Shown here in pieces: positions 1 through 64,000 of a DNA stretch of 64,000 nucleotides. The notes under the pieces were generated by a model. That model ran no database searches. It saw nothing but the letters and a program-made list of their open reading frames with translations, and had not been told where the DNA came from. Both the position numbers and the translations under genes were made by a program. Within the stretch, counting starts at the first letter, position 1, and the number at the start of each line of letters is the position of its first letter. The stretch comes from Elusimicrobia bacterium RIFOXYA2_FULL_47_53. Its GTDB lineage: Bacteria > Elusimicrobiota > Endomicrobiia > Endomicrobiales > XYA2-FULL-47-53. Where the stretch lies: NCBI GenBank assembly GCA_001800315.1, contig MGVE01000007.1:128636-192635 (forward strand), in the 5' to 3' direction.

Positions 1-135
1 CCTTGAGTTCCAGATATAGGAAACTTCTTTTATCTCGTATTTTCTGTTCTTCCAGACGAACCACCGGGGGTTTACGGAATTTTTCTTAAACACGGCGGCG
101 ACATCTATTATCTCGTTTATATCAACTGTTTCCAT
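1..135 (-). CDS. Partial small protein downstream of lexA
   Basis: A reading frame opens with ATG at 135 and runs off the left edge, giving 45 residues that begin METVDINEIIDVAAVF and contain PRWFVWKNRKYEIKEV. It begins 15 bp after the lexA stop codon on the same strand, so it is probably co-transcribed with lexA. I do not recognise the family with certainty; the aromatic, basic W-x-x-R-x-Y pattern resembles short proteins found beside SOS and Y-family polymerase genes. That link is inference from position. Only the amino end is visible. Confidence 0.55.
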   Translation of the reverse strand, partial: METVDINEIIDVAAVFKKNSVNPRWFVWKNRKYEIKEVSYIWNSR

Positions 136-150
136 AAAGACGCTCCGGAC

Positions 151-741
151 TCACTGGATTTTTCTTGAAAGGTGCACCACTTTTCCGAGGATTATAATAA
201 CAGGGGCCCGTATAGGCTTGTATTTAGGGTTTGTGGACTCAAGAAAAATATGGCCGTCTTTTTTCCTGAACCTTTTTACGGCGCCTTCGCCGTCCACCAT
301 GGCCACGACTATGTCTCCGTCGTCCGCGACGGGCTGTTTTCTTACAATGAGCGTATCGTTTTCAAATATGCCGGAACCCGTCATGCTGTCGCCGCGGACT
401 TTAAGGGCAAAATGCTCTCCCCCGCTTAAAATGCCGCTTTCCACATAAACATGGCCCTCGGCCGATTCCCCGGGACTGTCGGGGATACCCGCCATTACCC
501 TGCCCAGAACCGGCACGGCGGAAAGAGGCCTTCTGCCGGCTATATCTATGCCCCGCGATAAACCGGGCGTGTGGCGCAGGTACCCCTTTCTTACAAGGGC
601 CCGCAGGTGTTTCTGGGCCGGGCCTATGGTTATGCCGAAATGGGAAGAAACCTCTCTGACTGTGGGCGCGTGGCCGAACTCGTCAAAGTGCGATTTTATG
701 TAATCCAGTATGCTTTTTTGCCTCGCGGTTATATATTTCAT
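151..741 (-). CDS. lexA: LexA SOS-response repressor
   Basis: A 196-residue protein with an N-terminal winged helix (about residues 1-65) and a C-terminal S24 self-cleavage domain. The cleavage site Ala84-Gly85 is visible in GRVMAGIP, with catalytic Ser119 in GDSM and Lys156 in GAVKRF. Known LexA proteins repress DNA-repair genes and cut themselves when RecA filaments form. Length and motif spacing are normal. The start is the ATG at 741; no other candidate sits nearby. It probably leads an operon with the partial gene to its left. I could not identify its operator, since LexA boxes differ between phyla. Confidence 0.95.
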   Translation of the reverse strand: MKYITARQKSILDYIKSHFDEFGHAPTVREVSSHFGITIGPAQKHLRALVRKGYLRHTPGLSRGIDIAGRRPLSAVPVLGRVMAGIPDSPGESAEGHVYVESGILSGGEHFALKVRGDSMTGSGIFENDTLIVRKQPVADDGDIVVAMVDGEGAVKRFRKKDGHIFLESTNPKYKPIRAPVIIILGKVVHLSRKIQ

Positions 742-775
742 ATAAAATACATTGAATTATCGGCAGAATGAAACT

Positions 776-881
776 CCGCACCCACAAGGGGTGCGGTATC
801 TTAGCTATGCTTAATTTCAGGTGCAAACTTATACTTTCCACAACAGTCAACTACGTCTCCTCCGCACCTCAAGAGGTGCGG
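776..881. repeat. Pair of GC-rich hairpin repeats
   Basis: Two copies of the same hairpin lie 66 bp apart: arms CCGCACCC/GGGTGCGG at 776-796 and CCGCACCTC/GAGGTGCGG at 862-881, each followed by TATC. The arms differ at one paired position while pairing is kept, which suggests selection on the structure or a palindromic repeat family. Confidence 0.65.
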
Positions 882-970
882 TATCCGACAGAGGAATAGA
901 GAAATGAATATAGCATACATTTGTATCCCTGTCAAGGCATCCCAAGAAACCTACCCCACCCGCCCCATCT

Positions 971-1100
971 GAGTGTCCAGAGCCTGACGGTAAAGATTTC
1001 CATAGACATGTAAAGTCACCCTGAACCAAGTGAAGGGGCCCGTCTTTCATCCAACGACGAGATTCTTCTCTCCCTGCGGGAGATCAGAAGGACCGCGCCG
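971..1100 (+). repeat. Dispersed repeat family B, copy 1
   Basis: About 130 bp that match 38517-38646 in the same orientation. Both contain GCCTGACGG, GTCACCCTGAAC(C/G)AAGTG, CATCCAAC(G/A)ACGAGATTC and a GGGAGATCAGAA block. A shorter piece of the middle part recurs near 43371. It is non-coding. Confidence 0.7.
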
Positions 1101-1142
1101 CCTTACCAGAGGCCGGGCACAAACAAACCGTAACGGCAAAAT

Positions 1143-1174
1143 AAAAAAAACCGTGCCATAAAAAAACACGGTTT
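1143..1174 (-). terminator. Rho-independent terminator after FKBP gene
   Basis: Arms at 1148-1155 and 1167-1174 form an AAACCGTG/CACGGTTT stem; read on the minus strand it is followed by a long T run. It lies 23 bp after the stop codon of the FKBP gene. Confidence 0.8.
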
Positions 1175-1196
1175 TATATATTTTTTCAGTCTAAAA

Positions 1197-1631
1197 CTAC
1201 ACTTTTGGCTCTACGGAGACCAGCTTTATGTCAAATATCAGCTCCTTGCCGGCCATCGGGTGGTTTAAATCCACTACTATATCGGTTTCCGAAACATCCA
1301 TAATTGTCGCCGGCACGCTGCCGCCGTTCGGAAGATGAAGCGTCAGCACCATTCCGTTCTGCGGCTTCAGATTGTCAGGCAAAAGGTTCTTGCCGAATTT
1401 CCTGACAAGGCTCTCGTCTCTGGGGCCGTAAGCGTTTTCCGCGGCTATCGTTATTGTTTTCTGCTCATTTAAGCTCATATCTTCAACTGCCACTTCAAAA
1501 CCCGCTATCAGCCTGCCGTCGCCTAACACAAACTCCAGAGGCTCACCTTCTTTTGACTTATCAAAAACAGTGCCGTCATTGAACCTGCCGGTGTACTCAA
1601 CTTTAACTTTTGACCCTACGCTTACCGCCAT
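1197..1631 (-). CDS. FKBP-type peptidyl-prolyl isomerase, SlyD-like
   Basis: 144 residues of FKBP fold. The N-terminal part shows the usual VEYTGRFNDGTVFDKS strand-and-loop, followed by an insert-in-flap domain at about residues 70-120 (FGKNLLPDNLKP ... ATIMDVSETDIVVDLNHP) and the closing strand AGKELIFDIKLVSVE. The order FKBP-IF-FKBP is that of SlyD-type isomerases and chaperones. The His-rich metal-binding tail of E. coli SlyD is absent. No signal peptide is seen, so it should act in the cytoplasm on proline-limited folding. It lies 12 bp after the DUF2062 gene, probably in one transcript, and is closed by a terminator. Confidence 0.9.
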   Translation of the reverse strand: MAVSVGSKVKVEYTGRFNDGTVFDKSKEGEPLEFVLGDGRLIAGFEVAVEDMSLNEQKTITIAAENAYGPRDESLVRKFGKNLLPDNLKPQNGMVLTLHLPNGGSVPATIMDVSETDIVVDLNHPMAGKELIFDIKLVSVEPKV

Positions 1632-1643
1632 AAAATTCCCCTT

Positions 1644-2090
1644 TTAAGATTTTATTAAATTCCTGGACTTTAACATTATGGTTTTTACGGCCGGATAGCT
1701 GGCCGCCGCTACAAACAATGAAACAACCATGCTTCCGGTCAAATAAATCATAGTTATGCTGCCTATTTCGCCGTAGAAATGGCCGTTCCTGACAGCCTCT
1801 ATTATCATCTTTGAATCCCGCGAAAAAATAAGCCCGCCGGCAAGCGCGCTTAAACCCCAGAAAAACGGCGTTGTCAACGGGTTCATCACTATAAAGGAAC
1901 CGGCTATAGCCGAGACATAATTAAGCCTGAAAACAGCGCAGAGGGCCACCGCCAGAACCGTGCCTGCCCCGAAAGTCGGGAACACGCCCAGGAAAGCCCC
2001 GACCGAAAAACCAAGCGCTACCTTGTGCGGGCTGTCGTTTGAATGAAGGAGCTTATGCCAGTAATTTTTTATTTTTTCTTTTAATAACAT
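1644..2090 (-). CDS. DUF2062 membrane protein
   Basis: 148 residues with the DUF2062 signature: an amphipathic start, then SPHKVALGFSVGAFLGVFP, a hydrophobic hairpin and the NPLTTPFFWG motif in the middle, and a last membrane segment near residue 120. Three or four membrane segments are expected. Members occur in many bacteria; no biochemical role is known to me. It is co-directional with the FKBP gene. Confidence 0.85.
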   Translation of the reverse strand: MLLKEKIKNYWHKLLHSNDSPHKVALGFSVGAFLGVFPTFGAGTVLAVALCAVFRLNYVSAIAGSFIVMNPLTTPFFWGLSALAGGLIFSRDSKMIIEAVRNGHFYGEIGSITMIYLTGSMVVSLFVAAASYPAVKTIMLKSRNLIKS

Positions 2091-2131
2091 AATTTATTCA
2101 AGTGCAGCGCCACCGGCCCTGCGCTTCATTT

Positions 2132-2314
2132 CAACTTTCTTTGCGCGCGCAAAGAAAGTAACAAAGAAACGCGCTCCCCGGTCCATTCGCAAAACTGTTT
2201 TCGGCAGGTTTGAACTCGTCCGTCGGCTTCGCCAGGACGGACTCAGACATGCAAACCTGAGACAACCCGAAAAAGTTTTAGCTCATAACCGGACCGAAAG
2301 GAGTTTTCATAAAA
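2132..2314 (+). repeat. Nested-palindrome repeat family A, copy 1
   Basis: The element starts with the near-perfect palindrome AACTTTCTTTG-CGCGCG-CAAAGAAAGT (2133-2159). An AAGAAACGCG block and a multi-branched inverted repeat with arms around 2200-2212 and 2266-2280 follow. It fills most of the gap between atpC and the DUF2062 gene. Copies 2 and 3 lie at 51261-51440 and 43799-44031. The inner stems differ in sequence between copies but keep pairing. Confidence 0.75.
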
Positions 2315-2345
2315 CCGATTTAACTGCGCGGCAATAAGCGGAGAA

Positions 2346-2606
2346 TTATATCTGAACTGATTCGGTAAGCACAGTCACGCGGCCTTTCTTTACTTCCAGC
2401 ACTCCGCTTTTTATTTTAAAAACCCTGGCGCTGCCCGAGGCTTCGGCTACGGAAACAGTTCCGCGCCTGAGATGAGCCAAAAGATCCGCGTGTCCCGGGA
2501 GTATGCCGAGTTCGCCGTTCTCGGCGGGGCATACCAGGGACGACACGGCCCCGCTGAAAACTATTTTTTCCGGCGTAATGATTTCAAGCGTTAAAATGTT
2601 AGCCAT
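2346..2606 (-). CDS. atpC: ATP synthase epsilon subunit, beta-sandwich only
   Basis: 86 residues covering the N-terminal beta-sandwich of the F1 epsilon subunit (ITPEKIVFSG, CPAENGELGILPGHADLLAHLR). Bacterial epsilon is usually about 130-140 residues and carries two C-terminal helices that can inhibit ATP hydrolysis; these are absent here. The reading frame ends normally in VLTESVQI, so this looks like a natural short form. It is the last gene of the atp operon, 2 bp after atpD. Confidence 0.92.
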   Translation of the reverse strand: MANILTLEIITPEKIVFSGAVSSLVCPAENGELGILPGHADLLAHLRRGTVSVAEASGSARVFKIKSGVLEVKKGRVTVLTESVQI

Positions 2607-2608
2607 TT

Positions 2609-4036
<1,428 letters not shown>

Positions 4037-4040
4037 TTAT

Positions 4041-4907
4041 TTATATAGAATTTGAAACAAGCTCTGCCAGTTCACTGGTAATTTTTTCCTGACGCAGTTT
4101 GTTTGCCTGCAGAGTCAGCTGGCTTATAACTTCCTGGGCATTGTTCGTGGCGTTTTCCATAGACGACATCCTTGCCGCGTGCTCGGCGGCAGAAGAATCG
4201 GAAAGTATGCCGTAGAGCATAGCCTTTAAATAATAAGGTATCATCAGCTCCGTCATTTTAAGGTCGCCGGGCTCAAAAAGGCAGTTCGGAACCGCGGCCT
4301 TCGCGGGAATTTCAAAAGGCATAAGCCTTTTGATCACAACCGGCTGCTGAATAATATTTTTGAAAGTGGAATGCAGAACGAATACTTCCTTGATATTCTC
4401 GTACAAAAACAACTCCAGAAGCCTGCAGGCGATCTCCGAGGCATCGGCAAAACCCGGCGCGCCCGAAGAGTTTTGAAACTCATAATCCACCCTGATGCCC
4501 CTGTGAGCCATGACGCTTTTAATCTTTTTTCCGACCGCTACAATTTCTATCTTTTTGGAAGGGTTTTCAGCGATAAAATCAAAGGCTTTTCGGATGATGT
4601 TTGAGTTATAGCTTCCGCAAAGCCCGCGGTCCGATGTGACAACAACCAATACCGTCTTGCCCCTCTTTTTTTCTTCAAAAAGAGAGAATATGCTGGAAAG
4701 CTCCGGCTCCCGGGCTTTAAGCTCGCCGTAATTTGCCGCGAGCGTAGAAAGCAGAGAAGACATCCTCTCGGCAAAAGGCCTGGACGCGGACAGCCTCTCC
4801 CGGGCGTGCTTAAGCTTAATGGAAGAAACCATCTTCATGGCCTTGGTAATCTGCTGAATTGATTTGACTGTTTTTGTTTTACGCCTTAAGCCGCGAAGCG
4901 AAATCAT
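4041..4907 (-). CDS. atpG: ATP synthase gamma subunit
   Basis: 288 residues. The N-terminal helix ([18 protein letters not shown]) and the C-terminal helix ([19 protein letters not shown]) together form the coiled-coil rotor shaft; [19 protein letters not shown] lies between. The start at 4907 overlaps the end of atpA by 29 bp, which fits the family's N-terminus and tight operon packing. Confidence 0.97.
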
Positions 4908-6405
4908 TATTAAACTCTTTTATTGCCGCGTCTAAAGCCGCGGCCGTTTCATCGGAAATAGCCTTTGTCTGTTTTATTTCAGATACAAGATTGCCGTATT
5001 TTGAATCCATGAACTTGAGCAATTCGCCTTCGTACCGCAGGAGCGAATCAACGGGCAGTTCGTCCAAAAATCCGTTTACTCCGGCGTAGATTATTACAAT
5101 CTGTTTTTCAACCGGCATCGGCTTATGCTGGCCCTGCTTTAATATTTCCGACATTCTTTCGCCGCGCGAAAGCTGCTGCTTGGTGGATTTGTCCAGGTCG
5201 CTTGAGAACTGAGCGAAAGCCGCAAGGGCGCTGTACTGGGCCAGGTCAATTCTCAGCTTTCCGGCTACCCGGCGCATGGCCTTTATCTGAGCAGAGCCTC
5301 CGACTCGGGAAACCGACAATCCCGCGTTAATGGCGGGCCTTATTCCCGAATAGAAAAGGTTGGATTCAAGGTATATCTGTCCGTCGGTAATGGATATTAC
5401 ATTCGTGGGAATATAAGCCGATATGTCGCCGGCCTGCGTTTCAATAATAGGCAGAGCCGTAAGAGATCCCCCGCCGTTCTTTTCGTTTAATTTACACGCT
5501 CTTTCCAGAAGCCTGGAATGCAGGTAAAAAACATCGCCCGGGTAGGCCTCTCTGCCCGGCGGGCGGCGCAGAAGCAGGGAAAGCTGCCTGTAAGCCTGGG
5601 CGTGCTTGCTTAGATCGTCGTAAATGCACAGGACATCCTGGCCCTTCCACATAAAATACTCGCCCATGGCGCAGCCTGAATAGGGAGCTATGTACTGCAG
5701 AGGAGCCGGATCGGAAGAAGTCGCATTTACCACGATGGTGTACTCCATGGCGCCGTTGTCTTCAAGAGTTTTAACCATTCTGGCGATAACCGACTGTTTC
5801 TGGCCTATGGCGACATATATGCAGATCGGCCGTTTTGCCTCGTTTTTCTGGTTAATTATGGCGTCAATGGCGAGCACCGATTTTCCGGTCTGCCTGTCGC
5901 CTATGATAAGCTCTCTCTGGCCGCGGCCTATCGGAATCATTGAATCAATGGCCTTCCAGCCGGTCTGTAGCGGTTCTCTCACCGGCTGTCTTTCAACCAC
6001 ATGAGGAGCTATAACTTCAATAAGCCTGTTATTTTTTGTCTTAATCGGGCCCTTGCCGTCAAGCGGAGCGCCCAGAGGGCTCACCACCCGCCCGAGAAGC
6101 TCCTCTCCGACGGGAACTTCCATAACCTTTCTGGTGCGCTTGACCTGGTCTCCCTCTTTAATCAGCTTGTCGGCACCAAAAAGCACGCAGCTCACGGTCT
6201 CATTTTCCAGATTCATAACCATGCCGAAAAGCCCGTTGGGAAACTCAAGCAGTTCGCCCATCAATACATCGTCTAACCCCTGCAGAAGCGCCACGCCGTC
6301 TCCGACGCGCAGGACATAGCCGACCTCGCTGAGTTCTATTTTGGACTCGTATTTCTCAAGCTGCTGCCTGATAAGGCCCACCACTTCTTCTCTCTGGATC
6401 GTCAT
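4879..6405 (-). CDS. atpA: ATP synthase alpha subunit
   Basis: 508 residues of the non-catalytic nucleotide-binding F1 subunit. It shows the P-loop [13 protein letters not shown] near residue 170, the alpha-specific [10 protein letters not shown] stretch and the conserved [11 protein letters not shown] and SRVGGSAQ motifs. The start at 6405 overlaps the atpH stop by 4 bp (ATGA type). Confidence 0.98.
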
Positions 6406-6938
6406 TTTAATTCCTCTGTGATCTCATTTCTTATTATCTTCAGTTGCCTGCTAAGGCTCGCGTCAATCACTTTATCTTCGTACTTTATCAAAAGCCCGGC
6501 CAGAAGGCTCCCGTCTACCTCGTAGGAGGCCTCGGGTTTTCTTCCAAACATCTTTTTAAGCTTACTCTCAAGCAGAGAGCGGGACGGCTCGTCAAGCGGG
6601 TGAGCCGAGAATACGCGCACCGGCGCTCTTCCTTTCGCGCTGTCTAAGACCTTTTTGTATTCGGCGGCTATAGAGGGCAGAAGGCCAAACGCCTTTCTTC
6701 TCACGCATAGATCCAGAAAATTCTTAAAAAGCCGGCTTCCGTGAAACGCCCTGGCAACCAGCTCGGTCTTTTCGCTTACCGCAAAAGCCGGGCAAAGCAA
6801 AAAATCCCTGAGCTTATCCAGGCCCGCGACACTGCTCGCGGCTTCATGCAGTTCAACGCACATCTGATTTTCTATTTTATGCTCGCAGGCTACTGCAAAA
6901 AGCGCCCGGGCAAAATCTCTGGCAGATCCAAAAGCCAT
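6402..6938 (-). CDS. atpH: ATP synthase delta subunit
   Basis: 178 residues of the peripheral-stalk OSCP/delta family. The N-terminal helical bundle begins [16 protein letters not shown]; the C-terminal part contains a sandwich region ending [18 protein letters not shown]. The G-x-x-I/L pattern in SLLAGLLI is typical. It joins F1 to the b subunit and sits between atpF and atpA. Confidence 0.93.
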
Positions 6939-6952
6939 GCTCTATATCCTTA

Positions 6953-7447
6953 TCAGTTAACCGGATGCTTGTCAATATTATCAAGAACATCCTTTAAGAC
7001 TTTTTCCTGCACGCCCTTATCTATGGTTTTTTCTATCAGTTTTTTTGATATCTCAACGGCGAGGCCCGCCACTTCCCCGCGCAGTTCCTTGACCAGCCTT
7101 TCTTTCTCAATTACAAGCTCTTTTCTCGCGCCGGAAGCTATTTTACCGGCCTCCTCTTTGGCGGTTCTTATAATCTCGTCGCGCTCTTTCTGGGCGTCTT
7201 TGACGGCCTGGGAGAATATGCTCTGCGACTCTTCCCTGATAGCTCCGAGCTGGATCTCGTAATCCTTTTTGAGCACCTCGGCCTGCTGGCGCTCCTCTTT
7301 GGATTTTTCAATATTTTCCCTTACGATATCCTCTCTGCGGCGCATCATGGAGACAAGCGGCCCCCAGGCTATTTTCCACACGATATAGAGAGCCACAAGA
7401 AAAGTCAGTATCTGGGCTATAAGTATTGGCAGGTTTATGTCAATCAT
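6953..7447 (-). CDS. atpF: ATP synthase b subunit
   Basis: 164 residues: one N-terminal membrane helix (about residues 5-27, ending WKIAWGPL) and a long charged coiled coil with dense Glu, Lys and Arg. This is the peripheral stator arm of the enzyme. It lies 14 bp upstream of atpH. Confidence 0.95.
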   Translation of the reverse strand: MIDINLPILIAQILTFLVALYIVWKIAWGPLVSMMRRREDIVRENIEKSKEERQQAEVLKKDYEIQLGAIREESQSIFSQAVKDAQKERDEIIRTAKEEAGKIASGARKELVIEKERLVKELRGEVAGLAVEISKKLIEKTIDKGVQEKVLKDVLDNIDKHPVN

Positions 7448-7467
7448 TCAGATTCTCCGCTGCTTAA

Positions 7468-7836
7468 TTATTGCAGGTACTTTATAAACGGATTGGCGAA
7501 CAAAAGTATTATGTTAATGAAAAGCGCGAAAAGCGCCAGAGACTCAATGAACGCGAGCCCAAGAAGCATGGTTATCTGAATCTTGTCGCTGGCCTCGGGC
7601 TGTCTTGCTATGCCTTCCAACCCGCCCTTAATGGCTATCCCCTGGCCCAGTCCGCAGACGGCGGTGGTAAACGCGAAACCTACGGCTATCGCGGCGGTCG
7701 CCCACACAAAATAGGGAATGGAAGCGAGGTTCTTTACGCCCTCGGCTACAACGCCTTCACCCTCGGCGGCAAACAAAACAGCGGTACAAAACATCGGCAC
7801 TGCGAAACTGACCAGACGGCTTAACTTTCTTTTCAT
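7468..7836 (-). CDS. atpE: ATP synthase c subunit with signal sequence and Na+-type residues
   Basis: 122 residues from the ATG at 7836. I chose this start because AAAGGAG lies 8 bp ahead; a longer frame from 7863 adds nine residues without such a site. Residues 1-23 look like a signal peptide, then the normal two-helix hairpin follows. Helix 1 has Gln65 in GLGQG, helix 2 has the ion-binding Glu98 followed by Ser99 (FIES). In characterised Na+ enzymes a Gln in helix 1 and a Glu-Ser pair in helix 2 bind sodium; the Thr and Tyr that complete the best-known site are Leu and Phe here. Na+ use is thus likely but not certain. Confidence 0.93.
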
Positions 7837-8232
7837 AACAGTTCTCCTTTTGTTTTGAGTCAATTGAAAAAGCCTGTTTCAGGCCGTCTTTGCGAGGAGT
7901 GAAACGACGAAGCAATCTCGTCGTTCCCGACGGAAAAGCGAGATTGCTTCTCTCCCTGCGGGAGATCGCAATGACAGGGCCTTGTTAAGGGTTTTTCAAC
8001 TGACTCATTTTATTGTTTCTGTTCATACGCGTCCTAAATGGACAGCACGGTTGGACGAAAACCGCATTATGAGACTTAAAACCACTAACCAAATTGTCAT
8101 CCCCGAATGGTTCTGTCGGGGATCCAGAACGACGACATTTATGAATGCCTTTTTGAAATGGATACCCGACTGTGGCCTCGGGTATGACCTTTAAAGACTC
8201 AATTTAGACAGCCATGATTTCTGTTCCTGTCT
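7837..8232. other. Non-coding spacer inside the atp operon
   Basis: About 400 bp separate atpB from atpE although the rest of the operon is tightly packed. It holds the atpE ribosome-binding site, a MITE-like element and a further repeat (about 8095-8195) with paired CCCCGA/TCGGGG blocks and ATCCAGAAC. I see no gene. Confidence 0.75.
7857..8007 (+). mobile_element. MITE-like element, copy 1
   Basis: 151 bp bounded by terminal inverted repeats TGAGTCAATTGAAAAA and TTTTTCAACTGACTCA (one mismatch). If the inverted repeats are read from GAGTCA, the flanks are GTTTT on the left and ATTTT on the right, a 4/5 match to a 5-bp target duplication. It has no coding capacity. The same element lies inverted at 43420-43568. 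Confidence 0.7.
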
Positions 8233-8961
8233 TTAATGCCCTTCTTTTACCGCTCCGGCCACATAAATAATAGATAGAGCCGCGAAAATAAACGCCTGGA
8301 CAAAGCTCACCAGAACGCCCAGAAGAATTATAAGGGGCCTTAGGAAAAATACCGCGACCGACAAGCCTTTTTCTATAAGCGTGGGGCCGAGAAAAAACGC
8401 GAGAAACAAACTCGCGAGTATGCCCAGGAGCACTTCCTTGGCGAAAATGTTGCAAAACAGGCGGAGCGAAAGCGAAATAACACGGGCGAAGTGGCTTATA
8501 ATCTCAACGAAAAACATAAGCACATTAATTGGTGTCAGATACCACGGCAGCCTTGGCCCGAAAAAATGAAGCAGGTATTTTGCCCCGTGTTTTTTCACTC
8601 CCTGGTACTGGTAGTAAGTAAAAGAAATTATGGCAAGGCCGAGAGTTATGTTGATATTGGCGGTGGGAGACGAAAAACCCGGCACCAGGCCTATAAAATT
8701 ACCCACCAGCACAAACACAAACACTCCAAGAAAAAGCGGGTAGTAGCGCGGCGCTTCAGGCCCTATCGCGCTGTCGGCCGAGTTAAATATAAAAGAAAAG
8801 ATAAGCTCAAAAAAACCGCTTATCCCGCGCGGGATCATGGACATCTTAAGCCGCATGTACAGGGAAACGGATATTATTATCCCCCAGGTTAACAGCATCA
8901 TCAGCACGGGAGAAGGGATATTCAGGATATGGTATTCTACGGCTTCCGGGACTATTGACAT
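8233..8961 (-). CDS. atpB: ATP synthase a subunit
   Basis: 242 residues from the ATG at 8961 (protein start MSIVPEAVEYH). A longer frame from 9033 would overlap atpI by 81 bp and adds a non-family N-terminus. Five or six membrane helices are visible. The essential arginine of the ion channel lies in SLSLRLFCNIFAKE, where E. coli has RLFGN. The a subunit passes ions to the c-ring. A 10-bp overlap with the end of atpI indicates coupled translation. Confidence 0.95.
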   Translation of the reverse strand: MSIVPEAVEYHILNIPSPVLMMLLTWGIIISVSLYMRLKMSMIPRGISGFFELIFSFIFNSADSAIGPEAPRYYPLFLGVFVFVLVGNFIGLVPGFSSPTANINITLGLAIISFTYYQYQGVKKHGAKYLLHFFGPRLPWYLTPINVLMFFVEIISHFARVISLSLRLFCNIFAKEVLLGILASLFLAFFLGPTLIEKGLSVAVFFLRPLIILLGVLVSFVQAFIFAALSIIYVAGAVKEGH

Positions 8962-9332
8962 TTTTTCGCTCTTAAAACCTCGGAGATAAAAATTATTATT
9001 GAGGCCAGAAGGCCGGTTATAAGCCCCAGCCATTCAATACCAAGATATTTTACAAAAATAAAAACGAGTATTGCCAAAACAGCGAATTTTATTATTGTCC
9101 GGACGAAATAACCGGCCAGACTTTTAAAAACCCGGTTTTTCTCTCCGGCGGCCGGCGCGGATTTAAAAATCGCGCTTACCGATGACTGCAAAAACATAAA
9201 ATTGGCCGTGCCGAGTATTATCCCCAGCAGAAAGCCCGGCAGAAGAGCCGAGGTCCTGGTAAACAGTGAAAGAACCGCGGCGGCGGCCATGACCACTAAT
9301 GTTCTGATTAAAAGGCTGCCTCGCGGATTCAT
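8952..9332 (-). CDS. atpI: ATP synthase I-like membrane protein
   Basis: 126 residues with four hydrophobic segments, matching the ATP synthase I family that helps assemble the c-ring. Recognised mainly from its hydrophobic pattern and its place upstream of atpB; sequence conservation in this family is low. Overlaps atpZ by 4 bp. Confidence 0.75.
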   Translation of the reverse strand: MNPRGSLLIRTLVVMAAAAVLSLFTRTSALLPGFLLGIILGTANFMFLQSSVSAIFKSAPAAGEKNRVFKSLAGYFVRTIIKFAVLAILVFIFVKYLGIEWLGLITGLLASIIIFISEVLRAKKCQ

Positions 9333-9538
9333 TTGTTTTTACGCGTTACTTCCTTATAGATTGACCAGAAGCCCGCGGCTACGCCCACAAAAAGCATTAC
9401 CAGAGTAAATACGGGGGAGGTCTTAAGCCATTTGTCCAGATAAAAACCTGAGAAAAAACCTATAGCCACACAGGCCACCAGCACTATGCCAAGGGAGCTG
9501 GCCGAGTAGATGTCAAAATACTTGTTTTTATTGTCCAT
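9329..9538 (-). CDS. atpZ: AtpZ/AtpI-family small membrane protein
   Basis: 69 residues with two membrane helices and the family pattern SLGIVLVACVAIGFFSGFYLD followed by LMLFVG-type helix and GFWSIYKEV. AtpZ proteins start many atp operons, often those of Na+ or alkaliphile enzymes, and form a complex with AtpI. First gene of the ATP synthase part of the block. Confidence 0.82.
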   Translation of the reverse strand: MDNKNKYFDIYSASSLGIVLVACVAIGFFSGFYLDKWLKTSPVFTLVMLFVGVAAGFWSIYKEVTRKNK

Positions 9539-9560
9539 GCGGCACCTCTTTGCGCCAGGA

Positions 9561-10049
9561 CTATTTTAGCAAAGATTTAAGGGTATTAATCAGTCCGTTC
9601 AGAGAGTTTTCCGCTTCGGCGCTTAACGCCTCGCCAAATTCAAGATTGCGCGGCTGCATCAGAAGAAAATAAACTTTACATTCGGCCCTCTCCTCAAGCA
9701 TCAGAGCCAGGCTCCGCAGAGACATGCGGTGCGAAAGCGGACCTTCAGGAGCGATATCGGCCGTATCAAAAAAACGCAAGGCGCCCGGCTTGACATCCAG
9801 ATGAGCGCTGTCGCAAACGAGTACTGCAGAGGGTTTTGTTTTTACTATGGGCTTGATGTAGCTTTCCGGAAGCGTAGACCCCCAAATAAAGCTGACTTGC
9901 GGCAGGCTCAGGCCTTTGAAAGCGTTTATTAAATGAAAAGGCCAGGCATCGTCCCCCCTTAACTCCGATCCAACTCCAAGGATAACAAGGGGCCTATGTC
10001 CGGCTATTTCTTTTAGCTTATTATTAAGTTCAGCCGCGTCGTTATTCAT
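9561..10049 (-). CDS. Hydrogenase maturation endopeptidase, HycI-like
   Basis: 162 residues. The start LVILGVGSELRGDD carries the G-x-G-x-x-L-x-G-D-D motif of HyaD/HycI proteases, which cut the C-terminal peptide from the hydrogenase large subunit once nickel is loaded. It follows the hydrogenase genes directly, and the large subunit here has a 32-residue tail after its last cysteine motif, as expected for a substrate. The conserved second acidic residue falls in CDSAHLDVKPG. Confidence 0.88.
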   Translation of the reverse strand: MNNDAAELNNKLKEIAGHRPLVILGVGSELRGDDAWPFHLINAFKGLSLPQVSFIWGSTLPESYIKPIVKTKPSAVLVCDSAHLDVKPGALRFFDTADIAPEGPLSHRMSLRSLALMLEERAECKVYFLLMQPRNLEFGEALSAEAENSLNGLINTLKSLLK

Positions 10050-10063
10050 CGCAGCGCCAATTA

Positions 10064-10435
10064 TTACTTGGGCTGCTGCGGCGCGCCTTTCTTATATTCT
10101 TTAAGAACCGATTTATCTATGCACGCGAGCTCATAATCATGGGTCATGGTTATGCTCTTGCGGGGGCAGGACTCGGCGCACTGGCCGCAGTAAATGCATC
10201 TATCAAGGTAAAAAGTGCAGGCGAATGTTTTCTCAGCGAGTTTCTCTATTTTTACCGCTTCCGAAGGGCAATCTCTGACGCACATCATGCAGCCAATGCA
10301 GGTTGAAGGCTCAAATACGGGCTTTCCGCGGACCGCGTAGGGTATCGCCATTCTCTCCGCGGGATAAAGCACCGTTACGGGCTTTCTCAAGAGATTTTTT
10401 ACGAGTTCACGCCATATCGCACCGGGGCGCATCAT
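10064..10435 (-). CDS. Hydrogenase ferredoxin-like subunit (NuoI-like)
   Basis: 123 residues with two [4Fe-4S] motifs: CIGCMMCVRDCP at about residue 41 and CIYCGQCAESCP at about residue 79. In group 4 hydrogenases and complex I this subunit carries electrons from ferredoxin to the small subunit. It overlaps the NuoH-like gene by 4 bp. Confidence 0.93.
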   Translation of the reverse strand: MMRPGAIWRELVKNLLRKPVTVLYPAERMAIPYAVRGKPVFEPSTCIGCMMCVRDCPSEAVKIEKLAEKTFACTFYLDRCIYCGQCAESCPRKSITMTHDYELACIDKSVLKEYKKGAPQQPK

Positions 10436-11388
10436 AGTATTCCTCCCATATGCAATAGTACGACCAGAAGAATTCCAAGAAGGCTCAGAGGAGCAAGCAC
10501 CATCCAGCCGAAATCAATCATCTGGTTAATCTTGATTCGCGCTACCGCTGTTTTTATGTAAGCGAGTATAAACAGGACAAATATTGTTTTTACAAGGTAT
10601 GAAACTATCGCCAGAGCGCCGCTGAAAGGATAAACGCCTCCGAGAAAAACCGCGACCAGCAGAGAAACTCCGACTATCATTTCCATGTCAAGAGAGAGGC
10701 GGAAAATGCCGAAGAGCCTGCCGGAATATTCAGTAAAGGGGCCGGCCACGATTTCGGTTTCGGCGTCCGCGATGTCAAAAGGTTTTCTCTCAAGCTTGCC
10801 CTGAAGGGCTATTATGCCGACCATAAACGCCACGGCTACGGGCAAAATATAAATAGGGTGAGCGACTATCATGCCGGGAAGGCCTTTGGAGATCTCGTTG
10901 ATATTCCAGGTTCCGAGCATCAAAGCCGGAGTCAAAAGTGAAAGAAAATACGGCACTTCATATGAAAACAGCTGGCTTAAGCAGCGGATACCGCCGATTA
11001 TGCTGTAAGGCGTAGCCGAAACCCATCCCGAGAGTGAAAGCACAAGTGTCGGAATAGTCAGCAGGTACGCAACTATCACCAAATCTCCGTCTATTGAGGT
11101 TATCGGGCTGTCCATTATGGGAAGGAAAAGAAAAGATGTGGCCACGGCCGCGAAAGCGAAATAAGGCAGAATTCTGAAAAGCACCGGATCCACGCTTTTG
11201 GGTATGATTGTTTCTTTTGAAAAAAGCTTCACTATGTCCGCCAGAGGCTGGATAAACCTCGGGCCTACGCGGTTCTGCATGCGGGCGTAGAGTTTTCTGT
11301 CAAGCCACTGCGCGAACATCGCGTAGGCGAACAGGAAAACAAGTCCCGGAAAAACAAGAATTTTTGCAAGTTCAATTACCATAATCAA
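10432..11388 (-). CDS. Hydrogenase membrane anchor subunit (NuoH-like)
   Basis: 318 residues with about eight membrane helices. Family motifs visible are LYARMQNRVGPRFIQPLAD after the first helix, ERKPFDIADAETEIVAGPFTEYSG in the middle loop, and the conserved acidic helix. This subunit anchors the hydrogenase module and starts the ion path. A second ATG lies two codons in, so the exact start is uncertain by two residues. Confidence 0.93.
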   Translation of the reverse strand: MIMVIELAKILVFPGLVFLFAYAMFAQWLDRKLYARMQNRVGPRFIQPLADIVKLFSKETIIPKSVDPVLFRILPYFAFAAVATSFLFLPIMDSPITSIDGDLVIVAYLLTIPTLVLSLSGWVSATPYSIIGGIRCLSQLFSYEVPYFLSLLTPALMLGTWNINEISKGLPGMIVAHPIYILPVAVAFMVGIIALQGKLERKPFDIADAETEIVAGPFTEYSGRLFGIFRLSLDMEMIVGVSLLVAVFLGGVYPFSGALAIVSYLVKTIFVLFILAYIKTAVARIKINQMIDFGWMVLAPLSLLGILLVVLLHMGGIL

Positions 11389-11451
11389 TCCTTATGAGGC
11401 TAAAGACAGTCCTGCGCCAGAAACAGCTTTCCGGACGGCATACCGTCAGCC

Positions 11452-12633
11452 TTATTTTAGAGGTTTACTTATAAGACTGCGTTTTCTAAGCTCCGCCCAG
11501 TCTATCTCTTCCGTTTTGGGCGAACCGTCCTGCTTTAAAATAACCGAGGTGCGGTCGGTGCATGAAAGGCACGGGTCAATCGCCGCCACGATAATGGGAA
11601 TATCCGCGACCGTCTGATTTAACAAAGTGTGCCTTACCGAGGCCAGATTGGCAAGCGTGGGGGCTCTCACTTTAATTCTATCCGGTTTTTCGGTGCCGTT
11701 CGCGCGGGCATAGAGCACAGCTTCACCTCTGGGGGCTTCGTAACGCGAGAAAGCTTCGCCAGGCTGTACTTTTCTGGGGACTTTCGCTGTTATCGGCCCT
11801 GAAGGCAGGTGTTCTATGGCGTAACGGACAATATTTATAGCTTCAAGGGTTTCGCCGACTCTGACAATGGTGCGGCCGAGCACATCGCCCCTGTCGGAAG
11901 TAATAACATTAAACGGAATCTCGCCGTAAGCGGCATAGGGCAGGTCGCGCCTGACATCAATATCCACTCCCGATCCTCTCGCGGTCGGGCCAACGGCGCA
12001 GTGAGACAACGCGACTTCCTTAGGCAGATAACCTACTCCGGCGACGCGGCCTATGAAAGTGGTTTCTTTCGTGGCGACATCGGCGAAATATTTGGTCTGT
12101 TCTTCAAGAACCTTAAGACCCTTGATCGTCTGGTCAATCTCTTCTTTGGAAAGGTCCTTGCGGACTCCGCCGATGGTGTTAAAGCTGTAATTTACCCTGT
12201 TGCCGGTAATAATCTCAAGCAGGTCCTGGACAATTTCCCTGTCGCGCCAGGAAAGCATGAACAAGGTATCAAAACCGATCTCGTGGCCGGCGACTCCGAG
12301 CCACAGCAGGTGGCTGTGAATTCTCTCAAGCTCGCCTACTATTACTCTTAAATATTTCGCCCTCTGAGGGATTTCAACTTTAAGTATATCTTCGGTTGCC
12401 TGCGCGAAATTCGTGGAATGCACGAACGAGCATATTCCGCAGATGCGCTCAACCATATAAAGGTCCTGCAGATAGGTTCTCTCTTCGCAGGCCTTTTCAA
12501 TTCCGCGGTGATTGTAACCCAGACGGATATCCGCGTCTACGATTTTCTCGCCTTCAAGCGTGAATTTAAAATGTGTCGGTTCCTTAAGAAGCGGGTGCTG
12601 AGGCCCGATGGGCAATATCATCCTTTCGCTCAT
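11452..12633 (-). CDS. [NiFe]-hydrogenase large subunit, group 4
   Basis: 393 residues from the ATG at 12633, which overlaps the NuoC-like gene by 4 bp and follows AAGGAGG. A longer frame from 12693 is unlikely. Nickel is bound by two CxxC motifs: Cys65/Cys68 in ERICGICSF and Cys355/Cys358 in DPCLSCTDR. Complex I subunits have lost these cysteines, so this is a true hydrogenase. A 32-residue tail after Arg361 is the likely peptide removed by the HycI-like protease. The DPCxSCT(D/E)R form is typical of energy-converting group 4 enzymes (Ech, Coo, Hyc, Mbh). Confidence 0.95.
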   Translation of the reverse strand: MSERMILPIGPQHPLLKEPTHFKFTLEGEKIVDADIRLGYNHRGIEKACEERTYLQDLYMVERICGICSFVHSTNFAQATEDILKVEIPQRAKYLRVIVGELERIHSHLLWLGVAGHEIGFDTLFMLSWRDREIVQDLLEIITGNRVNYSFNTIGGVRKDLSKEEIDQTIKGLKVLEEQTKYFADVATKETTFIGRVAGVGYLPKEVALSHCAVGPTARGSGVDIDVRRDLPYAAYGEIPFNVITSDRGDVLGRTIVRVGETLEAINIVRYAIEHLPSGPITAKVPRKVQPGEAFSRYEAPRGEAVLYARANGTEKPDRIKVRAPTLANLASVRHTLLNQTVADIPIIVAAIDPCLSCTDRTSVILKQDGSPKTEEIDWAELRKRSLISKPLK

Positions 12634-13013
12634 TTGTGCGCCTCCTTGGAAACATGGTAATCTTTTCTCAAAGGATATACCCCCTCCGGCCACTGCTCCG
12701 GAAGTATCATCCTTCTGCCGTCCACTATATCGTCAAATTTTATGCCGAGCAAATCCTGAATTTCGCGTTCGTAAAGCACCGCGCCCACAAGTATGGGCGT
12801 TATGGAAGGGATCTTCGCTTCGGAAAGCGGAGTAGCGACACGGACATTCACCGCTCCGTCCGTTGTGAAAAAGTGATAAAGCACATTGAGTTTATCGCCG
12901 TCCTGATAGCCGGTCATGGTAGAAAGCAGTTTGAATTTGCCCGCATCCATCAGTTCCGAAACCCATTTGCGTATTTCTTTAGGAGAAACTTCTATCCACT
13001 GGGAATTAGCCAT
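12630..13013 (-). CDS. Hydrogenase 30-kDa subunit (NuoC-like)
   Basis: 127 residues with the family signature YEREIQDLLGIKF ... EGVYPLRKDY near the C-terminus. It forms the bridge between large and small subunits. Encoded as a separate protein rather than fused to the large subunit. Confidence 0.9.
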   Translation of the reverse strand: MANSQWIEVSPKEIRKWVSELMDAGKFKLLSTMTGYQDGDKLNVLYHFFTTDGAVNVRVATPLSEAKIPSITPILVGAVLYEREIQDLLGIKFDDIVDGRRMILPEQWPEGVYPLRKDYHVSKEAHK

Positions 13014-13027
13014 TTTTTGCTCCTGGT

Positions 13028-13507
13028 TTAACCTTTCTTTAAACTGCCTAAAAGCTTGTACACGCCGTCTATTATGGCATCGGGCCTTGGAGGGCAGCCC
13101 GGAATATATGCCGAAACAGGCAGAACATCGTCTATGCCGCCGAGAGAATTATAGCAACCCTTGAAAACTCCGCCGGAAGCGGCGCAGGCGCCGACAGCCA
13201 CAACGAATTTCGGATTCGGCATCTGGTCGTATATTCTTTTGAGCCTGCTTTTTATCTGCTCATTCACGGGCCCTGTCACCACAAGCACATCTGCGTGCCT
13301 GGGGGTTCCCTTAAGCAGAATGCCAAAGCGCTCCACATCAAAAAGAGGAGTAAGCGCGGCCAAAACCTCAATATCACAGCCGTTACAGCCACCCGCGTTG
13401 AAATGAATTATCCACGGAGAACTTATGCGCGACCAGTTGGCGAGCTTGGTCATCATGGATTTTTTTGTCTTTTTTGGCGGTTTTTCAGGAATTACGATAT
13501 CAACCAT
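13028..13507 (-). CDS. Hydrogenase small subunit (NuoB-like)
   Basis: 159 residues. Cysteines for the single proximal [4Fe-4S] cluster are Cys41 and Cys44 (GGCNGCDIE), Cys108 (VGACAASGG) and Cys138 (IPGCPPRP). This cluster hands electrons to the NiFe site. A Lys-rich start precedes the domain. The gene lies between the NuoA-like and NuoC-like genes. Confidence 0.93.
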   Translation of the reverse strand: MVDIVIPEKPPKKTKKSMMTKLANWSRISSPWIIHFNAGGCNGCDIEVLAALTPLFDVERFGILLKGTPRHADVLVVTGPVNEQIKSRLKRIYDQMPNPKFVVAVGACAASGGVFKGCYNSLGGIDDVLPVSAYIPGCPPRPDAIIDGVYKLLGSLKKG

Positions 13508-13549
13508 TTTTTTACCCCGTTATATATTTTTTACAATAGATTCCCAGTC

Positions 13550-13864
13550 TTACCTAAGCACGAGAAGCAGAAGCGTGAAACTTACTATGCCGGCGTAAAT
13601 CAAGCCGAGCGCCGCCGCTCCGGCAGGCAGAAGGCCCAGTATCAGAGCCAGAACATGCAGCACCGTAAAAAACAGCGCTATCGGGTAAAACAGCTTGTAG
13701 CCGGGAAAGCTTTTTTTTCCCTCTATATCCTCTCCTCCGGCGTAAGAAGTTTCGGATTCAGGGTTGCCTCCGGACTTGGGAGCGAACTTGGTGGCTCCGT
13801 ATCCGAAAAGAAACGCAAGGGCCAGAAAAAGGATAAACGCGAACGGCGGAATTAAACTGAACAT
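13550..13864 (-). CDS. Hydrogenase membrane subunit (NuoA-like)
   Basis: 104 residues with three hydrophobic segments. The loop TSYAGGEDIEGK followed by FYPIALFFTVLHVLALILG resembles the YECGE loop and second helix of NuoA. Identity rests on this and on position; confidence is moderate. Confidence 0.72.
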   Translation of the reverse strand: MFSLIPPFAFILFLALAFLFGYGATKFAPKSGGNPESETSYAGGEDIEGKKSFPGYKLFYPIALFFTVLHVLALILGLLPAGAAALGLIYAGIVSFTLLLLVLR

Positions 13865-13904
13865 TTTAAACCTCTTGACTGAATTATTTATATATCAAGT
13901 AAAA

Positions 13905-15377
13905 CTAAAATCCGCCCTGAAGCATTGAAACAGCCTGCGCGGCCCAGCTGCGGACCGGGTCGGGCATTACGCCGAGATAAATCGTCACAAGCGCGAGAAC
14001 GACCAGCATTGAAGACATCATAAACGGAACTTCTTTCGCCTTGGTGGAGGCGGCCGTCGTATCCTTTGAGTACAGCGCCCCTACGGCCGGAAGATAATAA
14101 CCAAGCGAAAGAACCGAGTTAAATATCGCTATAAGGGAAACAGCCCAGCCGACCGTGGTCGCGGCCTGAATACCTGATTTATAAATAAGCAGTTTGCTCA
14201 TAAAGCCCGAGAAAGGAGGAACGCCGGCCAGCGAGAGAACCGCAATGGTGAAAGCAAGCCCTGTCACCGGCATTTTCCAGGCCACGCCGTGCATGTCTTC
14301 AATCTTGCCGCTGCCTATCCTATGGATTATGGCGCCGGCGCAAAGGAAGGCCAGCCCCTTCATGAAGGCATGAGTAATTATATGAAATATTCCGCCTGTT
14401 GTGCCTGCGGCAATGCCGTAATGGATACCTACTCCAAGGCCGAGCACAATATAACCCATCTGAGCCACGGAAGAATACGCAAGCATTCTCTTGAGGCTCT
14501 TCTGTGTCAGCGCCATGATATTTCCGGCCGTCATTGTCAGCACAGCGAAAATTATAAACATCTTTCCCCACGGCAGAGAAGCGCCCATGGAAAGCATAAT
14601 TCTGAGAAGCGCGAAAAGACCTACCTCAATAACTATACCCGAGAGCATCGCCGAAATTCCGGAGGGCGCCTCGGCATGAGCGTCGGGCAGCCAGGTATGA
14701 AGCGGAAATATGGCGGCCTTTATGCCGAAACCAACCGTGAAAAGCGAAAGCGGAAGCCACAGGCCGCCCGCGGGATTGGCGGCTATCATCTGATAAATCA
14801 CTTTCAGGTCCAGAGAGCCGAAATTCATGTAGACAAGCGCGACTCCGAGAAGTATCATCGCCGAGCCGGTCGCCGACATCACCAGAAACTTTATGCCGGC
14901 TTCAACCGGATCCCACTGGTCTTTTCTGAAAGCCACAAGCGTAAACGATGTTATGGAGAGCAGTTCAAAGAAGAGATAAAGGTTAAAGAGGTCAAAGGTA
15001 AACGAAAGGCCCAATACCGAGATTACAAGCAGAAGCAGAAGCGGGAAGAATTTGTTTGTGCCCGTGTCTTCGTCCATGTAGGAAAGAGAATAAACCGCGA
15101 CCACAAGTGCCAAGGCTATGCCAGTCATCGCTATGATAAGCCCGAGAAGGTCGGCGCTCAAGGGAAGAAATCCGAAAAGCACAACGGCGCTGCTGCCAGC
15201 CATTAAAAACGGGACAAGCTCAAAAGCCGCCACAAGAGAACCGATAAGCGCCGCCGCGGCAAGCGCGCCGGAAACTATTCTTTCATGCTTTTTGAAAAGC
15301 GCCCCTCCGAGATAGGAAACTATGACGCCGAAAAGCAGGTACAAAACCATGCTTTCCAAAAGGGAAGTTATATTCAT
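13905..15377 (-). CDS. Antiporter-like membrane subunit (NuoN/MrpD-like)
   Basis: 490 residues, about 14 membrane helices, with the proton/Na+ antiporter family core: a conserved Glu in LYLFFELLSITSF, the broken-helix lysine in GIKAAIFPLHTWLPDAH and the HIITHAFMKGLAFLCAG helix. One of three such subunits in the cluster. Adjacent to the NuoM-like gene with no gap. Confidence 0.9.
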   Translation of the reverse strand: MNITSLLESMVLYLLFGVIVSYLGGALFKKHERIVSGALAAAALIGSLVAAFELVPFLMAGSSAVVLFGFLPLSADLLGLIIAMTGIALALVVAVYSLSYMDEDTGTNKFFPLLLLLVISVLGLSFTFDLFNLYLFFELLSITSFTLVAFRKDQWDPVEAGIKFLVMSATGSAMILLGVALVYMNFGSLDLKVIYQMIAANPAGGLWLPLSLFTVGFGIKAAIFPLHTWLPDAHAEAPSGISAMLSGIVIEVGLFALLRIMLSMGASLPWGKMFIIFAVLTMTAGNIMALTQKSLKRMLAYSSVAQMGYIVLGLGVGIHYGIAAGTTGGIFHIITHAFMKGLAFLCAGAIIHRIGSGKIEDMHGVAWKMPVTGLAFTIAVLSLAGVPPFSGFMSKLLIYKSGIQAATTVGWAVSLIAIFNSVLSLGYYLPAVGALYSKDTTAASTKAKEVPFMMSSMLVVLALVTIYLGVMPDPVRSWAAQAVSMLQGGF

Positions 15378-16832
15378 CTATTGTCCTCCTAAGAAATATC
15401 CGAGTGAACTTATGGCCTGCTTGACAACCCCAAAAACCGGGCCCGGGTAAACGCCGAGAATGACGAGCGTCAATATACCGCCGGCCATGGCGAGCGAGCT
15501 GTTCCATCCGTTATTTACAATGGCGGTTGTATGTTTGCCGCTGAGAGGCCCGAAGAATACTTTTCTAACAAGCCGGAGAGCGTAGGCCGCTGAAAGCACC
15601 GTGGCTATAAGGCCCAGGGAAGCTATGTAATAACTGCCCGTGGAATAGGCGGCGGAAAAAGTCAGCAGTTCAGGCCAGAAACCCACCAGAGGCGGGGCTC
15701 CCACCAGCGAAAGGGCCGCGAAAACAGAAGCTATGGCCGCAAGAGGCAGTTTCTTTGCCCAGCCGCCCATTTCGTCAATAAAATATGTTGAAGAGTGCTC
15801 AACGACCACACCCACGCAAATAAACAAAGTCAGTTTCGTGGCGGCCTGGTTGATAATGTTAAACACTGAAGCTGCCATTCCGGAGGGCACTAAGGTCGCG
15901 TAGGCCAGAAGCACATAGCCCATCTGGCTTATGGATGAATAGGCCACTATCTTTTTAATATTTCTTTCGGAGAGCGCCATAAAGCCGCCGTAAAACATCG
16001 TCACAAGAGCCGCCAGCATAAGCGGTTTGCTTAGAATGCTCATGGATGCCACCGGGAAGAACGGCACGAACCTTGCCATCGCGTAGACGCCGATATTTGT
16101 CATAACCCCTACAAGAATAAGAGTTACGGGCATTACAGAAGTCGTATAAGCGTCGGGAAGCCAGGTATGAAAAGGGAAAATCGCGAGTTTGACTATGAAG
16201 CCCATTAAGAAAAGTATGGCCATTATGGCGACCGTGTTGACCGGCAGAGTGGGAAGCAGTGAAGCCAGAGCGGTCATATTGGTCGTACCGGTAAGTGAGT
16301 ATATCCAGAGTATTGAGGAAAGCATAAGCACCGCGCCTATATGAGTGATAATGAAGAACTTAAGGCCGGTGTATTTTGCCCTGGCCGGTTCTTCGTTCCA
16401 GTATACCACCAGCACCCAGGCCGGAATAAGCATGGCTTCCCAGAAAACATAAAACTGAATAAGGTCGCGGGCAAGCGCCACGCCGACAGTTCCGAAAAGC
16501 ACCAGCAGCATAAGCGAATAAAACGAAGGAGACCTCTCGGGATCCTGTTTGCGTGAAAATGAGTAAAGGGAAGCCACAAAAGTGGCAACCGAAATTACCG
16601 CTATGGTGACGGATGTAAGTTTATCAAGGGCGAAGGAAAGCGTCACTCCGAAGGCAAGCGGCCAGGTGAGCGAACAGCCGCAGGAAATATACTTCAGCGC
16701 GAGGGCCGCCTGGGCCAGCGCGAAGGCCATCGCGGCCACGGCAGCTAAATCTGACTTTTTCCTCGGCAGCAGCAGAACAAGCAGCGCTCCGATAAGCGGA
16801 AGAAACTGAATGGCAATTATTGATTTGCTCAT
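15378..16832 (-). CDS. Antiporter-like membrane subunit (NuoM-like)
   Basis: 484 residues with the NuoM core: IQFYVFWEAMLIPAWVLV (channel Glu), FIVKLAIFPFHTWLPDAY, and YSSISQMGYVLLA. It probably moves ions as electrons pass to protons at the NiFe site. Overlaps the NuoL-like gene by 4 bp. Confidence 0.92.
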   Translation of the reverse strand: MSKSIIAIQFLPLIGALLVLLLPRKKSDLAAVAAMAFALAQAALALKYISCGCSLTWPLAFGVTLSFALDKLTSVTIAVISVATFVASLYSFSRKQDPERSPSFYSLMLLVLFGTVGVALARDLIQFYVFWEAMLIPAWVLVVYWNEEPARAKYTGLKFFIITHIGAVLMLSSILWIYSLTGTTNMTALASLLPTLPVNTVAIMAILFLMGFIVKLAIFPFHTWLPDAYTTSVMPVTLILVGVMTNIGVYAMARFVPFFPVASMSILSKPLMLAALVTMFYGGFMALSERNIKKIVAYSSISQMGYVLLAYATLVPSGMAASVFNIINQAATKLTLFICVGVVVEHSSTYFIDEMGGWAKKLPLAAIASVFAALSLVGAPPLVGFWPELLTFSAAYSTGSYYIASLGLIATVLSAAYALRLVRKVFFGPLSGKHTTAIVNNGWNSSLAMAGGILTLVILGVYPGPVFGVVKQAISSLGYFLGGQ

Positions 16833-18649
16833 AGGACCATCCCCAATAAGATAATTAGAGTTATTACTATATAGACCAGGTTCCAGTGAATATCGCCGGT
16901 CTGCATTTTTCGGGCAAGCAGGCTTGACAGGACGGCAACAGCGCCGGTAACTTTATTTATGCCTTCCATAATATATTCTTCCCAGATGTTTCTGGCAAAT
17001 CCCGCGAAGCCGTAAACAAAAGCCACGAAACCGCCGTAAACCGCGTCAAAGCCAAGCCCTATGCCGGCCGATTTTCCTACCACGGGCAGCTTTGAGCCGA
17101 GGAAATTTCCTATAGCGGTCTTTTTCATATACATCAAATAGCCGGCGATTATCGCGCCCGCCGTCATCATAAAAGCTTTTGAAACAAAGGTTTCATGGGC
17201 AAGAGCCTTCCAGCCGATTATCTCCCCTTCAAAACCGCTCAGGGACCAGGAAGCAGTTATTCTGCCTATCAGAAGCCACGAAAAAACAGCTCCTATGGAA
17301 AGAATCACCAGCGGAGTTGTCATGGAAGCCGGAGCCTCATGCACATGCTTGGTGTTTCTCTGCTGGCCCCAGAAAACCATCGCCGTGGTTCTAAGGGAAT
17401 AAAACGCGGTCAGCACCGCGGCTATTACAGCCAGAGAAAGCGGGCCGAATGAGTTATGCTCATAAGCCTGTTCAAGAATCATGTCCTTAGAGAAAAATCC
17501 GTTAAAAAGCGGAAGGCCCATCAGCGCGAGCGCGCCGACGAAAAACGCCATGCCGGTAAGCGGCATCTCTTTGTTTAATCCGCCCATTTCCCTTACATCG
17601 CGAGTGCCGAGCTCGTGAATAACCGCTCCGGCGCAAAGGAAGAGAAGAGCTTTAAATATAGCGTGCGAAAATAAGTGAAACTGGGAAGCGAATACGCCGC
17701 CGACCCCTATGGCAAAAACCATGTAGCCAAGCTGGGAAACGGTTGAATAGGCAAGTATTCTTTTAAGGTCATTGTTAAATGTGGCAAGGAAAGCACCGAG
17801 GAGCGCCGTTATAGCGCCTATCCACTGGAGCGTCTCAACCGAAACCGGCACCTGAGCCAGCAACGGGTGAACTCTCGCGAGAAGGTAAACGCCGGCGTTA
17901 ACCATCGTGGCGGCATGGATCAGCGCCGATATGGTTGTGGGGGCTTCCATGGCGTCGGGAAGCCATACATGAAGAGGAACCTGGGCAGATTTGCCTACGG
18001 CTCCGACTATAAAACCAAACGAGATAGCGGTGAGAAGCGGCAGGCCTATTTTTGAAGCGTAGGCAAGGTTAGCCGATATCTCAAAGCTGCCGGACAGGAC
18101 ATATAATATAAGTATGGCGCCGAAAAGCGCCACATCTCCGATTCTTGTAACTATGAAGGCCTTTACTCCGGCCGCCGCCGCTTTAGGATCGGCGTAAAAG
18201 AAACCGATCAGCAGGTATGAGCAGACGCCCATGACTTCCCAGAAAAAGAAAAGCGAGAGGAAGTTGTCTGAAAGCGACATACCCACCATGGAACCTATAA
18301 AGAGAAGAACCAGAGAGTAATACCTGGAAAGGTTTTCCTCTTTCTTCATGTATCCTATGGAGTATATCAGGACGAGAAAACCTATCCATGTGGCTATAAG
18401 GGCCGGCACGATGGATAAGGTATCAAGCAGAAGTCCGGTCTTAAAAACTCCCGGAAGAACCTCGTAAGAAAAATACACTCCGGGCTTCATTCCGAAAGGA
18501 AGAAAAAACGCGATTACGGCAGAGGCCAGCCCGACCAGCACGGCAAAAGCCGGAACTATCCTCGGTGACAACAGATTCAGCAGGGGAACCAAAGCCGCCC
18601 CCGCGAACGGCACTAAAAGTATCAATAAAGCGGAAAACTCTGAGCTCAT
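16829..18649 (-). CDS. Antiporter-like membrane subunit (NuoL-like)
   Basis: 606 residues: the 14-helix antiporter core with LFFFWEVMGVCSYLLIG, KSAQVPLHVWLPDAMEAPTT in the broken helix and ILAYSTVSQLGYMVFA, then a C-terminal extension with long hydrophilic and membrane parts that resembles the lateral helix of NuoL. The gene overlaps its NuoK-like neighbour by 4 bp. Confidence 0.93.
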   Translation of the reverse strand: MSSEFSALLILLVPFAGAALVPLLNLLSPRIVPAFAVLVGLASAVIAFFLPFGMKPGVYFSYEVLPGVFKTGLLLDTLSIVPALIATWIGFLVLIYSIGYMKKEENLSRYYSLVLLFIGSMVGMSLSDNFLSLFFFWEVMGVCSYLLIGFFYADPKAAAAGVKAFIVTRIGDVALFGAILILYVLSGSFEISANLAYASKIGLPLLTAISFGFIVGAVGKSAQVPLHVWLPDAMEAPTTISALIHAATMVNAGVYLLARVHPLLAQVPVSVETLQWIGAITALLGAFLATFNNDLKRILAYSTVSQLGYMVFAIGVGGVFASQFHLFSHAIFKALLFLCAGAVIHELGTRDVREMGGLNKEMPLTGMAFFVGALALMGLPLFNGFFSKDMILEQAYEHNSFGPLSLAVIAAVLTAFYSLRTTAMVFWGQQRNTKHVHEAPASMTTPLVILSIGAVFSWLLIGRITASWSLSGFEGEIIGWKALAHETFVSKAFMMTAGAIIAGYLMYMKKTAIGNFLGSKLPVVGKSAGIGLGFDAVYGGFVAFVYGFAGFARNIWEEYIMEGINKVTGAVAVLSSLLARKMQTGDIHWNLVYIVITLIILLGMVL

Positions 18650-18939
18650 CCTTTTAACCTCCGCAATTCTTCCGTATCAAGCGTATTGCTCTGCTGATAA
18701 AAAGCGTATATTAGGCCTAAGAAAACGGCGACGACCATCACCTCTATTACTATTATTACTATGGCAAGGCTCTGGTTATAGGCTACTGTGTTTTTAAGAA
18801 CTCCGCTCCAGACAATGGCAAGCGTGGTGGCTTTGCCGAGCAGTTCCAGACCTATCAGAAGCTTTACAAGGTTATGTTTGGTTACAAGACAGAAAACTCC
18901 AAGCCCGAACAAAACGAAAATCAGCGGCAGAAGATTCAT
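18646..18939 (-). CDS. Hydrogenase membrane subunit (NuoK/MrpC-like)
   Basis: 97 residues with three membrane helices. The middle helix VKLLIGLELLGKATTLA has the membrane-buried Glu typical of NuoK and MrpC, and SLAIVIIVIEVMVVAVFLG contains the second. It overlaps the NuoJ-like gene by 1 bp. Confidence 0.88.
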   Translation of the reverse strand: MNLLPLIFVLFGLGVFCLVTKHNLVKLLIGLELLGKATTLAIVWSGVLKNTVAYNQSLAIVIIVIEVMVVAVFLGLIYAFYQQSNTLDTEELRRLKG

Positions 18940-19415
18940 TATTTCTCCTCCCCTTTGCCCGACCGAAGCAGGGCCAGTATGCCGAAAGCCGCGGACAAAA
19001 CAACGAGCGCCTGCGGAAAAAGGTCAAAGGAGCGGGTTTTCCAGAGTATCTCGCCAACCTCAGACCACCTTGCCGGAAGCAGAGCGACCGAACTCGCGCG
19101 CGGCGCTAACATATATAGTATATAAGCAAGCGCGGCTGAAATAATTACTGAAAACACCACCCAGACAGCCTTGGGCTTGCGGCCCTGCTCGCGGCGTTCC
19201 TGAATAAAGCTGATTGTTAATACGATCAGCACGGTGATAAGGCCCGCTCCCACGGACAATTCCAAAACACCCGCGACGGGAGCGCCCAGCTGAAAGAAAA
19301 GAATAGAAAGAAGAGTTGAAACAACTGCCAGCGAAAGCACGCTCATCAGCACATCGTGAAGAACGACGGCGAAAAGAGCGAAGAGAATCATGAGCCCGAT
19401 TACAAGATAGATCAT
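18939..19415 (-). CDS. Hydrogenase membrane subunit (NuoJ/MbhD-like)
   Basis: 158 residues, about five membrane helices. The helix pair LAVVSTLLSILFFQLGAPVAG ... ELSVGAGLITVL resembles the MbhD/MrpB type domain also found in NuoJ. First gene of the operon; its start lies about 177 bp after the predicted transcription start. Confidence 0.75.
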   Translation of the reverse strand: MIYLVIGLMILFALFAVVLHDVLMSVLSLAVVSTLLSILFFQLGAPVAGVLELSVGAGLITVLIVLTISFIQERREQGRKPKAVWVVFSVIISAALAYILYMLAPRASSVALLPARWSEVGEILWKTRSFDLFPQALVVLSAAFGILALLRSGKGEEK

Positions 19416-19591
19416 TATTAACCTCTCAAAAAAAACATCCGCGCGGCATGGACTTACCGAAACCGGCAGAGCCCTGCCCTGCAGACACGCAATAACTACA
19501 AATCCAGGAAAGTTTTTGACTGGTATTTGCTTAGTAGTCTAATAGAAAGGAACTACTTTTGAAAACTGTAAGATCATCAAGGAACACTGAA

Positions 19592-19627
19592 CGCATAATT
19601 TATACAAAAAATTATTTAAGTTGTCAA
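19592..19627 (-). promoter_or_regulatory. Sigma-70 promoter of the hydrogenase-ATP synthase block
   Basis: TTGACA at 19622-19627, a 17-bp spacer and TATAAA at 19599-19604, read on the minus strand. The predicted start is near 19592, leaving a leader of about 175 nt before the first hydrogenase gene. I recognise no known riboswitch in that leader. Confidence 0.8.
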
Positions 19628-19645
19628 GCAACAACTAAATTGAAT

Positions 19646-20533
19646 TTATTTTGACTTTATTCCGGCCTGTCTGAGTATCTCGGGAATATGCTCTTCCATG
19701 CCTATGGCCATGATGTGAACTCCGTCAGCAATTCCCCTCAGACGGCTGATAGTTTCAGCGCAGATTTTTATGCCCTCAGCAAGCTGGTCGGGCGCGCGCT
19801 CTATGCGGTCCACCGTTGCCTGGGGAATGTTCACGCCCGGCAGGCCCAGAAGAAATTTCACAAACTTAGCCGACTTTAAAAGAGCCACTCCCGGCAGGAT
19901 TCTTACTTTTTGGGCGCCCGTCACGGGCCTTACTTTTCCAAGGAAATCCTCATATTGCGAAACATCAAATATCGGCTGGGTCTGGAAGAAAACAGCCCCC
20001 GCGTTTATTTTTTTCTCAAGCATCATAATCTGCAGTTCAACAGGGTTCGCGGTCGGATTTACCACGGCTCCGAGGCAAAAACTCGGGGTTCCCGAGAGAT
20101 TTTTACCGGCAAGATCCGTTCCCTTAATTAGCATTCCGGCCGCCGTAAGAAGCTGTACCGTGTCAAGATCGTAAACAGGCTTGGCGTCTTTGTATTCGCC
20201 GTTCAACGGATGGTCGCCGCTTAATATAAGTACATTCTCTATGCCGAGAGCGGACGCGCTTAACAGGTCCGACTGCAGCGCTATGCGGTTACGGTCGCGG
20301 CAGGTCATCTGCATTATAGGCTCAACGCCCATTTCCTTTATCAGCCTTGAAACCGCCATGGAACCGAGCCTCATGGAGGCGCGCTGGTTGTCTGTCACAT
20401 TGATGGCGTCCACGAAGGGCTTTAAAAAATCGGCTTTCTTTAAAAGAGCCGAGGCGTCGTTTCCCTTAGGAGGGAAAAGTTCGGCTGTCACGGAAAATCC
20501 GCCGTTTATTATCTTGTCGCGAAATATGTTCAT
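19646..20533 (-). CDS. metF: 5,10-methylenetetrahydrofolate reductase
   Basis: 295 residues of TIM-barrel MetF. Visible motifs are SVTAELFPPKG with the catalytic Glu, INVTDNQRASMR, and LILSGDHP with the flavin-contacting Asp. It reduces methylene-THF to methyl-THF. The start overlaps metV by 4 bp (ATGA). The MetV-MetF arrangement is known from acetogens and other anaerobes whose MetF draws electrons without NAD(P)H, so the partner supports a Wood-Ljungdahl type or low-potential enzyme; the rest of that pathway is not in the window. Confidence 0.93.
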   Translation of the reverse strand: MNIFRDKIINGGFSVTAELFPPKGNDASALLKKADFLKPFVDAINVTDNQRASMRLGSMAVSRLIKEMGVEPIMQMTCRDRNRIALQSDLLSASALGIENVLILSGDHPLNGEYKDAKPVYDLDTVQLLTAAGMLIKGTDLAGKNLSGTPSFCLGAVVNPTANPVELQIMMLEKKINAGAVFFQTQPIFDVSQYEDFLGKVRPVTGAQKVRILPGVALLKSAKFVKFLLGLPGVNIPQATVDRIERAPDQLAEGIKICAETISRLRGIADGVHIMAIGMEEHIPEILRQAGIKSK

Positions 20534-21156
20534 AAAGTTGTTTTCTTGTGCCTGCCTATATTTTTGGGTTTAATAAAAGACCTCGGAGGCATATAGTCTT
20601 TCAAAATACCCTTGCCCTTTGTTTTTTCCAGTATCAGGGCCCAGGCGCAATCGCTGTCGGGGTCGGCCTCGCATTTGCCGTTTACCGCTCCGCCGCAGGG
20701 GCCGTTTATAAGGCTTTTCGCGCACCTGGTTATGGGACAAATTCCTCCGGTTCCGGCCAGCATGCAGCTGCCGCAAAGAGCACAGTACTCGTGATAAATG
20801 CCAATCCTTTCAACGGTGCCGGTAAAAACCGGGTCAAGCGCCGGCACAAGCGGCGCCGATGTAACCTTTTCCACGGACTGGACGCCGGCGCCGCAGCCGA
20901 GAATAAGAAAAACTCCCGCGGAAACATTTTTCAGGTCCCTTTTTGCGACACGAATATCACAGGGGGTATCAAGGACCGCCGAACCCGAAACTTTTTTACC
21001 GGCTTTTTTCAGTTCCTCGGAAATCTTTTTTACGGCTTCTTCTCCGCCGGTCTGGCATTTCGTGGCGCAGGCGGCGCAGCCGACTATGAAAACATTATCG
21101 TAATCTTTCAGGGAATCAAGGATTTCGGGAAGTGGTTTCTGAACGGTTATTATCAT
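20530..21156 (-). CDS. MetV-like zinc/Fe-S partner of MetF
   Basis: 208 residues, Cys-rich: VGCAACATKCQTGG near residue 26, then CALCGSCML, GGICPITRCAKSLINGPCGG and GKCEADPDSDCAW toward the C-terminus. This pattern is that of the methylene-THF reductase C-terminal family (MetV). In characterised acetogen enzymes MetV supports electron transfer to MetF. The coupling with metF by a 4-bp overlap indicates a stoichiometric complex. Confidence 0.87.
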   Translation of the reverse strand: MIITVQKPLPEILDSLKDYDNVFIVGCAACATKCQTGGEEAVKKISEELKKAGKKVSGSAVLDTPCDIRVAKRDLKNVSAGVFLILGCGAGVQSVEKVTSAPLVPALDPVFTGTVERIGIYHEYCALCGSCMLAGTGGICPITRCAKSLINGPCGGAVNGKCEADPDSDCAWALILEKTKGKGILKDYMPPRSFIKPKNIGRHKKTTL

Positions 21157-21159
21157 ATA

Positions 21160-21723
21160 TTAGGTTATCTTTGAAATGGCTTTTTCAACGCCGAGCGACA
21201 AAACCGAGTGGATTAAATCGGCGCTCCTGTCAATCATCGCAAGCGCGTCTTTTCTTTCCAAAGCGGAGAAATCCGAAAGCACGAAATCGGCGGGATCAGT
21301 TTTCTCGGGCAGGGGCCCCATGCCGAGCCTTAAGCGGGCGAATTCGCTTGTGCCGATATGTTCAATTATGGAGGAGAGGCCGTTATGCCCGCCCGCGGAT
21401 CCGCCGGTTCTCAAACGCATTTTTCCCAAAGGCAGAGCGAAATCGTCCACAACGACAAGCAGTTCATCGTGCTTAATTTTCAAATAACTCATCAGGCCCT
21501 TCACGGCCTGGCCGGAGTTATTCATAAAATTCTGCGGTTTCAAAAGCACAGCCTTGCTTTCGCCGTCTAAGCGGGCTATAAGCCCGGAGGAATCCCAGCT
21601 CTTCCAGGAGAGAGAGTTTTTTTCGGCGAATCTGTCCAGCGCGTCAAACCCCAGGTTATGCCTGGTTCCGCCGTACTTTGCGCCCGGATTTCCCAGCCCA
21701 GCTATCAGTTTAATTGCCGGCAT
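21160..21723 (-). CDS. pth: Peptidyl-tRNA hydrolase
   Basis: 187 residues with the Pth signature: LIAGLGNPGAKYGGTRHNLG at the start (catalytic His in TRHNLG), NNSGQAV, and GGSAGGHNGLSSII. It recycles peptidyl-tRNA. Sits between rplY and metV, as often seen next to the L25 gene. Confidence 0.96.
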   Translation of the reverse strand: MPAIKLIAGLGNPGAKYGGTRHNLGFDALDRFAEKNSLSWKSWDSSGLIARLDGESKAVLLKPQNFMNNSGQAVKGLMSYLKIKHDELLVVVDDFALPLGKMRLRTGGSAGGHNGLSSIIEHIGTSEFARLRLGMGPLPEKTDPADFVLSDFSALERKDALAMIDRSADLIHSVLSLGVEKAISKIT

Positions 21724-21748
21724 ATTTTATATCACTAAACTTATGAGG

Positions 21749-22462
21749 CTATTTTTTCTGCTCGGCTCCTGCGGCAGGCGCGGCTTTTTTATCCGCTCCG
21801 GCTGCTGGCGCGGCGCCCTCTTCCTTGTCTTTCTTGCCCTTGGCTATTACTTCCGGCTCGGCCGTGGCGGCTGCAGCGGCGGCCGCGACTGGAGTTTCCT
21901 CAAGCTCGGTGGGAGCGACGATGTTGACAATGATTGAAGCGGGATCCGAAATAAACTCCAGGCCTTCGGTTATTGGAAGGTCTCTTACGGCAATGGCGTG
22001 GTTAATATCCAGTTTGGAAACATCCACGACGATATGCTGGGGAATATCCGTTGGCAGGCAGCGGACTTTAACCTCGCGGAGTATATGCTCAAGAACGCCT
22101 CCTCCGATTTTAACTCCGGGCGCCTCGCCCTCAATCTTAAGATGGACGCTGACCTCAATCTTCTTCTTAAGCGAAACTCCCTGAAAGTCAATGTGAATGG
22201 GCTTCTCGGTTATAATGTGGTTCTGGATCTCCTTAATAATGACCATTTTGTTCTGGCCGGCGATATTAAGGTTGATAAGAGCGTTGCTGCCCATTCCGCC
22301 GCCAAGAAGTTTTTCAAAGTTCTTGGTATCAACGAAAATAGATACGGGCTGCTCGCCTTCCGCGTAAAACACGGCCGGAATCTTTCCGCTCTCGCGAAGA
22401 GCTTTTAGATTGTGTTTTGTCGTTACATCCCTTTTTTCAGCTGCGATTGCAATTTCCTTCAT
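21749..22462 (-). CDS. rplY: 50S ribosomal protein L25/general stress protein Ctc
   Basis: 237 residues. The N-terminal 5S rRNA-binding domain (TTKHNLKALRESGKIPAVFY) and a C-terminal TL5 beta domain are present. A low-complexity tail of Ala, Pro, Lys and Glu follows from about residue 195. The long Ctc form binds 5S rRNA. The prs-rplY-pth order is common in bacteria. Confidence 0.95.
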   Translation of the reverse strand: MKEIAIAAEKRDVTTKHNLKALRESGKIPAVFYAEGEQPVSIFVDTKNFEKLLGGGMGSNALINLNIAGQNKMVIIKEIQNHIITEKPIHIDFQGVSLKKKIEVSVHLKIEGEAPGVKIGGGVLEHILREVKVRCLPTDIPQHIVVDVSKLDINHAIAVRDLPITEGLEFISDPASIIVNIVAPTELEETPVAAAAAAATAEPEVIAKGKKDKEEGAAPAAGADKKAAPAAGAEQKK

Positions 22463-22516
22463 TTTTACTTCCTCCCGCCACTTAGGCTCACCGCTTAAGC
22501 GGTTTTATTTTTATTA

Positions 22517-23446
22517 TCAGACAAACAATGCGCTAATAGATTCGTCATTGTGAATATTTTTTATCGCACTGGCAAGAAGAGGCGCTATGGTGAGCACCTT
22601 AACCTTGGGCGACTTGGACAGGTCCAGCGGTATAGAATCGGTGACTATGAGCTCCTCAAGCGCCGATTCCTCTATTTTCCTGCAGGCTTCTCCCGAGAGC
22701 ACGCCGTGAGAACACGCGGCCAGCACTCTTGAGGCTCCGTTTTTCTTTATGGCGTTGGCGACCTTGCAGAGAGTTCCGGCCGTATCAACGATATCGTCAA
22801 GAATTACAGCCGTCTTTCCGTTAACATCGCCGATGACATTCATTATCTCGGCCTCATTGGCCTTGGGGCGGCGTTTATCAACTATGACAAGGTCCGCGTT
22901 GAGGCGTTTGGCGAAGGCTCTGGCTCTTTCCACGCCTCCGGCATCCGGAGAAACTATGGTCAGGTCGCGCAGGTTTTTTCCTTTGAGATACTCCAGAAAA
23001 ACCGGCATGGCGTAAAGATGGTCAACGGGGATGTCAAAGAAACCCTGTATCTGTCCGGCGTGAAGGTCCATGGCAAGCAGCCTGTTTACGCCCGAAGCCA
23101 CTATGAGGTTTGCCACAAGCTTTGAGGAAATCGGAACCCTGGGTTCGGCCTTTCTGTCCTGCCGGCCGTATCCGTAGTACGGCAGCACCGCGGTAATGCG
23201 CCTCGCCGAAGAACGCCTCAGCGCGTCGCAGATTACGAGCAGTTCCATAACGCTCTCGTTGACCGGCGAGCAGGTCGGCTGGATGACGAAGCAGTCGGTG
23301 CCGCGCACATTATCCTCTATCTTGACCTGCGTCTCTCCGTCGCTGAAACGGTTTACCTTGGCGGCGCAGAGCTTTATCCCTAAATTTTTTGCTATCTCCT
23401 CTGCAAGCGCCCTGTTAGAATTCCCCGTGATGACCTGAATTTCCAT
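22517..23446 (-). CDS. prs: Ribose-phosphate pyrophosphokinase
   Basis: 309 residues of PRPP synthase. Motifs: FSDGETQVKIEDNVRG, YYGYGRQDRK (ATP site), DLHAGQIQGFFDIPVDHL and the PRPP-binding loop AVILDDIVDTAGTL. It makes PRPP for nucleotide, His and NAD synthesis. Confidence 0.98.
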   Translation of the reverse strand: MEIQVITGNSNRALAEEIAKNLGIKLCAAKVNRFSDGETQVKIEDNVRGTDCFVIQPTCSPVNESVMELLVICDALRRSSARRITAVLPYYGYGRQDRKAEPRVPISSKLVANLIVASGVNRLLAMDLHAGQIQGFFDIPVDHLYAMPVFLEYLKGKNLRDLTIVSPDAGGVERARAFAKRLNADLVIVDKRRPKANEAEIMNVIGDVNGKTAVILDDIVDTAGTLCKVANAIKKNGASRVLAACSHGVLSGEACRKIEESALEELIVTDSIPLDLSKSPKVKVLTIAPLLASAIKNIHNDESISALFV

Positions 23447-23447
23447 A

Positions 23448-24809
23448 TTAGCCTCTTTTCTTTCTTGGTTTTATTATCTGTCGCGTTCTCGCTATCGCGA
23501 GCGTGCCGGCCGGCACATCTTCCGTTATTGTGGAGCCGGCCGCTATCAGGACATTCTTCCCTATTTTAACCGGAGCCACCAGGTTCACATTTGATCCCAC
23601 AAAAGAACCGTCGCCGATATAGGTTTTATGTTTATTGACTCCGTCGTAATTGCATGTAATGGCGCCGGCGCCCACATTTATATCAACTCCCAGCTCGGTG
23701 TCGCCGATGTAGGCCAGATGGCTGACTTTAGTGCCTCTTCCCACCACGGACTTTTTGATCTCCGTGAAATTCCCTATGCGCGCGTTTTCTTTCAGCAGCG
23801 TGCCGGGCCTAATATGGGCAAAGGGGCCGATCTTAACGCCGTCACTGACCTCCGAATCATAGATGTAGGATATCCTGACTTCGCAAAAACTGCCTATCTT
23901 TGAATTTTTAATAAAAGCGTTGGGGCCGATAACCGAACCGGCGCCAATGCTGCTCGCCCCTTCAACTATCGTGCCGGGATAAATTACGCTGTCTCTTCCC
24001 ACCGTCGTTTCGGGAGAGATATAAGTGTTTGCCGGATCAAGAACCGTTACACCCTCGGCCATTATCTTTTCAAGGGCTCTTTTTCTCAGCACAGCCTCGG
24101 CCTTGGCAAGCTCAACGCGCGAGTTTACTCCGAGTATTTCTTCCACTCCGCGGATCTTATAGGCCCCCACCGGTCTTGAAAGCGCGTTAAGAATAGCTAT
24201 TGAATCCGTAAGGTAATATTCTTTTTTTGCGTTGTTATTTTTAATTTTTCCGAGCACTTTCCACAGGGCCGGGCTTTTGAAACAATAGATGCCGCTGTTA
24301 ATCTCTCTTATCCTTTTGACCGGCAGGCTGGCGTCTTTTTCTTCCACAATTTTTGCGACCTGCCCGGATGAATGCCTCAGGATCCGGCCATAACCGAAAG
24401 GATTGTCCAGCTCGGAAGACAGCACGCTCGCCTCATTGCCCTGAGCGCCGTGAAAACTTACGAACTCGCGGAGCGTTTCAGCCTTTATCAGAGGGGCGTC
24501 TCCGCACAGGACCAGGACATCTCCCTTGAAAGCCTTAAGGGTTTTCGCGGCCTGCATAAGGGCATGGCCCGAACCCAGCTGTCTGGCCTGTTCAACAAAG
24601 ACGATATTTTTTCCGGCGAACTCTTTTTTGACTTTTTCGCTGTGATGGCCCACCACAACACAGAGTTTCGCGGGCTTTAAAACTTCCAGGGCGGCCAGCA
24701 CGCGTCCGAGCATAGGAACCCCGCCTACCTTATGCAGAACTTTTGGGGTATCGGATTTCATCCTGGTGCCTTCGCCTGCCGCTAAAATTACAACCGCTAT
24801 TTTTTTCAT
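23448..24809 (-). CDS. glmU: Bifunctional GlmU (UDP-GlcNAc synthesis)
   Basis: 453 residues in two domains. Residues 1-230 are a uridylyltransferase with LAAGEGTRMKSDTPKVLHKV; residues 250-453 are a left-handed beta-helix acetyltransferase with hexapeptide repeats, and the catalytic region HLAYIGDTELGVDINVGAG plus NYDGVNKHKT. The product feeds peptidoglycan and lipid A synthesis. The gene ends 1 bp before prs starts. Confidence 0.97.
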   Translation of the reverse strand: MKKIAVVILAAGEGTRMKSDTPKVLHKVGGVPMLGRVLAALEVLKPAKLCVVVGHHSEKVKKEFAGKNIVFVEQARQLGSGHALMQAAKTLKAFKGDVLVLCGDAPLIKAETLREFVSFHGAQGNEASVLSSELDNPFGYGRILRHSSGQVAKIVEEKDASLPVKRIREINSGIYCFKSPALWKVLGKIKNNNAKKEYYLTDSIAILNALSRPVGAYKIRGVEEILGVNSRVELAKAEAVLRKRALEKIMAEGVTVLDPANTYISPETTVGRDSVIYPGTIVEGASSIGAGSVIGPNAFIKNSKIGSFCEVRISYIYDSEVSDGVKIGPFAHIRPGTLLKENARIGNFTEIKKSVVGRGTKVSHLAYIGDTELGVDINVGAGAITCNYDGVNKHKTYIGDGSFVGSNVNLVAPVKIGKNVLIAAGSTITEDVPAGTLAIARTRQIIKPRKKRG

Positions 24810-24855
24810 ATTTTTATTTTTGCCTTACAATTTTTTTCCGGACAGGTAAAACAAA

Positions 24856-24926
24856 CTCCGGGGCACGGATTCGAACCATGACAAAGGGATCCAAATTCCC
24901 TTGTGCTACCGTTACACCACCCCGGA
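24856..24926 (-). tRNA. tRNA-Gln (anticodon UUG)
   Basis: A 71-nt cloverleaf on the minus strand. The acceptor stem TCCGGGG/CCCCGGA is complete, the D stem is GTGT/GCAC, the anticodon stem AGGGA/TCCCT encloses the loop ATTTGGA giving anticodon TTG, and the T arm has GGTTCGAATCC. CCA is not encoded. It lies between glmU and spoVG, on the same strand. Confidence 0.95.
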
Positions 24927-25000
24927 ACTTAAACTGCCTGCTGATTTATTCTGTCTTTTTGGACGGTTATTTGAGCTTGTTGAAAAACAAGGCGGGAAGT

Positions 25001-25276
25001 TTAGAGCGAACCACCTTTGTCCTGCTTGAGTTTCTCTTCAAACGCAGCCAAAACTTTTTGTTCCAGAGTATGCCTGAACTCATTTGAAATAGGGTGAGCG
25101 ATATCTTTAAAAGTGCCGTCATTTTTCTTTCGCGACGGCATGCAGACCATAAGGCCTCGTTCGCCTTTGACTATCCTGATATTATGCACTACAAAAACAT
25201 CGTCAAATGTTACCGCGGCGTATGCCTTGAGCTTTTCTTCTTCTTTCGGAAAAATTCGAACCTCGGTGATGTTCAT
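25001..25276 (-). CDS. spoVG: SpoVG family regulator
   Basis: 91 residues with the SpoVG motifs MNITEVRIFP, LKAYAAVTFDDVFVVHNIRI and GLMVCMPSRKKNDGTFKDIA. SpoVG proteins bind nucleic acids; the family also occurs in non-sporulating phyla. It follows ispE by 20 bp. Confidence 0.95.
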   Translation of the reverse strand: MNITEVRIFPKEEEKLKAYAAVTFDDVFVVHNIRIVKGERGLMVCMPSRKKNDGTFKDIAHPISNEFRHTLEQKVLAAFEEKLKQDKGGSL

Positions 25277-25296
25277 AGCTCCTCCGAAAAACCATA

Positions 25297-26136
25297 TCAG
25301 ACCGTCTCCACCAGAAATATCCGGCGGCCCGGCCCGGACAAAGCTGATTTTATATTTCTTCCTTCTTCAAAGTTTTTAATTAAACCAAAGATCGTGGAGC
25401 CTGAACCCGACATCATGCCGAGGCATCCCAAACGCAAAAGTTCCCCTTTGAGCGCTTTAAGCTCAGGGAACAATGGAAAAACCGCTTCTTCAAGCCTGTT
25501 GAACATAAGCCCGCCCCAGGAGGCCGGGCCTAAACCCTGCTCCATGAGGTTTTGTATTCTATTAATTTTTTGTTTTTTTGTCAATGGGAGGCTCAGCTTA
25601 GAGTAGGCGAGAGCCGTTGAAACCGGGAAGCCCGGGTATATTAAAATATAGCTGGCAGGGGCGGTACGGTTTATTTTATGGAGCTTTTCCCCAACGCCCG
25701 AAGCCGCGCAGGTTCCCCCGGAAAGAAAAAACGGAACATCGGCCCCCAGGGAAAGGGCTATTTTTGAGATTTCCTTCTTTGAGACGCTCAGCTTCCACAG
25801 CTTCGCCAGGCCTTTGAGGACAGCGGCCGCGTCCGAGGAACCGCCGCCAAGCCCGGCCCCCATGGGAATATTTTTTTCCAGGTGAATATCGGCGCCCAGG
25901 GATTTGCCGCTCGCCCTTAAAAGTGCCGAGGCGGCCCTGTAAACAATGTTTCTTTCATCCACAGGCAGAGACTTGTCGCTGCAGGTAAGGTTTATGCCGC
26001 CGCTTCTGATTTTAAGCTTTATTTTGTCATAGAGGCTGACGGTCTGAAAAACAGTCTCAAGCGTGTGGTAGCCGTCAGGCCTTTTTCCGGTAATTTCCAG
26101 GAAGAGATTGAGTTTTGCCGGCGCGAGAAGTTCCAT
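25297..26136 (-). CDS. ispE: 4-diphosphocytidyl-2-C-methyl-D-erythritol kinase
   Basis: 279 residues of GHMP kinase. Motifs: LAPAKLNLFLEITGKRPDGYH at the start, the ATP loop PMGAGLGGGSSDAAA, and MMSGSGSTIFG near the C-terminus. It is the fourth step of the non-mevalonate isoprenoid pathway. The gene follows the TPR gene by 2 bp and precedes spoVG. Confidence 0.96.
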   Translation of the reverse strand: MELLAPAKLNLFLEITGKRPDGYHTLETVFQTVSLYDKIKLKIRSGGINLTCSDKSLPVDERNIVYRAASALLRASGKSLGADIHLEKNIPMGAGLGGGSSDAAAVLKGLAKLWKLSVSKKEISKIALSLGADVPFFLSGGTCAASGVGEKLHKINRTAPASYILIYPGFPVSTALAYSKLSLPLTKKQKINRIQNLMEQGLGPASWGGLMFNRLEEAVFPLFPELKALKGELLRLGCLGMMSGSGSTIFGLIKNFEEGRNIKSALSGPGRRIFLVETV

Positions 26137-26138
26137 AG

Positions 26139-28289
26139 TTAATCTTCCAGTGCGAAAACGGATTTATCAATCCTGGTGTTGACCGAGGCGTCTTTAAGCT
26201 CAATTAGAGCTTCCAGCCCCAGCTTGAAAATCCGGATATTCACTTTTGACGGGATATAAAGCCCCTCTACAAGCGCGTGGCCGGAAAATTGCACGGAAAG
26301 CTCGTTGCCGGAAACAAAACGGGAAACGGTGCCGGTATGGGAATCTATTTCAAGTTCTTTGCCGGCAAGTTTGTAATAGAATATGCTGCCGCGCCTTTCG
26401 GTCTTTACATCCGGCGAATCAAACTGCTTTAAAACGGATGCGTTGAGAAAATTGCCCACCTGATTTGCGGCAAGGCTGCCGTACACATAGGGATCAACAG
26501 CCATAGCTCTGGGATAAAATTTAAGTCCGCCGTTTTCTATTATAACAAGCGAAGGGGCCATAAAATTTCCGAGGATATCAACTCTCCACATGCCCGGCCT
26601 TAAATAGCTGAAATGCCCGAACGACCTGTAATTATATTCGCGGCTTTTGGCTGAAATCAAAACCGATGCCTTAATGGAAGAAATCTGCAGCAGGTTCCCC
26701 TCGGCTCTCTTTAATACTTTCCTCTGAATCGTGCTCGGCAAAACCAGTTTCTCCAGGCCGCGGAGCTTGTTTTTAAGCGAGCCGCTCCTGCCCGGGAGAG
26801 AAACCGCTTTGGAGTATGCGTCCCAGGCTCCCGCCTGATCTCCGGATTTTAAATACGCGTCGCCCAGATGCTCAAGGATAACCGGGTCATTTATTTTTGC
26901 CGCCGCGAAGGAAAGTTTTTCAACAGCCTTGTCAAATTCCCCCTTGCGGAAATACAGCCAGCCCAGGGAATCTATGAAGGCCGGATTCTCCGGCTCAATG
27001 CCAATGGCCAGCAGGATGTATTTTTCCGCGTCGTCAAGATTAATATTCCTGTCGGCGTAGGAGTAACCGAGATAGTTGAGCGCCGCCGCGTTCTTCGGGT
27101 TTAACTCTATGGTTTTTTTTAAAACGGGCTCGGCTTTGGGGAAATTGCCGGACTGGTCGTACATTACCCCCATATTAAAATACACCTCTTCAAATTTCGG
27201 GCTAATCTCAATGGCGCGCAGAAAATGTTTCTCGGATTTCGCGTATTTCTTTGTGTCCATGTAAGCCAGCGCCAGAAGATAATGGGAGCTCGCGCTGTCC
27301 GGCTCCAGTTCGGCCACCCTGATGAGGCACTTGAGGGCCTTTGTGTGCTCTTTCATCATGGAATAATAATAACCGAGCCTGGCGAGTACACCGGAATTCT
27401 CTTCCTGCTTTCTTAAATACTCAAAATACGCAGCCGCGGAAACCCAGTCCTTGCGCTGTTCTGCGAGAAGGCCGAGCCAGAAATTTACGCCCTGATCCTT
27501 AGGGTTTAAACCATAAGCCCTGCGGTAGGCCGCCTCGGCCGCGCTGTAATCCTTGAGCCTGTAATAAAGGCCCGCGAGATAACTCAGCAGAGTGAAATTT
27601 TCGCGATCGTATTCAACGGCTTTTTCGTAGTTTCTTACGGCCGAATCAAACTCGCGCCTGTTCTCGTAAATCTGGGCCAGCGCGAGCCTTGCTTCCGTCA
27701 TATCCGGTTTTATAGAAAGCGCTTTCTCAAGCGAAACAATGGCTTCTTCGTAATTGCCCGACTTTTCCTGCGCAATGCCGATCTGATAAAAACCCTCCGG
27801 TATTTCGGGCTCGTTCTTCATGAACTTGCGCCAGAGCTTGACCGATTCCTGCGGGTCTTCGGAAAGATTATAAGCGGCGAGATAAACCGTGGCGGTCTCG
27901 TTGTCGGGGTCAAGCGAGAGAGTTTTTTCCCATGACTCTTTGGCCTTGCGGCTGTCGCCGGCCATCAGATAAAAGCTTCCCAGAAACAGATGCGTCTGCG
28001 GGTTCTCGGGATCGGCGTTTAAGAATTTTCGCGCGGCATCAAAGGCCTTTTGCCTGTCTCCGGACTGCAAATACAGAAGCGCGAGGTCTTTTAAAACCGA
28101 AACGGCCCCGCTGTCCAGGTTTAAAACATGTTCGTAGGCCTGACGGGCAAGCATGGAATTGCCCGAGCGGTTGGCAAGAAGCCCAAGCACATAGGACTGA
28201 TAAGCCTCATTTGGCGCGCAGAAAACCGCCGGCGGCAAAATCAGCGCGGCAATTAAAATCAATATTTTTTTTGTCATAATGTTTTTCAC
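26139..28289 (-). CDS. TPR protein with LolA-like C-terminal domain
   Basis: 716 residues. A signal peptide (KKILILIAALILPPAVFC) is followed by about fourteen tetratricopeptide repeats up to roughly residue 500, recognisable by the A-x-x-x-L-G/Y and P-D/N periodicity. The last 200 residues look like the LolA/LolB or DUF4292 fold (SSIKASVLISAKSREYNYRS; WRVDILGNF; YKLAGKELEIDSHTG). It may handle lipoproteins or outer-membrane assembly in the periplasm; this is inference. The start is either the GTG at 28289, next to AAGGA and overlapping the rimI stop, or the ATG four codons later. Confidence 0.82.
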   Translation of the reverse strand: MKNIMTKKILILIAALILPPAVFCAPNEAYQSYVLGLLANRSGNSMLARQAYEHVLNLDSGAVSVLKDLALLYLQSGDRQKAFDAARKFLNADPENPQTHLFLGSFYLMAGDSRKAKESWEKTLSLDPDNETATVYLAAYNLSEDPQESVKLWRKFMKNEPEIPEGFYQIGIAQEKSGNYEEAIVSLEKALSIKPDMTEARLALAQIYENRREFDSAVRNYEKAVEYDRENFTLLSYLAGLYYRLKDYSAAEAAYRRAYGLNPKDQGVNFWLGLLAEQRKDWVSAAAYFEYLRKQEENSGVLARLGYYYSMMKEHTKALKCLIRVAELEPDSASSHYLLALAYMDTKKYAKSEKHFLRAIEISPKFEEVYFNMGVMYDQSGNFPKAEPVLKKTIELNPKNAAALNYLGYSYADRNINLDDAEKYILLAIGIEPENPAFIDSLGWLYFRKGEFDKAVEKLSFAAAKINDPVILEHLGDAYLKSGDQAGAWDAYSKAVSLPGRSGSLKNKLRGLEKLVLPSTIQRKVLKRAEGNLLQISSIKASVLISAKSREYNYRSFGHFSYLRPGMWRVDILGNFMAPSLVIIENGGLKFYPRAMAVDPYVYGSLAANQVGNFLNASVLKQFDSPDVKTERRGSIFYYKLAGKELEIDSHTGTVSRFVSGNELSVQFSGHALVEGLYIPSKVNIRIFKLGLEALIELKDASVNTRIDKSVFALED

Positions 28290-28756
28290 AGGTCCTTATG
28301 CATAAGAACGGCATCTTCATCGCCATAATACTTTGGCCTTATGCCGCTTACCTCAAAACCGAATCGCCTGTAAAGGCTCTGAGCCGCGCTGTTGCTTTTT
28401 CTTACCTCAAGCAGCATTCTGGAAAGCTTGCGCCCGGCGGAGTCCTTAATCAGAAAAGACAGAAACTCCTTTCCGAGGCCTTTTGACCTTTCCGAGGGAT
28501 GAACCGCAATGTTGACCAGGTGGGCTTCGCAGTCTATGGCCCAGTAGCCGCCGTAGGCGACGAGCCTTTCGCCGGACATAGCCACAAAAAAGCGCGATAT
28601 CGCAAGGCCTATCTCGCGCTCAAACATTTCACGCGTCCATGGAACCGGAAACGAGGTTTTTTCTATTTCAAGAATATCCGAAAGATGTTCTTTGGTTAAT
28701 GGCAGAATTTTTATATCCAACGGTAAGATTTTATAATAATTTGACGGATTATTCAA
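28286..28756 (-). CDS. rimI: Ribosomal-protein-alanine acetyltransferase RimI-like
   Basis: 156 residues of GNAT fold. Acetyl-CoA binding is indicated by NIAVHPSERSKGLGKEFL, with the RimI-type start LTKEHLSDILEIEKTSFPVPWTREMF and end SLYRRFGFEVSGIRPKYY. Acts on N-termini, in the prototype on ribosomal protein S18. Overlaps the TPR gene. Confidence 0.9.
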   Translation of the reverse strand: MNNPSNYYKILPLDIKILPLTKEHLSDILEIEKTSFPVPWTREMFEREIGLAISRFFVAMSGERLVAYGGYWAIDCEAHLVNIAVHPSERSKGLGKEFLSFLIKDSAGRKLSRMLLEVRKSNSAAQSLYRRFGFEVSGIRPKYYGDEDAVLMHKDL

Positions 28757-28853
28757 CCGATTCTATCCGCGGGTGTGTTCCGCTCTCCGCGGTCAGGCCA
28801 TGCGGATGAAAATAACTCAGATGCCTTTGACGCATGAAACTTCTCTTGCCCTG

Positions 28854-29792
28854 TTACCGGGCCAGCAGCGCGGCTGTCTTTATGGCTTCAATCATGGAAG
28901 ACTCGTCAGCGATATTCCTGCCGGCTATATCAAAAGCTGTTCCGTGGCCAGGAGAGGTCCTGACAAAAGGCAGTCCCAGCGTGATATTTACTATCTTCTC
29001 CGCGGCCAGGCATTTCAACGGAGTCATAACCTGGTCGTGGTACATGCAGACCAGCAGGTCAAACAAACCGTTTTTCATTTTAAGCCAGGCGCTGTCATTG
29101 GGAAGCGGCCCCTGCGCCGAAAGTCCTCTTTTAACCAGGCGCTTTACTGCCGGAAGGATTATGATGTTCTCCTCGCCGCCGAGGTGGCCGCCCTCTCCGG
29201 CGTGGGGATTGAGAGCGCAGACGCCCAGGCGCGGTTTTCTAAAACGAAAATATTTTTTCAGGAAATCATCGGCAAGCAGGCAGGCCCTTATTATGTTATC
29301 GGCGTTCAGGGAAGAAGGCACATCACTGACAGGCAGATGCCTTGTAACCATAACGGCTCTTAAGTTTTGAGCCGCCATCATCATAGCGTAGTTTTTTGTT
29401 TTGGTGAGTTCTGCGAGAAGTTCGGTGTGGCCGCTGTATTTTTTGCCGGCCATATGAAAAGCTGCTTTTGAAATGGGAGCTGTCACAAGCGCGCGCGCCC
29501 GCTTGCTTTTTATAAGTCCAACTGCGGTTAATATGTACTCAAACGAAGCCGCCCCTGTGCCGGCTGATTCTATTCCGGGAACAAATTTAGTTTTGCCCTG
29601 GGGTAAAACTTCAACGAATTGAACGGGAAAGCGGCGGCTTATCGCGCGAAGAGCTAAACCCATTCCGGCGGAGCCAACCACTACGGGCCTGCAGAGTTTG
29701 TAAACAGAAGGCTCCTTAAGAGCCTTTATGGTCACTTCGGGGCCTATACCGGCGGGATCACCTGCTGTGATGGCAACTATAGGAAGCGGCAT
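28854..29792 (-). CDS. pdxA: 4-hydroxythreonine-4-phosphate dehydrogenase
   Basis: 312 residues. ITAGDPAGIGPEV at the start and the three metal-binding histidines in YSGHTELL, LNPHAGEGGHLG and MYHDQVMTPLK are all present. PdxA works in the DXP-dependent pyridoxal phosphate pathway. PdxJ is not in the window. Confidence 0.95.
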   Translation of the reverse strand: MPLPIVAITAGDPAGIGPEVTIKALKEPSVYKLCRPVVVGSAGMGLALRAISRRFPVQFVEVLPQGKTKFVPGIESAGTGAASFEYILTAVGLIKSKRARALVTAPISKAAFHMAGKKYSGHTELLAELTKTKNYAMMMAAQNLRAVMVTRHLPVSDVPSSLNADNIIRACLLADDFLKKYFRFRKPRLGVCALNPHAGEGGHLGGEENIIILPAVKRLVKRGLSAQGPLPNDSAWLKMKNGLFDLLVCMYHDQVMTPLKCLAAEKIVNITLGLPFVRTSPGHGTAFDIAGRNIADESSMIEAIKTAALLAR

Positions 29793-29839
29793 AGCGCAAA
29801 AGCCGGAACTGCTTTATACCACAAAACAGCCCCGGGCGT

Positions 29840-30892
29840 TTAGTCCTGTGAGTTTATCTTTATGCTTGATTTCGCGCGCAGGCCTTTGAGGTATTCTTCA
29901 TATTTGACCTGAGCCGACTTCTGGTAGAGGTATTGTTTAAGGTCGTTCTGGGCATCTTCAAAAGAAAGGCGTTTGCTGGCCTTCTTTTCATCAACCTTAA
30001 TTATGTGGTATCCGAAATCGGTCAGCACCGGCTCGGAAACCTGTCCGACCTGAAGAGAGAAAGCGGCTTTTTCAAATTCCGGAACCATATCGCCCTTGGC
30101 GAAATAACCGAGGTCGCCGCCGCGGTTTTTTGAGCCCGGGTCGTCGGAATACTTCTTCGCGAGCTCCGAAAAATCAGCGCCGCCCTTTAATTCTTTCTGA
30201 ACCTTCTTAATCTTAGCCAGAGCCGCTGACTTTTCAGCCATAGTGGCGTTTTTATCAATGGTGACAAGAATATGCTTTGCGCGAACCTGCTCGGAGCTTA
30301 CCCGGTTAAAGAGTTTCGCCAGCGTCTCAAGTTCATCCTCTTCCTTTTTATCAAGGCCGAGCTTTTTGCCTTCTATTTTACCCTGGATCTGGTCGTACAA
30401 TTTCTTAACATCGCCCTCCGCCGGCTGGCTGAGTTTGCTCTTTATTTCCTGCTCTATAAGCTTCATGACCATGAGCTGGTCCTCTATTCTTTTTTCAAAC
30501 TGCAGGCTTGTAAGCCCTTCTTTTTTAAGCTCGCCCTGAAACTCGGTCTCGGAAGGAAAACGGGAACGGACCTCTTTTACGCCCTGCTCCACATCCCTTT
30601 TTGAAACGCGGATCTTATCTTTCTTAGCCTGCTGTTTTAATATTCTGTCATCCACCATCTGGTCAAGCAGTTTGGTCTTAAATTCTTTTATTTTCTCGTC
30701 CGACAATTCCGACTCGGGAACCGAAGTTTTGTACTGTTCCAGAACCGGCATTACGGCCTTGTCAAATTCGGAGGACATAATAGCCTCGCCGTTGACAACC
30801 GCGATGGTTTTATCAACAACCTTGGCGAAAACCGAAGCTGAAAAAACCGCAAGAAGCGCTGCAAGTGCCACAAATTTACGATTAAAAAACAT
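29840..30892 (-). CDS. SurA-like periplasmic peptidyl-prolyl isomerase
   Basis: 350 residues. A signal peptide (ALAALLAVFSASVFA) precedes a SurA N-terminal type helical domain, and a parvulin rotamase domain occupies about residues 200-310 (RAKHILVTID; SKNRGGDLGYFAKGDMVPEFE; FGYHIIKV). It should assist folding of outer-membrane proteins. It lies downstream of a second parvulin gene, 26 bp apart. Confidence 0.92.
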   Translation of the reverse strand: MFFNRKFVALAALLAVFSASVFAKVVDKTIAVVNGEAIMSSEFDKAVMPVLEQYKTSVPESELSDEKIKEFKTKLLDQMVDDRILKQQAKKDKIRVSKRDVEQGVKEVRSRFPSETEFQGELKKEGLTSLQFEKRIEDQLMVMKLIEQEIKSKLSQPAEGDVKKLYDQIQGKIEGKKLGLDKKEEDELETLAKLFNRVSSEQVRAKHILVTIDKNATMAEKSAALAKIKKVQKELKGGADFSELAKKYSDDPGSKNRGGDLGYFAKGDMVPEFEKAAFSLQVGQVSEPVLTDFGYHIIKVDEKKASKRLSFEDAQNDLKQYLYQKSAQVKYEEYLKGLRAKSSIKINSQD

Positions 30893-30918
30893 TTCTGTCT
30901 CCTTTGTAACTCTCTTTC

Positions 30919-31836
30919 TTAGTTCTTTACCGACGCCGTCTTGCCCTGCCGGGGCGCGGGCGCGGCCTCCGCTTCAGCCGGAGTGACGGGTATCTCTTTT
31001 AAAAGGTCGTAATCAACCTTCAGTTTGTATTTGAGCTTCTGCGCTTCAATCCAGGCGTCAAACTTGTTCTTTTCCACAAGACGCTTAATCTCCGTCATGG
31101 TTTCTTCTTTGGATTTGGAGGCGATGCGCTTTTCCGATATTTTCTTAATGATGTGGTAGCCGAACTGCGTTTCAACTATATCGGATACCCGGCCGAGCTT
31201 CAAATTAAAAACCGCGTTTTCAAACTCCGGCACAAGCTCGCCCTTTCTGAAGGGCCCGATCTCTCCGCCTCTGGGCGCCGATACGGTATCGGTAGAAAGC
31301 TCTTTGACAAGCTTAACGAAATCCTCTCCCGCCTTAACTCTTTTTAGGGCTGCCTCGGCGGCCTCTCTGGTGGGAAGAAGAATATGCCGCACCGATATTT
31401 CAACCGGCCTGTCGTAATCTTTTTTGTGGTCGGCGTAATATTTATCAACTTCCTCGTCGCTGGCTTTTATGGACTTGGCGTGGAGATCGCTTATAAACAT
31501 CTCCATCTTAAGGTTATCTTCATACTCTTTGAGCCTCCGGGCCTGGTCCGCCTTAAAATCGTTCATTGACTTAATGTAGTCTTTCCGCTTGGCGATGCCG
31601 GCGCGGCGGGCGTCTTCCATGACAAGGCGCTCTCTTATTATAAGGTCCACAAACTGTTTTCTGCCGGCCTGTGTGTCAAGATAGCCTCTGTAAGCGGGCG
31701 GTGTTTCCTTAAGGCGCTCCTCTATCATACCGAGCGTAACCCTGTCTTTGCCGATTACGGCGACAATTTTGCCGCTGTTTGAACAGGCAGAAAACCCGGC
31801 CAACACGGCAAACGCGAAAAACAATATTTTTTTCAT
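30919..31836 (-). CDS. Parvulin-type foldase, probable lipoprotein
   Basis: 305 residues. The N-terminus KKILFFAFAVLAGFSACSN resembles a lipoprotein signal with Cys18 as the acylation site, though Phe at the -3 position is unusual. A parvulin domain lies at about residues 145-240 (VRHILLPTREAAEAAL; GEIGPFRKGELVPEFE; QFGYHIIKK). Role as in PrsA/PpiD-like foldases outside the inner membrane. Confidence 0.9.
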   Translation of the reverse strand: MKKILFFAFAVLAGFSACSNSGKIVAVIGKDRVTLGMIEERLKETPPAYRGYLDTQAGRKQFVDLIIRERLVMEDARRAGIAKRKDYIKSMNDFKADQARRLKEYEDNLKMEMFISDLHAKSIKASDEEVDKYYADHKKDYDRPVEISVRHILLPTREAAEAALKRVKAGEDFVKLVKELSTDTVSAPRGGEIGPFRKGELVPEFENAVFNLKLGRVSDIVETQFGYHIIKKISEKRIASKSKEETMTEIKRLVEKNKFDAWIEAQKLKYKLKVDYDLLKEIPVTPAEAEAAPAPRQGKTASVKN

Positions 31837-31865
31837 TATATTTATCTCTCCCTCTGCTTAAAATG

Positions 31866-31902
31866 AAGTTTAATGTTAACAAATTTATTATTTAAAAGTC
31901 AA
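31866..31902 (-). promoter_or_regulatory. Promoter of the parvulin operon
   Basis: TTGACT at 31897-31902, an 18-bp spacer and TAACAT at 31873-31878 on the minus strand, about 30 bp ahead of the first foldase start codon. The -10 box is moderate. Confidence 0.55.
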
Positions 31903-31920
31903 TTATCTTTTCACCCCCTT

Positions 31921-31958
31921 TATCAGTGATAAGGGATAAGTGGTAAGTGATAAGTGAG
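31921..31958 (+). repeat. Degenerate heptad array (TAAGNGN type)
   Basis: Consecutive 7-8 bp units of the form GATAAGG, GATAAGTG, GTAAGTGA. Similar arrays occur at 49404-49437, inverted at 49459-49487, and at 63923-63951, always between genes. Confidence 0.6.
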
Positions 31959-31996
31959 CGTCAACGGCGGTTATAAGTTTTAAGCTCTAAGTTATA

Positions 31997-32044
31997 GGAT
32001 GACGGCGCTCTACGGAACGCGCAGCAAGCTGCGCAGCTACAAAA
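31997..32044 (+). repeat. Dispersed palindromic repeat family D, copy 1
   Basis: A 48-bp block GATGACGGCGCT..CGGAACGCGCAGCAAGCTGCGC..CTACAAAA that recurs nearly unchanged at 44200-44248. A degenerate shorter form is at about 48095-48123. The core GCGCAG-CAAG-CTGCGC is a palindrome. In both full copies a unit of the 27-bp repeat follows. Confidence 0.7.
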
Positions 32045-32070
32045 TCATTTACTGCGGGATCGCTTTTCGC

Positions 32071-32178
32071 TACTGAACCCTTGGCGAACTGTCCCGCCAC
32101 TGAACCGTTGGCGGGCTGACCCGCCACTGAACCTTCGGCGGGCTGACCCGCCACTGAACCTTCGGCGGGCTGACCCGC
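32071..32178 (+). repeat. 27-bp tandem repeat, four units
   Basis: Units at 32071-32097, 32098-32124, 32125-32151 and 32152-32178. The last two are identical (CACTGAACCTTCGGCGGGCT plus GACCCGC), the first two more diverged. Each unit contains a GGCGGG/CCCGCC type inverted repeat. Confidence 0.85.
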
Positions 32179-32291
32179 CGCACTGGGCCTCGGCATAACA
32201 GCAAAGGCCGCGAAATAAAAAACGCGCCTCTAAAAGACGCGCAATAAAAATTCCAAACGGCTCTCGCAAAGTTAAGCCGCAGCACTGAAAA

Positions 32292-32585
32292 CTAATAGTT
32301 TTCGTAAGCTTCCATAATAGCTTCATCTCTGCTTATTTTTTCCATTTTAAGGTATATGCCGTTGTATCTCCAGGTGTTTCCGTCCATGTCCAGGCAAAGG
32401 TATCTGCGGGTATTTTTATGTTTGTAGCGGTATATCACAGTGTTACCCTTAATTTCAAACCTGTTCACATAGGCGAAATCCTCAACGCGGTCCGCTCCGA
32501 TAAATTTCTCCAGAGCGTCGTAGTTAGGGTCTCCGAGTTCACAGTCAAATATTGTTATCTTTTCCCCGTCAACCGGCTCTTTCAT
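32292..32585 (-). CDS. Hypothetical protein
   Basis: 97 residues from the ATG at 32585, chosen because GGAG lies 7 bp ahead; an upstream in-frame ATG at 32621 lacks such a site. No signal or membrane segment. The sequence is rich in Tyr and charged residues (VIYRYKHKNTRRYLCLDMDG, NTWRYNGIYLKMEKISRDEA) and looks like a small alpha/beta cytoplasmic protein. I do not recognise the family. It follows mfd by 123 bp on the same strand. Confidence 0.65.
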   Translation of the reverse strand: MKEPVDGEKITIFDCELGDPNYDALEKFIGADRVEDFAYVNRFEIKGNTVIYRYKHKNTRRYLCLDMDGNTWRYNGIYLKMEKISRDEAIMEAYENY

Positions 32586-32708
32586 CAGTTTACTCCGAAA
32601 GTAAAAGTTTTGGCCATCCATTCAAATAATTGTTCGCGTAATTCTACATATTTCAAGAGCATTTTACAAACACACCATCCCGGAGCTTTAAGGCCTCCGA
32701 GTTGCACA

Positions 32709-35700
32709 TTAGAGGTACCTTTTGAAACCTGAAACGAAAGCCTTAATATAGCCTATCACGGGCGCGCCGAACATATCCTTTCTGAGCCTTATCCCGTAAC
32801 TTTCGCCCCTGATAAACTCCAGGAGACCGGAATAATCCGAAGCCATGGAAAGCACTTTCTCGGGAGCCACATTTATGCCGGGCTCAAAATAGAGCGAAAC
32901 GAATGTTTTGTCCTCAACAATGCTTTTAACCTTCTGTTTTCGCGCCGCCTGTTTTATTTTTGTAATCTCCAGAAGGTTTTCCACGGCTCCAGGCATCCTG
33001 CCGAAACGATCCAGCATCTCCTCCTTTACCGCGGCGATATCATCTTCGGTCGCGCAAAGGCCCAGCTTTCTATAAAAAAGAATTCTCACATCCTCGGCCT
33101 CAATATATTCCGAGGGGATAAAGGCGGGCGCCATAAAATCCACGGCAGTCCTGGCTTCCTCATCCCCGCCTTCCTGCAAAGCAGCCCCTTTGAGCTTTTT
33201 GCTGGCCTCGTCAATAAGCCTTGAATAAAGCTCAAATCCGATTTCACGAACGAAACCGTGCTGTTCGGCCCCGAGTATATTGCCCGCGCCTCTTATTTCC
33301 AGATCCCTTAAAGCGAGACGGAACCCTGAGCCCAGCTCGCCGAATTCCTGAAGAGCCTCTAAGCGCTTGGACGCCTCTTCGGTGATGGTTTTGGCCGTGT
33401 AAAAAAGGTAACAGAAAGCTTTCTGTTTTTCCCTGCCGACCCTGCCCCTTAGCTGGTAGAGCTGGGAGAGCCCGAAGTTTTCGGCTTCCTCAATAATTAT
33501 CGTGTTGACTGAAGGAATATCAAGCCCCGACTCTATTATGGTAGTGGCGATAAGCGCGTCTAATTTCTTGTGCATGAAATCCCACATAACCTTTTCTATC
33601 TGATGCCCTCCCATCTGTCCGTGCACGACCCCGAAACGCGCCTCCGGCACGAGTTTTTTTAACTCATCGGCCTTGGCGAGTATGGTTTCCACCCTGTTGT
33701 GCACATAGTAAACCTGTCCGCCGCGGGACATTTCCGCGGCTATAATTGTTTTCACGGCTTTTTCATCGTAGGAACTCAGATGGGTTTCTATGGGCAGACG
33801 GCCGTAGGGCGGAGTTTCTATGACCGAGAGGTCCTTGAGGTTGGAAAGCGCGAAGGAAAGCGTCCGCGGGATGGGTGTTGCCGTCATCATGAGCACATCT
33901 ATATTCTTCCTCATCGCTTTAATCTTTTCTTTTTGTTTGACTCCGAAGCGGTGTTCCTCGTCAATTATCAGAAGGCCCAGGTCCTTAAATGAAATATCTT
34001 TCTGAATCAGCCTGTGGGTGCCGATTACTATATCCAGCTCACCGGCCTTAATATCTTCAATTATTTTTGCCTGCTCTTTTTTTGTCTGAAAGCGGCTTAA
34101 AAGGGCTATTTTTACGGGGAAGGGCGAGAGGCGGTTGGAAAATGTGTTGTAGTGCTGTTCGGCGAGCACCGTCGTGGGCACAAGCACCGCGACCTGCCTT
34201 GAGTTGACGGCCACCTTAAAAGCGGCTCGCACCGCGACCTCGGTTTTCCCGAAACCCACATCGCCGCAGACCAGCCGCTCCATGGGCCGGGGCTGTTCTA
34301 AGTCGCGCATAACTTCTTCAATGCTTCTCTGCTGATCCTCGGTCTCGCTGAAGGGAAAAGAATCGGCGAGCTCTTTTTCCCAGAGAGTCTCGCGCGGGAA
34401 CGAATAGCCCTGCAGGCCCTGCCTCTGGGCGTAAAGTTTCAGTAATTCTTCCGCGAGAGCCTTGGCTCCTTCCTTTGCCCTGTGGGTCGCCTTCTCCCAG
34501 GCGCCCGTATCAAGCGAATAAAGCCTGGGCCTCTGGCCCTCCAGCCCCACATATTTTTTTACCACGCCAAAATCATCCGGCGGGATGTAGAGCTTATCGC
34601 CGCCTTTATACTCAATGCAAAGATATTCGGATTCCTGCTCGGGCCTTGTTATCCGGCGCAGGCCCAGATAACGGCCTATGCCGTATTTCTCGTGCACTAC
34701 ATAATCGTTTTTTGATATCTCCCATAACCCCTCAAGCCTGCGCCCGCTTTTAAACTTCGGGAAACTTACCTGCTTGCGCTTATAGAGTATCTCCTGGGCC
34801 GCGAAAACCGCGATTTTTCTATTCGGCGAAAAAAAGCCGTCTGCCAGCGCTCCGAAGTAAAGCGGCGGCATAACCTCTGAACGCAAATTCTCGGAAAATA
34901 TGTCCTCCACGCGTTCCTTCTCGCCCTGGTTGGCGCAGAAAATCATGGATTTATATCCGCCGGCGGCGAATTTAGCAAACTCATTTAAAAAAAGTTTGTA
35001 ATTTGCCCCCCACCTGACAAACGGCCTGAAATTCGCGTCTTCCGCGTTAAGCGTGTCGGTGACGGGAGAATTTATCAGGAGGTTGTAATTTTTTAACAGA
35101 GGAATATTCTGAGCGTATTCTGGAGAATCAATAAAAGCTTTTGTGTCCCGCGGCAGATAGTCCGAAAGATAAGAATCGGCATTTTCTTTTGCCGGCGATA
35201 TAGAGCAGGAATTCAGGAATTTTCCTGAACGCTGGCTGGCGCTGTCAAACTCCCGGATGGATTCCACGCACTCTAAATTAAAAACTATTCTAAAGGGCCC
35301 TTCCCGGTCAACCGGCCAGATGTCAAAAACCTCGCCGCGCCTTGCAAACTGCCCTCTTTCCTCCACGAAATCACAGCGCGCGTAGCCGAGCTCCATGCAC
35401 AGGAAAAAAAGGGTTTCAAAGCTAACAGTATCGCCGAGAGAAAATACTTTCAGCAGCGACTTGAAACGCGCGGGAGAATTCGTTTTGGCCGCCAGGGATT
35501 CCGGCGTGGCAAGCACAATGCCGCGCGCCGATTCAATAAGGCTTTTAAGGGTGTTTACCCGTTCCTGCTGGTTAAAAGAGGAATATTCCAGTATTTTCGG
35601 GTTACCGAAAATCTGCGCCAGCGAAACAAAAGAATCGTGCAGAGCGCCGTAATCTTCCTCAGAAACCACTACAAGCAGAGCCTCCCCTTTGGCATAATTC

Positions 35701-35759
35701 TCAAGAAGGTAGAATGCTTTTGAACTGCCGGATAATCCGCTTAATTTTTTATGTGTCAG
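32709..35759 (-). CDS. mfd: Transcription-repair coupling factor Mfd
   Basis: 1016 residues if translation starts at the CTG at 35759. The Mfd-like sequence GLSGSSKAFYLLENYAKGEA lies ahead of the first GTG (35669), so a start there would remove conserved N-terminal sequence. No ATG, GTG or TTG exists between that part and an in-frame stop; CTG has GGAG 7 bp before it. Domains: UvrB-like N-terminus, CarD-like RNA polymerase interaction domain near residue 350 (NDYVVHEKYGIGRYLG), DEAD-box helicase (VCGDVGFGKTEVAVRAAF, IIDEEHRFG) and a TRCF C-terminus. Mfd removes stalled RNA polymerase and recruits UvrA. Confidence 0.95.
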   Translation of the reverse strand: MTHKKLSGLSGSSKAFYLLENYAKGEALLVVVSEEDYGALHDSFVSLAQIFGNPKILEYSSFNQQERVNTLKSLIESARGIVLATPESLAAKTNSPARFKSLLKVFSLGDTVSFETLFFLCMELGYARCDFVEERGQFARRGEVFDIWPVDREGPFRIVFNLECVESIREFDSASQRSGKFLNSCSISPAKENADSYLSDYLPRDTKAFIDSPEYAQNIPLLKNYNLLINSPVTDTLNAEDANFRPFVRWGANYKLFLNEFAKFAAGGYKSMIFCANQGEKERVEDIFSENLRSEVMPPLYFGALADGFFSPNRKIAVFAAQEILYKRKQVSFPKFKSGRRLEGLWEISKNDYVVHEKYGIGRYLGLRRITRPEQESEYLCIEYKGGDKLYIPPDDFGVVKKYVGLEGQRPRLYSLDTGAWEKATHRAKEGAKALAEELLKLYAQRQGLQGYSFPRETLWEKELADSFPFSETEDQQRSIEEVMRDLEQPRPMERLVCGDVGFGKTEVAVRAAFKVAVNSRQVAVLVPTTVLAEQHYNTFSNRLSPFPVKIALLSRFQTKKEQAKIIEDIKAGELDIVIGTHRLIQKDISFKDLGLLIIDEEHRFGVKQKEKIKAMRKNIDVLMMTATPIPRTLSFALSNLKDLSVIETPPYGRLPIETHLSSYDEKAVKTIIAAEMSRGGQVYYVHNRVETILAKADELKKLVPEARFGVVHGQMGGHQIEKVMWDFMHKKLDALIATTIIESGLDIPSVNTIIIEEAENFGLSQLYQLRGRVGREKQKAFCYLFYTAKTITEEASKRLEALQEFGELGSGFRLALRDLEIRGAGNILGAEQHGFVREIGFELYSRLIDEASKKLKGAALQEGGDEEARTAVDFMAPAFIPSEYIEAEDVRILFYRKLGLCATEDDIAAVKEEMLDRFGRMPGAVENLLEITKIKQAARKQKVKSIVEDKTFVSLYFEPGINVAPEKVLSMASDYSGLLEFIRGESYGIRLRKDMFGAPVIGYIKAFVSGFKRYL

Positions 35760-35785
35760 ACATTTCTCCGATTTTCTAGCTTTCT

Positions 35786-35801
35786 CTGCGATATTCTACC
35801 A
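35786..35801 (-). promoter_or_regulatory. Probable mfd promoter (extended -10)
   Basis: TGGTAGAAT at 35793-35801 on the minus strand has the TGn extension and a TAGAAT box; there is no good -35 at standard spacing. The predicted start near 35786 leaves about 27 nt of leader with a ribosome-binding site before the CTG codon. Confidence 0.5.
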
Positions 35802-35805
35802 TAAT

Positions 35806-35828
35806 TTTGACTTATATATTGAGTCAAA
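35806..35828. promoter_or_regulatory. Inverted repeat between divergent promoters
   Basis: TTTGACT and AGTCAAA, 9 bp apart, form a 23-bp inverted repeat centred between mfd and the Memo-AMMECR1 gene. It overlaps the -35 regions of both predicted promoters, as an operator would. Confidence 0.5.
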
Positions 35829-35830
35829 TT

Positions 35831-35847
35831 TGCTATAATTTTGGTGT
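35831..35847 (+). promoter_or_regulatory. Promoter of Memo-AMMECR1 gene (extended -10)
   Basis: TTGCTATAAT at 35830-35839 contains a TGn extension and a perfect TATAAT. The predicted start, about 7 bp downstream, falls at or just before the ATG at 35848, so the mRNA would be leaderless or nearly so; no ribosome-binding site is seen. Confidence 0.6.
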
Positions 35848-37422
35848 ATGAACATTAAGCTTCTTCTGCTTCTACTGGCGGCGCCTCAGGTTATTTTTTC
35901 AGCGCCCCGCCCCGCGGCCGCGGCCGGCGGTTTTTATCCGTCGGGCAGAAACGAGCTGATAGCCGCCGTTGACAGATTTCTTGCCCAAGCTCCGCTGACG
36001 CCGCTTAAATCCCGCGCTATCGCGATACTTGTGCCGCACGCGGGATATGAATATTCCGGGCAGGTTGCCGCCTCGGCCTACAAAACCGTTAACAGCCGCG
36101 GCATAAACACCGTTATCGTTATAGGCAACAGCCATCATTTTCTTTTAAAAAAAGGTGCGGTTTATCCTTCCGGTAGTTTTGCCACTCCTTTGGGTTCGGT
36201 GGAAATAGATTCGGAACTCGCCTCCCGTATTCTGGCGCGCACAGGCCTGCTAAGAGCAGACAAGGAACCTCATGACCCCGAGCATTCCATTGAAGTTCAG
36301 CTTCCTTTTCTCCAGAGAGTTCTCCCTGAATTTAAAATAGTGCCCATACTGCTTTCATCCATGACGCTTGAGGACACAGAAAAAATAGCCGGAGCCATAG
36401 CAGCTTCTCTCAAAGAGCTTGGCCTCTCAAAAACGACTTTGCTGATAGCCTCCTCTGATTTATCTCACTATCCGGGTTACGCTGACGCCGTCATCTCCGA
36501 TTCTAAAGCCCTATCGGCGATAACAGCGATGGACCCGCCCCTTCTGCAAAAACAGATATTTTCCATAGAAGGCTCTGCAGCGCCGAAGCTGGAGTGCGTA
36601 TTATGCGCGAGGGAAAGCGTATATACCGTTCTATACACGGCAAAAATGCTCGGAGCCGATTCAGCGAAAGTGCTTTCCCGCGCCAACTCAGGAGACATAA
36701 CCGGCGGCCGAGACAAAGTCGTGGGCTACGCCGCAGCGGTATTTTTTTCTTCGCGCGGACAGCGCCCGGAGATTACAAAGAGTAAACCTTCAGACAGTTA
36801 TACGGTAAATAAGGCGCAATCATGCGATTACCGGCAAACCCCGAAAAAAGAGCTAAAAAAGGAGCAAAAAATGACTGGATTTTCTGTAAGCCCTCAAGGG
36901 CAGAAAGAACTGCTTGCCGCGGCGAGATACTCCATTGAACGGACGCTTGAAACAGGAAAGACTCCCCGAATCAACTCAAAAACCGAAGAACTGAAAAAAC
37001 CGGCCGCTGTTTTTGTGACCTTAAACGAGCAGGGCAGCCTGAGGGGATGCATAGGCACTACCGCGCCGAGAGAGCCGCTTATTGACGCTGTAACGCAGAT
37101 GGCCGCAGCCGCAGCCTTTGAAGACCCGAGGTTTAACCGTGTAAGCGCCGGCGAATTAAAAGATATTAAGATTGAAATTTCCGTGCTCTCTCCGATGCAG
37201 AGAGTAAAAGATGCCGGCGAGATAAAGGAAAATATTCACGGCGTAATGGTGAAAAAAGGCCCGCGGTCCGGCCTTTTTCTGCCGCAGGTTTGGGAGCACT
37301 TCAACAGAAAGGAAGATTTCTTAAACGAACTATGTTCTCAGAAGGCGGGGCTTGAGGCGGACGCGTGGAAAAAACCGGAAACAGAACTGTACATCTTTAC
37401 GGTCTTCGCGTTTGAAGAATAG
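35848..37422 (+). CDS. Memo-AMMECR1 fusion protein, probably exported
   Basis: 524 residues. Residues 1-19 look like a signal peptide. Residues 25-310 match the Memo family (AmmeMemoRadiSam system protein B): ILVPHAGYEYSGQVAASAY, VIGNSHHF, HDPEHSIEVQLPFLQ and IASSDLSHY supply the usual metal-binding His residues. After a Lys/Ser-rich linker, residues 345-524 match AMMECR1 (system protein A) with VFVTLNEQGSLRGCIGT and AAFEDPRFNRVS. The third member of the triad, a radical SAM protein, is not in the window. The biochemical role of the triad is unknown to me. A signal peptide on this fusion is unusual. Confidence 0.85.
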   Translation: MNIKLLLLLLAAPQVIFSAPRPAAAAGGFYPSGRNELIAAVDRFLAQAPLTPLKSRAIAILVPHAGYEYSGQVAASAYKTVNSRGINTVIVIGNSHHFLLKKGAVYPSGSFATPLGSVEIDSELASRILARTGLLRADKEPHDPEHSIEVQLPFLQRVLPEFKIVPILLSSMTLEDTEKIAGAIAASLKELGLSKTTLLIASSDLSHYPGYADAVISDSKALSAITAMDPPLLQKQIFSIEGSAAPKLECVLCARESVYTVLYTAKMLGADSAKVLSRANSGDITGGRDKVVGYAAAVFFSSRGQRPEITKSKPSDSYTVNKAQSCDYRQTPKKELKKEQKMTGFSVSPQGQKELLAAARYSIERTLETGKTPRINSKTEELKKPAAVFVTLNEQGSLRGCIGTTAPREPLIDAVTQMAAAAAFEDPRFNRVSAGELKDIKIEISVLSPMQRVKDAGEIKENIHGVMVKKGPRSGLFLPQVWEHFNRKEDFLNELCSQKAGLEADAWKKPETELYIFTVFAFEE

Positions 37423-37562
37423 CGGCGAGTATTCGGAAACAGGAAGCGAAGCAAATGAAAAGCCGGACATTTATAATTGAAGCAAAAACTTAACGCGACG
37501 GCCGCGCCTTCAATTGGACTTTGCGATGATACTGAGCGGGAAATATTTCGCGGTAAATTTGA

Positions 37563-38237
37563 TTAAAAGGTGTAGCCAAGTTTCGCGCCCATAATAGTCG
37601 CGCCTGAAACCGCATTATTCCCGATACCCATTGTCATACCCAAATCAAAAAGCGTAGCGGTAAGATGAGCGGTTCTCAATTCAAACAACGATACGGATGC
37701 GTAGAGGCCAAATGTTGAAACAGCCGCCATTCCGTCTTCGGGTTTCGGCTGTCTTAAAGCGCTATAGGAAGCATGGTAACGCTTGAAATAATTTCCGCTA
37801 TTGGCTGTTAAGCCCACACCGTAGTTAAGAATCGTAAAAGGACCGACGGTGTTAATGCCGGAAGCGCGAGCGGAAGAAAGAGTTGTTGTTCTATAAAATG
37901 AATTCTCACTTACCGACCCAAAACCAATAATATCGGGATGCATAATTCTTAAGCCTATTACCGTGGTATTAATATTTTCCCCGGCAACATGCTCGGCAAA
38001 CCAGGCAAGCCATCCGTTATTCGCCCTGTATTCCACGCCTCCGCCGCAGCCGCAACCACGAATCTCATCGTAATCAAAAGTTTCCGATTCATCGCCCACA
38101 TCGCCTGTTACCACCCTGATACTGGACGCGGAACCGTAAAACGAAAAATAACTTTTCGCATCCGCCGGATCAGTCAAAAATGAACCGATAAGGCCTGCGA
38201 GAAAAAACACTCCGACAAAATGAACAACAGTCTTCAC
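37563..38237 (-). CDS. Exported beta-barrel-like protein
   Basis: 224 residues from the GTG at 38237, preceded by AAAAGGAG; a longer frame from 38357 is less likely. A signal peptide (VVHFVGVFFLAGLIGSFLT) is followed by alternating strands with Gly and aromatic residues and a C-terminal GAKLGYTF, a terminal Phe typical of outer-membrane barrels. An odd RGCGCGGG motif lies near residue 60. No family recognised. Confidence 0.65.
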   Translation of the reverse strand: MKTVVHFVGVFFLAGLIGSFLTDPADAKSYFSFYGSASSIRVVTGDVGDESETFDYDEIRGCGCGGGVEYRANNGWLAWFAEHVAGENINTTVIGLRIMHPDIIGFGSVSENSFYRTTTLSSARASGINTVGPFTILNYGVGLTANSGNYFKRYHASYSALRQPKPEDGMAAVSTFGLYASVSLFELRTAHLTATLFDLGMTMGIGNNAVSGATIMGAKLGYTF

Positions 38238-38274
38238 TCTCTCTCCTTTTTCATAAAAAAAACCGGGCAGGCAC

Positions 38275-38442
38275 CTACTGCGGTTTGTCGTGTTTTGCCA
38301 CGAATTTCTTAATGTCTTCAATATTCTCAATGATGAGTTTGGCTTTTTTAATGCCAAACGAGAACGGGTATTTATCGTCCTCGCTGTTTTTTATAACCAA
38401 TGTCGGGTTGCCTTTGAACTCTGACTCGGAAACAATCGCCAT
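38275..38442 (-). CDS. Small conserved hypothetical protein
   Basis: 55 residues, ATG at 38442 with AAAAAGGAG 6 bp ahead and TAG at 38275. The protein contains ESEFKGNPTLVI, DDKYPFSFGIKKAKLIIENI and ends KFVAKHDKPQ. It resembles a widespread small-protein type with an N-P-x-L strand and an F-S-F-G-x-x-K-A helix; function unknown. It lies 37 bp before the barrel-like gene and may share its transcript. Confidence 0.75.
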   Translation of the reverse strand: MAIVSESEFKGNPTLVIKNSEDDKYPFSFGIKKAKLIIENIEDIKKFVAKHDKPQ

Positions 38443-38516
38443 GTTTTTCTCCTTTTTTAAGACTTTCGTAAATTCTAATATTTTACGCGAAAAAAAGCAA
38501 ACGGTATCAAAATCAG

Positions 38517-38646
38517 GAAGTGCCCAGGGCCTGACGGAGAAGATTTCACCGAACAGGCAAAGTCACCCTGAACGAAGTGGAGGGCATCGTTTTTCATCCA
38601 ACAACGAGATTCTTCTCGCCCTGTGGGAGATCAGAACGACGGCGCC
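38517..38646 (+). repeat. Dispersed repeat family B, copy 2
   Basis: Same orientation and length as 971-1100, with about 80% identity by eye. Fills most of the 277-bp gap between the small protein gene and the amidotransferase gene. Confidence 0.7.
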
Positions 38647-38719
38647 ATAGATACTTTCCTCCGTGGCATACAGACAACCTGCTGTTCCGCGGCCACGAAA
38701 GAGGCACAGCCGTGCCTGA

Positions 38720-39406
38720 TTAGCTGTTCATTATATCAAGAAAATTCAGGAATATTTTGTCTGCCCTGTCTTTGTACCCTTCAAACAGCCTGCCGGTATC
38801 CTTTTCAATGGCGGCGGCTTTTTCTTTTGTCGTCTCGGCCGTATCCTTAAGCCAGCAATTTATTATCTCAGAAGTAACTTCAATATGAAACTGCAGGGCA
38901 TAGGCCTTTTTCCCCAGCCTGAAGGCCTGGCCGCAGACCGGCGATGAGCCGAGCAGGACGCCGCCTTCGGGAACTTCAAATTTGTCGCCGTGCCACTGGA
39001 AAACCTCAAGCTCCCGTCCGAGCCCGTTAAACAGGGGGTCTGTTTCACCCGCGGCGCTTAGGGAAATTTTGTGCCAGCCGATCTCTTTTTCGGCCGCCTT
39101 AGATACTTTCGCGCCGAAAGCTTTTGCCATAAGCTGAGCTCCGAGACAGATACCCATCACGGGCAGTCCAGCGCGCACGGCCTCAGTAATAAAATAACCT
39201 TCCTCCGACAGGAAACCATATTTTTCGGTTTCATACACATTCATCGGGCCGCCCATAATAAACACCGCGTTTATACCGAGCAGGTTTTCGGGGAGTTTTT
39301 CCCCTTCGCCAAGCTCCACTGTTTTAATTATATATCCGCGGGAGGCAAAAAAACTCTCTATCATTCCGGGGCCTTCAATTTTAATGTTTTTGATTACCAG
39401 TATCAT
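38720..39406 (-). CDS. Class I glutamine amidotransferase-like protein
   Basis: 228 residues. The catalytic triad is intact: Cys87 in MGICLGAQL, His174 and Glu176 in LQFHIEV, with an oxyanion motif IMGGPMNVYE. It matches the stand-alone GMP-synthase-like glutaminase group whose substrates vary. It is the last gene of the ammonium/PII operon, 2 bp after the second PII gene, so a role in glutamine metabolism is plausible but inferred. Confidence 0.88.
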   Translation of the reverse strand: MILVIKNIKIEGPGMIESFFASRGYIIKTVELGEGEKLPENLLGINAVFIMGGPMNVYETEKYGFLSEEGYFITEAVRAGLPVMGICLGAQLMAKAFGAKVSKAAEKEIGWHKISLSAAGETDPLFNGLGRELEVFQWHGDKFEVPEGGVLLGSSPVCGQAFRLGKKAYALQFHIEVTSEIINCWLKDTAETTKEKAAAIEKDTGRLFEGYKDRADKIFLNFLDIMNS

Positions 39407-39408
39407 GG

Positions 39409-39747
39409 CTAAAGCGCAGCCTCGCCCGTTTCATCATTTCTTATTCTATAAGCTTCGGCTATTTCCGAAACAAATATTTTTCCGTCGCCTATGCCTCCGG
39501 TTCTCGCGGAAGATTTAATTATGCTTATTATCTTGTCAACATCCTGATAATTCACAATCATCTCCAGTTTGACTTTAGGCAGAAGCTCAATGCGGTAGCT
39601 TTCGCCGTTCCATTCCTGCGTAATACCCTTCTGTTTGCCGTGCCCCATCATATCAATGAGGGAAATGCCGTTAAAACCGGCTTCTTCAAGTTTCTCCCTG
39701 ACCAGGTCTATCTTGTCGGGTTTTAATATGGCTTCTATTTTTTTCAT
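39409..39747 (-). CDS. glnB: PII nitrogen regulatory protein (Tyr51 kept)
   Basis: 112 residues from the ATG at 39747; AGGAGG lies just upstream and the longer frame to 39810 adds non-family sequence. It has the PII fold with MKKIEAILKP, the T loop GITQEWNGESYRIELLPK and the C-loop [11 protein letters not shown]. Tyr51, the site uridylylated in proteobacteria, is present, while position 46 is Trp instead of Tyr. It should bind ATP/ADP and 2-oxoglutarate and regulate Amt or other targets. Confidence 0.92.
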   Translation of the reverse strand: MKKIEAILKPDKIDLVREKLEEAGFNGISLIDMMGHGKQKGITQEWNGESYRIELLPKVKLEMIVNYQDVDKIISIIKSSARTGGIGDGKIFVSEIAEAYRIRNDETGEAAL

Positions 39748-39818
39748 AACATCCTCCTGAGCCATCATCCCGGAGCGGAAGCGGGAGTACCGCGCTTCCG
39801 CTCCGGACATGGCTATAT

Positions 39819-40160
39819 TTATCCTATGGCTGTGCTGCCTTTTTCACCTGTGCGAATCCTTATGCAGTCCTGAAGATCCAGCACGAATATCTTTCCGTCC
39901 CCTATATCTCCGGAACACGCGCCTTTCCTAATGGCGCTTATGGTAGGTTCAACGAAGTTTTCGTTGACGGCGATCTCCAGCTGAATTTTTCTCAGCAGGT
40001 TGCCGGTCTCCTTGACTCCGCGGTAAACCTCGGTCACCCCCATCTGCCTTCCATGCCCGAGCACCTCGGTGACGGTTATAAGGTTTACTTCGGCCTTATA
40101 GAGTTCTTCCTTGACAGTTTCCAGCTTATCAGGCTGAATTACGGCTATAATTAGTTTCAT
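39819..40160 (-). CDS. PII nitrogen regulatory protein (Tyr51 lacking)
   Basis: 113 residues from the ATG at 40160. PII core motifs are present ([24 protein letters not shown]). The T loop reads [20 protein letters not shown], so Tyr46 is kept but position 51 is Glu and the LPKVK end is changed. This variant cannot be uridylylated at the classical site. Placed directly after amt, so likely the Amt-blocking GlnK-like partner. Confidence 0.9.
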
Positions 40161-40218
40161 TTTATTTTCCTTCGTCCGCCGGCCTGACATAAAGCGGCGG
40201 GCTTTTTTTATTTTTGTG

Positions 40219-41595
40219 TTATTCCAGGACCGTATAAGCGCCTTCGTGGTGTTGCGAGAGGTCAAGGCCTAAAACCTCGTCCTTCTCGCTGGCACGGACA
40301 CCAAACAGGGCGTTCACAAGTTTTAATATCAACCAGGTGACAACCAGGCTGTAAAGAGCGGTTATAAGCACCGCCTTAAGCTGAATGACGAATTGAGCCG
40401 GGTTACCGTAAAACAATCCGTCCGCGCCGGCGGGATTGACGGCTTTTGAGGCAAAAAGCCCTGTCGCGAGAGCGCCCCAGATGCCTCCGATGCCGTGGAC
40501 TCCGAAAGCGTCAAGCGAATCGTCGTAGCCGAGTTTTGTTTTAACAAAGGCAACCATAACAAAACAGATAAGGCTGACGACAACGCCTATAAGTATCGCC
40601 GGCATAACGCCTACATAACCTGCCGCAGGAGTTATCGCGACAAGCCCGGCAACAAGGCCCGTGGCAACGCCGAGAGTTGTGGGCGTGCCGTTATGCAGCC
40701 ATTCTATCAAGGCCCAGGTAAGGCCCGCGGCCGCGGCCGCCGTATTTGTAGTGACGAAAGCTCCGACCGCGAGGCCGTTGGCGCCGAGCGCGCTGCCCGC
40801 GTTAAATCCGAACCAGCCGAACCACAGCAGGCCCGCTCCTAACACCGTGAAAGGAAGGTTGTGCGGAGGAACCGGTTGGTTGGCATAGCCTTTGCGCTTG
40901 CCTAACATGAGCGCCGCGACTATCGCTGCTACGCCGGCATTGATATGAACGACGGTTCCGCCCGCGAAATCAAGAGCTCCCATGTTTCTAAGCCAGCCTC
41001 CCAGCCCCCAGACCCAGTGAGCAACCGGGTCATACACCAAAGTGGCCCAGAGTATGCTGAAAACAAGGAAGGCCGAGAACTTCATCCTTTCGGCGAAAGC
41101 GCCGATTATAAGCGCCGGGGTTATGACCGCGAACATGCCTTGAAAAATCATAAAGGCTTGATGCGGTATAGTGGCCGCGTAGTCAGGGTAAGGCGTAAGC
41201 CCCACTCCGTTTAAGCCCAGCCATTTCAGGCCTCCGATGAATCCGTTGCCCGGAGAAAATGAAAGGCTGTAACCGAAAAGCACCCATTGAAGCGTGATAA
41301 CGCAGAGCATTATTCCGCTTTGCATGAGAATGCTTAAAACATTTTTCTTTCTGACAAGGCCGCCGTAGAAAAACGCGAGGCCCGGAAGGGTCATGAGCAT
41401 TACAAAAGCGCTTGAAGTCATTACCCAGGCCGTGTCGCCCGTGTCAATCTTGGCGGGCGCGGGCGCGGGAGCCTCAACCGCCACGGCCGTCATTTCGGCA
41501 GGCGCGGCCGCCGGCGCCGAGATTTCTTCGGCAATAGCCGGCCCGGCTAATCCCATAAATAATCCAAACAATGTTAAACTTAATAATTTTTTCAT
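40219..41595 (-). CDS. amt: Ammonium transporter
   Basis: 458 residues from the ATG at 41595 with AAGGAG 8 bp ahead. A signal-like first helix and an Ala/Pro-rich linker (residues 23-50) precede the 11-helix Amt core: [21 protein letters not shown], the gate region and the His pair in [13 protein letters not shown] and [13 protein letters not shown]. Conducts NH4+/NH3 into the cell, regulated by PII. Upstream lies a porin-like gene, downstream two PII genes. Confidence 0.96.
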
Positions 41596-41670
41596 TTTAT
41601 TATCTCCTTGCCCGGAGCTTGCCATCCGTTGAGAATGATCAGGCGGGCTATATAAGCTTTCGTTTGGCGC

Positions 41671-42369
41671 TTAGAAATTAATGTCCAACTGAGTTGAAAA
41701 CTGGTTATTTGGATTGATCGCCGTATTGTTGTAGACGACATATCCGAATATAACTCCCGTGTTAGGCGCGAAAGCATAAGAAAGGCCGTAGCTCAGGCAG
41801 CCATAAAAGCTCTGCCCGGAGGCATAGTCAACCGAGGCCCATATCTTGTCCGTCAGCTGCCTGTCCCAGGTGGCAATAAAACCCGTATTCGCGCTCTCTC
41901 CTTTATCGTCAAGCAACAGTTTGCTGTTGCCGGAGTAATAGCCGAGAGTGACGCGTCCCACGGGCTTAATAACTTTCGCGGCGGCGCCGTACAAAATGTT
42001 GTAGTTGGTGCTGTCTGTTTTTGTCCCGACGCTGAACGCGCCAACAGCCAGAGCCGGCACCATGCCGTTTTCGGGCAGGCCGTATTTGGCGTTAAAGTAA
42101 AGCGGATCCGCGCTCGGCTCCATGAAATCAATGCCGACCTCCAGGTTCTTAAGCAGGCCGTAGGTAAGGCCGATGTCGGTTGGCAGAGCGTAAGGCTTGT
42201 CGGCGTTATTAAAAACCGAAAAGTAATTATCAATTCCCAGATGAAGCGTCTTCTCGGCCTGTATGTCTGTTGACGGGTTCCATATCTGCGTTGACGGGGT
42301 GGCGTAAACATAGCCCGACAAAGAAGCGATAAAACCGCAAACTACCGATATTTTCCTTAATTTATTCAT
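41671..42369 (-). CDS. Porin-like outer-membrane protein next to amt
   Basis: 232 residues from the ATG at 42369 with GGAGG ahead. A signal peptide ends near VYATPS; the mature part alternates strands with Gly and aromatic residues (LGYYSGNSKLLLDD, WASVDYASGQSFYG) and ends in QLDINF with terminal Phe. It looks like a small outer-membrane barrel. Being 75 bp ahead of amt in the same operon, it may help ammonium cross the outer membrane; inference only. Confidence 0.7.
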   Translation of the reverse strand: MNKLRKISVVCGFIASLSGYVYATPSTQIWNPSTDIQAEKTLHLGIDNYFSVFNNADKPYALPTDIGLTYGLLKNLEVGIDFMEPSADPLYFNAKYGLPENGMVPALAVGAFSVGTKTDSTNYNILYGAAAKVIKPVGRVTLGYYSGNSKLLLDDKGESANTGFIATWDRQLTDKIWASVDYASGQSFYGCLSYGLSYAFAPNTGVIFGYVVYNNTAINPNNQFSTQLDINF

Positions 42370-42455
42370 TTTATTCCTCCCTGAGATTTTTGCTCTCCCA
42401 ATCGCTGGGCAGACAGCAGCCTTGCTTACGCGCGGACACCGATGTCCGAAAACAT

Positions 42456-43136
42456 TTATATATTGTTCAACTGACACTCTTCCAGAAAACTCCCGTTTTT
42501 GTTTACTATAATCAGCTCGCCCTTTTCCATCTCTATCCAATCCGTGCCGCTAAGCCGTTCGGAACAAAACACAAAGGACCCGAAAGAATATGAATAATAA
42601 AGCTTATTCCCCGTTTTATCGCAGTACCCGATTAAATGATCTTTATTGCTCAAAACAAATGTCAGCGGTGAACCCGGACACTGCGACTCAACCCGGCCGC
42701 AAAGGCTAAGGATGCTTTCTCTGTAGTTTCTAAGCGATTTTTGCTCAAGTGCCATAGTTATATAATTCAAAAATTTGTCCGAACCGCCGCAGGGCCCGTT
42801 CCCGCCATTGGCGCCGATTTTTGAAAAGTAACCCAAATCCCCGCTATGGGCAAAAATATATTCGCGGTTTACAATAGGCGCCGGAGCTTCCCCGAACTTG
42901 GCTATCAGCACCTTTGAACCGGAACTTAAAGCCTTGGCGAGCGGCAACTCATACGCGCCAAACTCAACAAGAGCCTCGCAAAAGCGAACCGCCAAAGCGC
43001 CGAGGTATCCGGCTACCCCGAGAAAACCGCCGGTTTCACCGGCATTCCGGGCGCCCCTGCGGGAATTATTTAAAAAACTGTCAAATATGCTCTTCTGTAC
43101 CCCGTCCGCGGACGCTACCGCCATAATTAAACCCAT
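42456..43136 (-). CDS. Class II amidotransferase-like protein without catalytic Cys
   Basis: 226 residues from the ATG at 43136, which has GGAGG 6 bp ahead (an upstream TTG would overlap this site). Features resembling class II glutamine amidotransferases of the YafJ type: EYIFAHSGDLGYF, GGSDKFLNYI, LTFVLSNKDHLIGY and SERLSGTDWIEMEKGELI. Active enzymes start Met-Cys; this protein starts Met-Gly-Leu-Ile-Met, so the N-terminal nucleophile is missing. It could be a glutamine-sensing or structural pseudoenzyme. First gene of the ammonium/PII operon. The family call is from pattern, not search. Confidence 0.6.
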   Translation of the reverse strand: MGLIMAVASADGVQKSIFDSFLNNSRRGARNAGETGGFLGVAGYLGALAVRFCEALVEFGAYELPLAKALSSGSKVLIAKFGEAPAPIVNREYIFAHSGDLGYFSKIGANGGNGPCGGSDKFLNYITMALEQKSLRNYRESILSLCGRVESQCPGSPLTFVLSNKDHLIGYCDKTGNKLYYSYSFGSFVFCSERLSGTDWIEMEKGELIIVNKNGSFLEECQLNNI

Positions 43137-43156
43137 ATATTCCTCCGCCTTCAAAT

Positions 43157-43199
43157 AAAAAAAGCCTTTAATCCACTTATACCAAAGTGAACTAAAGAC
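43157..43199 (-). terminator. Attenuator-like terminator before the nitrogen operon
   Basis: Arms 43185-43199 and 43164-43178 form 15 consecutive pairs (with G-U pairs), a 6-nt loop, and seven T residues follow on the minus strand at 43157-43163. The ribosome-binding site and ATG of the amidotransferase-like gene come right after. Confidence 0.75.
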
Positions 43200-43265
43200 T
43201 CCCGTGTCTTCGCGTCTGTGCCGCCTTCACTGGCGGCAAAACCAATAATAAATATTTACATTTGC

Positions 43266-43303
43266 AAATAAAAATCCCCGCCGATCACCTCTGATCGCGG
43301 GGA
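43266..43303 (-). terminator. Early terminator-like hairpin in the leader
   Basis: Stem TCCCCGCGATCA/TGATCGGCGGGGA with one bulge (arms 43292-43303 and 43275-43287), followed on the minus strand by TTTTTATTT. About 15 nt after the predicted transcription start, so a very short RNA would result if it works. Confidence 0.65.
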
Positions 43304-43317
43304 CAACTTTGTCCTTG

Positions 43318-43353
43318 CGCTAACATTATAACGCAATTAAAAAAATTTGTCAA
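43318..43353 (-). promoter_or_regulatory. Perfect sigma-70 promoter of the nitrogen operon
   Basis: TTGACA at 43348-43353, 17-bp spacer, TATAAT at 43325-43330, all on the minus strand. Predicted start near 43318. No sigma-54 element (GG-N10-GC) was noticed, so control probably lies in the leader. Confidence 0.85.
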
Positions 43354-43419
43354 GCCTTTTTTACCTGTAAAGTCACCCTGAACGAAGTGAAGTGCCTCGT
43401 TATATTTTAAGTTATAAGT

Positions 43420-43568
43420 TGAGTCAATTGAAAAACCTTAACAAGACCCTGTCATTGCGATCTCCCGAAGGGAGAGAAGCAATCTCGCTTTTCCGTCGGA
43501 AGCGACGAGATTGCTTTGTCGTTGCACTCCTCGCAAAGACGGCCTGAAACACTTTTTCAACTGACTCA
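43420..43568 (-). mobile_element. MITE-like element, copy 2
   Basis: 149 bp with terminal inverted repeats TGAGTCAATTGAAAAA and TTTTTCAACTGACTCA, inverted relative to the copy at 7857-8007. Read from GAGTCA, it is flanked by AAGTT on both sides, a perfect 5-bp duplication, and it interrupts a heptad array (TTATAAG / TTGTAAG). Confidence 0.75.
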
Positions 43569-43798
43569 AGTTGTAAGCTTTAAGTGAACGGCGGACTTTT
43601 TCGTGTCGTCATACCAGCGGAAGCTGGTATCCAGAGGTTTAACTGGTTTCCTGTTTTCACAGGGATGACAGGCCTTGATGGATCCCAGACTGAACATTTC
43701 TGGGATGACGGCAAGGGAACATCAGCCGAGCAAGCTCGGCGACTACAAAGATGAAAGGATGACGGCACTTTTGATTTTGAGTCTTCAGAGGCCTTTTG

Positions 43799-44031
43799 TT
43801 TTTATACCCCTTCCGAGCCGGTTATGAGCAAAAGTTTTTTTGGAGGCCTTCAGTCTTGCCTGTTTGACCTGCCGAGAAGGCAGGGAGTTTGCAAGACTGC
43901 CTAAAATACTTTTGCGAATGGCTCGCGTGGGCGAATGTCCGCACGAATAAGTGCGGACTTCCATGAGGACGCCGAGATGGTGAGGCGTCGCGTTTCTTTA
44001 TTAACTTTCTTTGAGCGCTCAAAGAAAGTTA
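43799..44031 (-). repeat. Nested-palindrome repeat family A, copy 3
   Basis: Minus-strand copy whose inner part (CAGTCTTGCAAACTCCCTGCC and GGCAGGTCAAACAGGCAAGA) nearly equals copy 2. It carries an extra segment of about 60 bp between AACGCG and CGCGAGCCATTCGC, containing two hairpins, GACGCC/GGCGTC and GTCCGCAC/GTGCGGAC. Confidence 0.78.
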
Positions 44032-44199
44032 GAAAGGGGTGCAGGGGCAACAGCCCCGCGACTTTGTTTCTTTCTGAAAGAACTTTTAAAATTCTGGTTT
44101 CCTGTGTGTGCTCACATCTCGCGCCCGTTGCAAGCTTGCGCGGCTTATTCGCCGCACTGCAACTACAGGTGACGGCAAGGAAGATCCTTCGTTTCTCTC

Positions 44200-44248
44200 A
44201 GGATGACGGCGCTTTGCGGAACGCGCAGCAAGCTGCGCAACTACAAAA
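44200..44248 (+). repeat. Dispersed palindromic repeat family D, copy 2
   Basis: Nearly identical to 31997-32044, same orientation; a single diverged 27-bp unit (GCCACTGAAGCTTTGGCGGA) follows at about 44269-44295. Confidence 0.7.
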
Positions 44249-44331
44249 CCAACCGCGAGTTTGCTTCGCCACTGAAGCTTTGGCGGACTATCGCGCCGCC
44301 TTAACGGAGGATTCGGGCACCGGCAGCGAGT

Positions 44332-44817
44332 TCAGATAAAAAGATTAATCTTTGACTTCTGGGCCTCTCCTAAAAACGCCGCGGCCCCCATCTGGCCGTC
44401 AACGCCTTCAATCATATTGGAATTATCAACGCCCATTATGCCGCAGGAAGTGGAACAGGCGTATATCTTTACATTAAAAGCCTTTGCCATCTTAAAAAAT
44501 TCTTCAAGCGAGGGAGTTTTGGTGCTTTCCATAAGCTTTTTCATCATGGCCGGCCCCAGGCCCATCATGTTCATGGAAGTCAGCGGAAGCTTGGAGCGGC
44601 TGGAGGGCATCATAAACTCCATCATTTTCTGCAGTATGCTTTTTCCTTTGTACACTCTTCCCTTTTTAAGAAAGTTAAGCCCCCAGAATGTGAAAAATAT
44701 GCTGACATCCATATTCATGGAAGCGGCCGTTGTGGCAAGGATCATGGCGGCTATGGCTTTGTCCATGGTGCCGGAAAAAAATATTATCGTCATTTTTTCT
44801 TTTTGCTGTTCGCTCAT
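44332..44817 (-). CDS. DsrE/DsrF/DrsH-like sulfur-transfer family protein
   Basis: 161 residues, Met-rich. The fold is recognised from IIFFSGTMDKAIAAMILATTAAS, FFTFWGLNFLKK and the C-terminal VKIYACSTSCGIMGVD, which carries two cysteines where persulfide-carrying members have theirs. Proteins of this type often accompany TusA. It follows korB by 7 bp. Substrate unknown; the nearby tusA supports a sulfur relay. Confidence 0.83.
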   Translation of the reverse strand: MSEQQKEKMTIIFFSGTMDKAIAAMILATTAASMNMDVSIFFTFWGLNFLKKGRVYKGKSILQKMMEFMMPSSRSKLPLTSMNMMGLGPAMMKKLMESTKTPSLEEFFKMAKAFNVKIYACSTSCGIMGVDNSNMIEGVDGQMGAAAFLGEAQKSKINLFI

Positions 44818-44824
44818 ATAGCCC

Positions 44825-45685
44825 TCACCTCATGGAGTTTAATAATTCCTCCAGCAAATTCGTCCTTGCGGTTTTCCTGAAAACAATGGGAACAGCGTCT
44901 TTTTTATAGGCCGTGACATTTTCCTCAAAAGTGGGTTTGGGAGCGCTTTTGTAAATGACTCCCAGCGGGAACTTGTCGGGCTCAATGGCTTTTTTGAAAG
45001 CTTCAACCCTGTCCGAAGGGTCATAGTTTGAGTCTAAATAATACGACCGTTCTTTAAACCATTGGAATGTGTTGACCTTATTGAAAGAAACGCAGGGTTG
45101 AAGGATATCCACAAGCGCGTACCCCTTGTGGGCAACGGCTTTTTTAAGTATCTCTTTCGTCTGATCCATATCTCCAGCGAAGGCCCGCGCCACAAAAGAA
45201 GCGTTCAGTGAAACCGCGACAGCCACGGGGTTAAACGGCTCTTCAAATACTCCGCTCACCTGCACCGGAGTATGAAAACCTGCCTGGCTTGTGGGAGAAG
45301 CCTGTCCCTTCGTAAGGCCGTAAACCATGTTGTTATGCACAATATTGGTTATATCGGGATTGCGCCTTATGGTATGAATAAAATGATTGCCGCCTTCACC
45401 GTAGGTATCCCCCTCGCCGCTTTCAGCTATGACTGTCAGGGAAGGATTCGCGGCCTTAACGGCCGTTGCGGGCGGAAGGGCCCTGCCGTGCAGGCCGTTA
45501 AAAAAGTGCGCCTTGATATAATGAGGGATTTTCGCGGCCTGGCCTATTCCGGAAACCATGACGAGCCGCAGCGGGTCAATATTGAGCTCGCTTAAGGCGG
45601 CTTTTAACGCCTTATGAATAGGAAAATTGCCGCAGCCCGGGCACCAGGCTATATCAATATTATCCAGGTCAAAATTATTCGCCAT
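44825..45685 (-). CDS. korB: 2-oxoacid:ferredoxin oxidoreductase beta subunit
   Basis: 286 residues. [13 protein letters not shown] at residue 15 gives two cluster cysteines; the TPP region is [15 protein letters not shown] with [20 protein letters not shown] following. It binds thiamine pyrophosphate and an Fe-S cluster and passes electrons to ferredoxin. The pair structure (beta here, fused gamma-alpha upstream) is typical of 2-oxoglutarate or related 2-oxoacid enzymes. The reduced ferredoxin could feed the hydrogenase. Confidence 0.93.
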
Positions 45686-45686
45686 A

Positions 45687-47402
45687 TTATTTCACCGCCG
45701 TGAATTTTTTAAGCTCCGCGACGGCTTCTTCCAGAGAAAACGGAGCGCCGTCGTATTTTAACACTTTGCCGCCTGTTTCAACTCCGGCGTATAGTTTGAG
45801 TATTTTAGCGAACTGGCCCGAAAAGTTATTTTCAAAGACAACCGCCTTCTTTGCCCTGCCGATAATCTCCCGGGCTCCCGAGTGAAGCGGAAAAATCTGC
45901 GAAAAGTGGAGTACGGCCAGTTTGGGATTGTTCACCTGTTCCGCGGCTTCTTTCAAAACGCCGTAATTTGAACCCCAGCAAACGGCAAGATACTCAAAAT
46001 CGCCGCTGCCTATAAGGGAGGGCGGCTCGGCTTCTTTTGTCATAAGCTCAAGTTTGGCCATGCGCTTTTGGGACATCTGTTTTCTGATATTTTTGTCTTC
46101 CGTGATATTGCCGTTCTCATCGTGTTCGTCGGAATCCGCGTGGACAAAGCCATCGCCAAAACCCGGAATGCCGCGGGGCGAAATACCGTCGGCGGAAAAG
46201 GCATACCTTTTATAGCCCGGGCCGGTTTTAACTATATGCTCCTGCGCGCTTATTTTTGAAAAATCAAAGGGCGGTATATTGGCGTAGGCATCCACGAAAT
46301 ACTGGTCGCTTAAAATAATCACCGGGCACTGATGCTTGTCCGCGAGGTTAAATGCCTTTGCCGTAAGCTCAACAGCCTGCGCAGCGCTGCCGGGAGCAAG
46401 GATTATCCTGGGGAACTCGCCATGTCCGGCGTAAAGCGCGAATTCCAGGTCGCCCTGTTCGGTCCTTGTGGGAAGCCCTGTCGCTGGGGCCGGCCTCTGG
46501 CCCAGGCTTATAACCAAAGGCGTTTCTATCATGCCGCTTAGGCTCAACGCCTCAGCCATAAGGGCAAACCCGCCGCCCGCCGTGCAGACAAAACCGCGGG
46601 CTCCCGCGTACCAGGCTCCGAGAGCCATATTGGCAGCCGCTATCTCGTCCTCGGCCTGCTCGGTTAAGATGCCGAATTTTTCACTGTTTGCGGCAAGAAA
46701 GGTCAGTATCCCTGTTGAGGGCGTCATGGGGTAAGCTGAAACAAAATTGCAGCCGCCGGCTATCGCGCCAAGGCCTATAGCCTCGGCTCCGTTTACCAGA
46801 ACCTGGCCGCTTACTTCATGGCTTCTCGCGAGCAAAATTTCAATTTTGCCGGGCCCGGAAACGGAAGCGGCGTATTCAAACCCTTTCTCGGCGGCCTGAA
46901 GGTTGGGTTTAAGCGTCTCGGGTTTTTTAGAACCTATAGTTGAACTTACAAAATCCTGAATATCTTTTAAGCCAAGCCCGAAAAGCCCCATTAAAAGCCC
47001 GAGGGCCGCGGTATTGGCGTAAATAGCCCCGCCGGCTTCAGCCGCTATTTTTGAAAATGGAACATCAACCAGATCCGTGTCCGCGCCGAGAACTGATTTG
47101 TCGCCGAATATAATTGTTTGTTCAGTAATTTTATCTTTAAGGTGAGCGATTGCGCCGCTATCAAGAGGTATGAGCAGGTCTATCCTGTCCACATAACTGC
47201 TTCTGGGCTGCGAGGAGACCCTGAGCTGGGTTGAGTTGCTTCCGCCGCGAACGCGCGACATGTATTCTTTTGTGGCGAAAATATTAAAACCCGAATCCTT
47301 CAAGGCCTTTACGAGCAGTTTTTCAACCGTGACTATGCCCTGCCCCGCTTCTCCGCATAGCACGACTGACACATCGTCTTTAAAAACCCGCGAAAGATTC
47401 AT
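45687..47402 (-). CDS. korA: 2-oxoacid:ferredoxin oxidoreductase alpha subunit (gamma-alpha fusion)
   Basis: 571 residues. Residues 1-185 form the gamma domain ([35 protein letters not shown]); the rest is the alpha pyrimidine-binding domain with [28 protein letters not shown] and [19 protein letters not shown]. The order gamma-alpha in one chain is that of KorA. It is separated by 1 bp from korB. Confidence 0.94.
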
Positions 47403-47471
47403 AGATCCCCATCAAAACTTAACGGCGCCCGCGTAACCGGTTTCGTCCGGTTAAACGGACGCCGCGCAAGA

Positions 47472-48047
47472 TCACCAGTTTTCGGCAAGCACTTCAAAAT
47501 ACGCTTTCGGATGAAGGCAGGCCGGGCATTTATCCGGAGCCTCATTGGACTCGTGAACGAACCCGCAATTGGCACAGCGCCACTTTATCGCGGACGGCTT
47601 TTTAAATACTTTCTCGCCCTTAACATTTTCCAAAAGCGCCCTGTATCGTTTCTCGTGCTGTCTCTCGGCGATTGAAATCTTCCTGAAGGCCTCGGCAACA
47701 TCGGGAAAACCTTCTTTCTCGGCCACATCGGCAAACCCCGGATATAGCTTGGAATGCTCAAACTGCTCGCCGTTGGCGGCCGCAAGCAGGTTGTCTTTCG
47801 TGGCCCCAATAACTCCGGCCGGATACGCCGCGGTTATCTCAACCTCGCCGCCTTCAAGAAATTTAAAGAAGCGCTTCGCGTGCTCCTTTTCATTTTCAGC
47901 CGTTTCAAGGAAAATAAAGCCTATCTGCTCAAAACCCTCTTTTTTGGCCGCGGACGCGAAATATGTGTAACGGTTCCTTGCCTGGGACTCTCCCGCGAAA
48001 GCCGCCAAAAGATTCTTTTCAGTCTTTGTGCCCTTAATGCTTTTCAT
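47472..48047 (-). CDS. Rubrerythrin
   Basis: 191 residues: N-terminal four-helix diiron domain with the Glu and ExxH ligands (FAGESQARNRYTYFA, TAENEKEHAKRFF, ISIAERQHEKRY) and a C-terminal rubredoxin domain with CANCGFVHE and CPACLHPK. It reduces hydrogen peroxide in anaerobes. Start ATG 48047 with AAAAGGAGAG ahead. Confidence 0.96.
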   Translation of the reverse strand: MKSIKGTKTEKNLLAAFAGESQARNRYTYFASAAKKEGFEQIGFIFLETAENEKEHAKRFFKFLEGGEVEITAAYPAGVIGATKDNLLAAANGEQFEHSKLYPGFADVAEKEGFPDVAEAFRKISIAERQHEKRYRALLENVKGEKVFKKPSAIKWRCANCGFVHESNEAPDKCPACLHPKAYFEVLAENW

Positions 48048-48173
48048 AACACTCTCCTTTTCAATAATCGTTTTCGGATACGGTTTAGGTCAAACGGAAT
48101 GCGCGGCAAGCCGCGCGACTACAGACGAATTATTGAGCCGTTACAACTTTCAACTTATAACTTAAAACTTTGT

Positions 48174-48551
48174 TCACGATTTCCACAACCCGTGCAGGTT
48201 GCAGTATTCCCTGGCGGTAACCTGAGTGCCCTCAACGCAAAATTCAGCCTCGGGTTTGTCTCCCGGCTTTAAGAACTTTCTGCAGGCGTTGCCGTCAACA
48301 ATCAGTTCTATCCACTGGATATAGTGCTTGTCTTCCATGGGGTGAGCGACACTGCCGACCGTCACTTTATAACCGCATCTGACTTTTTCAAGCACCGGGA
48401 CATGTTTTTCCTTTGAGGCGTCAACGGTGTTCTCAACCTGGAGTATCATGGGCTTTCCGCAACAGACCAGTTCTCCGCCGCCGACAAAAATCACTTCAAC
48501 CATGTTGCCGCAAACACTGCATTTGTAAACTTCCAAAGGATTTTTAACCAT
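48174..48551 (-). CDS. Desulfoferrodoxin (superoxide reductase)
   Basis: 125 residues. Center I: CSVCG and CC in LVCCGKP, the desulforedoxin-type iron site. Center II: histidines in [26 protein letters not shown] and the Cys/His in YCNLHGLW. Converts superoxide to peroxide, which rubrerythrin can remove. It is part of the run down from the cysteine desulfurase. Confidence 0.95.
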
Positions 48552-48565
48552 AACAACCTCCTGTC

Positions 48566-48808
48566 TTACTTTTTCTTTACATACCCTTTATACAAATTGC
48601 CCTCTTTTATCAGCGAGAGAAATATCTCTCCCGTCATCTCGCACCAGACCGGCAGGTCTTTTTCAAAACCCGGGTCGTCGGCTATAACCTCAAGAATCTC
48701 TCCCGACTTCATGGTTTCAAGCTCAAGTTTTGTTTTTACAACCGGCATGGGACAGAACAGCCCTATGCAATCCAGAGTCCTTGCCGGCTTTAAACTGCTC
48801 TCAGGCAT
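48566..48808 (-). CDS. TusA-like sulfurtransferase
   Basis: 80 residues from the ATG at 48808, preceded by GGAGAG at 6 bp; a longer frame to 48838 is less likely. [20 protein letters not shown] is the TusA signature with the active Cys followed by a C-P-M-P motif. It carries persulfide sulfur between partners. Overlaps the zinc-ribbon gene by 8 bp and lies near nifU and nifS. Confidence 0.9.
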
Positions 48809-48983
48809 GTTTCTCTCCGCATTTCGGGCATTTCTCAAGCTTAGAGCTGTAGGATTGTTCGCACTTGGCGCACTTTATGAACTCCACCTCGCAGGGGGAG
48901 CAGAATACCGGTTCAAAACAGGACATTTTCAGCTCGTCTTCACAAAAGCCACATCCGCATTTTTGCGTTTTATCTTTTTTCAT
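48801..48983 (-). CDS. Small Cys-rich zinc-ribbon protein
   Basis: 60 residues with thirteen cysteines: CGCGFC, two lone Cys, CSPC, CAKC and CPKCG. The last two pairs form a likely zinc ribbon. It starts 23 bp after nifU. No function is known to me; the position suggests a metal or sulfur carrier. Confidence 0.72.
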   Translation of the reverse strand: MKKDKTQKCGCGFCEDELKMSCFEPVFCSPCEVEFIKCAKCEQSYSSKLEKCPKCGEKHA

Positions 48984-49006
48984 CTCCGGCTCCTTGCCTG
49001 TTACGG

Positions 49007-49384
49007 CTATTTACCGTGCTTTTTGGAATAGTCTTCTATCGCCTTATGCAGAGCATCAGCGCCCAGGTTTGAACAGTGCATTTTGTTTGGCGGCAGGCCT
49101 CCGAGCTCCTTTGCCACGAGATCGTTTGTTATCTTCATCGCCTCATCAACGGTTTTTCCCTTGGCCATCTCGGCGACCATTGAAGAAACGGCTATCGCGG
49201 CGCCGCAGCCAAAGGTCTTAAACTTTACATCCTCCAAAACATTGTCTTTGACCTTCACATAAAAGGTCATCATGTCGCCGCAGACCGGATTGCCGACCTC
49301 GCCAACACCGTCGGCATCCTTTATTTCGCCGACATTTCTTGGATTTTGAAAATGATCCATTACCTTCTCTGAATAAAACGGCAT
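49007..49384 (-). CDS. NifU/IscU-type Fe-S scaffold
   Basis: 125 residues with the three ligand cysteines and the flanking residues in GNPVCGDMM, FGCGAAIAVSSM and LPPNKMHCSNLG. Scaffold on which [2Fe-2S] or [4Fe-4S] clusters form. Just after nifS; the pair matches a stand-alone Isc/Nif-type machine of anaerobes. Confidence 0.95.
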   Translation of the reverse strand: MPFYSEKVMDHFQNPRNVGEIKDADGVGEVGNPVCGDMMTFYVKVKDNVLEDVKFKTFGCGAAIAVSSMVAEMAKGKTVDEAMKITNDLVAKELGGLPPNKMHCSNLGADALHKAIEDYSKKHGK

Positions 49385-49403
49385 CTGTTTTCTCCTTGGA
49401 CTT

Positions 49404-49487
49404 CAGTGGTAAGCTGTAAGTTGTAAGTGATAAGTGACTTATTTCAACTGTCTTTGTCCTTACCGCTTACCCCTTACCACTTACCCC
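49404..49487. repeat. Heptad arrays in opposite orientations
   Basis: 49404-49437 holds GTAAGCTGTAAGTTGTAAGT-type units; 49459-49487 holds the inverse type (CTTACCCCTTACCACTTACC). Together they could fold into a hairpin between nifS and nifU. Confidence 0.6.
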
Positions 49488-49490
49488 TGG

Positions 49491-50729
49491 TTATTCCTGT
49501 TCCTCGTGATCGTGGTGGTGGTCGTAATCGGTACCCGGCCCGGCCTCCTGCCTTTTGCCGGTTTTCTGAAAGTAATTATAAAGAGGCGACATATCTCGCA
49601 GCTTTTTTACTATCGCCGGGAACTCGTTTAAAACATAATCGGCGTCATCGGTTGAATTGTATTTTGAGAGGCTCATTAAAATTGAACCCTGCGCCACGGC
49701 CGCGTCTATTTTTATAGCCGAAAGCACATGAGACATCTTAAGCGCTTTTGAGGCGCAGGCAGAACCGCTGGAGACGCATATTCCTTTCTGATCCAGGAAA
49801 AGCATCATGGCCTCGCCTTCAACAAACTCAACGGAAAAATTAACATTATTGGGAAGCCTGGCCGTCGGATGGCCGTTTAAATAAATATACTCTATTTTTT
49901 TGGGCAGTTCGGTTATTATCCTGTCTCTTATGGCGGCAGTTTTCTTTGAATTCTGCTCCATCTCGTTCTTAGCCAGCTCGCAGGCCTTTCCGAAACCCAC
50001 TATAGCGGGAACATTTTCAGTGCCGGCGCGCCGGCCGTTCTCCTGAATGCCGCCGTCTATCTGAGGTATTATCCTGGCGCCTTTCCTGACATAAAGAGCC
50101 GCGGCTCCCCTGGGGCCGTAAAACTGGGCTCCCGAAAAGGTCAGAAGGTCGGCTCCGAGCGCGTTTACATCCACCGGAATCTGTCCGGCAGAAGCCACCG
50201 CGTCGCAATGAAACGGTATTTTTTTGGCCCGGACAATTCTGGATATTTCGGGTATGTTCTGAATCGTGCCAATTTCGGTATTGGCATGCTGAATGGAAAC
50301 TATGGCGGTGTCGGGCCTCAGGGCCTTTTCCACATCAGAGGGCGAAACCATGCCGTATTTGTCAACCGGCAGATAAGTAACCTCAAAACCTGCCTGAGAG
50401 AGGCGCCGGGCCGAGTAAAGAACGGAAAAATGCTCTACGGAGGATACAACTATATGTTTTGCCTTTGCTGAATTAGCCTCGGCAACGCCCTTAATGGCCA
50501 AGTTATTGGCCTCGGAACCGCAGGAGGTGAAATAAATCTCCTGCTCATTGGCGCCCACAAGCGCGGCGGCCTGTTTTCTCGCGTTTTCAATAGCGTCTTT
50601 GGATCTCGCGCCCAGGGTATGCATGCTCTGGGCATTGCCATAGTTTTCCCTTAAGAAAGGCAGCATTTCATTAAAAACTCTTTCGCTTATTTTCGTGTTC
50701 GCCTGATTATCAAGATATATCTCTTTCAT
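49491..50729 (-). CDS. NifS/IscS-family protein lacking the PLP lysine
   Basis: 412 residues of class V aminotransferase fold. The family features YLDNQANTKI, TSCGSEANNLA, VEHFSV (His100), FHCDAVASAG (Asp176), RRAGTENVPAIVG and the catalytic Cys325 in SSGSACAS are present. But the SAHK motif that holds PLP reads SGAQ: His is Ala201 and Lys is Gln202; the PLP-contacting Gln after Asp176 is Ala179. I checked the codons (GGA GCC CAG). The C-terminus ends in DYDHHHDHEEQE, a likely metal-binding tail. It may not act as a PLP-dependent desulfurase; it could instead help NifU by providing a Cys ligand. Confidence 0.9.
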   Translation of the reverse strand: MKEIYLDNQANTKISERVFNEMLPFLRENYGNAQSMHTLGARSKDAIENARKQAAALVGANEQEIYFTSCGSEANNLAIKGVAEANSAKAKHIVVSSVEHFSVLYSARRLSQAGFEVTYLPVDKYGMVSPSDVEKALRPDTAIVSIQHANTEIGTIQNIPEISRIVRAKKIPFHCDAVASAGQIPVDVNALGADLLTFSGAQFYGPRGAAALYVRKGARIIPQIDGGIQENGRRAGTENVPAIVGFGKACELAKNEMEQNSKKTAAIRDRIITELPKKIEYIYLNGHPTARLPNNVNFSVEFVEGEAMMLFLDQKGICVSSGSACASKALKMSHVLSAIKIDAAVAQGSILMSLSKYNSTDDADYVLNEFPAIVKKLRDMSPLYNYFQKTGKRQEAGPGTDYDHHHDHEEQE

Positions 50730-50730
50730 A

Positions 50731-51162
50731 TTACCGCCTCAACTCCAATTTGTTGTAGAACTCAATAAGTTTTTCCATGTGGTATTTTTCGTTCTGCATT
50801 ATCCCGCTGACCGCCAGCTCAAAATCCTTACTCATGGAATATCCCATGATTTTCTTATAGTGGTTATAGGCGTGCATCTCGTTTTCAATGTGCTTGTCCA
50901 GAATCTTGTGAATAGAGCTCTCTGTCTCCAGTTCGGCGAATTTCCAGACCGGTTTTCCGCCAAGCGAAATTATCTCGCTTGAAAGTCTGTCGGCGTGGCG
51001 AAGCTCGGTCATACTGAACTCCTCAAACATTTTCGCGAGTTTCTCGCCGTCTCTGAGTTTTCTTTTTACCCTTTCAGCCTCCCGAAGATAGAGAAACACA
51101 TCATTATACTCCATCTCAAAGGCATGGGATAAAAGGTTTAGCAGTTCTTTAGCGTCTTTCAT
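50731..51162 (-). CDS. Ferritin-like diiron protein
   Basis: 143 residues, four-helix bundle with iron ligands spaced as in bacterioferritin/rubrerythrin domains: FEMEYNDVFLY, EFSMTELRHADRL, HIENEMHAYNHY and IMQNEKYHMEKL. Could store iron or detoxify peroxide. It is the first gene of the Fe-S block, 1 bp ahead of nifS, which suggests iron supply to the scaffold. Confidence 0.87.
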   Translation of the reverse strand: MKDAKELLNLLSHAFEMEYNDVFLYLREAERVKRKLRDGEKLAKMFEEFSMTELRHADRLSSEIISLGGKPVWKFAELETESSIHKILDKHIENEMHAYNHYKKIMGYSMSKDFELAVSGIMQNEKYHMEKLIEFYNKLELRR

Positions 51163-51164
51163 AG

Positions 51165-51200
51165 GAAATATATTTTATACCTATAATTTATGGTTGTCAA
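51165..51200 (-). promoter_or_regulatory. Promoter of the ferritin-nifS-nifU operon
   Basis: TTGACA at 51195-51200, a 17-bp spacer and TAAAAT at 51172-51177 (alternatively TATAAA with a 15-bp spacer). The predicted start lies only 3-5 nt before the ATG at 51162 and there is no ribosome-binding site, so the mRNA may be leaderless. Confidence 0.65.
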
Positions 51201-51260
51201 TATTACCACTCGGAATCAGTTTTCTTGCCGGTCGGCGTTGTCCACATCCCAACGCCTGAT

Positions 51261-51440
51261 TTTAACTTTCTTTGGGCGCGCAAAGAAAGTTAATAAAGAA
51301 ACGCGCCCCCGCGAGCCATTCGCAAAGTATTTTTGGCAGTCTTGCAAACTCCCTGCCCTGTCGGCAGGTCAAACAGGCAAGACTGAAAACCTCCAAAAAT
51401 ACTTATGCTCATAATCGGCTCGGAAGGGGTATAAAAAAAC
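51261..51440 (+). repeat. Nested-palindrome repeat family A, copy 2
   Basis: Begins with TTAACTTTCTTTG-GGCGCG-CAAAGAAAGTTAA, then AAGAAACGCG, then nested arms AGTATTTTTGG/CCAAAAATACT, CAGTCTTGC/GCAAGACTG and CTGCC/GGCAG. It occupies most of the 336-bp gap between the ferritin-like gene and copA; nothing else is seen there. Confidence 0.8.
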
Positions 51441-51498
51441 TCTAATCTGAAATACAGAAACTAACTGCCGGCTCGCCCTTACATTAGGCCGTGGCAGG

Positions 51499-53775
51499 CT
51501 ACCGCGGACGCCTTTTTGAGAAGTTTCTTATAAGCAGTGAATTTGTAACCACCGAGACCGAGCTGAAAGCCATCGCGGCGCCAGCTATCATAGGATTAAG
51601 AAGAAACGCGAAAAATGGATACAGAACCCCTGCCGCCACGGGTATGCCTATGACATTGTAGAAAAAGGCCCAGAAAAGGTTCTGCCTTATCTTTCTCATG
51701 GCAAAACGGCTCAGCCTCACCGACTCAAGAACATCCCTGATATCGCTTTTTATAAGCACTATCTGGGCCGCCTCAATTGCCACATCGGTTCCGGAGCCGA
51801 TAGCTATGCCGATATCGGAGGCGGCAAGCGCGGGGGCGTCATTGACGCCGTCTCCGACCATAGCCACGGCTTTGGAGTTTTTTCTGAGCTCCGCGATTTT
51901 TACCGCTTTCTGGGCCGGCATAACGCCTGCTATAACCTCATCAATACCGAGTTTTCTGCCCATAGCGGAAGCTGTTTTTTCATTGTCTCCGGTAATCATT
52001 ATAACCCGTATGCCGAGTTTCTTTATTTCTTTAATTGTTTCCAGCGCGAAATCTTTCGGCGTGTCGGCTATGGCAAATATTGCCTTGCACTCGGAGTTTT
52101 CTGAAACCCAGACCACCGTCTTGCCCTGCGAGGCGAACTCCTGAGCCGCTTTGTCCAACTCATCGGATATCCTTACACCTTTTGAAACTAACAGGCCCCT
52201 GCTTCCCACAAGAACATTGGCGCCGCCCGCCTGAGCATAAACTCCCATGCCTTCAAGAGCGCTGAAGTTTGAAATCTCTTGTGCCTCGGCGTTATTCTTT
52301 CTGGCGTATTCAACTATAGCCGGAGCCAGGGAGTGTTCGGAGCGGCTCTCCGCCGACAAAGCCAGCGACAGTATTCTTGATGACTCCGCGGCCGCGGCGG
52401 AAATAAAATCAGTTACAACAGGCTCTCCCCTGGTGAGGGTTCCTGTTTTATCAAAAACAATAACATCAGTTTTCTCGGCAAGCTGAAGCGCCTGCGCGTT
52501 TTTAACAAGGATCCCGTTTTTAGCCGCTATGCCGGTTGCCACCATTACCGCGGTGGGTGTCGCAAGCCCTAAAGAACAGGGACAGGCGATTATCAACACC
52601 GCGATAAAGATCGTAAGCGCGAAAACGAAACTCGCCCCCGAAAGAAGCCAGACAACCAGCGACACCACCGCTATCGCGGCTACCGTCGGGACAAAATACG
52701 CCGCGACTTTGTCGGCTAAGGCCTGTACCGGGGCTTTGGAGCCCTGGGCATCCTCAACAAGTTTTATTATCTGGGAAAGCGTCGTCTCGCTGCCAACTCT
52801 TGTGGCCTTAAATGTGAAGGTGCCGCTTTTGTTTATGGTGCCGTCAATTACATCGTTCCCGGGCTTTTTCTCCACCGGCAGGCTTTCACCGGTGACCATG
52901 GATTCATCCACGCTGGAGTAGCCTTCTAAAACAATGCCCCCTACGGGAATTTTCTGGCCCGGCTTTACTATTACGATATCTCCGGCCTTAACTTTTTCAA
53001 TGGCCACTTCGCGTTCCGCTCCGTCAATGATCAGAATCGCCGTTTTGGCCCTTAACCCCATGAGCTTTTTTATGGCCGCCGAAGTTTTGCCCTTGGCAAG
53101 CGCCTCAAACCATTTTCCCAATAGAATGAAAACCAGGAGCATACCCGCCACCTCAAAATAGAGGTCCTGCGAAGTATAGGAGCCGCGCCCCAGCAGTATG
53201 AAGAAAGTTATAAAAAGGCTGTAAATGTAGGCGGAGCCGGTTCCTATTGCTATCAGCGTGTCCATATTCGCGGTCTTTGTCTTGATAAGCGAAATAATCC
53301 CCCGCGTGTAAAACTGATAACCCGCCGCGAGTATAGGAGTGGCGAGCATCAGCTGAACCACCGCGAGAAACGCCGAAGGAAGATTTATGTGTAAACCGAT
53401 GTCATGCGACATGGCCAGGAAAGTCAAAGGAAGCCCGAACCCCAGCGAAATTAAAAATTTGATTTTAAGGCTGTTTACTTCCTTATCTCTCGCGGCCTGC
53501 TCGTAATCCCGCGGCTCGGCAGGTTTTGAGCCGGCCTCAACCGGCGTTTCCGCGGGAGCTTTTATGACTTCATAACCCGAGTCCTCAATGACTTTATGCA
53601 GTTCCTCCAGAGAAACCGTTTGGGCGTCAAATTCCACGAATGCCTTGCCGGCGGCGTAATTTACGCCGGCGTTCTTAACGCCGGCCGTCTCTTTAAGAGC
53701 GCCTTCAATATTTAGGCTGCAGGAGACGCAGTGCATCCCCGAAATAAGTATTGTTTCTTTCTTAATATCTTCCAC
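51499..53775 (-). CDS. copA: Copper-type P-type ATPase
   Basis: 758 residues from a GTG at 53775 that overlaps the previous stop (TAGTG). One N-terminal heavy-metal domain with Cys16/Cys19 (GMHCVSCS), eight membrane helices, CPC in IACPCSLGLATP, the phosphorylation site DKTGTLT and hinge GDGVNDAPAL. These mark a P1B-1 (Cu+) pump. The nucleotide-domain HP motif reads SEHSLA instead of SEHPLA, an uncommon change. It probably exports Cu+. Confidence 0.93.
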   Translation of the reverse strand: MEDIKKETILISGMHCVSCSLNIEGALKETAGVKNAGVNYAAGKAFVEFDAQTVSLEELHKVIEDSGYEVIKAPAETPVEAGSKPAEPRDYEQAARDKEVNSLKIKFLISLGFGLPLTFLAMSHDIGLHINLPSAFLAVVQLMLATPILAAGYQFYTRGIISLIKTKTANMDTLIAIGTGSAYIYSLFITFFILLGRGSYTSQDLYFEVAGMLLVFILLGKWFEALAKGKTSAAIKKLMGLRAKTAILIIDGAEREVAIEKVKAGDIVIVKPGQKIPVGGIVLEGYSSVDESMVTGESLPVEKKPGNDVIDGTINKSGTFTFKATRVGSETTLSQIIKLVEDAQGSKAPVQALADKVAAYFVPTVAAIAVVSLVVWLLSGASFVFALTIFIAVLIIACPCSLGLATPTAVMVATGIAAKNGILVKNAQALQLAEKTDVIVFDKTGTLTRGEPVVTDFISAAAAESSRILSLALSAESRSEHSLAPAIVEYARKNNAEAQEISNFSALEGMGVYAQAGGANVLVGSRGLLVSKGVRISDELDKAAQEFASQGKTVVWVSENSECKAIFAIADTPKDFALETIKEIKKLGIRVIMITGDNEKTASAMGRKLGIDEVIAGVMPAQKAVKIAELRKNSKAVAMVGDGVNDAPALAASDIGIAIGSGTDVAIEAAQIVLIKSDIRDVLESVRLSRFAMRKIRQNLFWAFFYNVIGIPVAAGVLYPFFAFLLNPMIAGAAMAFSSVSVVTNSLLIRNFSKRRPR

Positions 53776-54212
53776 TATTTTTTCCTCTCATAAAGGCCGA
53801 CCAGTTCGGCTTTATCTATAATATGGCCCTGCATCGCTTTTTCCAAAGCGGCCTTATCCGGCGCGTGTTCAAGTTTAAGCTCCGAGTCCAGGGCATAGAG
53901 CTTGAAGAAATACCTGTGGGTTCCCGAAGGAGGGCAGGGCCCGTCGTAGGTTTTTTTGCGGTAGCTGTTCCGGCCCGCGCTCCCGGGCATTGAATTCTGT
54001 TTAATGAACACCGTTTGCGGGGGAATATTAAAAACAACCCAGTGGACGAAATTTCCGGAAACTGCGTCGGGATCGTCCATTATAAGAGCAAGGCTTACGG
54101 CCCTGGCGGGCACGGCGCTTAGCTCAAGGGCCGGATTGATATTTTCACCGTCACAGGTAACCTTGGCCGGCATAACCGACATATTGCCGAAATCCGGGGA
54201 AGATATTTTCAC
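53775..54212 (-). CDS. YbhB/YbcL-type PEBP-like protein
   Basis: 145 residues from the GTG at 54212, which has AGGAGG 6 bp ahead. It shows ISSPDFGNMSVMPAKVTCDG, LALIMDDPDAVSGNFVHWVV and YDGPCPPSGTHRYFFKLYAL, the bacterial phosphatidylethanolamine-binding protein core. No signal peptide. Role in bacteria is not well known. Confidence 0.9.
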   Translation of the reverse strand: MKISSPDFGNMSVMPAKVTCDGENINPALELSAVPARAVSLALIMDDPDAVSGNFVHWVVFNIPPQTVFIKQNSMPGSAGRNSYRKKTYDGPCPPSGTHRYFFKLYALDSELKLEHAPDKAALEKAMQGHIIDKAELVGLYERKK

Positions 54213-54247
54213 GGGATGCCTCCTGCACTTCACGGTTATTAGGGGAG

Positions 54248-55159
54248 TTATTCGCTGCGGGAATACTCAAGCATCTTATCTATGGATATTTTTGCTTTTT
54301 CAGCGATAACGGGGTCCACCTTAATTTCGTAGCGCATCTCTTCTAAGGCCCAGAGCACCTTTTCAAGGCTCGTTTTCTTCATATTGGAGCAGACGGCCAG
54401 CTCTAAGGCGGGATAAAATTTCTTTAAAGGGTTCTCTTTCCTGAGCCTGTGCAGTATTCCCGTCTCGGTGGCGATAATCATTTCCGAAGATTTTGAAGAG
54501 GCCGCGTATTCCAGCATACCGCTTGTGGAAAGCACCTTGTCGGCAAGGGCCGAGACATCGGGGTTACACTCCGGATGAGCCACAACCTCGGCTTTGGGGT
54601 GCTTATGCTTCGCGTCCTTGATGTGCTGGGCCAGTATTCTTGAATGCACATGGCAGTAACCGTCATAAATTATCATCTCGCAGCCGGCCTTTGAGGAAGC
54701 GTAAGAGCCGAGGTTCCTGTCGGGAACAAAAATTACTTTCCTGCCGGAGAGGGTGCGCAGAATCTTTTCCGCGTTTGCCGAGGTACAGCAGATATCGGTC
54801 TCGGCTTTGACTTCAGCAGTGGTATTTACATAGCTTACCACCAGCGCCCCGGGATTTTCTTTCTTTAATTCCCGCAGTTTCGCAGCGGTTATCATGTCCG
54901 CCATGGGACAGCCGGCGTTTTTTTCGGGCAAAAGCACTTTTTTCCCGGGCGCGAGTATAGCGGCTGTCTCGGCCATAAAATGCACCCCGCAGAACACTAT
55001 TACAGCGGCGTCTGATTGGGCGGCCCTGCGGCTTAAATCAAGCGAATCGCCGGTAAAATCAGCTATATCCTGAACCTCGGACAGCTGATAGTTATGCGCC
55101 AGAATAACCGCGTTTCTTTCCTTCTTAAGTTTTTGAATTTTTTCTATCAAAGAATCCAT
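54248..55159 (-). CDS. nadA: Quinolinate synthase
   Basis: 303 residues in three related domains. The three [4Fe-4S] cysteines are in VVFCGVHFMAET, DICCTSANA and VAHPECNPD. It condenses iminoaspartate and DHAP to quinolinate in NAD synthesis; nadB and nadC are not in the window. The length is that of the short NadA form common in anaerobes. Confidence 0.95.
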   Translation of the reverse strand: MDSLIEKIQKLKKERNAVILAHNYQLSEVQDIADFTGDSLDLSRRAAQSDAAVIVFCGVHFMAETAAILAPGKKVLLPEKNAGCPMADMITAAKLRELKKENPGALVVSYVNTTAEVKAETDICCTSANAEKILRTLSGRKVIFVPDRNLGSYASSKAGCEMIIYDGYCHVHSRILAQHIKDAKHKHPKAEVVAHPECNPDVSALADKVLSTSGMLEYAASSKSSEMIIATETGILHRLRKENPLKKFYPALELAVCSNMKKTSLEKVLWALEEMRYEIKVDPVIAEKAKISIDKMLEYSRSE

Positions 55160-55170
55160 ATATATATGTA

Positions 55171-55710
55171 TCAGGTGTTCATCCAGTTCCAGACTTTGCC
55201 TTCCTCCTCCATCATCCAGTCTCCCGGCTCGGTCAGATAGCGGTAAACATTCACAATCGCGTCAAGGTGCTGTTTTTCCTCCTGCATCAGAAATTCAAAA
55301 AACTTCTTTTCTTCGGGTGAAGAGGCTTTTTTGCTGAAGTCCCGGTAGGTGGCGTAGCTTTTCTTCTCTAACTCCATCGCCAGCTCATAGCCAGCTGTGT
55401 TTCCCGCGCTGTTCTTAAGGCTGGTTTTATTGGCTCTGGTAAAAAAATCCTTTATCGCGGCTTCAACGGACGGCATGTTCTTGGGAAGCGAAACCTTACC
55501 CTTAGAACCGGTCTTTATCATATTATACATCTCGTCAATTTTCTGGGCGTGCACAACTTCCTCTCCCGCCAGCGAATAAAAAAGCTTCTTGGTAAGAATA
55601 TTTCTGGACTTTGCGGCCAGTTTCAGATAAAAGTTGACGCCTTTAACCTCTAACCCTATGGAAAAACCAAGGGAAGTAAGCTTACCGGACAATCCTGACG
55701 CTTTGACCAT
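55171..55710 (-). CDS. Ferritin-like (rubrerythrin-type) diiron protein
   Basis: 179 residues from the ATG at 55710, chosen because AAGGAGG lies 5 bp ahead and the promoter -10 box overlaps the longer frame's start. Diiron ligands lie in IGLEVKGVNFYLKLA, SLAGEEVVHAQKIDEM, ELAMELEKKSYATYRDF and MQEEKQHLDAI. No rubredoxin domain. It ends WMMEEEGKVWNW. Likely peroxide or iron handling. Confidence 0.85.
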   Translation of the reverse strand: MVKASGLSGKLTSLGFSIGLEVKGVNFYLKLAAKSRNILTKKLFYSLAGEEVVHAQKIDEMYNMIKTGSKGKVSLPKNMPSVEAAIKDFFTRANKTSLKNSAGNTAGYELAMELEKKSYATYRDFSKKASSPEEKKFFEFLMQEEKQHLDAIVNVYRYLTEPGDWMMEEEGKVWNWMNT

Positions 55711-55737
55711 AACTCCTCCTTTTGCCTTTGCTGACTC

Positions 55738-55773
55738 TTTTTTTATCATATTAAATTAAACCACCTAAGTCAA
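55738..55773 (-). promoter_or_regulatory. Promoter of the ferritin-like gene
   Basis: TTGACT at 55768-55773, 17-bp spacer, TATGAT at 55745-55750, minus strand. Predicted start about 28 nt before the ATG at 55710. It is divergent from the arsR promoter 75 bp away. Confidence 0.7.
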
Positions 55774-55848
55774 ACCGCAAACCGTAAATCTCTCTTTCGC
55801 GGTAATTTTACCTTCAATAATAACATAAGCCGGCGCAAAAAATATCTC

Positions 55849-55884
55849 TTGACAAAAAAACCGCCTTGTTGTATAATTAATGAA
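55849..55884 (+). promoter_or_regulatory. Perfect sigma-70 promoter of the peptide-maturation operon
   Basis: TTGACA at 55849-55854, a 17-bp spacer and TATAAT at 55872-55877. The AT-rich stretch just downstream (TATTAACTTATTAACAT, 55887-55903) repeats TTAAC and could be an operator for the ArsR protein encoded next. Confidence 0.85.
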
Positions 55885-55946
55885 AATATTAACTTATTAA
55901 CATCTAAACTGAGGCTATGAAAAGCCTTTTCAAAAGGAGAGTGCCT

Positions 55947-56309
55947 GTGAACAGCGAGAATTTTGAGAAGAAAATCTTTGAGATGCATGCCGAGCTCTGC
56001 AAAACCCTGTCAAACCCCAAGAGGCTTGAGATCCTGAGCATTCTCAGGGGCGGCGAAAAGCAGGCCGGAGAGATTTCAACATACCTGAAAATCAGCAAAG
56101 CCAATCTGTCCCAGCACCTCTCTATTTTAAAGCAAAAGAAACTTATACTGCAGAGGCGCAGCGGAGTAAACCTGTTTTACAGGGTGGCCGACCCCAGGGT
56201 TTACAAGGGCTACGACTGTTTAAGAGATATTCTCTTAACCCAGCTTCAGGAACACAACAAATTTTATACTAACATCAACTTCAAGGAGGCCCAGAATGCC
56301 AATATTTGA
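55947..56309 (+). CDS. ArsR-family transcriptional regulator
   Basis: 120 residues from the GTG at 55947, which has AAAAGGAGAG ahead; an ATG at 55917 adds ten residues but no ribosome-binding site. Winged-helix ArsR core: LCKTLSNPKRLEILSILRGG, ISTYLKISKANLSQHLSILK (recognition helix) and LFYRVADPRV. Only two cysteines are present (ELCKTL, YDCLRD), without a CxC-type arsenic site, so the signal could be a thiol or another metal. As first gene behind a perfect promoter it probably represses its own operon. Confidence 0.9.
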   Translation: MNSENFEKKIFEMHAELCKTLSNPKRLEILSILRGGEKQAGEISTYLKISKANLSQHLSILKQKKLILQRRSGVNLFYRVADPRVYKGYDCLRDILLTQLQEHNKFYTNINFKEAQNANI

Positions 56310-56508
56310 ATACAAATGCGGCAAATGCGGGCATAAATTTGAACAGCTGACTTTTGAGAGCGAAAGCAAAACCGTAAAATGCCCGAAATGTTCCTCTGAA
56401 AACACGGAGAAACAGTTTTCCCAGTTCGCAAGCGGCAATTCAAAATCCGGGCAGAAAAACTTTTCGTGCCCCACGGGCGGCTGCTGCCCCGGCTGCAATA
56501 ACAATTGA
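56296..56508 (+). CDS. FmdB-type zinc ribbon with extra Cys tail
   Basis: 70 residues, ATG preceded by AAGGAGG. The start PIFEYKCGKCGHKFEQL with CPKC further on is the FmdB family zinc ribbon. After a polar linker it ends SCPTGGCCPGCNNN, adding four Cys to the usual four. Overlaps the arsR stop by 14 bp. FmdB proteins are regulators or metal-binding proteins of uncertain role. Confidence 0.88.
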   Translation: MPIFEYKCGKCGHKFEQLTFESESKTVKCPKCSSENTEKQFSQFASGNSKSGQKNFSCPTGGCCPGCNNN

Positions 56509-56527
56509 CAATTAAACGGAAAATTCA

Positions 56528-57184
56528 ATGACCCTGGAAAATCAAATAAACATAAGATACGGCGAACTCGCGGAAAGCAGCTGCTGCCTTTCCTGCGGAG
56601 GAGCCATTGATCACGCTAAGGCCCGCGAGGGAGAGACCTGCCTTGACCTCGGAAGCGGCAGAGGCCAGGACGCCCTGAAACTCGCGCAGGAAGTCGGCGA
56701 TAAAGGCCTTGTTTACGGCATAGACTTATCCGACAAGATGATAGCCAAAGCCGAGCGCACTGCGCAAAAGCTCGGCATCAGCAATGTAAAATTCATCAGG
56801 TCAAACCTTGAAAACCTGCCCCTTGAAAGCTCATCGGTTGACCTAGTAATCTCCAACTGCACCATAAATCACGCTTCGGACAAACAGGCGGTATGGCGCG
56901 AGATATACAGAGTGCTCAGAAAAGGCGGCCGTTTTGTTATAAGCGATATTTACGCCTTGCGGGAAGTTCCCCCTGAGTACAAAAACGATCCGGCAGCCGT
57001 GGCCGAATGCTGGGCCGGCGCTTCAACCCGCGAGGCATACCTGAAAACGCTTTGCGCTTCGGGGTTTCCCGAGGTCAGCATAATTGAAGAGAGCAAACCC
57101 TACGATAAAGGCAAAATAACGGTGGCAAGTTTTACGGTTTCGGGCATAAAAGACCCGAAACCCGTTTCCTGCTGCTGCAAATAG
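56528..57184 (+). CDS. ArsM-like SAM methyltransferase
   Basis: 218 residues. SAM-binding motif LDLGSGRGQDALKLAQ, then the ArsM-type signature ISNCTINHASDKQAVWREIY and RVLRKGGRFVISDI. Cysteines match the arsenite-binding set of ArsM: Cys19/Cys20 near the N-terminus, Cys111 in SNC and Cys161 in ECWAGAS. The tail ends KPVSCCCK, adding three more. It may methylate arsenite, or a thiol or peptide substrate, given the neighbouring peptide and maturase. The ribosome-binding site is weak. Confidence 0.82.
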   Translation: MTLENQINIRYGELAESSCCLSCGGAIDHAKAREGETCLDLGSGRGQDALKLAQEVGDKGLVYGIDLSDKMIAKAERTAQKLGISNVKFIRSNLENLPLESSSVDLVISNCTINHASDKQAVWREIYRVLRKGGRFVISDIYALREVPPEYKNDPAAVAECWAGASTREAYLKTLCASGFPEVSIIEESKPYDKGKITVASFTVSGIKDPKPVSCCCK

Positions 57185-57205
57185 AACCCTAAAAGGAGAA
57201 AGAAG

Positions 57206-57331
57206 ATGAAAGAGCAGACCGCCAGAAAAACAGGAATGAAAACGCTGATCGTCAAAAAAGCCAAAAACGAAAAGAAAATAGCCCAGTGCTGCGCGAAAAT
57301 ATCCGCTGTTGTCGCCGGCTGCCACGACTAA
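57206..57331 (+). CDS. Putative precursor peptide (41 residues)
   Basis: A small frame with AAAAGGAGAAAG ahead of the ATG at 57206 and TAA at 57329. The first 27 residues are strongly basic (nine Lys, one Arg; MKTLIVKKAKNEKK within) and resemble a leader; the last 14 are CCAKISAVVAGCHD, a compact core with three Cys and small residues. It sits 21 bp after the methyltransferase and 38 bp before a radical SAM/SPASM maturase, the usual arrangement for a RiPP precursor and its enzyme. Confidence 0.7.
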   Translation: MKEQTARKTGMKTLIVKKAKNEKKIAQCCAKISAVVAGCHD

Positions 57332-57369
57332 AGCGCCGCCTTATTACAATACCGCCGTTCCGGAGTTTT

Positions 57370-58680
57370 ATGTATTTCTCCAGGCACAACATATTCTCAA
57401 AGCTAAAGGATTCCGATAACTATTTTATCGTGAACCTGCTTACGGGCAGCGCGGATATACTCGCGCCCGAGAAGGCTGCCGAGATAAAACGCGGCGAGTA
57501 CTCAGATATTGAGGAATACAAAAACAAAGGCTACCTGGCCGAGGAAGACTCCGAGAAGAAATTATTCAACTCCAGGTATCTGGACTTTATCAGAAACCGC
57601 GAGAACGACGAGATGCAGCTGTTTTTCGTGCCCTGGTACGAATGCAACTTTAAGTGCAGTTACTGCTACCAGTCCGAATACAGCAACGAATCCGTTCAAC
57701 TGCAAAAACCGGTCATAGACGCCTTCTTTGCGCACATCTCCGAAGCTTTCCGCGATAAAAGAAAATACATAACAATTTTCGGCGGCGAGCCGCTTCTTTC
57801 CGGCAGTATCCAGAAGGAGATGATAACCTACCTTATCTCGGAAGCCGCAAAAAGAAATATTGACTTGGCCATAGTCACAAACGGATACAACATAACAGGC
57901 TACTCCGAAGTACTGGCAAAAGCGCCCTTGCGGGAGATACAGATCACGCTGGACGGCACCCGGGAAATCCATGATAAAAGGCGCGCTCTTAAAAACGGCG
58001 GAGGCACCTTTGATAAAATAGCCGAGGGGATTGATTTTTGTCTTTCCAAAAAAATACCGGTAAACCTGCGGGTTGTAATTGATTCGGAGAATATCAATAA
58101 CCTGGTTGAACTCTCCGGCTTCGCGGCCCGTAAAGGCTGGACTGACAGCCCGTTTTTTAAAACCCAGCTGGGCAGAAACTACGAACTCCACTCCTGCGGC
58201 AGCCATAAGCCGGCCCTTTTTGACAGGGCGAAAATGTACGAAGAACTCTACGAGCTTTTAAAAATTCATCCCGATATTCTAAAATTCCACAAACCGGCGT
58301 TTTCAGTTTCAAAATTCCTTTCAGAAAACGGCGAGCTTCCCTCCCCCCTGTTTGACTCCTGCCCGGGATGCAAAACAGAATGGGCCTTTGACTATACCGG
58401 TTCCATTTATCCCTGCACGGCAACTGTTGGCAAAACCGGCGAGAAAATAGGAAGCTTTTACCCGAAAACATCTTTAGACGAAGGGCGAATTGAGGCATGG
58501 CAGGACAGGGATGTCACTTCCATAGAGAAATGCGGGGATTGCCCGCTGCAGCTCGCCTGCGGCGGAGGCTGCGGCTCCGTCGCCAGAAATAATACAGGAA
58601 AACTGCTAAGCCCGGACTGCAGGCCGGTAGACAAACTCCTTGAACTGGGCCTGTCGGCCTACTTCGGTGAAAAAATCTGA
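57370..58680 (+). CDS. Radical SAM/SPASM peptide maturase
   Basis: 436 residues from the ATG at 57370 (GGAG 4 bp ahead). A frame from 57286 would overlap the peptide gene and is unlikely. Residues 1-80 look like a peptide-recognition type region; the radical SAM motif is Cys92, Cys96, Cys99 in YECNFKCSYCYQ, followed by TIFGGEPLLSG. The SPASM domain has the full set: CPGC, GSIYPC, C-x2-C-x5-C-x3-C in KCGDCPLQLACGGGC, and a last Cys in LSPDC. Such enzymes form thioether or C-C crosslinks on small peptides. Confidence 0.9.
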   Translation: MYFSRHNIFSKLKDSDNYFIVNLLTGSADILAPEKAAEIKRGEYSDIEEYKNKGYLAEEDSEKKLFNSRYLDFIRNRENDEMQLFFVPWYECNFKCSYCYQSEYSNESVQLQKPVIDAFFAHISEAFRDKRKYITIFGGEPLLSGSIQKEMITYLISEAAKRNIDLAIVTNGYNITGYSEVLAKAPLREIQITLDGTREIHDKRRALKNGGGTFDKIAEGIDFCLSKKIPVNLRVVIDSENINNLVELSGFAARKGWTDSPFFKTQLGRNYELHSCGSHKPALFDRAKMYEELYELLKIHPDILKFHKPAFSVSKFLSENGELPSPLFDSCPGCKTEWAFDYTGSIYPCTATVGKTGEKIGSFYPKTSLDEGRIEAWQDRDVTSIEKCGDCPLQLACGGGCGSVARNNTGKLLSPDCRPVDKLLELGLSAYFGEKI

Positions 58681-58698
58681 TTGCAAAAAGAGGCGCAA

Positions 58699-59982
58699 AT
58701 GACTGAAAAAATTACTTATGTCAACGGCGAAACTTTTGACAGCGAAGTGCTGAAATCCGCCTTAGCCGTTGTGGATTTCTATTCAACGGAATGCCCCCCC
58801 TGCGAAGCGCTCGCGGCCAAATTTGAACCGCTCTCGGAACTTTACGGAGGCGACATTAAATTTGTCAAAGTTTTCAGGCAGGAAAACAGGGCCCTGGCGG
58901 AATCGCTCTCGGTAAAATCTTCACCGACCGTTCTTTTTTTCGTAAACGGCAGGGAAACCGGAACCCGCCTGACCGGAGGCGTTAAGAGAAGCGAGCTTAT
59001 TCAAAACCTGGATGCCATGCTAAACCCGAAAAGAGCCGCTGAAATTAAATCAAAAATCATACCGATAGAAACCAAAACCGATGTGCTGATACTTGGAGCC
59101 GGTCCGGCCGGCCTTACCGCGGCCATTTACACCGCCCAGGCAAAACTTAACACAATTATCATTGACAGAGCGCTTTCCGGCGGACAGGTCGCCACTACTC
59201 ACCAGGTTTCCAATTTTCCGGGATTTACGCAGCCTGTCGCGGGATATGAGCTTATGCACCGCATGAACGAACAGGCCAAAATCGCCGGCGCTCAAACCAG
59301 GTACGCCGTGGATCTTACCAGAGTGGATCTTAAAACCAAAACCGTGACTATTGACGGCTTTGAGACAATAACCGCGAAAAAAATAATAATCGCCACCGGC
59401 TCTTCTCCCCGCGAGCTCGGGGTTAAGGGCGAAAAAGAATTCAAGGGAAGGGGCATATCCTACTGCGCGACCTGTGACGCCAAATACTTCCAGGACAAGG
59501 ATGTCGTGGTAATCGGCGGCGGCAACTCCGCCGTTGAAGAATCGCTTTTTATTTCCAAATTCGCCAGAAAAATTACCATTGTACACCAGTTTGACAAACT
59601 GCAGGCCAACAAAACCGCCCAGTCAAAAGCCTTCGCGGACCCTAAGATCTCGTTTATGTTTTCTCACGAACCGAGGGAATTCATGCGGGTTGGCGATACC
59701 GTTGGCAAGGTGCTTGTGGAGGACTTAAAAACACATAAAACTGCGGTTATCGCCTGCGACGGTGTGTTTATTTTCGCGGGAATGAAACCCAATCTGGAAG
59801 ATTTGAGCGAAGGCCTTGAACTGGATAACTGGGGATATATTAAAACAGGGGAAGATATGCTGACAAACCTGCCTGATGTCTACGCGGCGGGAGATGTGGC
59901 TTCAAAAACCTGCAGGCAGATCACCACCGCTGTTTCCGACGGAACAATAGCCGCCGTGACTATATCAAAGGCTCTTGAATAA
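58699..59982 (+). CDS. Thioredoxin-thioredoxin reductase fusion
   Basis: 427 residues from the ATG at 58699; a TTG at 58681 is less likely. Residues 1-108 are a thioredoxin domain with Cys32 and Cys35 (ECPPCEAL). Residues 125-427 are a low-molecular-weight thioredoxin reductase: FAD motif GAGPAGLTAA (133-142), redox pair Cys256/Cys259 in YCATCDAKYF, NADPH motif GGGNSAVEES and the closing DVYAAGDVA. Thioredoxin lies N-terminal, the reverse of the known mycobacterial fusion. It would keep a Cys-rich product or substrate reduced. Confidence 0.93.
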   Translation: MTEKITYVNGETFDSEVLKSALAVVDFYSTECPPCEALAAKFEPLSELYGGDIKFVKVFRQENRALAESLSVKSSPTVLFFVNGRETGTRLTGGVKRSELIQNLDAMLNPKRAAEIKSKIIPIETKTDVLILGAGPAGLTAAIYTAQAKLNTIIIDRALSGGQVATTHQVSNFPGFTQPVAGYELMHRMNEQAKIAGAQTRYAVDLTRVDLKTKTVTIDGFETITAKKIIIATGSSPRELGVKGEKEFKGRGISYCATCDAKYFQDKDVVVIGGGNSAVEESLFISKFARKITIVHQFDKLQANKTAQSKAFADPKISFMFSHEPREFMRVGDTVGKVLVEDLKTHKTAVIACDGVFIFAGMKPNLEDLSEGLELDNWGYIKTGEDMLTNLPDVYAAGDVASKTCRQITTAVSDGTIAAVTISKALE

Positions 59983-60003
59983 CTTAAACCGCGAAACCGC
60001 CGC

Positions 60004-60897
60004 CTATCTGCATCTTTCCGGATGGTAATGAACATGCACCTTTTTTACAAATTCTATTTTTTCCATTATTTTTTCTTCCGCGGCGGTAGCTATCCTGTCG
60101 CCTTCGTCAACCGATAGATTTCCCTCAATGCAAATCGTGATATTCACCACAAAATAAGGCCCGAACCTGTGAGCGTATATCTCTTCCACCGCTTTAATGC
60201 CGCTGACCTCGGCTAAGGCGTCCTTTATTTTAACCTCAAGAGCCTCTCCCGGCACGGTATCCATTAAATCCGATGACGATGCCTGAAGAATATGCACGCC
60301 CGTCTTAAGAATCACAAGCGCCACCACCGCTCCCGCGAGAGGGTCTATCCAGTAATACCCGATTCTCCCGAAAAAAATTCCCAGCGCGGCCGCAGCGGAA
60401 GAAAATATATCGTTTCTGTGATCGTAGGCAAGCGCCATAACCGCCGGGTTCTTTGTTCTTCCGGCGGTTTTTCTCGTTTTATCAAAAATGAATAATTTTA
60501 AAACAATGGTGGCTATGGCAATCCAGAAGGCGTAATGAGCCGCGCCGGAGAAATCGCTTTTACCCGAAAAGATATCAAAAATGGCGTTGATTGAATTCCA
60601 GAAAATCGCTATGGAAGTGGTAAGAATGAAAGCTCCCACTACAAGCGCGGCTATGCTCTCCAGCTGTCTGTGGCCGTAGGGGTGTTCCGGATCGGGAGGT
60701 TCGCCGGCCATACCAACGAAAATTTTTACCACGATATAGTAGGCCACATCGGATGTGGAATTTATTCCGTCGGCCAGCAGGGCCGGGCTGTGCCCGAAAA
60801 TACCCGCCAGCGTTTTTACGACCGCAAGCAGTATGTTGGAGAATAGCCCGAGATTGACTACGGAATTACTCTTCGTCTGGCGTAATTTTGAGTCCAT
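60004..60897 (-). CDS. Cation diffusion facilitator (CDF) transporter
   Basis: 297 residues from the ATG at 60897 with AAGGA 6 bp ahead; overlaps the end of cstA by 32 bp. Six membrane helices with metal-site motifs ALLADGINSTSDV in helix 2 and DHRNDIFSS in helix 5, then a cytoplasmic domain ending VKKVHVHYHPE. The His-Asp site suggests Zn2+, Fe2+ or Mn2+ export. Convergent with the peptide operon. Confidence 0.9.
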   Translation of the reverse strand: MDSKLRQTKSNSVVNLGLFSNILLAVVKTLAGIFGHSPALLADGINSTSDVAYYIVVKIFVGMAGEPPDPEHPYGHRQLESIAALVVGAFILTTSIAIFWNSINAIFDIFSGKSDFSGAAHYAFWIAIATIVLKLFIFDKTRKTAGRTKNPAVMALAYDHRNDIFSSAAAALGIFFGRIGYYWIDPLAGAVVALVILKTGVHILQASSSDLMDTVPGEALEVKIKDALAEVSGIKAVEEIYAHRFGPYFVVNITICIEGNLSVDEGDRIATAAEEKIMEKIEFVKKVHVHYHPERCR

Positions 60898-62701
60898 TGA
60901 CTTCCTTATCGGCTCGCGCGCCCTCAAAAGCGAAAAGGCGCTCTCTCGTGGAATATATCTTTCTTATTGATTCAAAATATACCACCAGCACCAGCGCGAG
61001 CATTACTATTGAAAGAAAGGCGTTTAGATTGCCTTGAACCGTGTGCTTCGGAAGGTAATTGCCGGTAATATTAATGTAGCCCGCGGTTACGGTGGTAAAG
61101 AACATAAATAGCGACGGGATGAAAGTAATAAGGCCGTATTTCCAGTTCCCGGAATGCTCAAGAATAAACACGGTTCCCACGGAAAGCGCCACGGTGGCAA
61201 GCAGCTGGTTGGCTACGCCGAACATGGGCCAAATTGTGGAGATATCGCCGTTGTAAACCAGATAACCCCAGGAGAAACTTATCAGCCCGCCCGTCAAAAG
61301 GACTCCCGGAAGCCAGGTACCGCTTGAAAGCCTGGCGTTCACCGGCCTTATTATCTCCTGAAGTATGTACCTTGCGACCCTGGTACCGGTATCAACCGTG
61401 GTGAGTATGAACAGGGCCTCAAACATTATGGCAAAATGGTACCAGTAGCCCATCAGGGTTTTCATTCCCGGTATGGAGGAAAGAATCATGGACATCCCCA
61501 CCGCGAGCGATACCGCCCCGCCGGCCCTGCCGGAAAGGTTCTCTCCGACCATGCTCTGAAGCTCCGGAAGCCTGGAAACCGAATAGCCGAGCTTTTCAAA
61601 AAGCGCGGGAGGAAGGTTTATGGCAAAATAATCTCCGGGAAGCATTACAGTAGCAGCGATAAGCGCCAGTATGGAAACCACGGCCTCTATCAGCATGGAA
61701 CCGAAACCTATCATCACTATATCGCTTTCCTTGGTTATCATTTTCGGAGTGGTTCCGGTGCTTACAAGCGCGTGAAAACCGCTTATGGCTCCGCAAGCGA
61801 TGGTTATGCAGACAAAAGGCCAGACTTTTCCGGGGATAATCGGCCCGCCCCCGTGAATAAAACCTGTTATGGCCGGCATCTGAATGTGCGGGTTGACGAC
61901 AAAAATGCCGATGGCAAGAAGCGCGATAGTTCCTATTTTCATGTAAGAGCTCAGGTAATCCCTCGGGCAGAGCAGGAGCCATACCGGCAAAACCGAAGCT
62001 ATAAATCCGTAAACAGGAAGAAGTACCGAAAGAGTCGGCTTTGATAAAATAAAATACTGTGCGAAATGGGATTTGGAGAGCGGTTCACCCAGGACAATTC
62101 CGGCGATGACAATAAGCACGCCAATTATGGACGCTTCAACAATTTTACCGGGCCTCAATTTATACATATAAAGGCCGACAAAAAGCGCCGCGGGCACGGT
62201 CAGGGCGATGGTAAAAGTCGCCCAGGCGCTTTCGTTGAGCGCGTTTACCACAACCAGCGCCAGGCCGGCCAGCGCCGTGATAATTATAAATAAAACCGCG
62301 AAGCCGGAAGCAAAGCCGGCGGTTTTACCCACATATTTAGTTGTAATATTGGTAATAGACAGGCCCTTCATCCTGACCGAGGCGAAAAGCATAACCATAT
62401 CGTGAACCGCGCCGCCGAGCGCCGCGCCGATCAAGATCCAGAGAAATCCCGGCAGGAAACCGAACTGGGCCGCGAGCACCGGGCCAACCAGGGGCCCCGC
62501 GCCCGATATAGCCGCGAAATGATGGCCGAAGAGAACATATTTATTCGTGGGGTGATAATCCCTTCCGTCTCTTAACTCAAAGGCCGGCGTCGGCCTTGAA
62601 TCGTCCAAGACAAGCACTTTCGCGGCTATGAACTTCGCGTAATACCTGTAGGCTATCGCGAAAACCAGCAGCGCGACAATTATTAAAGTTATGGCATTCA
62701 T
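60866..62701 (-). CDS. cstA: CstA-family carbon starvation transporter
   Basis: 611 residues with many membrane helices. CstA family motifs: [30 protein letters not shown] and AGFIHGGG-like loops, plus [16 protein letters not shown]. In enterobacteria members take up pyruvate or peptides; the short form here probably has a similar role. Supplies 2-oxoacid to KorAB by inference only. Confidence 0.93.
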
Positions 62702-62738
62702 TTATTTTCTTCCCATAAAAATTCTCAAGTCCGGCCGG

Positions 62739-63833
62739 CTACACATTAAAAAGAAATTCCACGACATCCCCGTCCTTCATCACATATTCTTTGCCTTCCT
62801 GCCTCATCAGGCCTTTTTCCCTGGCCTCTTTATTGCCGCCAAGCTTCACAAAATCGTCGTAGGATATAATATTGGCCCTGATAAAGCCTTTTTCAAAATC
62901 CGTATGAATAACGCCCGCGGCCCTGGGCGCCGTATCTCCGACTATAATTGTCCAGGCTCTTGTTTCCTTGGGCCCGGTAGTAAGAAAGGTCTGCAGCCCC
63001 AGCAGAGAGTAACATTGTTTGGCGAAAACGCCGAGCCCGGACTCTTTAATGCCCAGGTCCTTTAAAAATTCGGCCCTTTCACTGCTGTCCAGCTTTGATA
63101 TTTCGTCTTCAATCTTGGCGCATATGACCACGGTTTTTTCGCCGTTTTTATCGGCGTATTCTTTAACGGCGTTGACCAGGGGGTTGTCTTTCCCGAGCAT
63201 ACCCTCGCTCACATTGGCGACATATATGACTCTTTTGTCCGTCAGAAAACCCGTGCCTTTAAGCAGGCCTTTTTCCTCTTCGGTAAACTCCAGGCTTCTG
63301 ACCGGTTTATTCGCCTCCAGGTTTTTCTTTACCCTCTCAAGCAGGGCATGCCTGTCCTTTGCTTCCTGGTCTCCGGCCTTAAGCTGTTTGGACGCTCCCG
63401 AAACAAGCTTGTCGCACATCTCCATGTCGGCAAGAATGAGCTCAAGGTTAATAGTTTCAATATCGTCAATGGGGTTGATTTTGCCGCTGACATGCACTAC
63501 ATTGCCGTCCTCAAAACAGCGGACGACATGCGCTATGGCCGAAACTTCCCTGATATGCGACAGAAATTTGTTTCCCAGACCTTCGCCTTTTGACGCACCC
63601 TTGACAAGGCCCGCGATATCCACGCAGGTAATAGTCGCGGGAACTACCTTTTCAGAAGCGCTCATTTTAGCGAGCACCGCAAGCCTTTCATCGGGCACGG
63701 GGACTATCCCTGTGTTTGGCTCTATGGTGCAGAACGGATAATTCTGAGCCTCGGCTCCGGCATTTGTTATGGCGTTAAAAAATGTGGATTTCCCCACATT
63801 GGGTAGACCCACTATACCTACGGAAAGCGGCAT
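62739..63833 (-). CDS. ychF: YchF/OLA1 family GTP/ATP-binding protein
   Basis: 364 residues. G1 motif GLPNVGKSTFFNA, then a switch region QNYPFCTIEPNTG, G3 DIAGLVKGASKGEGLGNKFL, a coiled-coil insert and the C-terminal TGS domain (ETRAWTIIVGDTAPRAAGVIH ... YVMKDGDVVEFLFNV). A ribosome-associated ATPase found in nearly all organisms. Confidence 0.97.
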   Translation of the reverse strand: MPLSVGIVGLPNVGKSTFFNAITNAGAEAQNYPFCTIEPNTGIVPVPDERLAVLAKMSASEKVVPATITCVDIAGLVKGASKGEGLGNKFLSHIREVSAIAHVVRCFEDGNVVHVSGKINPIDDIETINLELILADMEMCDKLVSGASKQLKAGDQEAKDRHALLERVKKNLEANKPVRSLEFTEEEKGLLKGTGFLTDKRVIYVANVSEGMLGKDNPLVNAVKEYADKNGEKTVVICAKIEDEISKLDSSERAEFLKDLGIKESGLGVFAKQCYSLLGLQTFLTTGPKETRAWTIIVGDTAPRAAGVIHTDFEKGFIRANIISYDDFVKLGGNKEAREKGLMRQEGKEYVMKDGDVVEFLFNV

Positions 63834-63859
63834 ATTGACCTCTTTTTATTCTAAAATAT

Positions 63860-63895
63860 TATTGTTTTTATACCATATATTAGACGGACAGTCAA
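63860..63895 (-). promoter_or_regulatory. Promoter of ychF
   Basis: TTGACT at 63890-63895, 17-bp spacer, TATAAA at 63867-63872, minus strand. About 27 nt of leader with AAGAGG ahead of the ATG at 63833. Confidence 0.75.
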
Positions 63896-63922
63896 ATTTC
63901 ACCGGATAAAGGACCTTGGCAG

Positions 63923-63951
63923 GCGTAAGCGGTAAGGGATAAGGGGTAAGC
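63923..63951 (+). repeat. Degenerate heptad array at the right edge
   Basis: CGTAAGCGGTAAGGGATAAG and GGGTAAG units, same type as at 31921 and 49404. Nothing else is recognisable between 63900 and 64000. Confidence 0.55.
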
Positions 63952-64000
63952 CCCGCATATACGGAAGGAATACAGATTTAGGGCATTAACAACAAGAGAC

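Follow-up and report, generated by a model that had tools for sequence, protein, structure and literature searches.

Mycofactocin and PQQ are peptide-derived cofactors whose pathways combine a precursor with a near-invariant C-terminal core and a SPASM maturase. In ArsM arsenite methyltransferases, the disulfide between Cys44 and Cys72 is reduced by thioredoxin. ArsM is paired with a radical SAM enzyme in the arsQML (arsinothricin) and arsM/arsS (arsenosugar) systems (PMC8552651). By the published definition, an ArsM protein has a SAM domain and at least three of four conserved cysteines (PMC5552862), and NADPH thioredoxin reductases (NTR) are recognized by GxGxxA and HRRxxxR motifs (PMC10880999). 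We examined an operon in a 64,000-nucleotide stretch of the genome of Elusimicrobia bacterium RIFOXYA2_FULL_47_53 (hereafter the window) that brings an ArsM-like methyltransferase together with a short peptide, a radical SAM/SPASM enzyme and a thioredoxin-thioredoxin reductase (Trx-TrxR) fusion. There is a strong case for assigning it to RiPP biosynthesis. The family has no NCBIfam match, and literature searches on radical SAM with ArsM and RiPP, SPASM with arsenite methyltransferase, CefB, and arsenopeptide returned no description of such a system (preprints and most subscription papers lay outside the scope).

Operon structure

All six plus-strand genes predicted for positions 55849-59982 were confirmed. 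They follow a sigma-70-type promoter on the plus strand (55849-55877, TTGACA-17-TATAAT) that, as originally claimed, matches the consensus perfectly (12 of 12 positions, 17-nt spacer); it is the only perfect match across 6 kb. No inverted repeat that could serve as an ArsR operator was found at this promoter. The first gene (55917-56306, plus strand) encodes an ArsR/SmtB-family regulator (NF033788, 73.3 bits, cut-off 55). It is followed by an FmdB-type zinc ribbon (56296-56505, plus strand; TIGR02605, 60.1 bits, cut-off 31.3) that does carry the extra CPTGGCCPGC tail noticed earlier. A homologous Elusimicrobia operon, L001, likewise has TTGACA/TATAAT hexamers upstream of arsR and keeps the tail as CPxGGCCPGC.

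The original prediction counted both genes as part of the system, which was not borne out. Among 80 maturase loci an ArsR homologue was found in L001 only (tblastn E<=1e-2; L086 apparently represents the same genome), and in other lineages the cassette is preceded by MarR-, ArsR- or zinc-ribbon-type genes, or by nothing. ArsR and FmdB are confined to the two Elusimicrobia operons, and we rejected them as components of the conserved core.

A cassette shared by several phyla

The 80 homologous maturase loci come from Bacteroidota, Spirochaetota, Ignavibacteriota, Elusimicrobiota and one deltaproteobacterium. Nearly all have the core order methyltransferase, peptide, maturase, Trx-TrxR, which supports the proposed RiPP layout of a Cys peptide with a SPASM maturase, an ArsM-like enzyme and a Trx-TrxR fusion. 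The peptide has a homologue in 76 loci; two others are cut by contig edges and two have the peptide elsewhere. L018 and L027 were rejected as peptide-less exceptions, as peptide and methyltransferase were both found elsewhere in those genomes. In the two genomes with a split cassette, methyltransferase and peptide are still adjacent. Maturase homologues devoid of a peptide or ArsM gene, which would have counted against the prediction, were absent; the homologues keep both.

Across 198 Bacteroidota genomes, the peptide, the maturase and the methyltransferase clade coincide in 23 genomes, so the expected co-occurrence of short Cys peptides with ArsM-like genes is exact in this set. The clade is missing from the other 175. 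One further Bacteroidota genome (G340) encodes the peptide without maturase or methyltransferase, near DsrE- and Hdr-like genes. Many of the carriers have been found solely in metagenomes of lakes, groundwater and sediments. A search of plasmids gave only distant maturases, the best below 30% among the matches listed, and canonical ArsM proteins.

This distribution bears on the idea that an ordinary ArsM detoxification gene merely lies beside an unrelated RiPP cluster, e.g., for a signalling or antimicrobial peptide. An ArsR gene does head the operon in the window, and PMC5552862 describes ArsM genes as often transferred. However, the methyltransferase forms a distinct clade present in exactly the 23 maturase genomes and in none of the 175 others, and the peptide core lacks the diversification seen in antimicrobials. 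We consider this explanation very unlikely.

The precursor peptide

The precursor gene (57206-57328, plus strand) encodes 41 amino acids, although the peptide may be 31 residues long (Met start at 57236; 57236-57328) because nearly all homologous peptides begin at the second Met. Precursors are 30-45 residues long with a Lys-rich, MKSLIKKK-like leader. The invariant core is the C-terminal 16 residues, AQCCAKISAVVAGCHD. All 78 peptides recovered, including those of the two re-examined exceptions, end in AQCCAKxSxxxxGCH[D/N]-stop (the Q in 77), and the three core cysteines pointed out earlier are invariant. Loss of the peptide frame in relatives, the other outcome that would have spoken against the prediction, was not seen. 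The synonymous codons differ at every invariant residue, and the core is under purifying selection.

Searches of NCBIfam and Pfam with the peptide gave no match even at E<=1, and with so short a frame one might ask if it is a gene at all. Against this, its conservation extends over at least four phyla, and synonymous changes occur freely at the invariant residues. Among 294 genomes from the phylum, only two matched the core motif when it was searched as a DNA pattern, in each case within this operon, and the reversed control pattern gave no match in the same genomes; reversed-pattern controls in the remaining genome searches also gave none. The frame is therefore not a chance occurrence, and we regard the opposite view as practically dismissed.

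The maturase and the Trx-TrxR fusion

The maturase (57370-58677, plus strand) most likely starts at ATG 57370 rather than at GTG 57286. It contains a PF04055 domain (73.5 bits), and the complete set of radical SAM and SPASM cysteines ascribed to it stood up to comparison. The CX3CX2C motif (C92/C96/C99) is invariant in 79 of 79 homologues, as are the SPASM cysteines 334-349-388-391-397-401-417 (C417 in 78). They conform to the SPASM pattern CX9-15GX4C...CX2CX5CX3C...C (C334-x9-G344-x4-C349, C388-x2-C391-x5-C397-x3-C401, C417). The protein scores far under the cut-off of every named NCBIfam family, including TIGR04463 for radical SAM/SPASM RiPP maturases (132.2 bits, cut-off 525). Its structural model can be superposed on CteB (5wgg) from residue 4 to residue 435 with a Z of 24.5. 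The predicted N-terminus has a bbb-aaa topology and aligned with CteB from residue 1, a fold comparison that suggests an RRE-like N-terminal domain.

The last core gene (58681-59979, plus strand) was confirmed as a Trx-TrxR fusion (PF00085, Pyr_redox_2; TIGR01292, 327.5 bits). CPPC and SYCATCD are conserved in 73 homologues. GGGNSA is present, but HRRxxxR is absent, so the fusion lacks the full NTR motif pair; where the motif could be recovered (47 of the 73 homologues), HQFxxLxA takes its place.

The methyltransferase and its genomic context

The methyltransferase (56528-57181, plus strand) scores highest against PRK11873/NF008823, at 200 bits, below the cut-off of 263. Models of the arsinothricin and arsenosugar ArsM proteins fall further below theirs (NF040538, 119.9 bits, cut-off 500; NF038099, 80.5 bits, cut-off 400). 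C23, C38, C111 and C161 do not vary among 63 homologues, and C23, C111 and C161 align with CmArsM Cys72, Cys174 and Cys224. The protein thus has the SAM domain and at least three of the four cysteines by which ArsM is defined in PMC5552862. The Cys44 equivalent, C20, is retained in 60 of 63, and the redox cysteine mostly occurs as a C20-x-x-C23 pair. We also considered that extra leader cysteines in the peptide make up for methyltransferases without C19/C20; this was unsupported, as lineages with CxC leaders retain the methyltransferase cysteines. The SCCCK ending originally highlighted is present in the window, but the CCC tail is only partly kept among homologues (C215 in 47 of 63, C217 in 44 of 63). 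The AlphaFold model is closest to ArsM 4fr0 (Z 24.5, compared with 21.8 for other methyltransferases). The protein belongs to a clade of short sequences that is separate from canonical ArsM and has retained the arsenic-binding cysteines. Many carriers also encode a canonical long ArsM, so it is not simply the ArsM of the cell.

In an ars detoxification operon acr3, arsB or arsC would be nearby; tblastn searches for these genes at the 80 loci (E<1e-8; one or two references each; flanks up to ~6 kb) gave no match. At the genome level, Acr3 is commoner in carriers (19 of 23 vs. 84 of 175, p = 0.0017; genome counts that ignore phylogeny and habitat), as is canonical ArsM (12 of 23 vs. 50 of 175, p = 0.03). 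For NifH, the comparison gave p = 0.10.

Bacteroidota loci often lie near genes for SQR-like, DUF302, rhodanese, YeeE/YedE or tetrathionate-reductase-like cytochrome proteins. These neighbours, and the orphan peptide of G340 with its DsrE- and Hdr-like surroundings, would suit a sulfane-sulfur or persulfide carrier that takes part in the metabolism of sulfide, thiosulfate or heterodisulfides, with the methyltransferase acting on thiols or sulfide. However, the neighbours vary, and none were seen at those loci that were inspected in Spirochaetota, Ignavibacteriota and Elusimicrobia. The idea that sulfur transport (YeeE/YedE, PF04143) is enriched in carriers was rejected (8 of 23 vs. 63 of 175, p = 1). 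We therefore think a sulfur carrier improbable.

Proposed function

We favor, at a probability of about 0.42, the reading that the four core genes encode a RiPP pathway whose core peptide is the functional product or a carrier, not a variable antimicrobial, and whose methyltransferase acts on a thiol-bound metalloid, plausibly As(III). The Lys-rich leader would be bound by the predicted RRE-like domain of the maturase, which would modify the invariant core AQCCAKxSxxxxGCHD. The likeliest modification would be a thioether formed by Cys; it may join the CC pair to the invariant Ser, which is four or five positions apart from it. The substrate of the methyltransferase would be a metalloid that the peptide thiols hold or pass on, with As(III) the most plausible one, and the Trx-TrxR fusion would reduce disulfides formed on the enzyme and/or the peptide. 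We infer the arsenic role, and favor As(III), because the methyltransferase retains the ArsM cysteines; the conserved Cys peptide would plausibly be its carrier, ligand or cofactor.

Cassette order, the invariant core, the exact genome co-occurrence, methyltransferase-peptide adjacency, the ArsM cysteines and the enrichment of Acr3 and ArsM all argue for this reading. The predicted folds are consistent with it: the maturase model resembles thioether-forming CteB, N-terminal domain included, most closely, and the methyltransferase model resembles ArsM clearly above other methyltransferases. The lack of acr3, arsB and arsC matches near the loci, the canonical long ArsM that many carriers also encode, the sulfur-redox neighbours in Bacteroidota, the incomplete retention of C20 and the solitary peptide of G340 weigh against it.

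Alternatively, the methyltransferase may modify the peptide itself, by methylating Cys, His or the C-terminus on S, N or O, and yield a redox cofactor or dithiol carrier that is cycled by Trx-TrxR and involves no metalloid. The methyltransferase gene is next to the peptide gene even in genomes that encode the maturase at another site, GCHD-stop is nearly invariant as in precursors of peptide-derived cofactors, the operon includes Trx-TrxR, and acr3, arsB and arsC were not found nearby. A peptide methyltransferase would need neither the three As(III)-binding cysteines, kept in 63 of 63 homologues, nor a fold closest to ArsM, and we consider this alternative somewhat unlikely. A bolder version of the arsenic reading, which is doubtful, holds that the radical-modified tri-Cys peptide is a dedicated As(III) scaffold, with the arsenic methylated on the peptide by the ArsM-like enzyme and recycling by Trx-TrxR; this would be a peptide-based pathway for arsenic or another metalloid in several phyla, possibly giving an arsenopeptide.

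Because the core is invariant across phyla, it points to a carrier or cofactor, not a weapon. This RiPP constantly occurs with an ArsM-like enzyme, whose arsenic-binding cysteines are intact, and with a thiol-reducing system of its own. Should the arsenic reading be true, arsenic biochemistry would gain a peptide-based route alongside those of methylation, arsenosugars and arsinothricin; if it is false, the system would still provide a peptide cofactor or carrier common to bacteria of several phyla.

Comparison with known systems

The top NCBIfam model for the maturase is CefB (NF038107), a Cys-every-fifth radical SAM/SPASM peptide maturase, which it matches over the full length at 154 bits, below the cut-off of 600. 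The precursor reported here lacks the Cys-every-fifth repeat, and an ArsM-like partner is not mentioned in the CefB family name, a distinction drawn from the name. CteB/SCIFF and PapB ranthipeptide maturases share the full SPASM motif, an adjoining Cys-bearing precursor and putatively an RRE-like N-terminal domain, and CteB is among the closest folds (Z 24.5 over 383 residues). However, the scores are 80.9 bits for SCIFF (TIGR03974, cut-off 425) and 125.7 bits for PapB (NF047865, cut-off 340), the precursor is different (CC...GCHD core), and a methyltransferase and Trx-TrxR are added. As in mycofactocin and PQQ, a near-invariant C-terminal core is combined with a SPASM maturase, but core sequence and partner enzymes are unrelated.

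The methyltransferase shares with ArsM (NF008823; CmArsM, CrArsM, AS3MT) the fold, the SAM domain and the Cys72/174/224 equivalents. It differs in its length (~210-220 rather than ~270-290 amino acids), in having CC-x-x-C instead of the N-terminal segment that carries Cys44, in forming a separate clade, and in that acr3, arsB and arsC were not found nearby. The cassette resembles arsQML and arsM/arsS in that a radical SAM enzyme accompanies ArsM there too (PMC8552651). In those systems the radical SAM enzyme acts on small molecules that contain arsenic, and ArsL probably contains a single FeS cluster, whereas the enzyme of the cassette is of the SPASM type and is accompanied by a peptide gene and Trx-TrxR.

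Operon architecture in the window

Six consecutive plus-strand genes follow a sigma-70-type promoter at 55849-55877, which matches at 12 of 12 positions with a 17-nt spacer and is the sole perfect match within 6 kb; the gene run and promoter of the original prediction thus both hold. The genes encode ArsR (55917-56306; over its NCBIfam cut-off), an FmdB-type ribbon protein (56296-56505; also over its family cut-off), a short ArsM-like methyltransferase (MT, 56528-57181), a peptide (41-residue ORF, 57206-57328), a radical SAM/SPASM maturase (57370-58677) and a thioredoxin-thioredoxin reductase fusion (Trx-TrxR, 58681-59979). The MT matches PRK11873 arsenite methyltransferase best, at 200 bits against a cut-off of 263, and the peptide has zero NCBIfam or Pfam family matches. 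The maturase falls under the cut-off of every named NCBIfam maturase family compared, including its best match CefB (154 bits, cut-off 600), TIGR04463 (132, cut-off 525) and PapB (126, cut-off 340).

A rubrerythrin/ferritin-like gene (PF02915; 55171-55749, minus strand) points away from the operon, and a minus-strand promoter-like site (10/12) lies beside it at 55773-55745. Given this site and the intergenic region common to both, ArsR could control the operon and the PF02915 gene alike. Among the few other long plus-strand genes in the window is one resembling a MEMO1-AMMECR1 fusion (35848-37422; by eye).

Conservation and co-occurrence of the cassette

A genome-collection scan with the window maturase as query returned 80 loci at 52-61% identity, which we read by tblastn and ORF map. 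They come from Bacteroidota, Spirochaetota, Ignavibacteriota and Elusimicrobia, plus one deltaproteobacterium and unplaced bins. MT, peptide, maturase and Trx-TrxR (the “cassette”) occur in almost every locus with enough flank, mostly in that order. Maturase homologues keep the peptide: it is present at 76 of the 80 loci, and at two others (L015 and L047) the contig ends and the locus begins at the maturase. The remaining two (L018 and L027) have no peptide at the maturase, but both genomes hold an adjacent MT-peptide pair at another site, which for L018 is about 10 kb upstream on the same contig, indicating that MT and peptide travel together even without the maturase. In the maturase tree, sequences grouped largely by phylum, but the tree did not resolve where the window's own copy falls.

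The expected co-occurrence of ArsM-like genes and Cys peptides was borne out in one Bacteroidota order, where, of 198 genomes, the same 23 hold the maturase (E ≤ 1e-60) and the MT clade (206-307 bits) and 24 hold the peptide. The exception, G340, carries an intact peptide beside a different methyltransferase; neither the maturase nor a cassette-type ArsM-like gene was found in it. This orphan peptide (L129, G340:C3:112000-128000; 8299-8397, minus strand) follows an unrelated c11-family methyltransferase, and DsrE-, HdrA- and HdrC-like genes lie close by. Canonical ArsM proteins score no higher than 149 bits and are mostly 270-290 aa long; they form a group apart from the MT clade and are present in 62 of the 198 genomes, 12 of them with the cassette (“carriers”).

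Searched as a DNA pattern, the peptide core matched 10 of 10 maturase genomes tested; within the window's phylum it matched 2 of 294 genomes, each time inside this operon. A reversed control pattern had zero matches in the same genomes. The maturase occurs in only 2 of 59 genomes of the window's own order, so the cassette is accessory.

The precursor peptide

We collected 78 peptides (72 distinct), including the window's own copy and that of L086, apparently from the same genome as the homologous Elusimicrobia operon L001. The peptide frame is conserved in relatives, all 78 ending in a common core, A-Q-C-C-A-K-x-S-x-x-x-x-G-C-H-[D/N]-stop, with nine invariant positions, Q in 77 of 78, and D as the last residue in 76 and N in two. 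Synonymous codons vary freely at the invariant residues (DNA level, 80 distinct cores), so selection acts on the protein. Homologous peptides begin MKSLIKKK-like, which favours the second Met (57236) as the start of the window's peptide, although the L001 frame, like that of the window, also extends upstream. Leaders are mostly Cys-free, apart from Paludibacter-type precursors (L070, L076, L079 and L080), which have an extra CxC or CC pair.

The cassette enzymes

The MT model (pLDDT 92.7) is nearest to ArsM structures (4fr0, Z 24.5; 5evj, 24.1; best non-ArsM structure, 21.8). C23, C111 and C161 align with Cys72, 174 and 224 of CmArsM and are invariant in 63 homologues. C20, which forms a C-x-x-C with C23 in 60 of the 63, may take the role of CmArsM Cys44. 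By the published criterion, which asks for a SAM domain and three or more of four conserved cysteines (PMC5552862), the MT counts as an ArsM.

The radical SAM (92/96/99) and SPASM cysteines (334, 349, 388, 391, 397, 401 and 417) of the maturase, reported as complete from the window, are conserved across 79 homologues (C417 in 78). C276 and C331, outside the standard SPASM motif, are also invariant. Its AlphaFold model, which has a mean pLDDT of 81 and is weak near the SPASM loops, shows an RRE-like bbb-aaa order at the N-terminus. Over residues 4-435 the model aligns with CteB, an enzyme that forms thioethers (Z 24.5, 383 residues). Anaerobic sulfatase-maturating enzymes reach a similar score (Z 24.6), but align only from residue 80. 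Elsewhere in the window's genome (G000:C6, about 232361 to beyond 256000, minus strand; L131, L132), a radical SAM match is embedded in a 9302-codon open frame, of which 7880 codons were read.

Among 73 Trx-TrxR homologues, CPPC occurs in 69 and CAPC in four, and SYCATCD in all. In the 47 of 73 sequences whose NADPH motif region could be recovered, HQFxxLxA replaces HRRxxxR, as in the window copy; the electron donor may thus be NADH or another.

Neighbourhood and arsenic associations

The combination with ArsR and FmdB stands for the window operon, but these genes adjoin the cassette only in Elusimicrobia operons, where the FmdB tail is kept and the promoter is similar. Elsewhere, the upstream gene can be MarR-like (L003, L075) or ArsR-like (L014), by eye. 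In 16 Bacteroidota loci (L008, L011, L031, L058 and 12 others) a divergent, conserved zinc-ribbon protein of ~150 aa, by eye like the N-terminus of ISXO2-type transposases, lies upstream and is possibly a domesticated regulator. Bacteroidota loci often have extra genes (by eye): a DUF6132-like membrane protein, DUF302, DUF1847, DUF2892 and sulfide-quinone-reductase-like.

No Acr3, ArsB or ArsC was found within locus flanks by tblastn with references from three annotated plasmid regions. Without correction for phylogeny or habitat, Acr3 occurs more often in carriers than in the other genomes (19/23 against 84/175; Fisher p = 0.0017) and canonical ArsM mildly so (p = 0.03), with no enrichment of the sulfur-transport family PF04143 (p = 1) and no significant enrichment of NifH (p = 0.10).

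Interpretation and comparison with known systems

The precursor-maturase pairing argues strongly, at a probability of about 0.9, that the cassette is a RiPP pathway. The invariance of the core suggests that it serves as a conserved carrier or cofactor and not as an antimicrobial. Handling of As(III) is a tentative reading, somewhat short of even odds; it draws on the retained ArsM cysteines, on the Trx system, which suits the disulfide cycle of ArsM, and weakly on the Acr3 association. Based on its CteB-like fold, the maturase probably forms a thioether on the core, perhaps from the CC pair to Ser(-9), with C-x3-S or C-x4-S spacing; the nearest precedent is ranthipeptides with Cys-Thr links (PMC10352776).

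A literature search found no paper on the combination of peptide, maturase, MT and Trx-TrxR. The cassette is a new RiPP family, with a partner set not described in NCBIfam, Pfam or the literature found. ArsM and radical SAM enzymes also pair in the arsinothricin and arsenosugar pathways (PMC8552651); unlike the cassette, these pairs come without a peptide, and the window's proteins score far below the cut-offs of those families.
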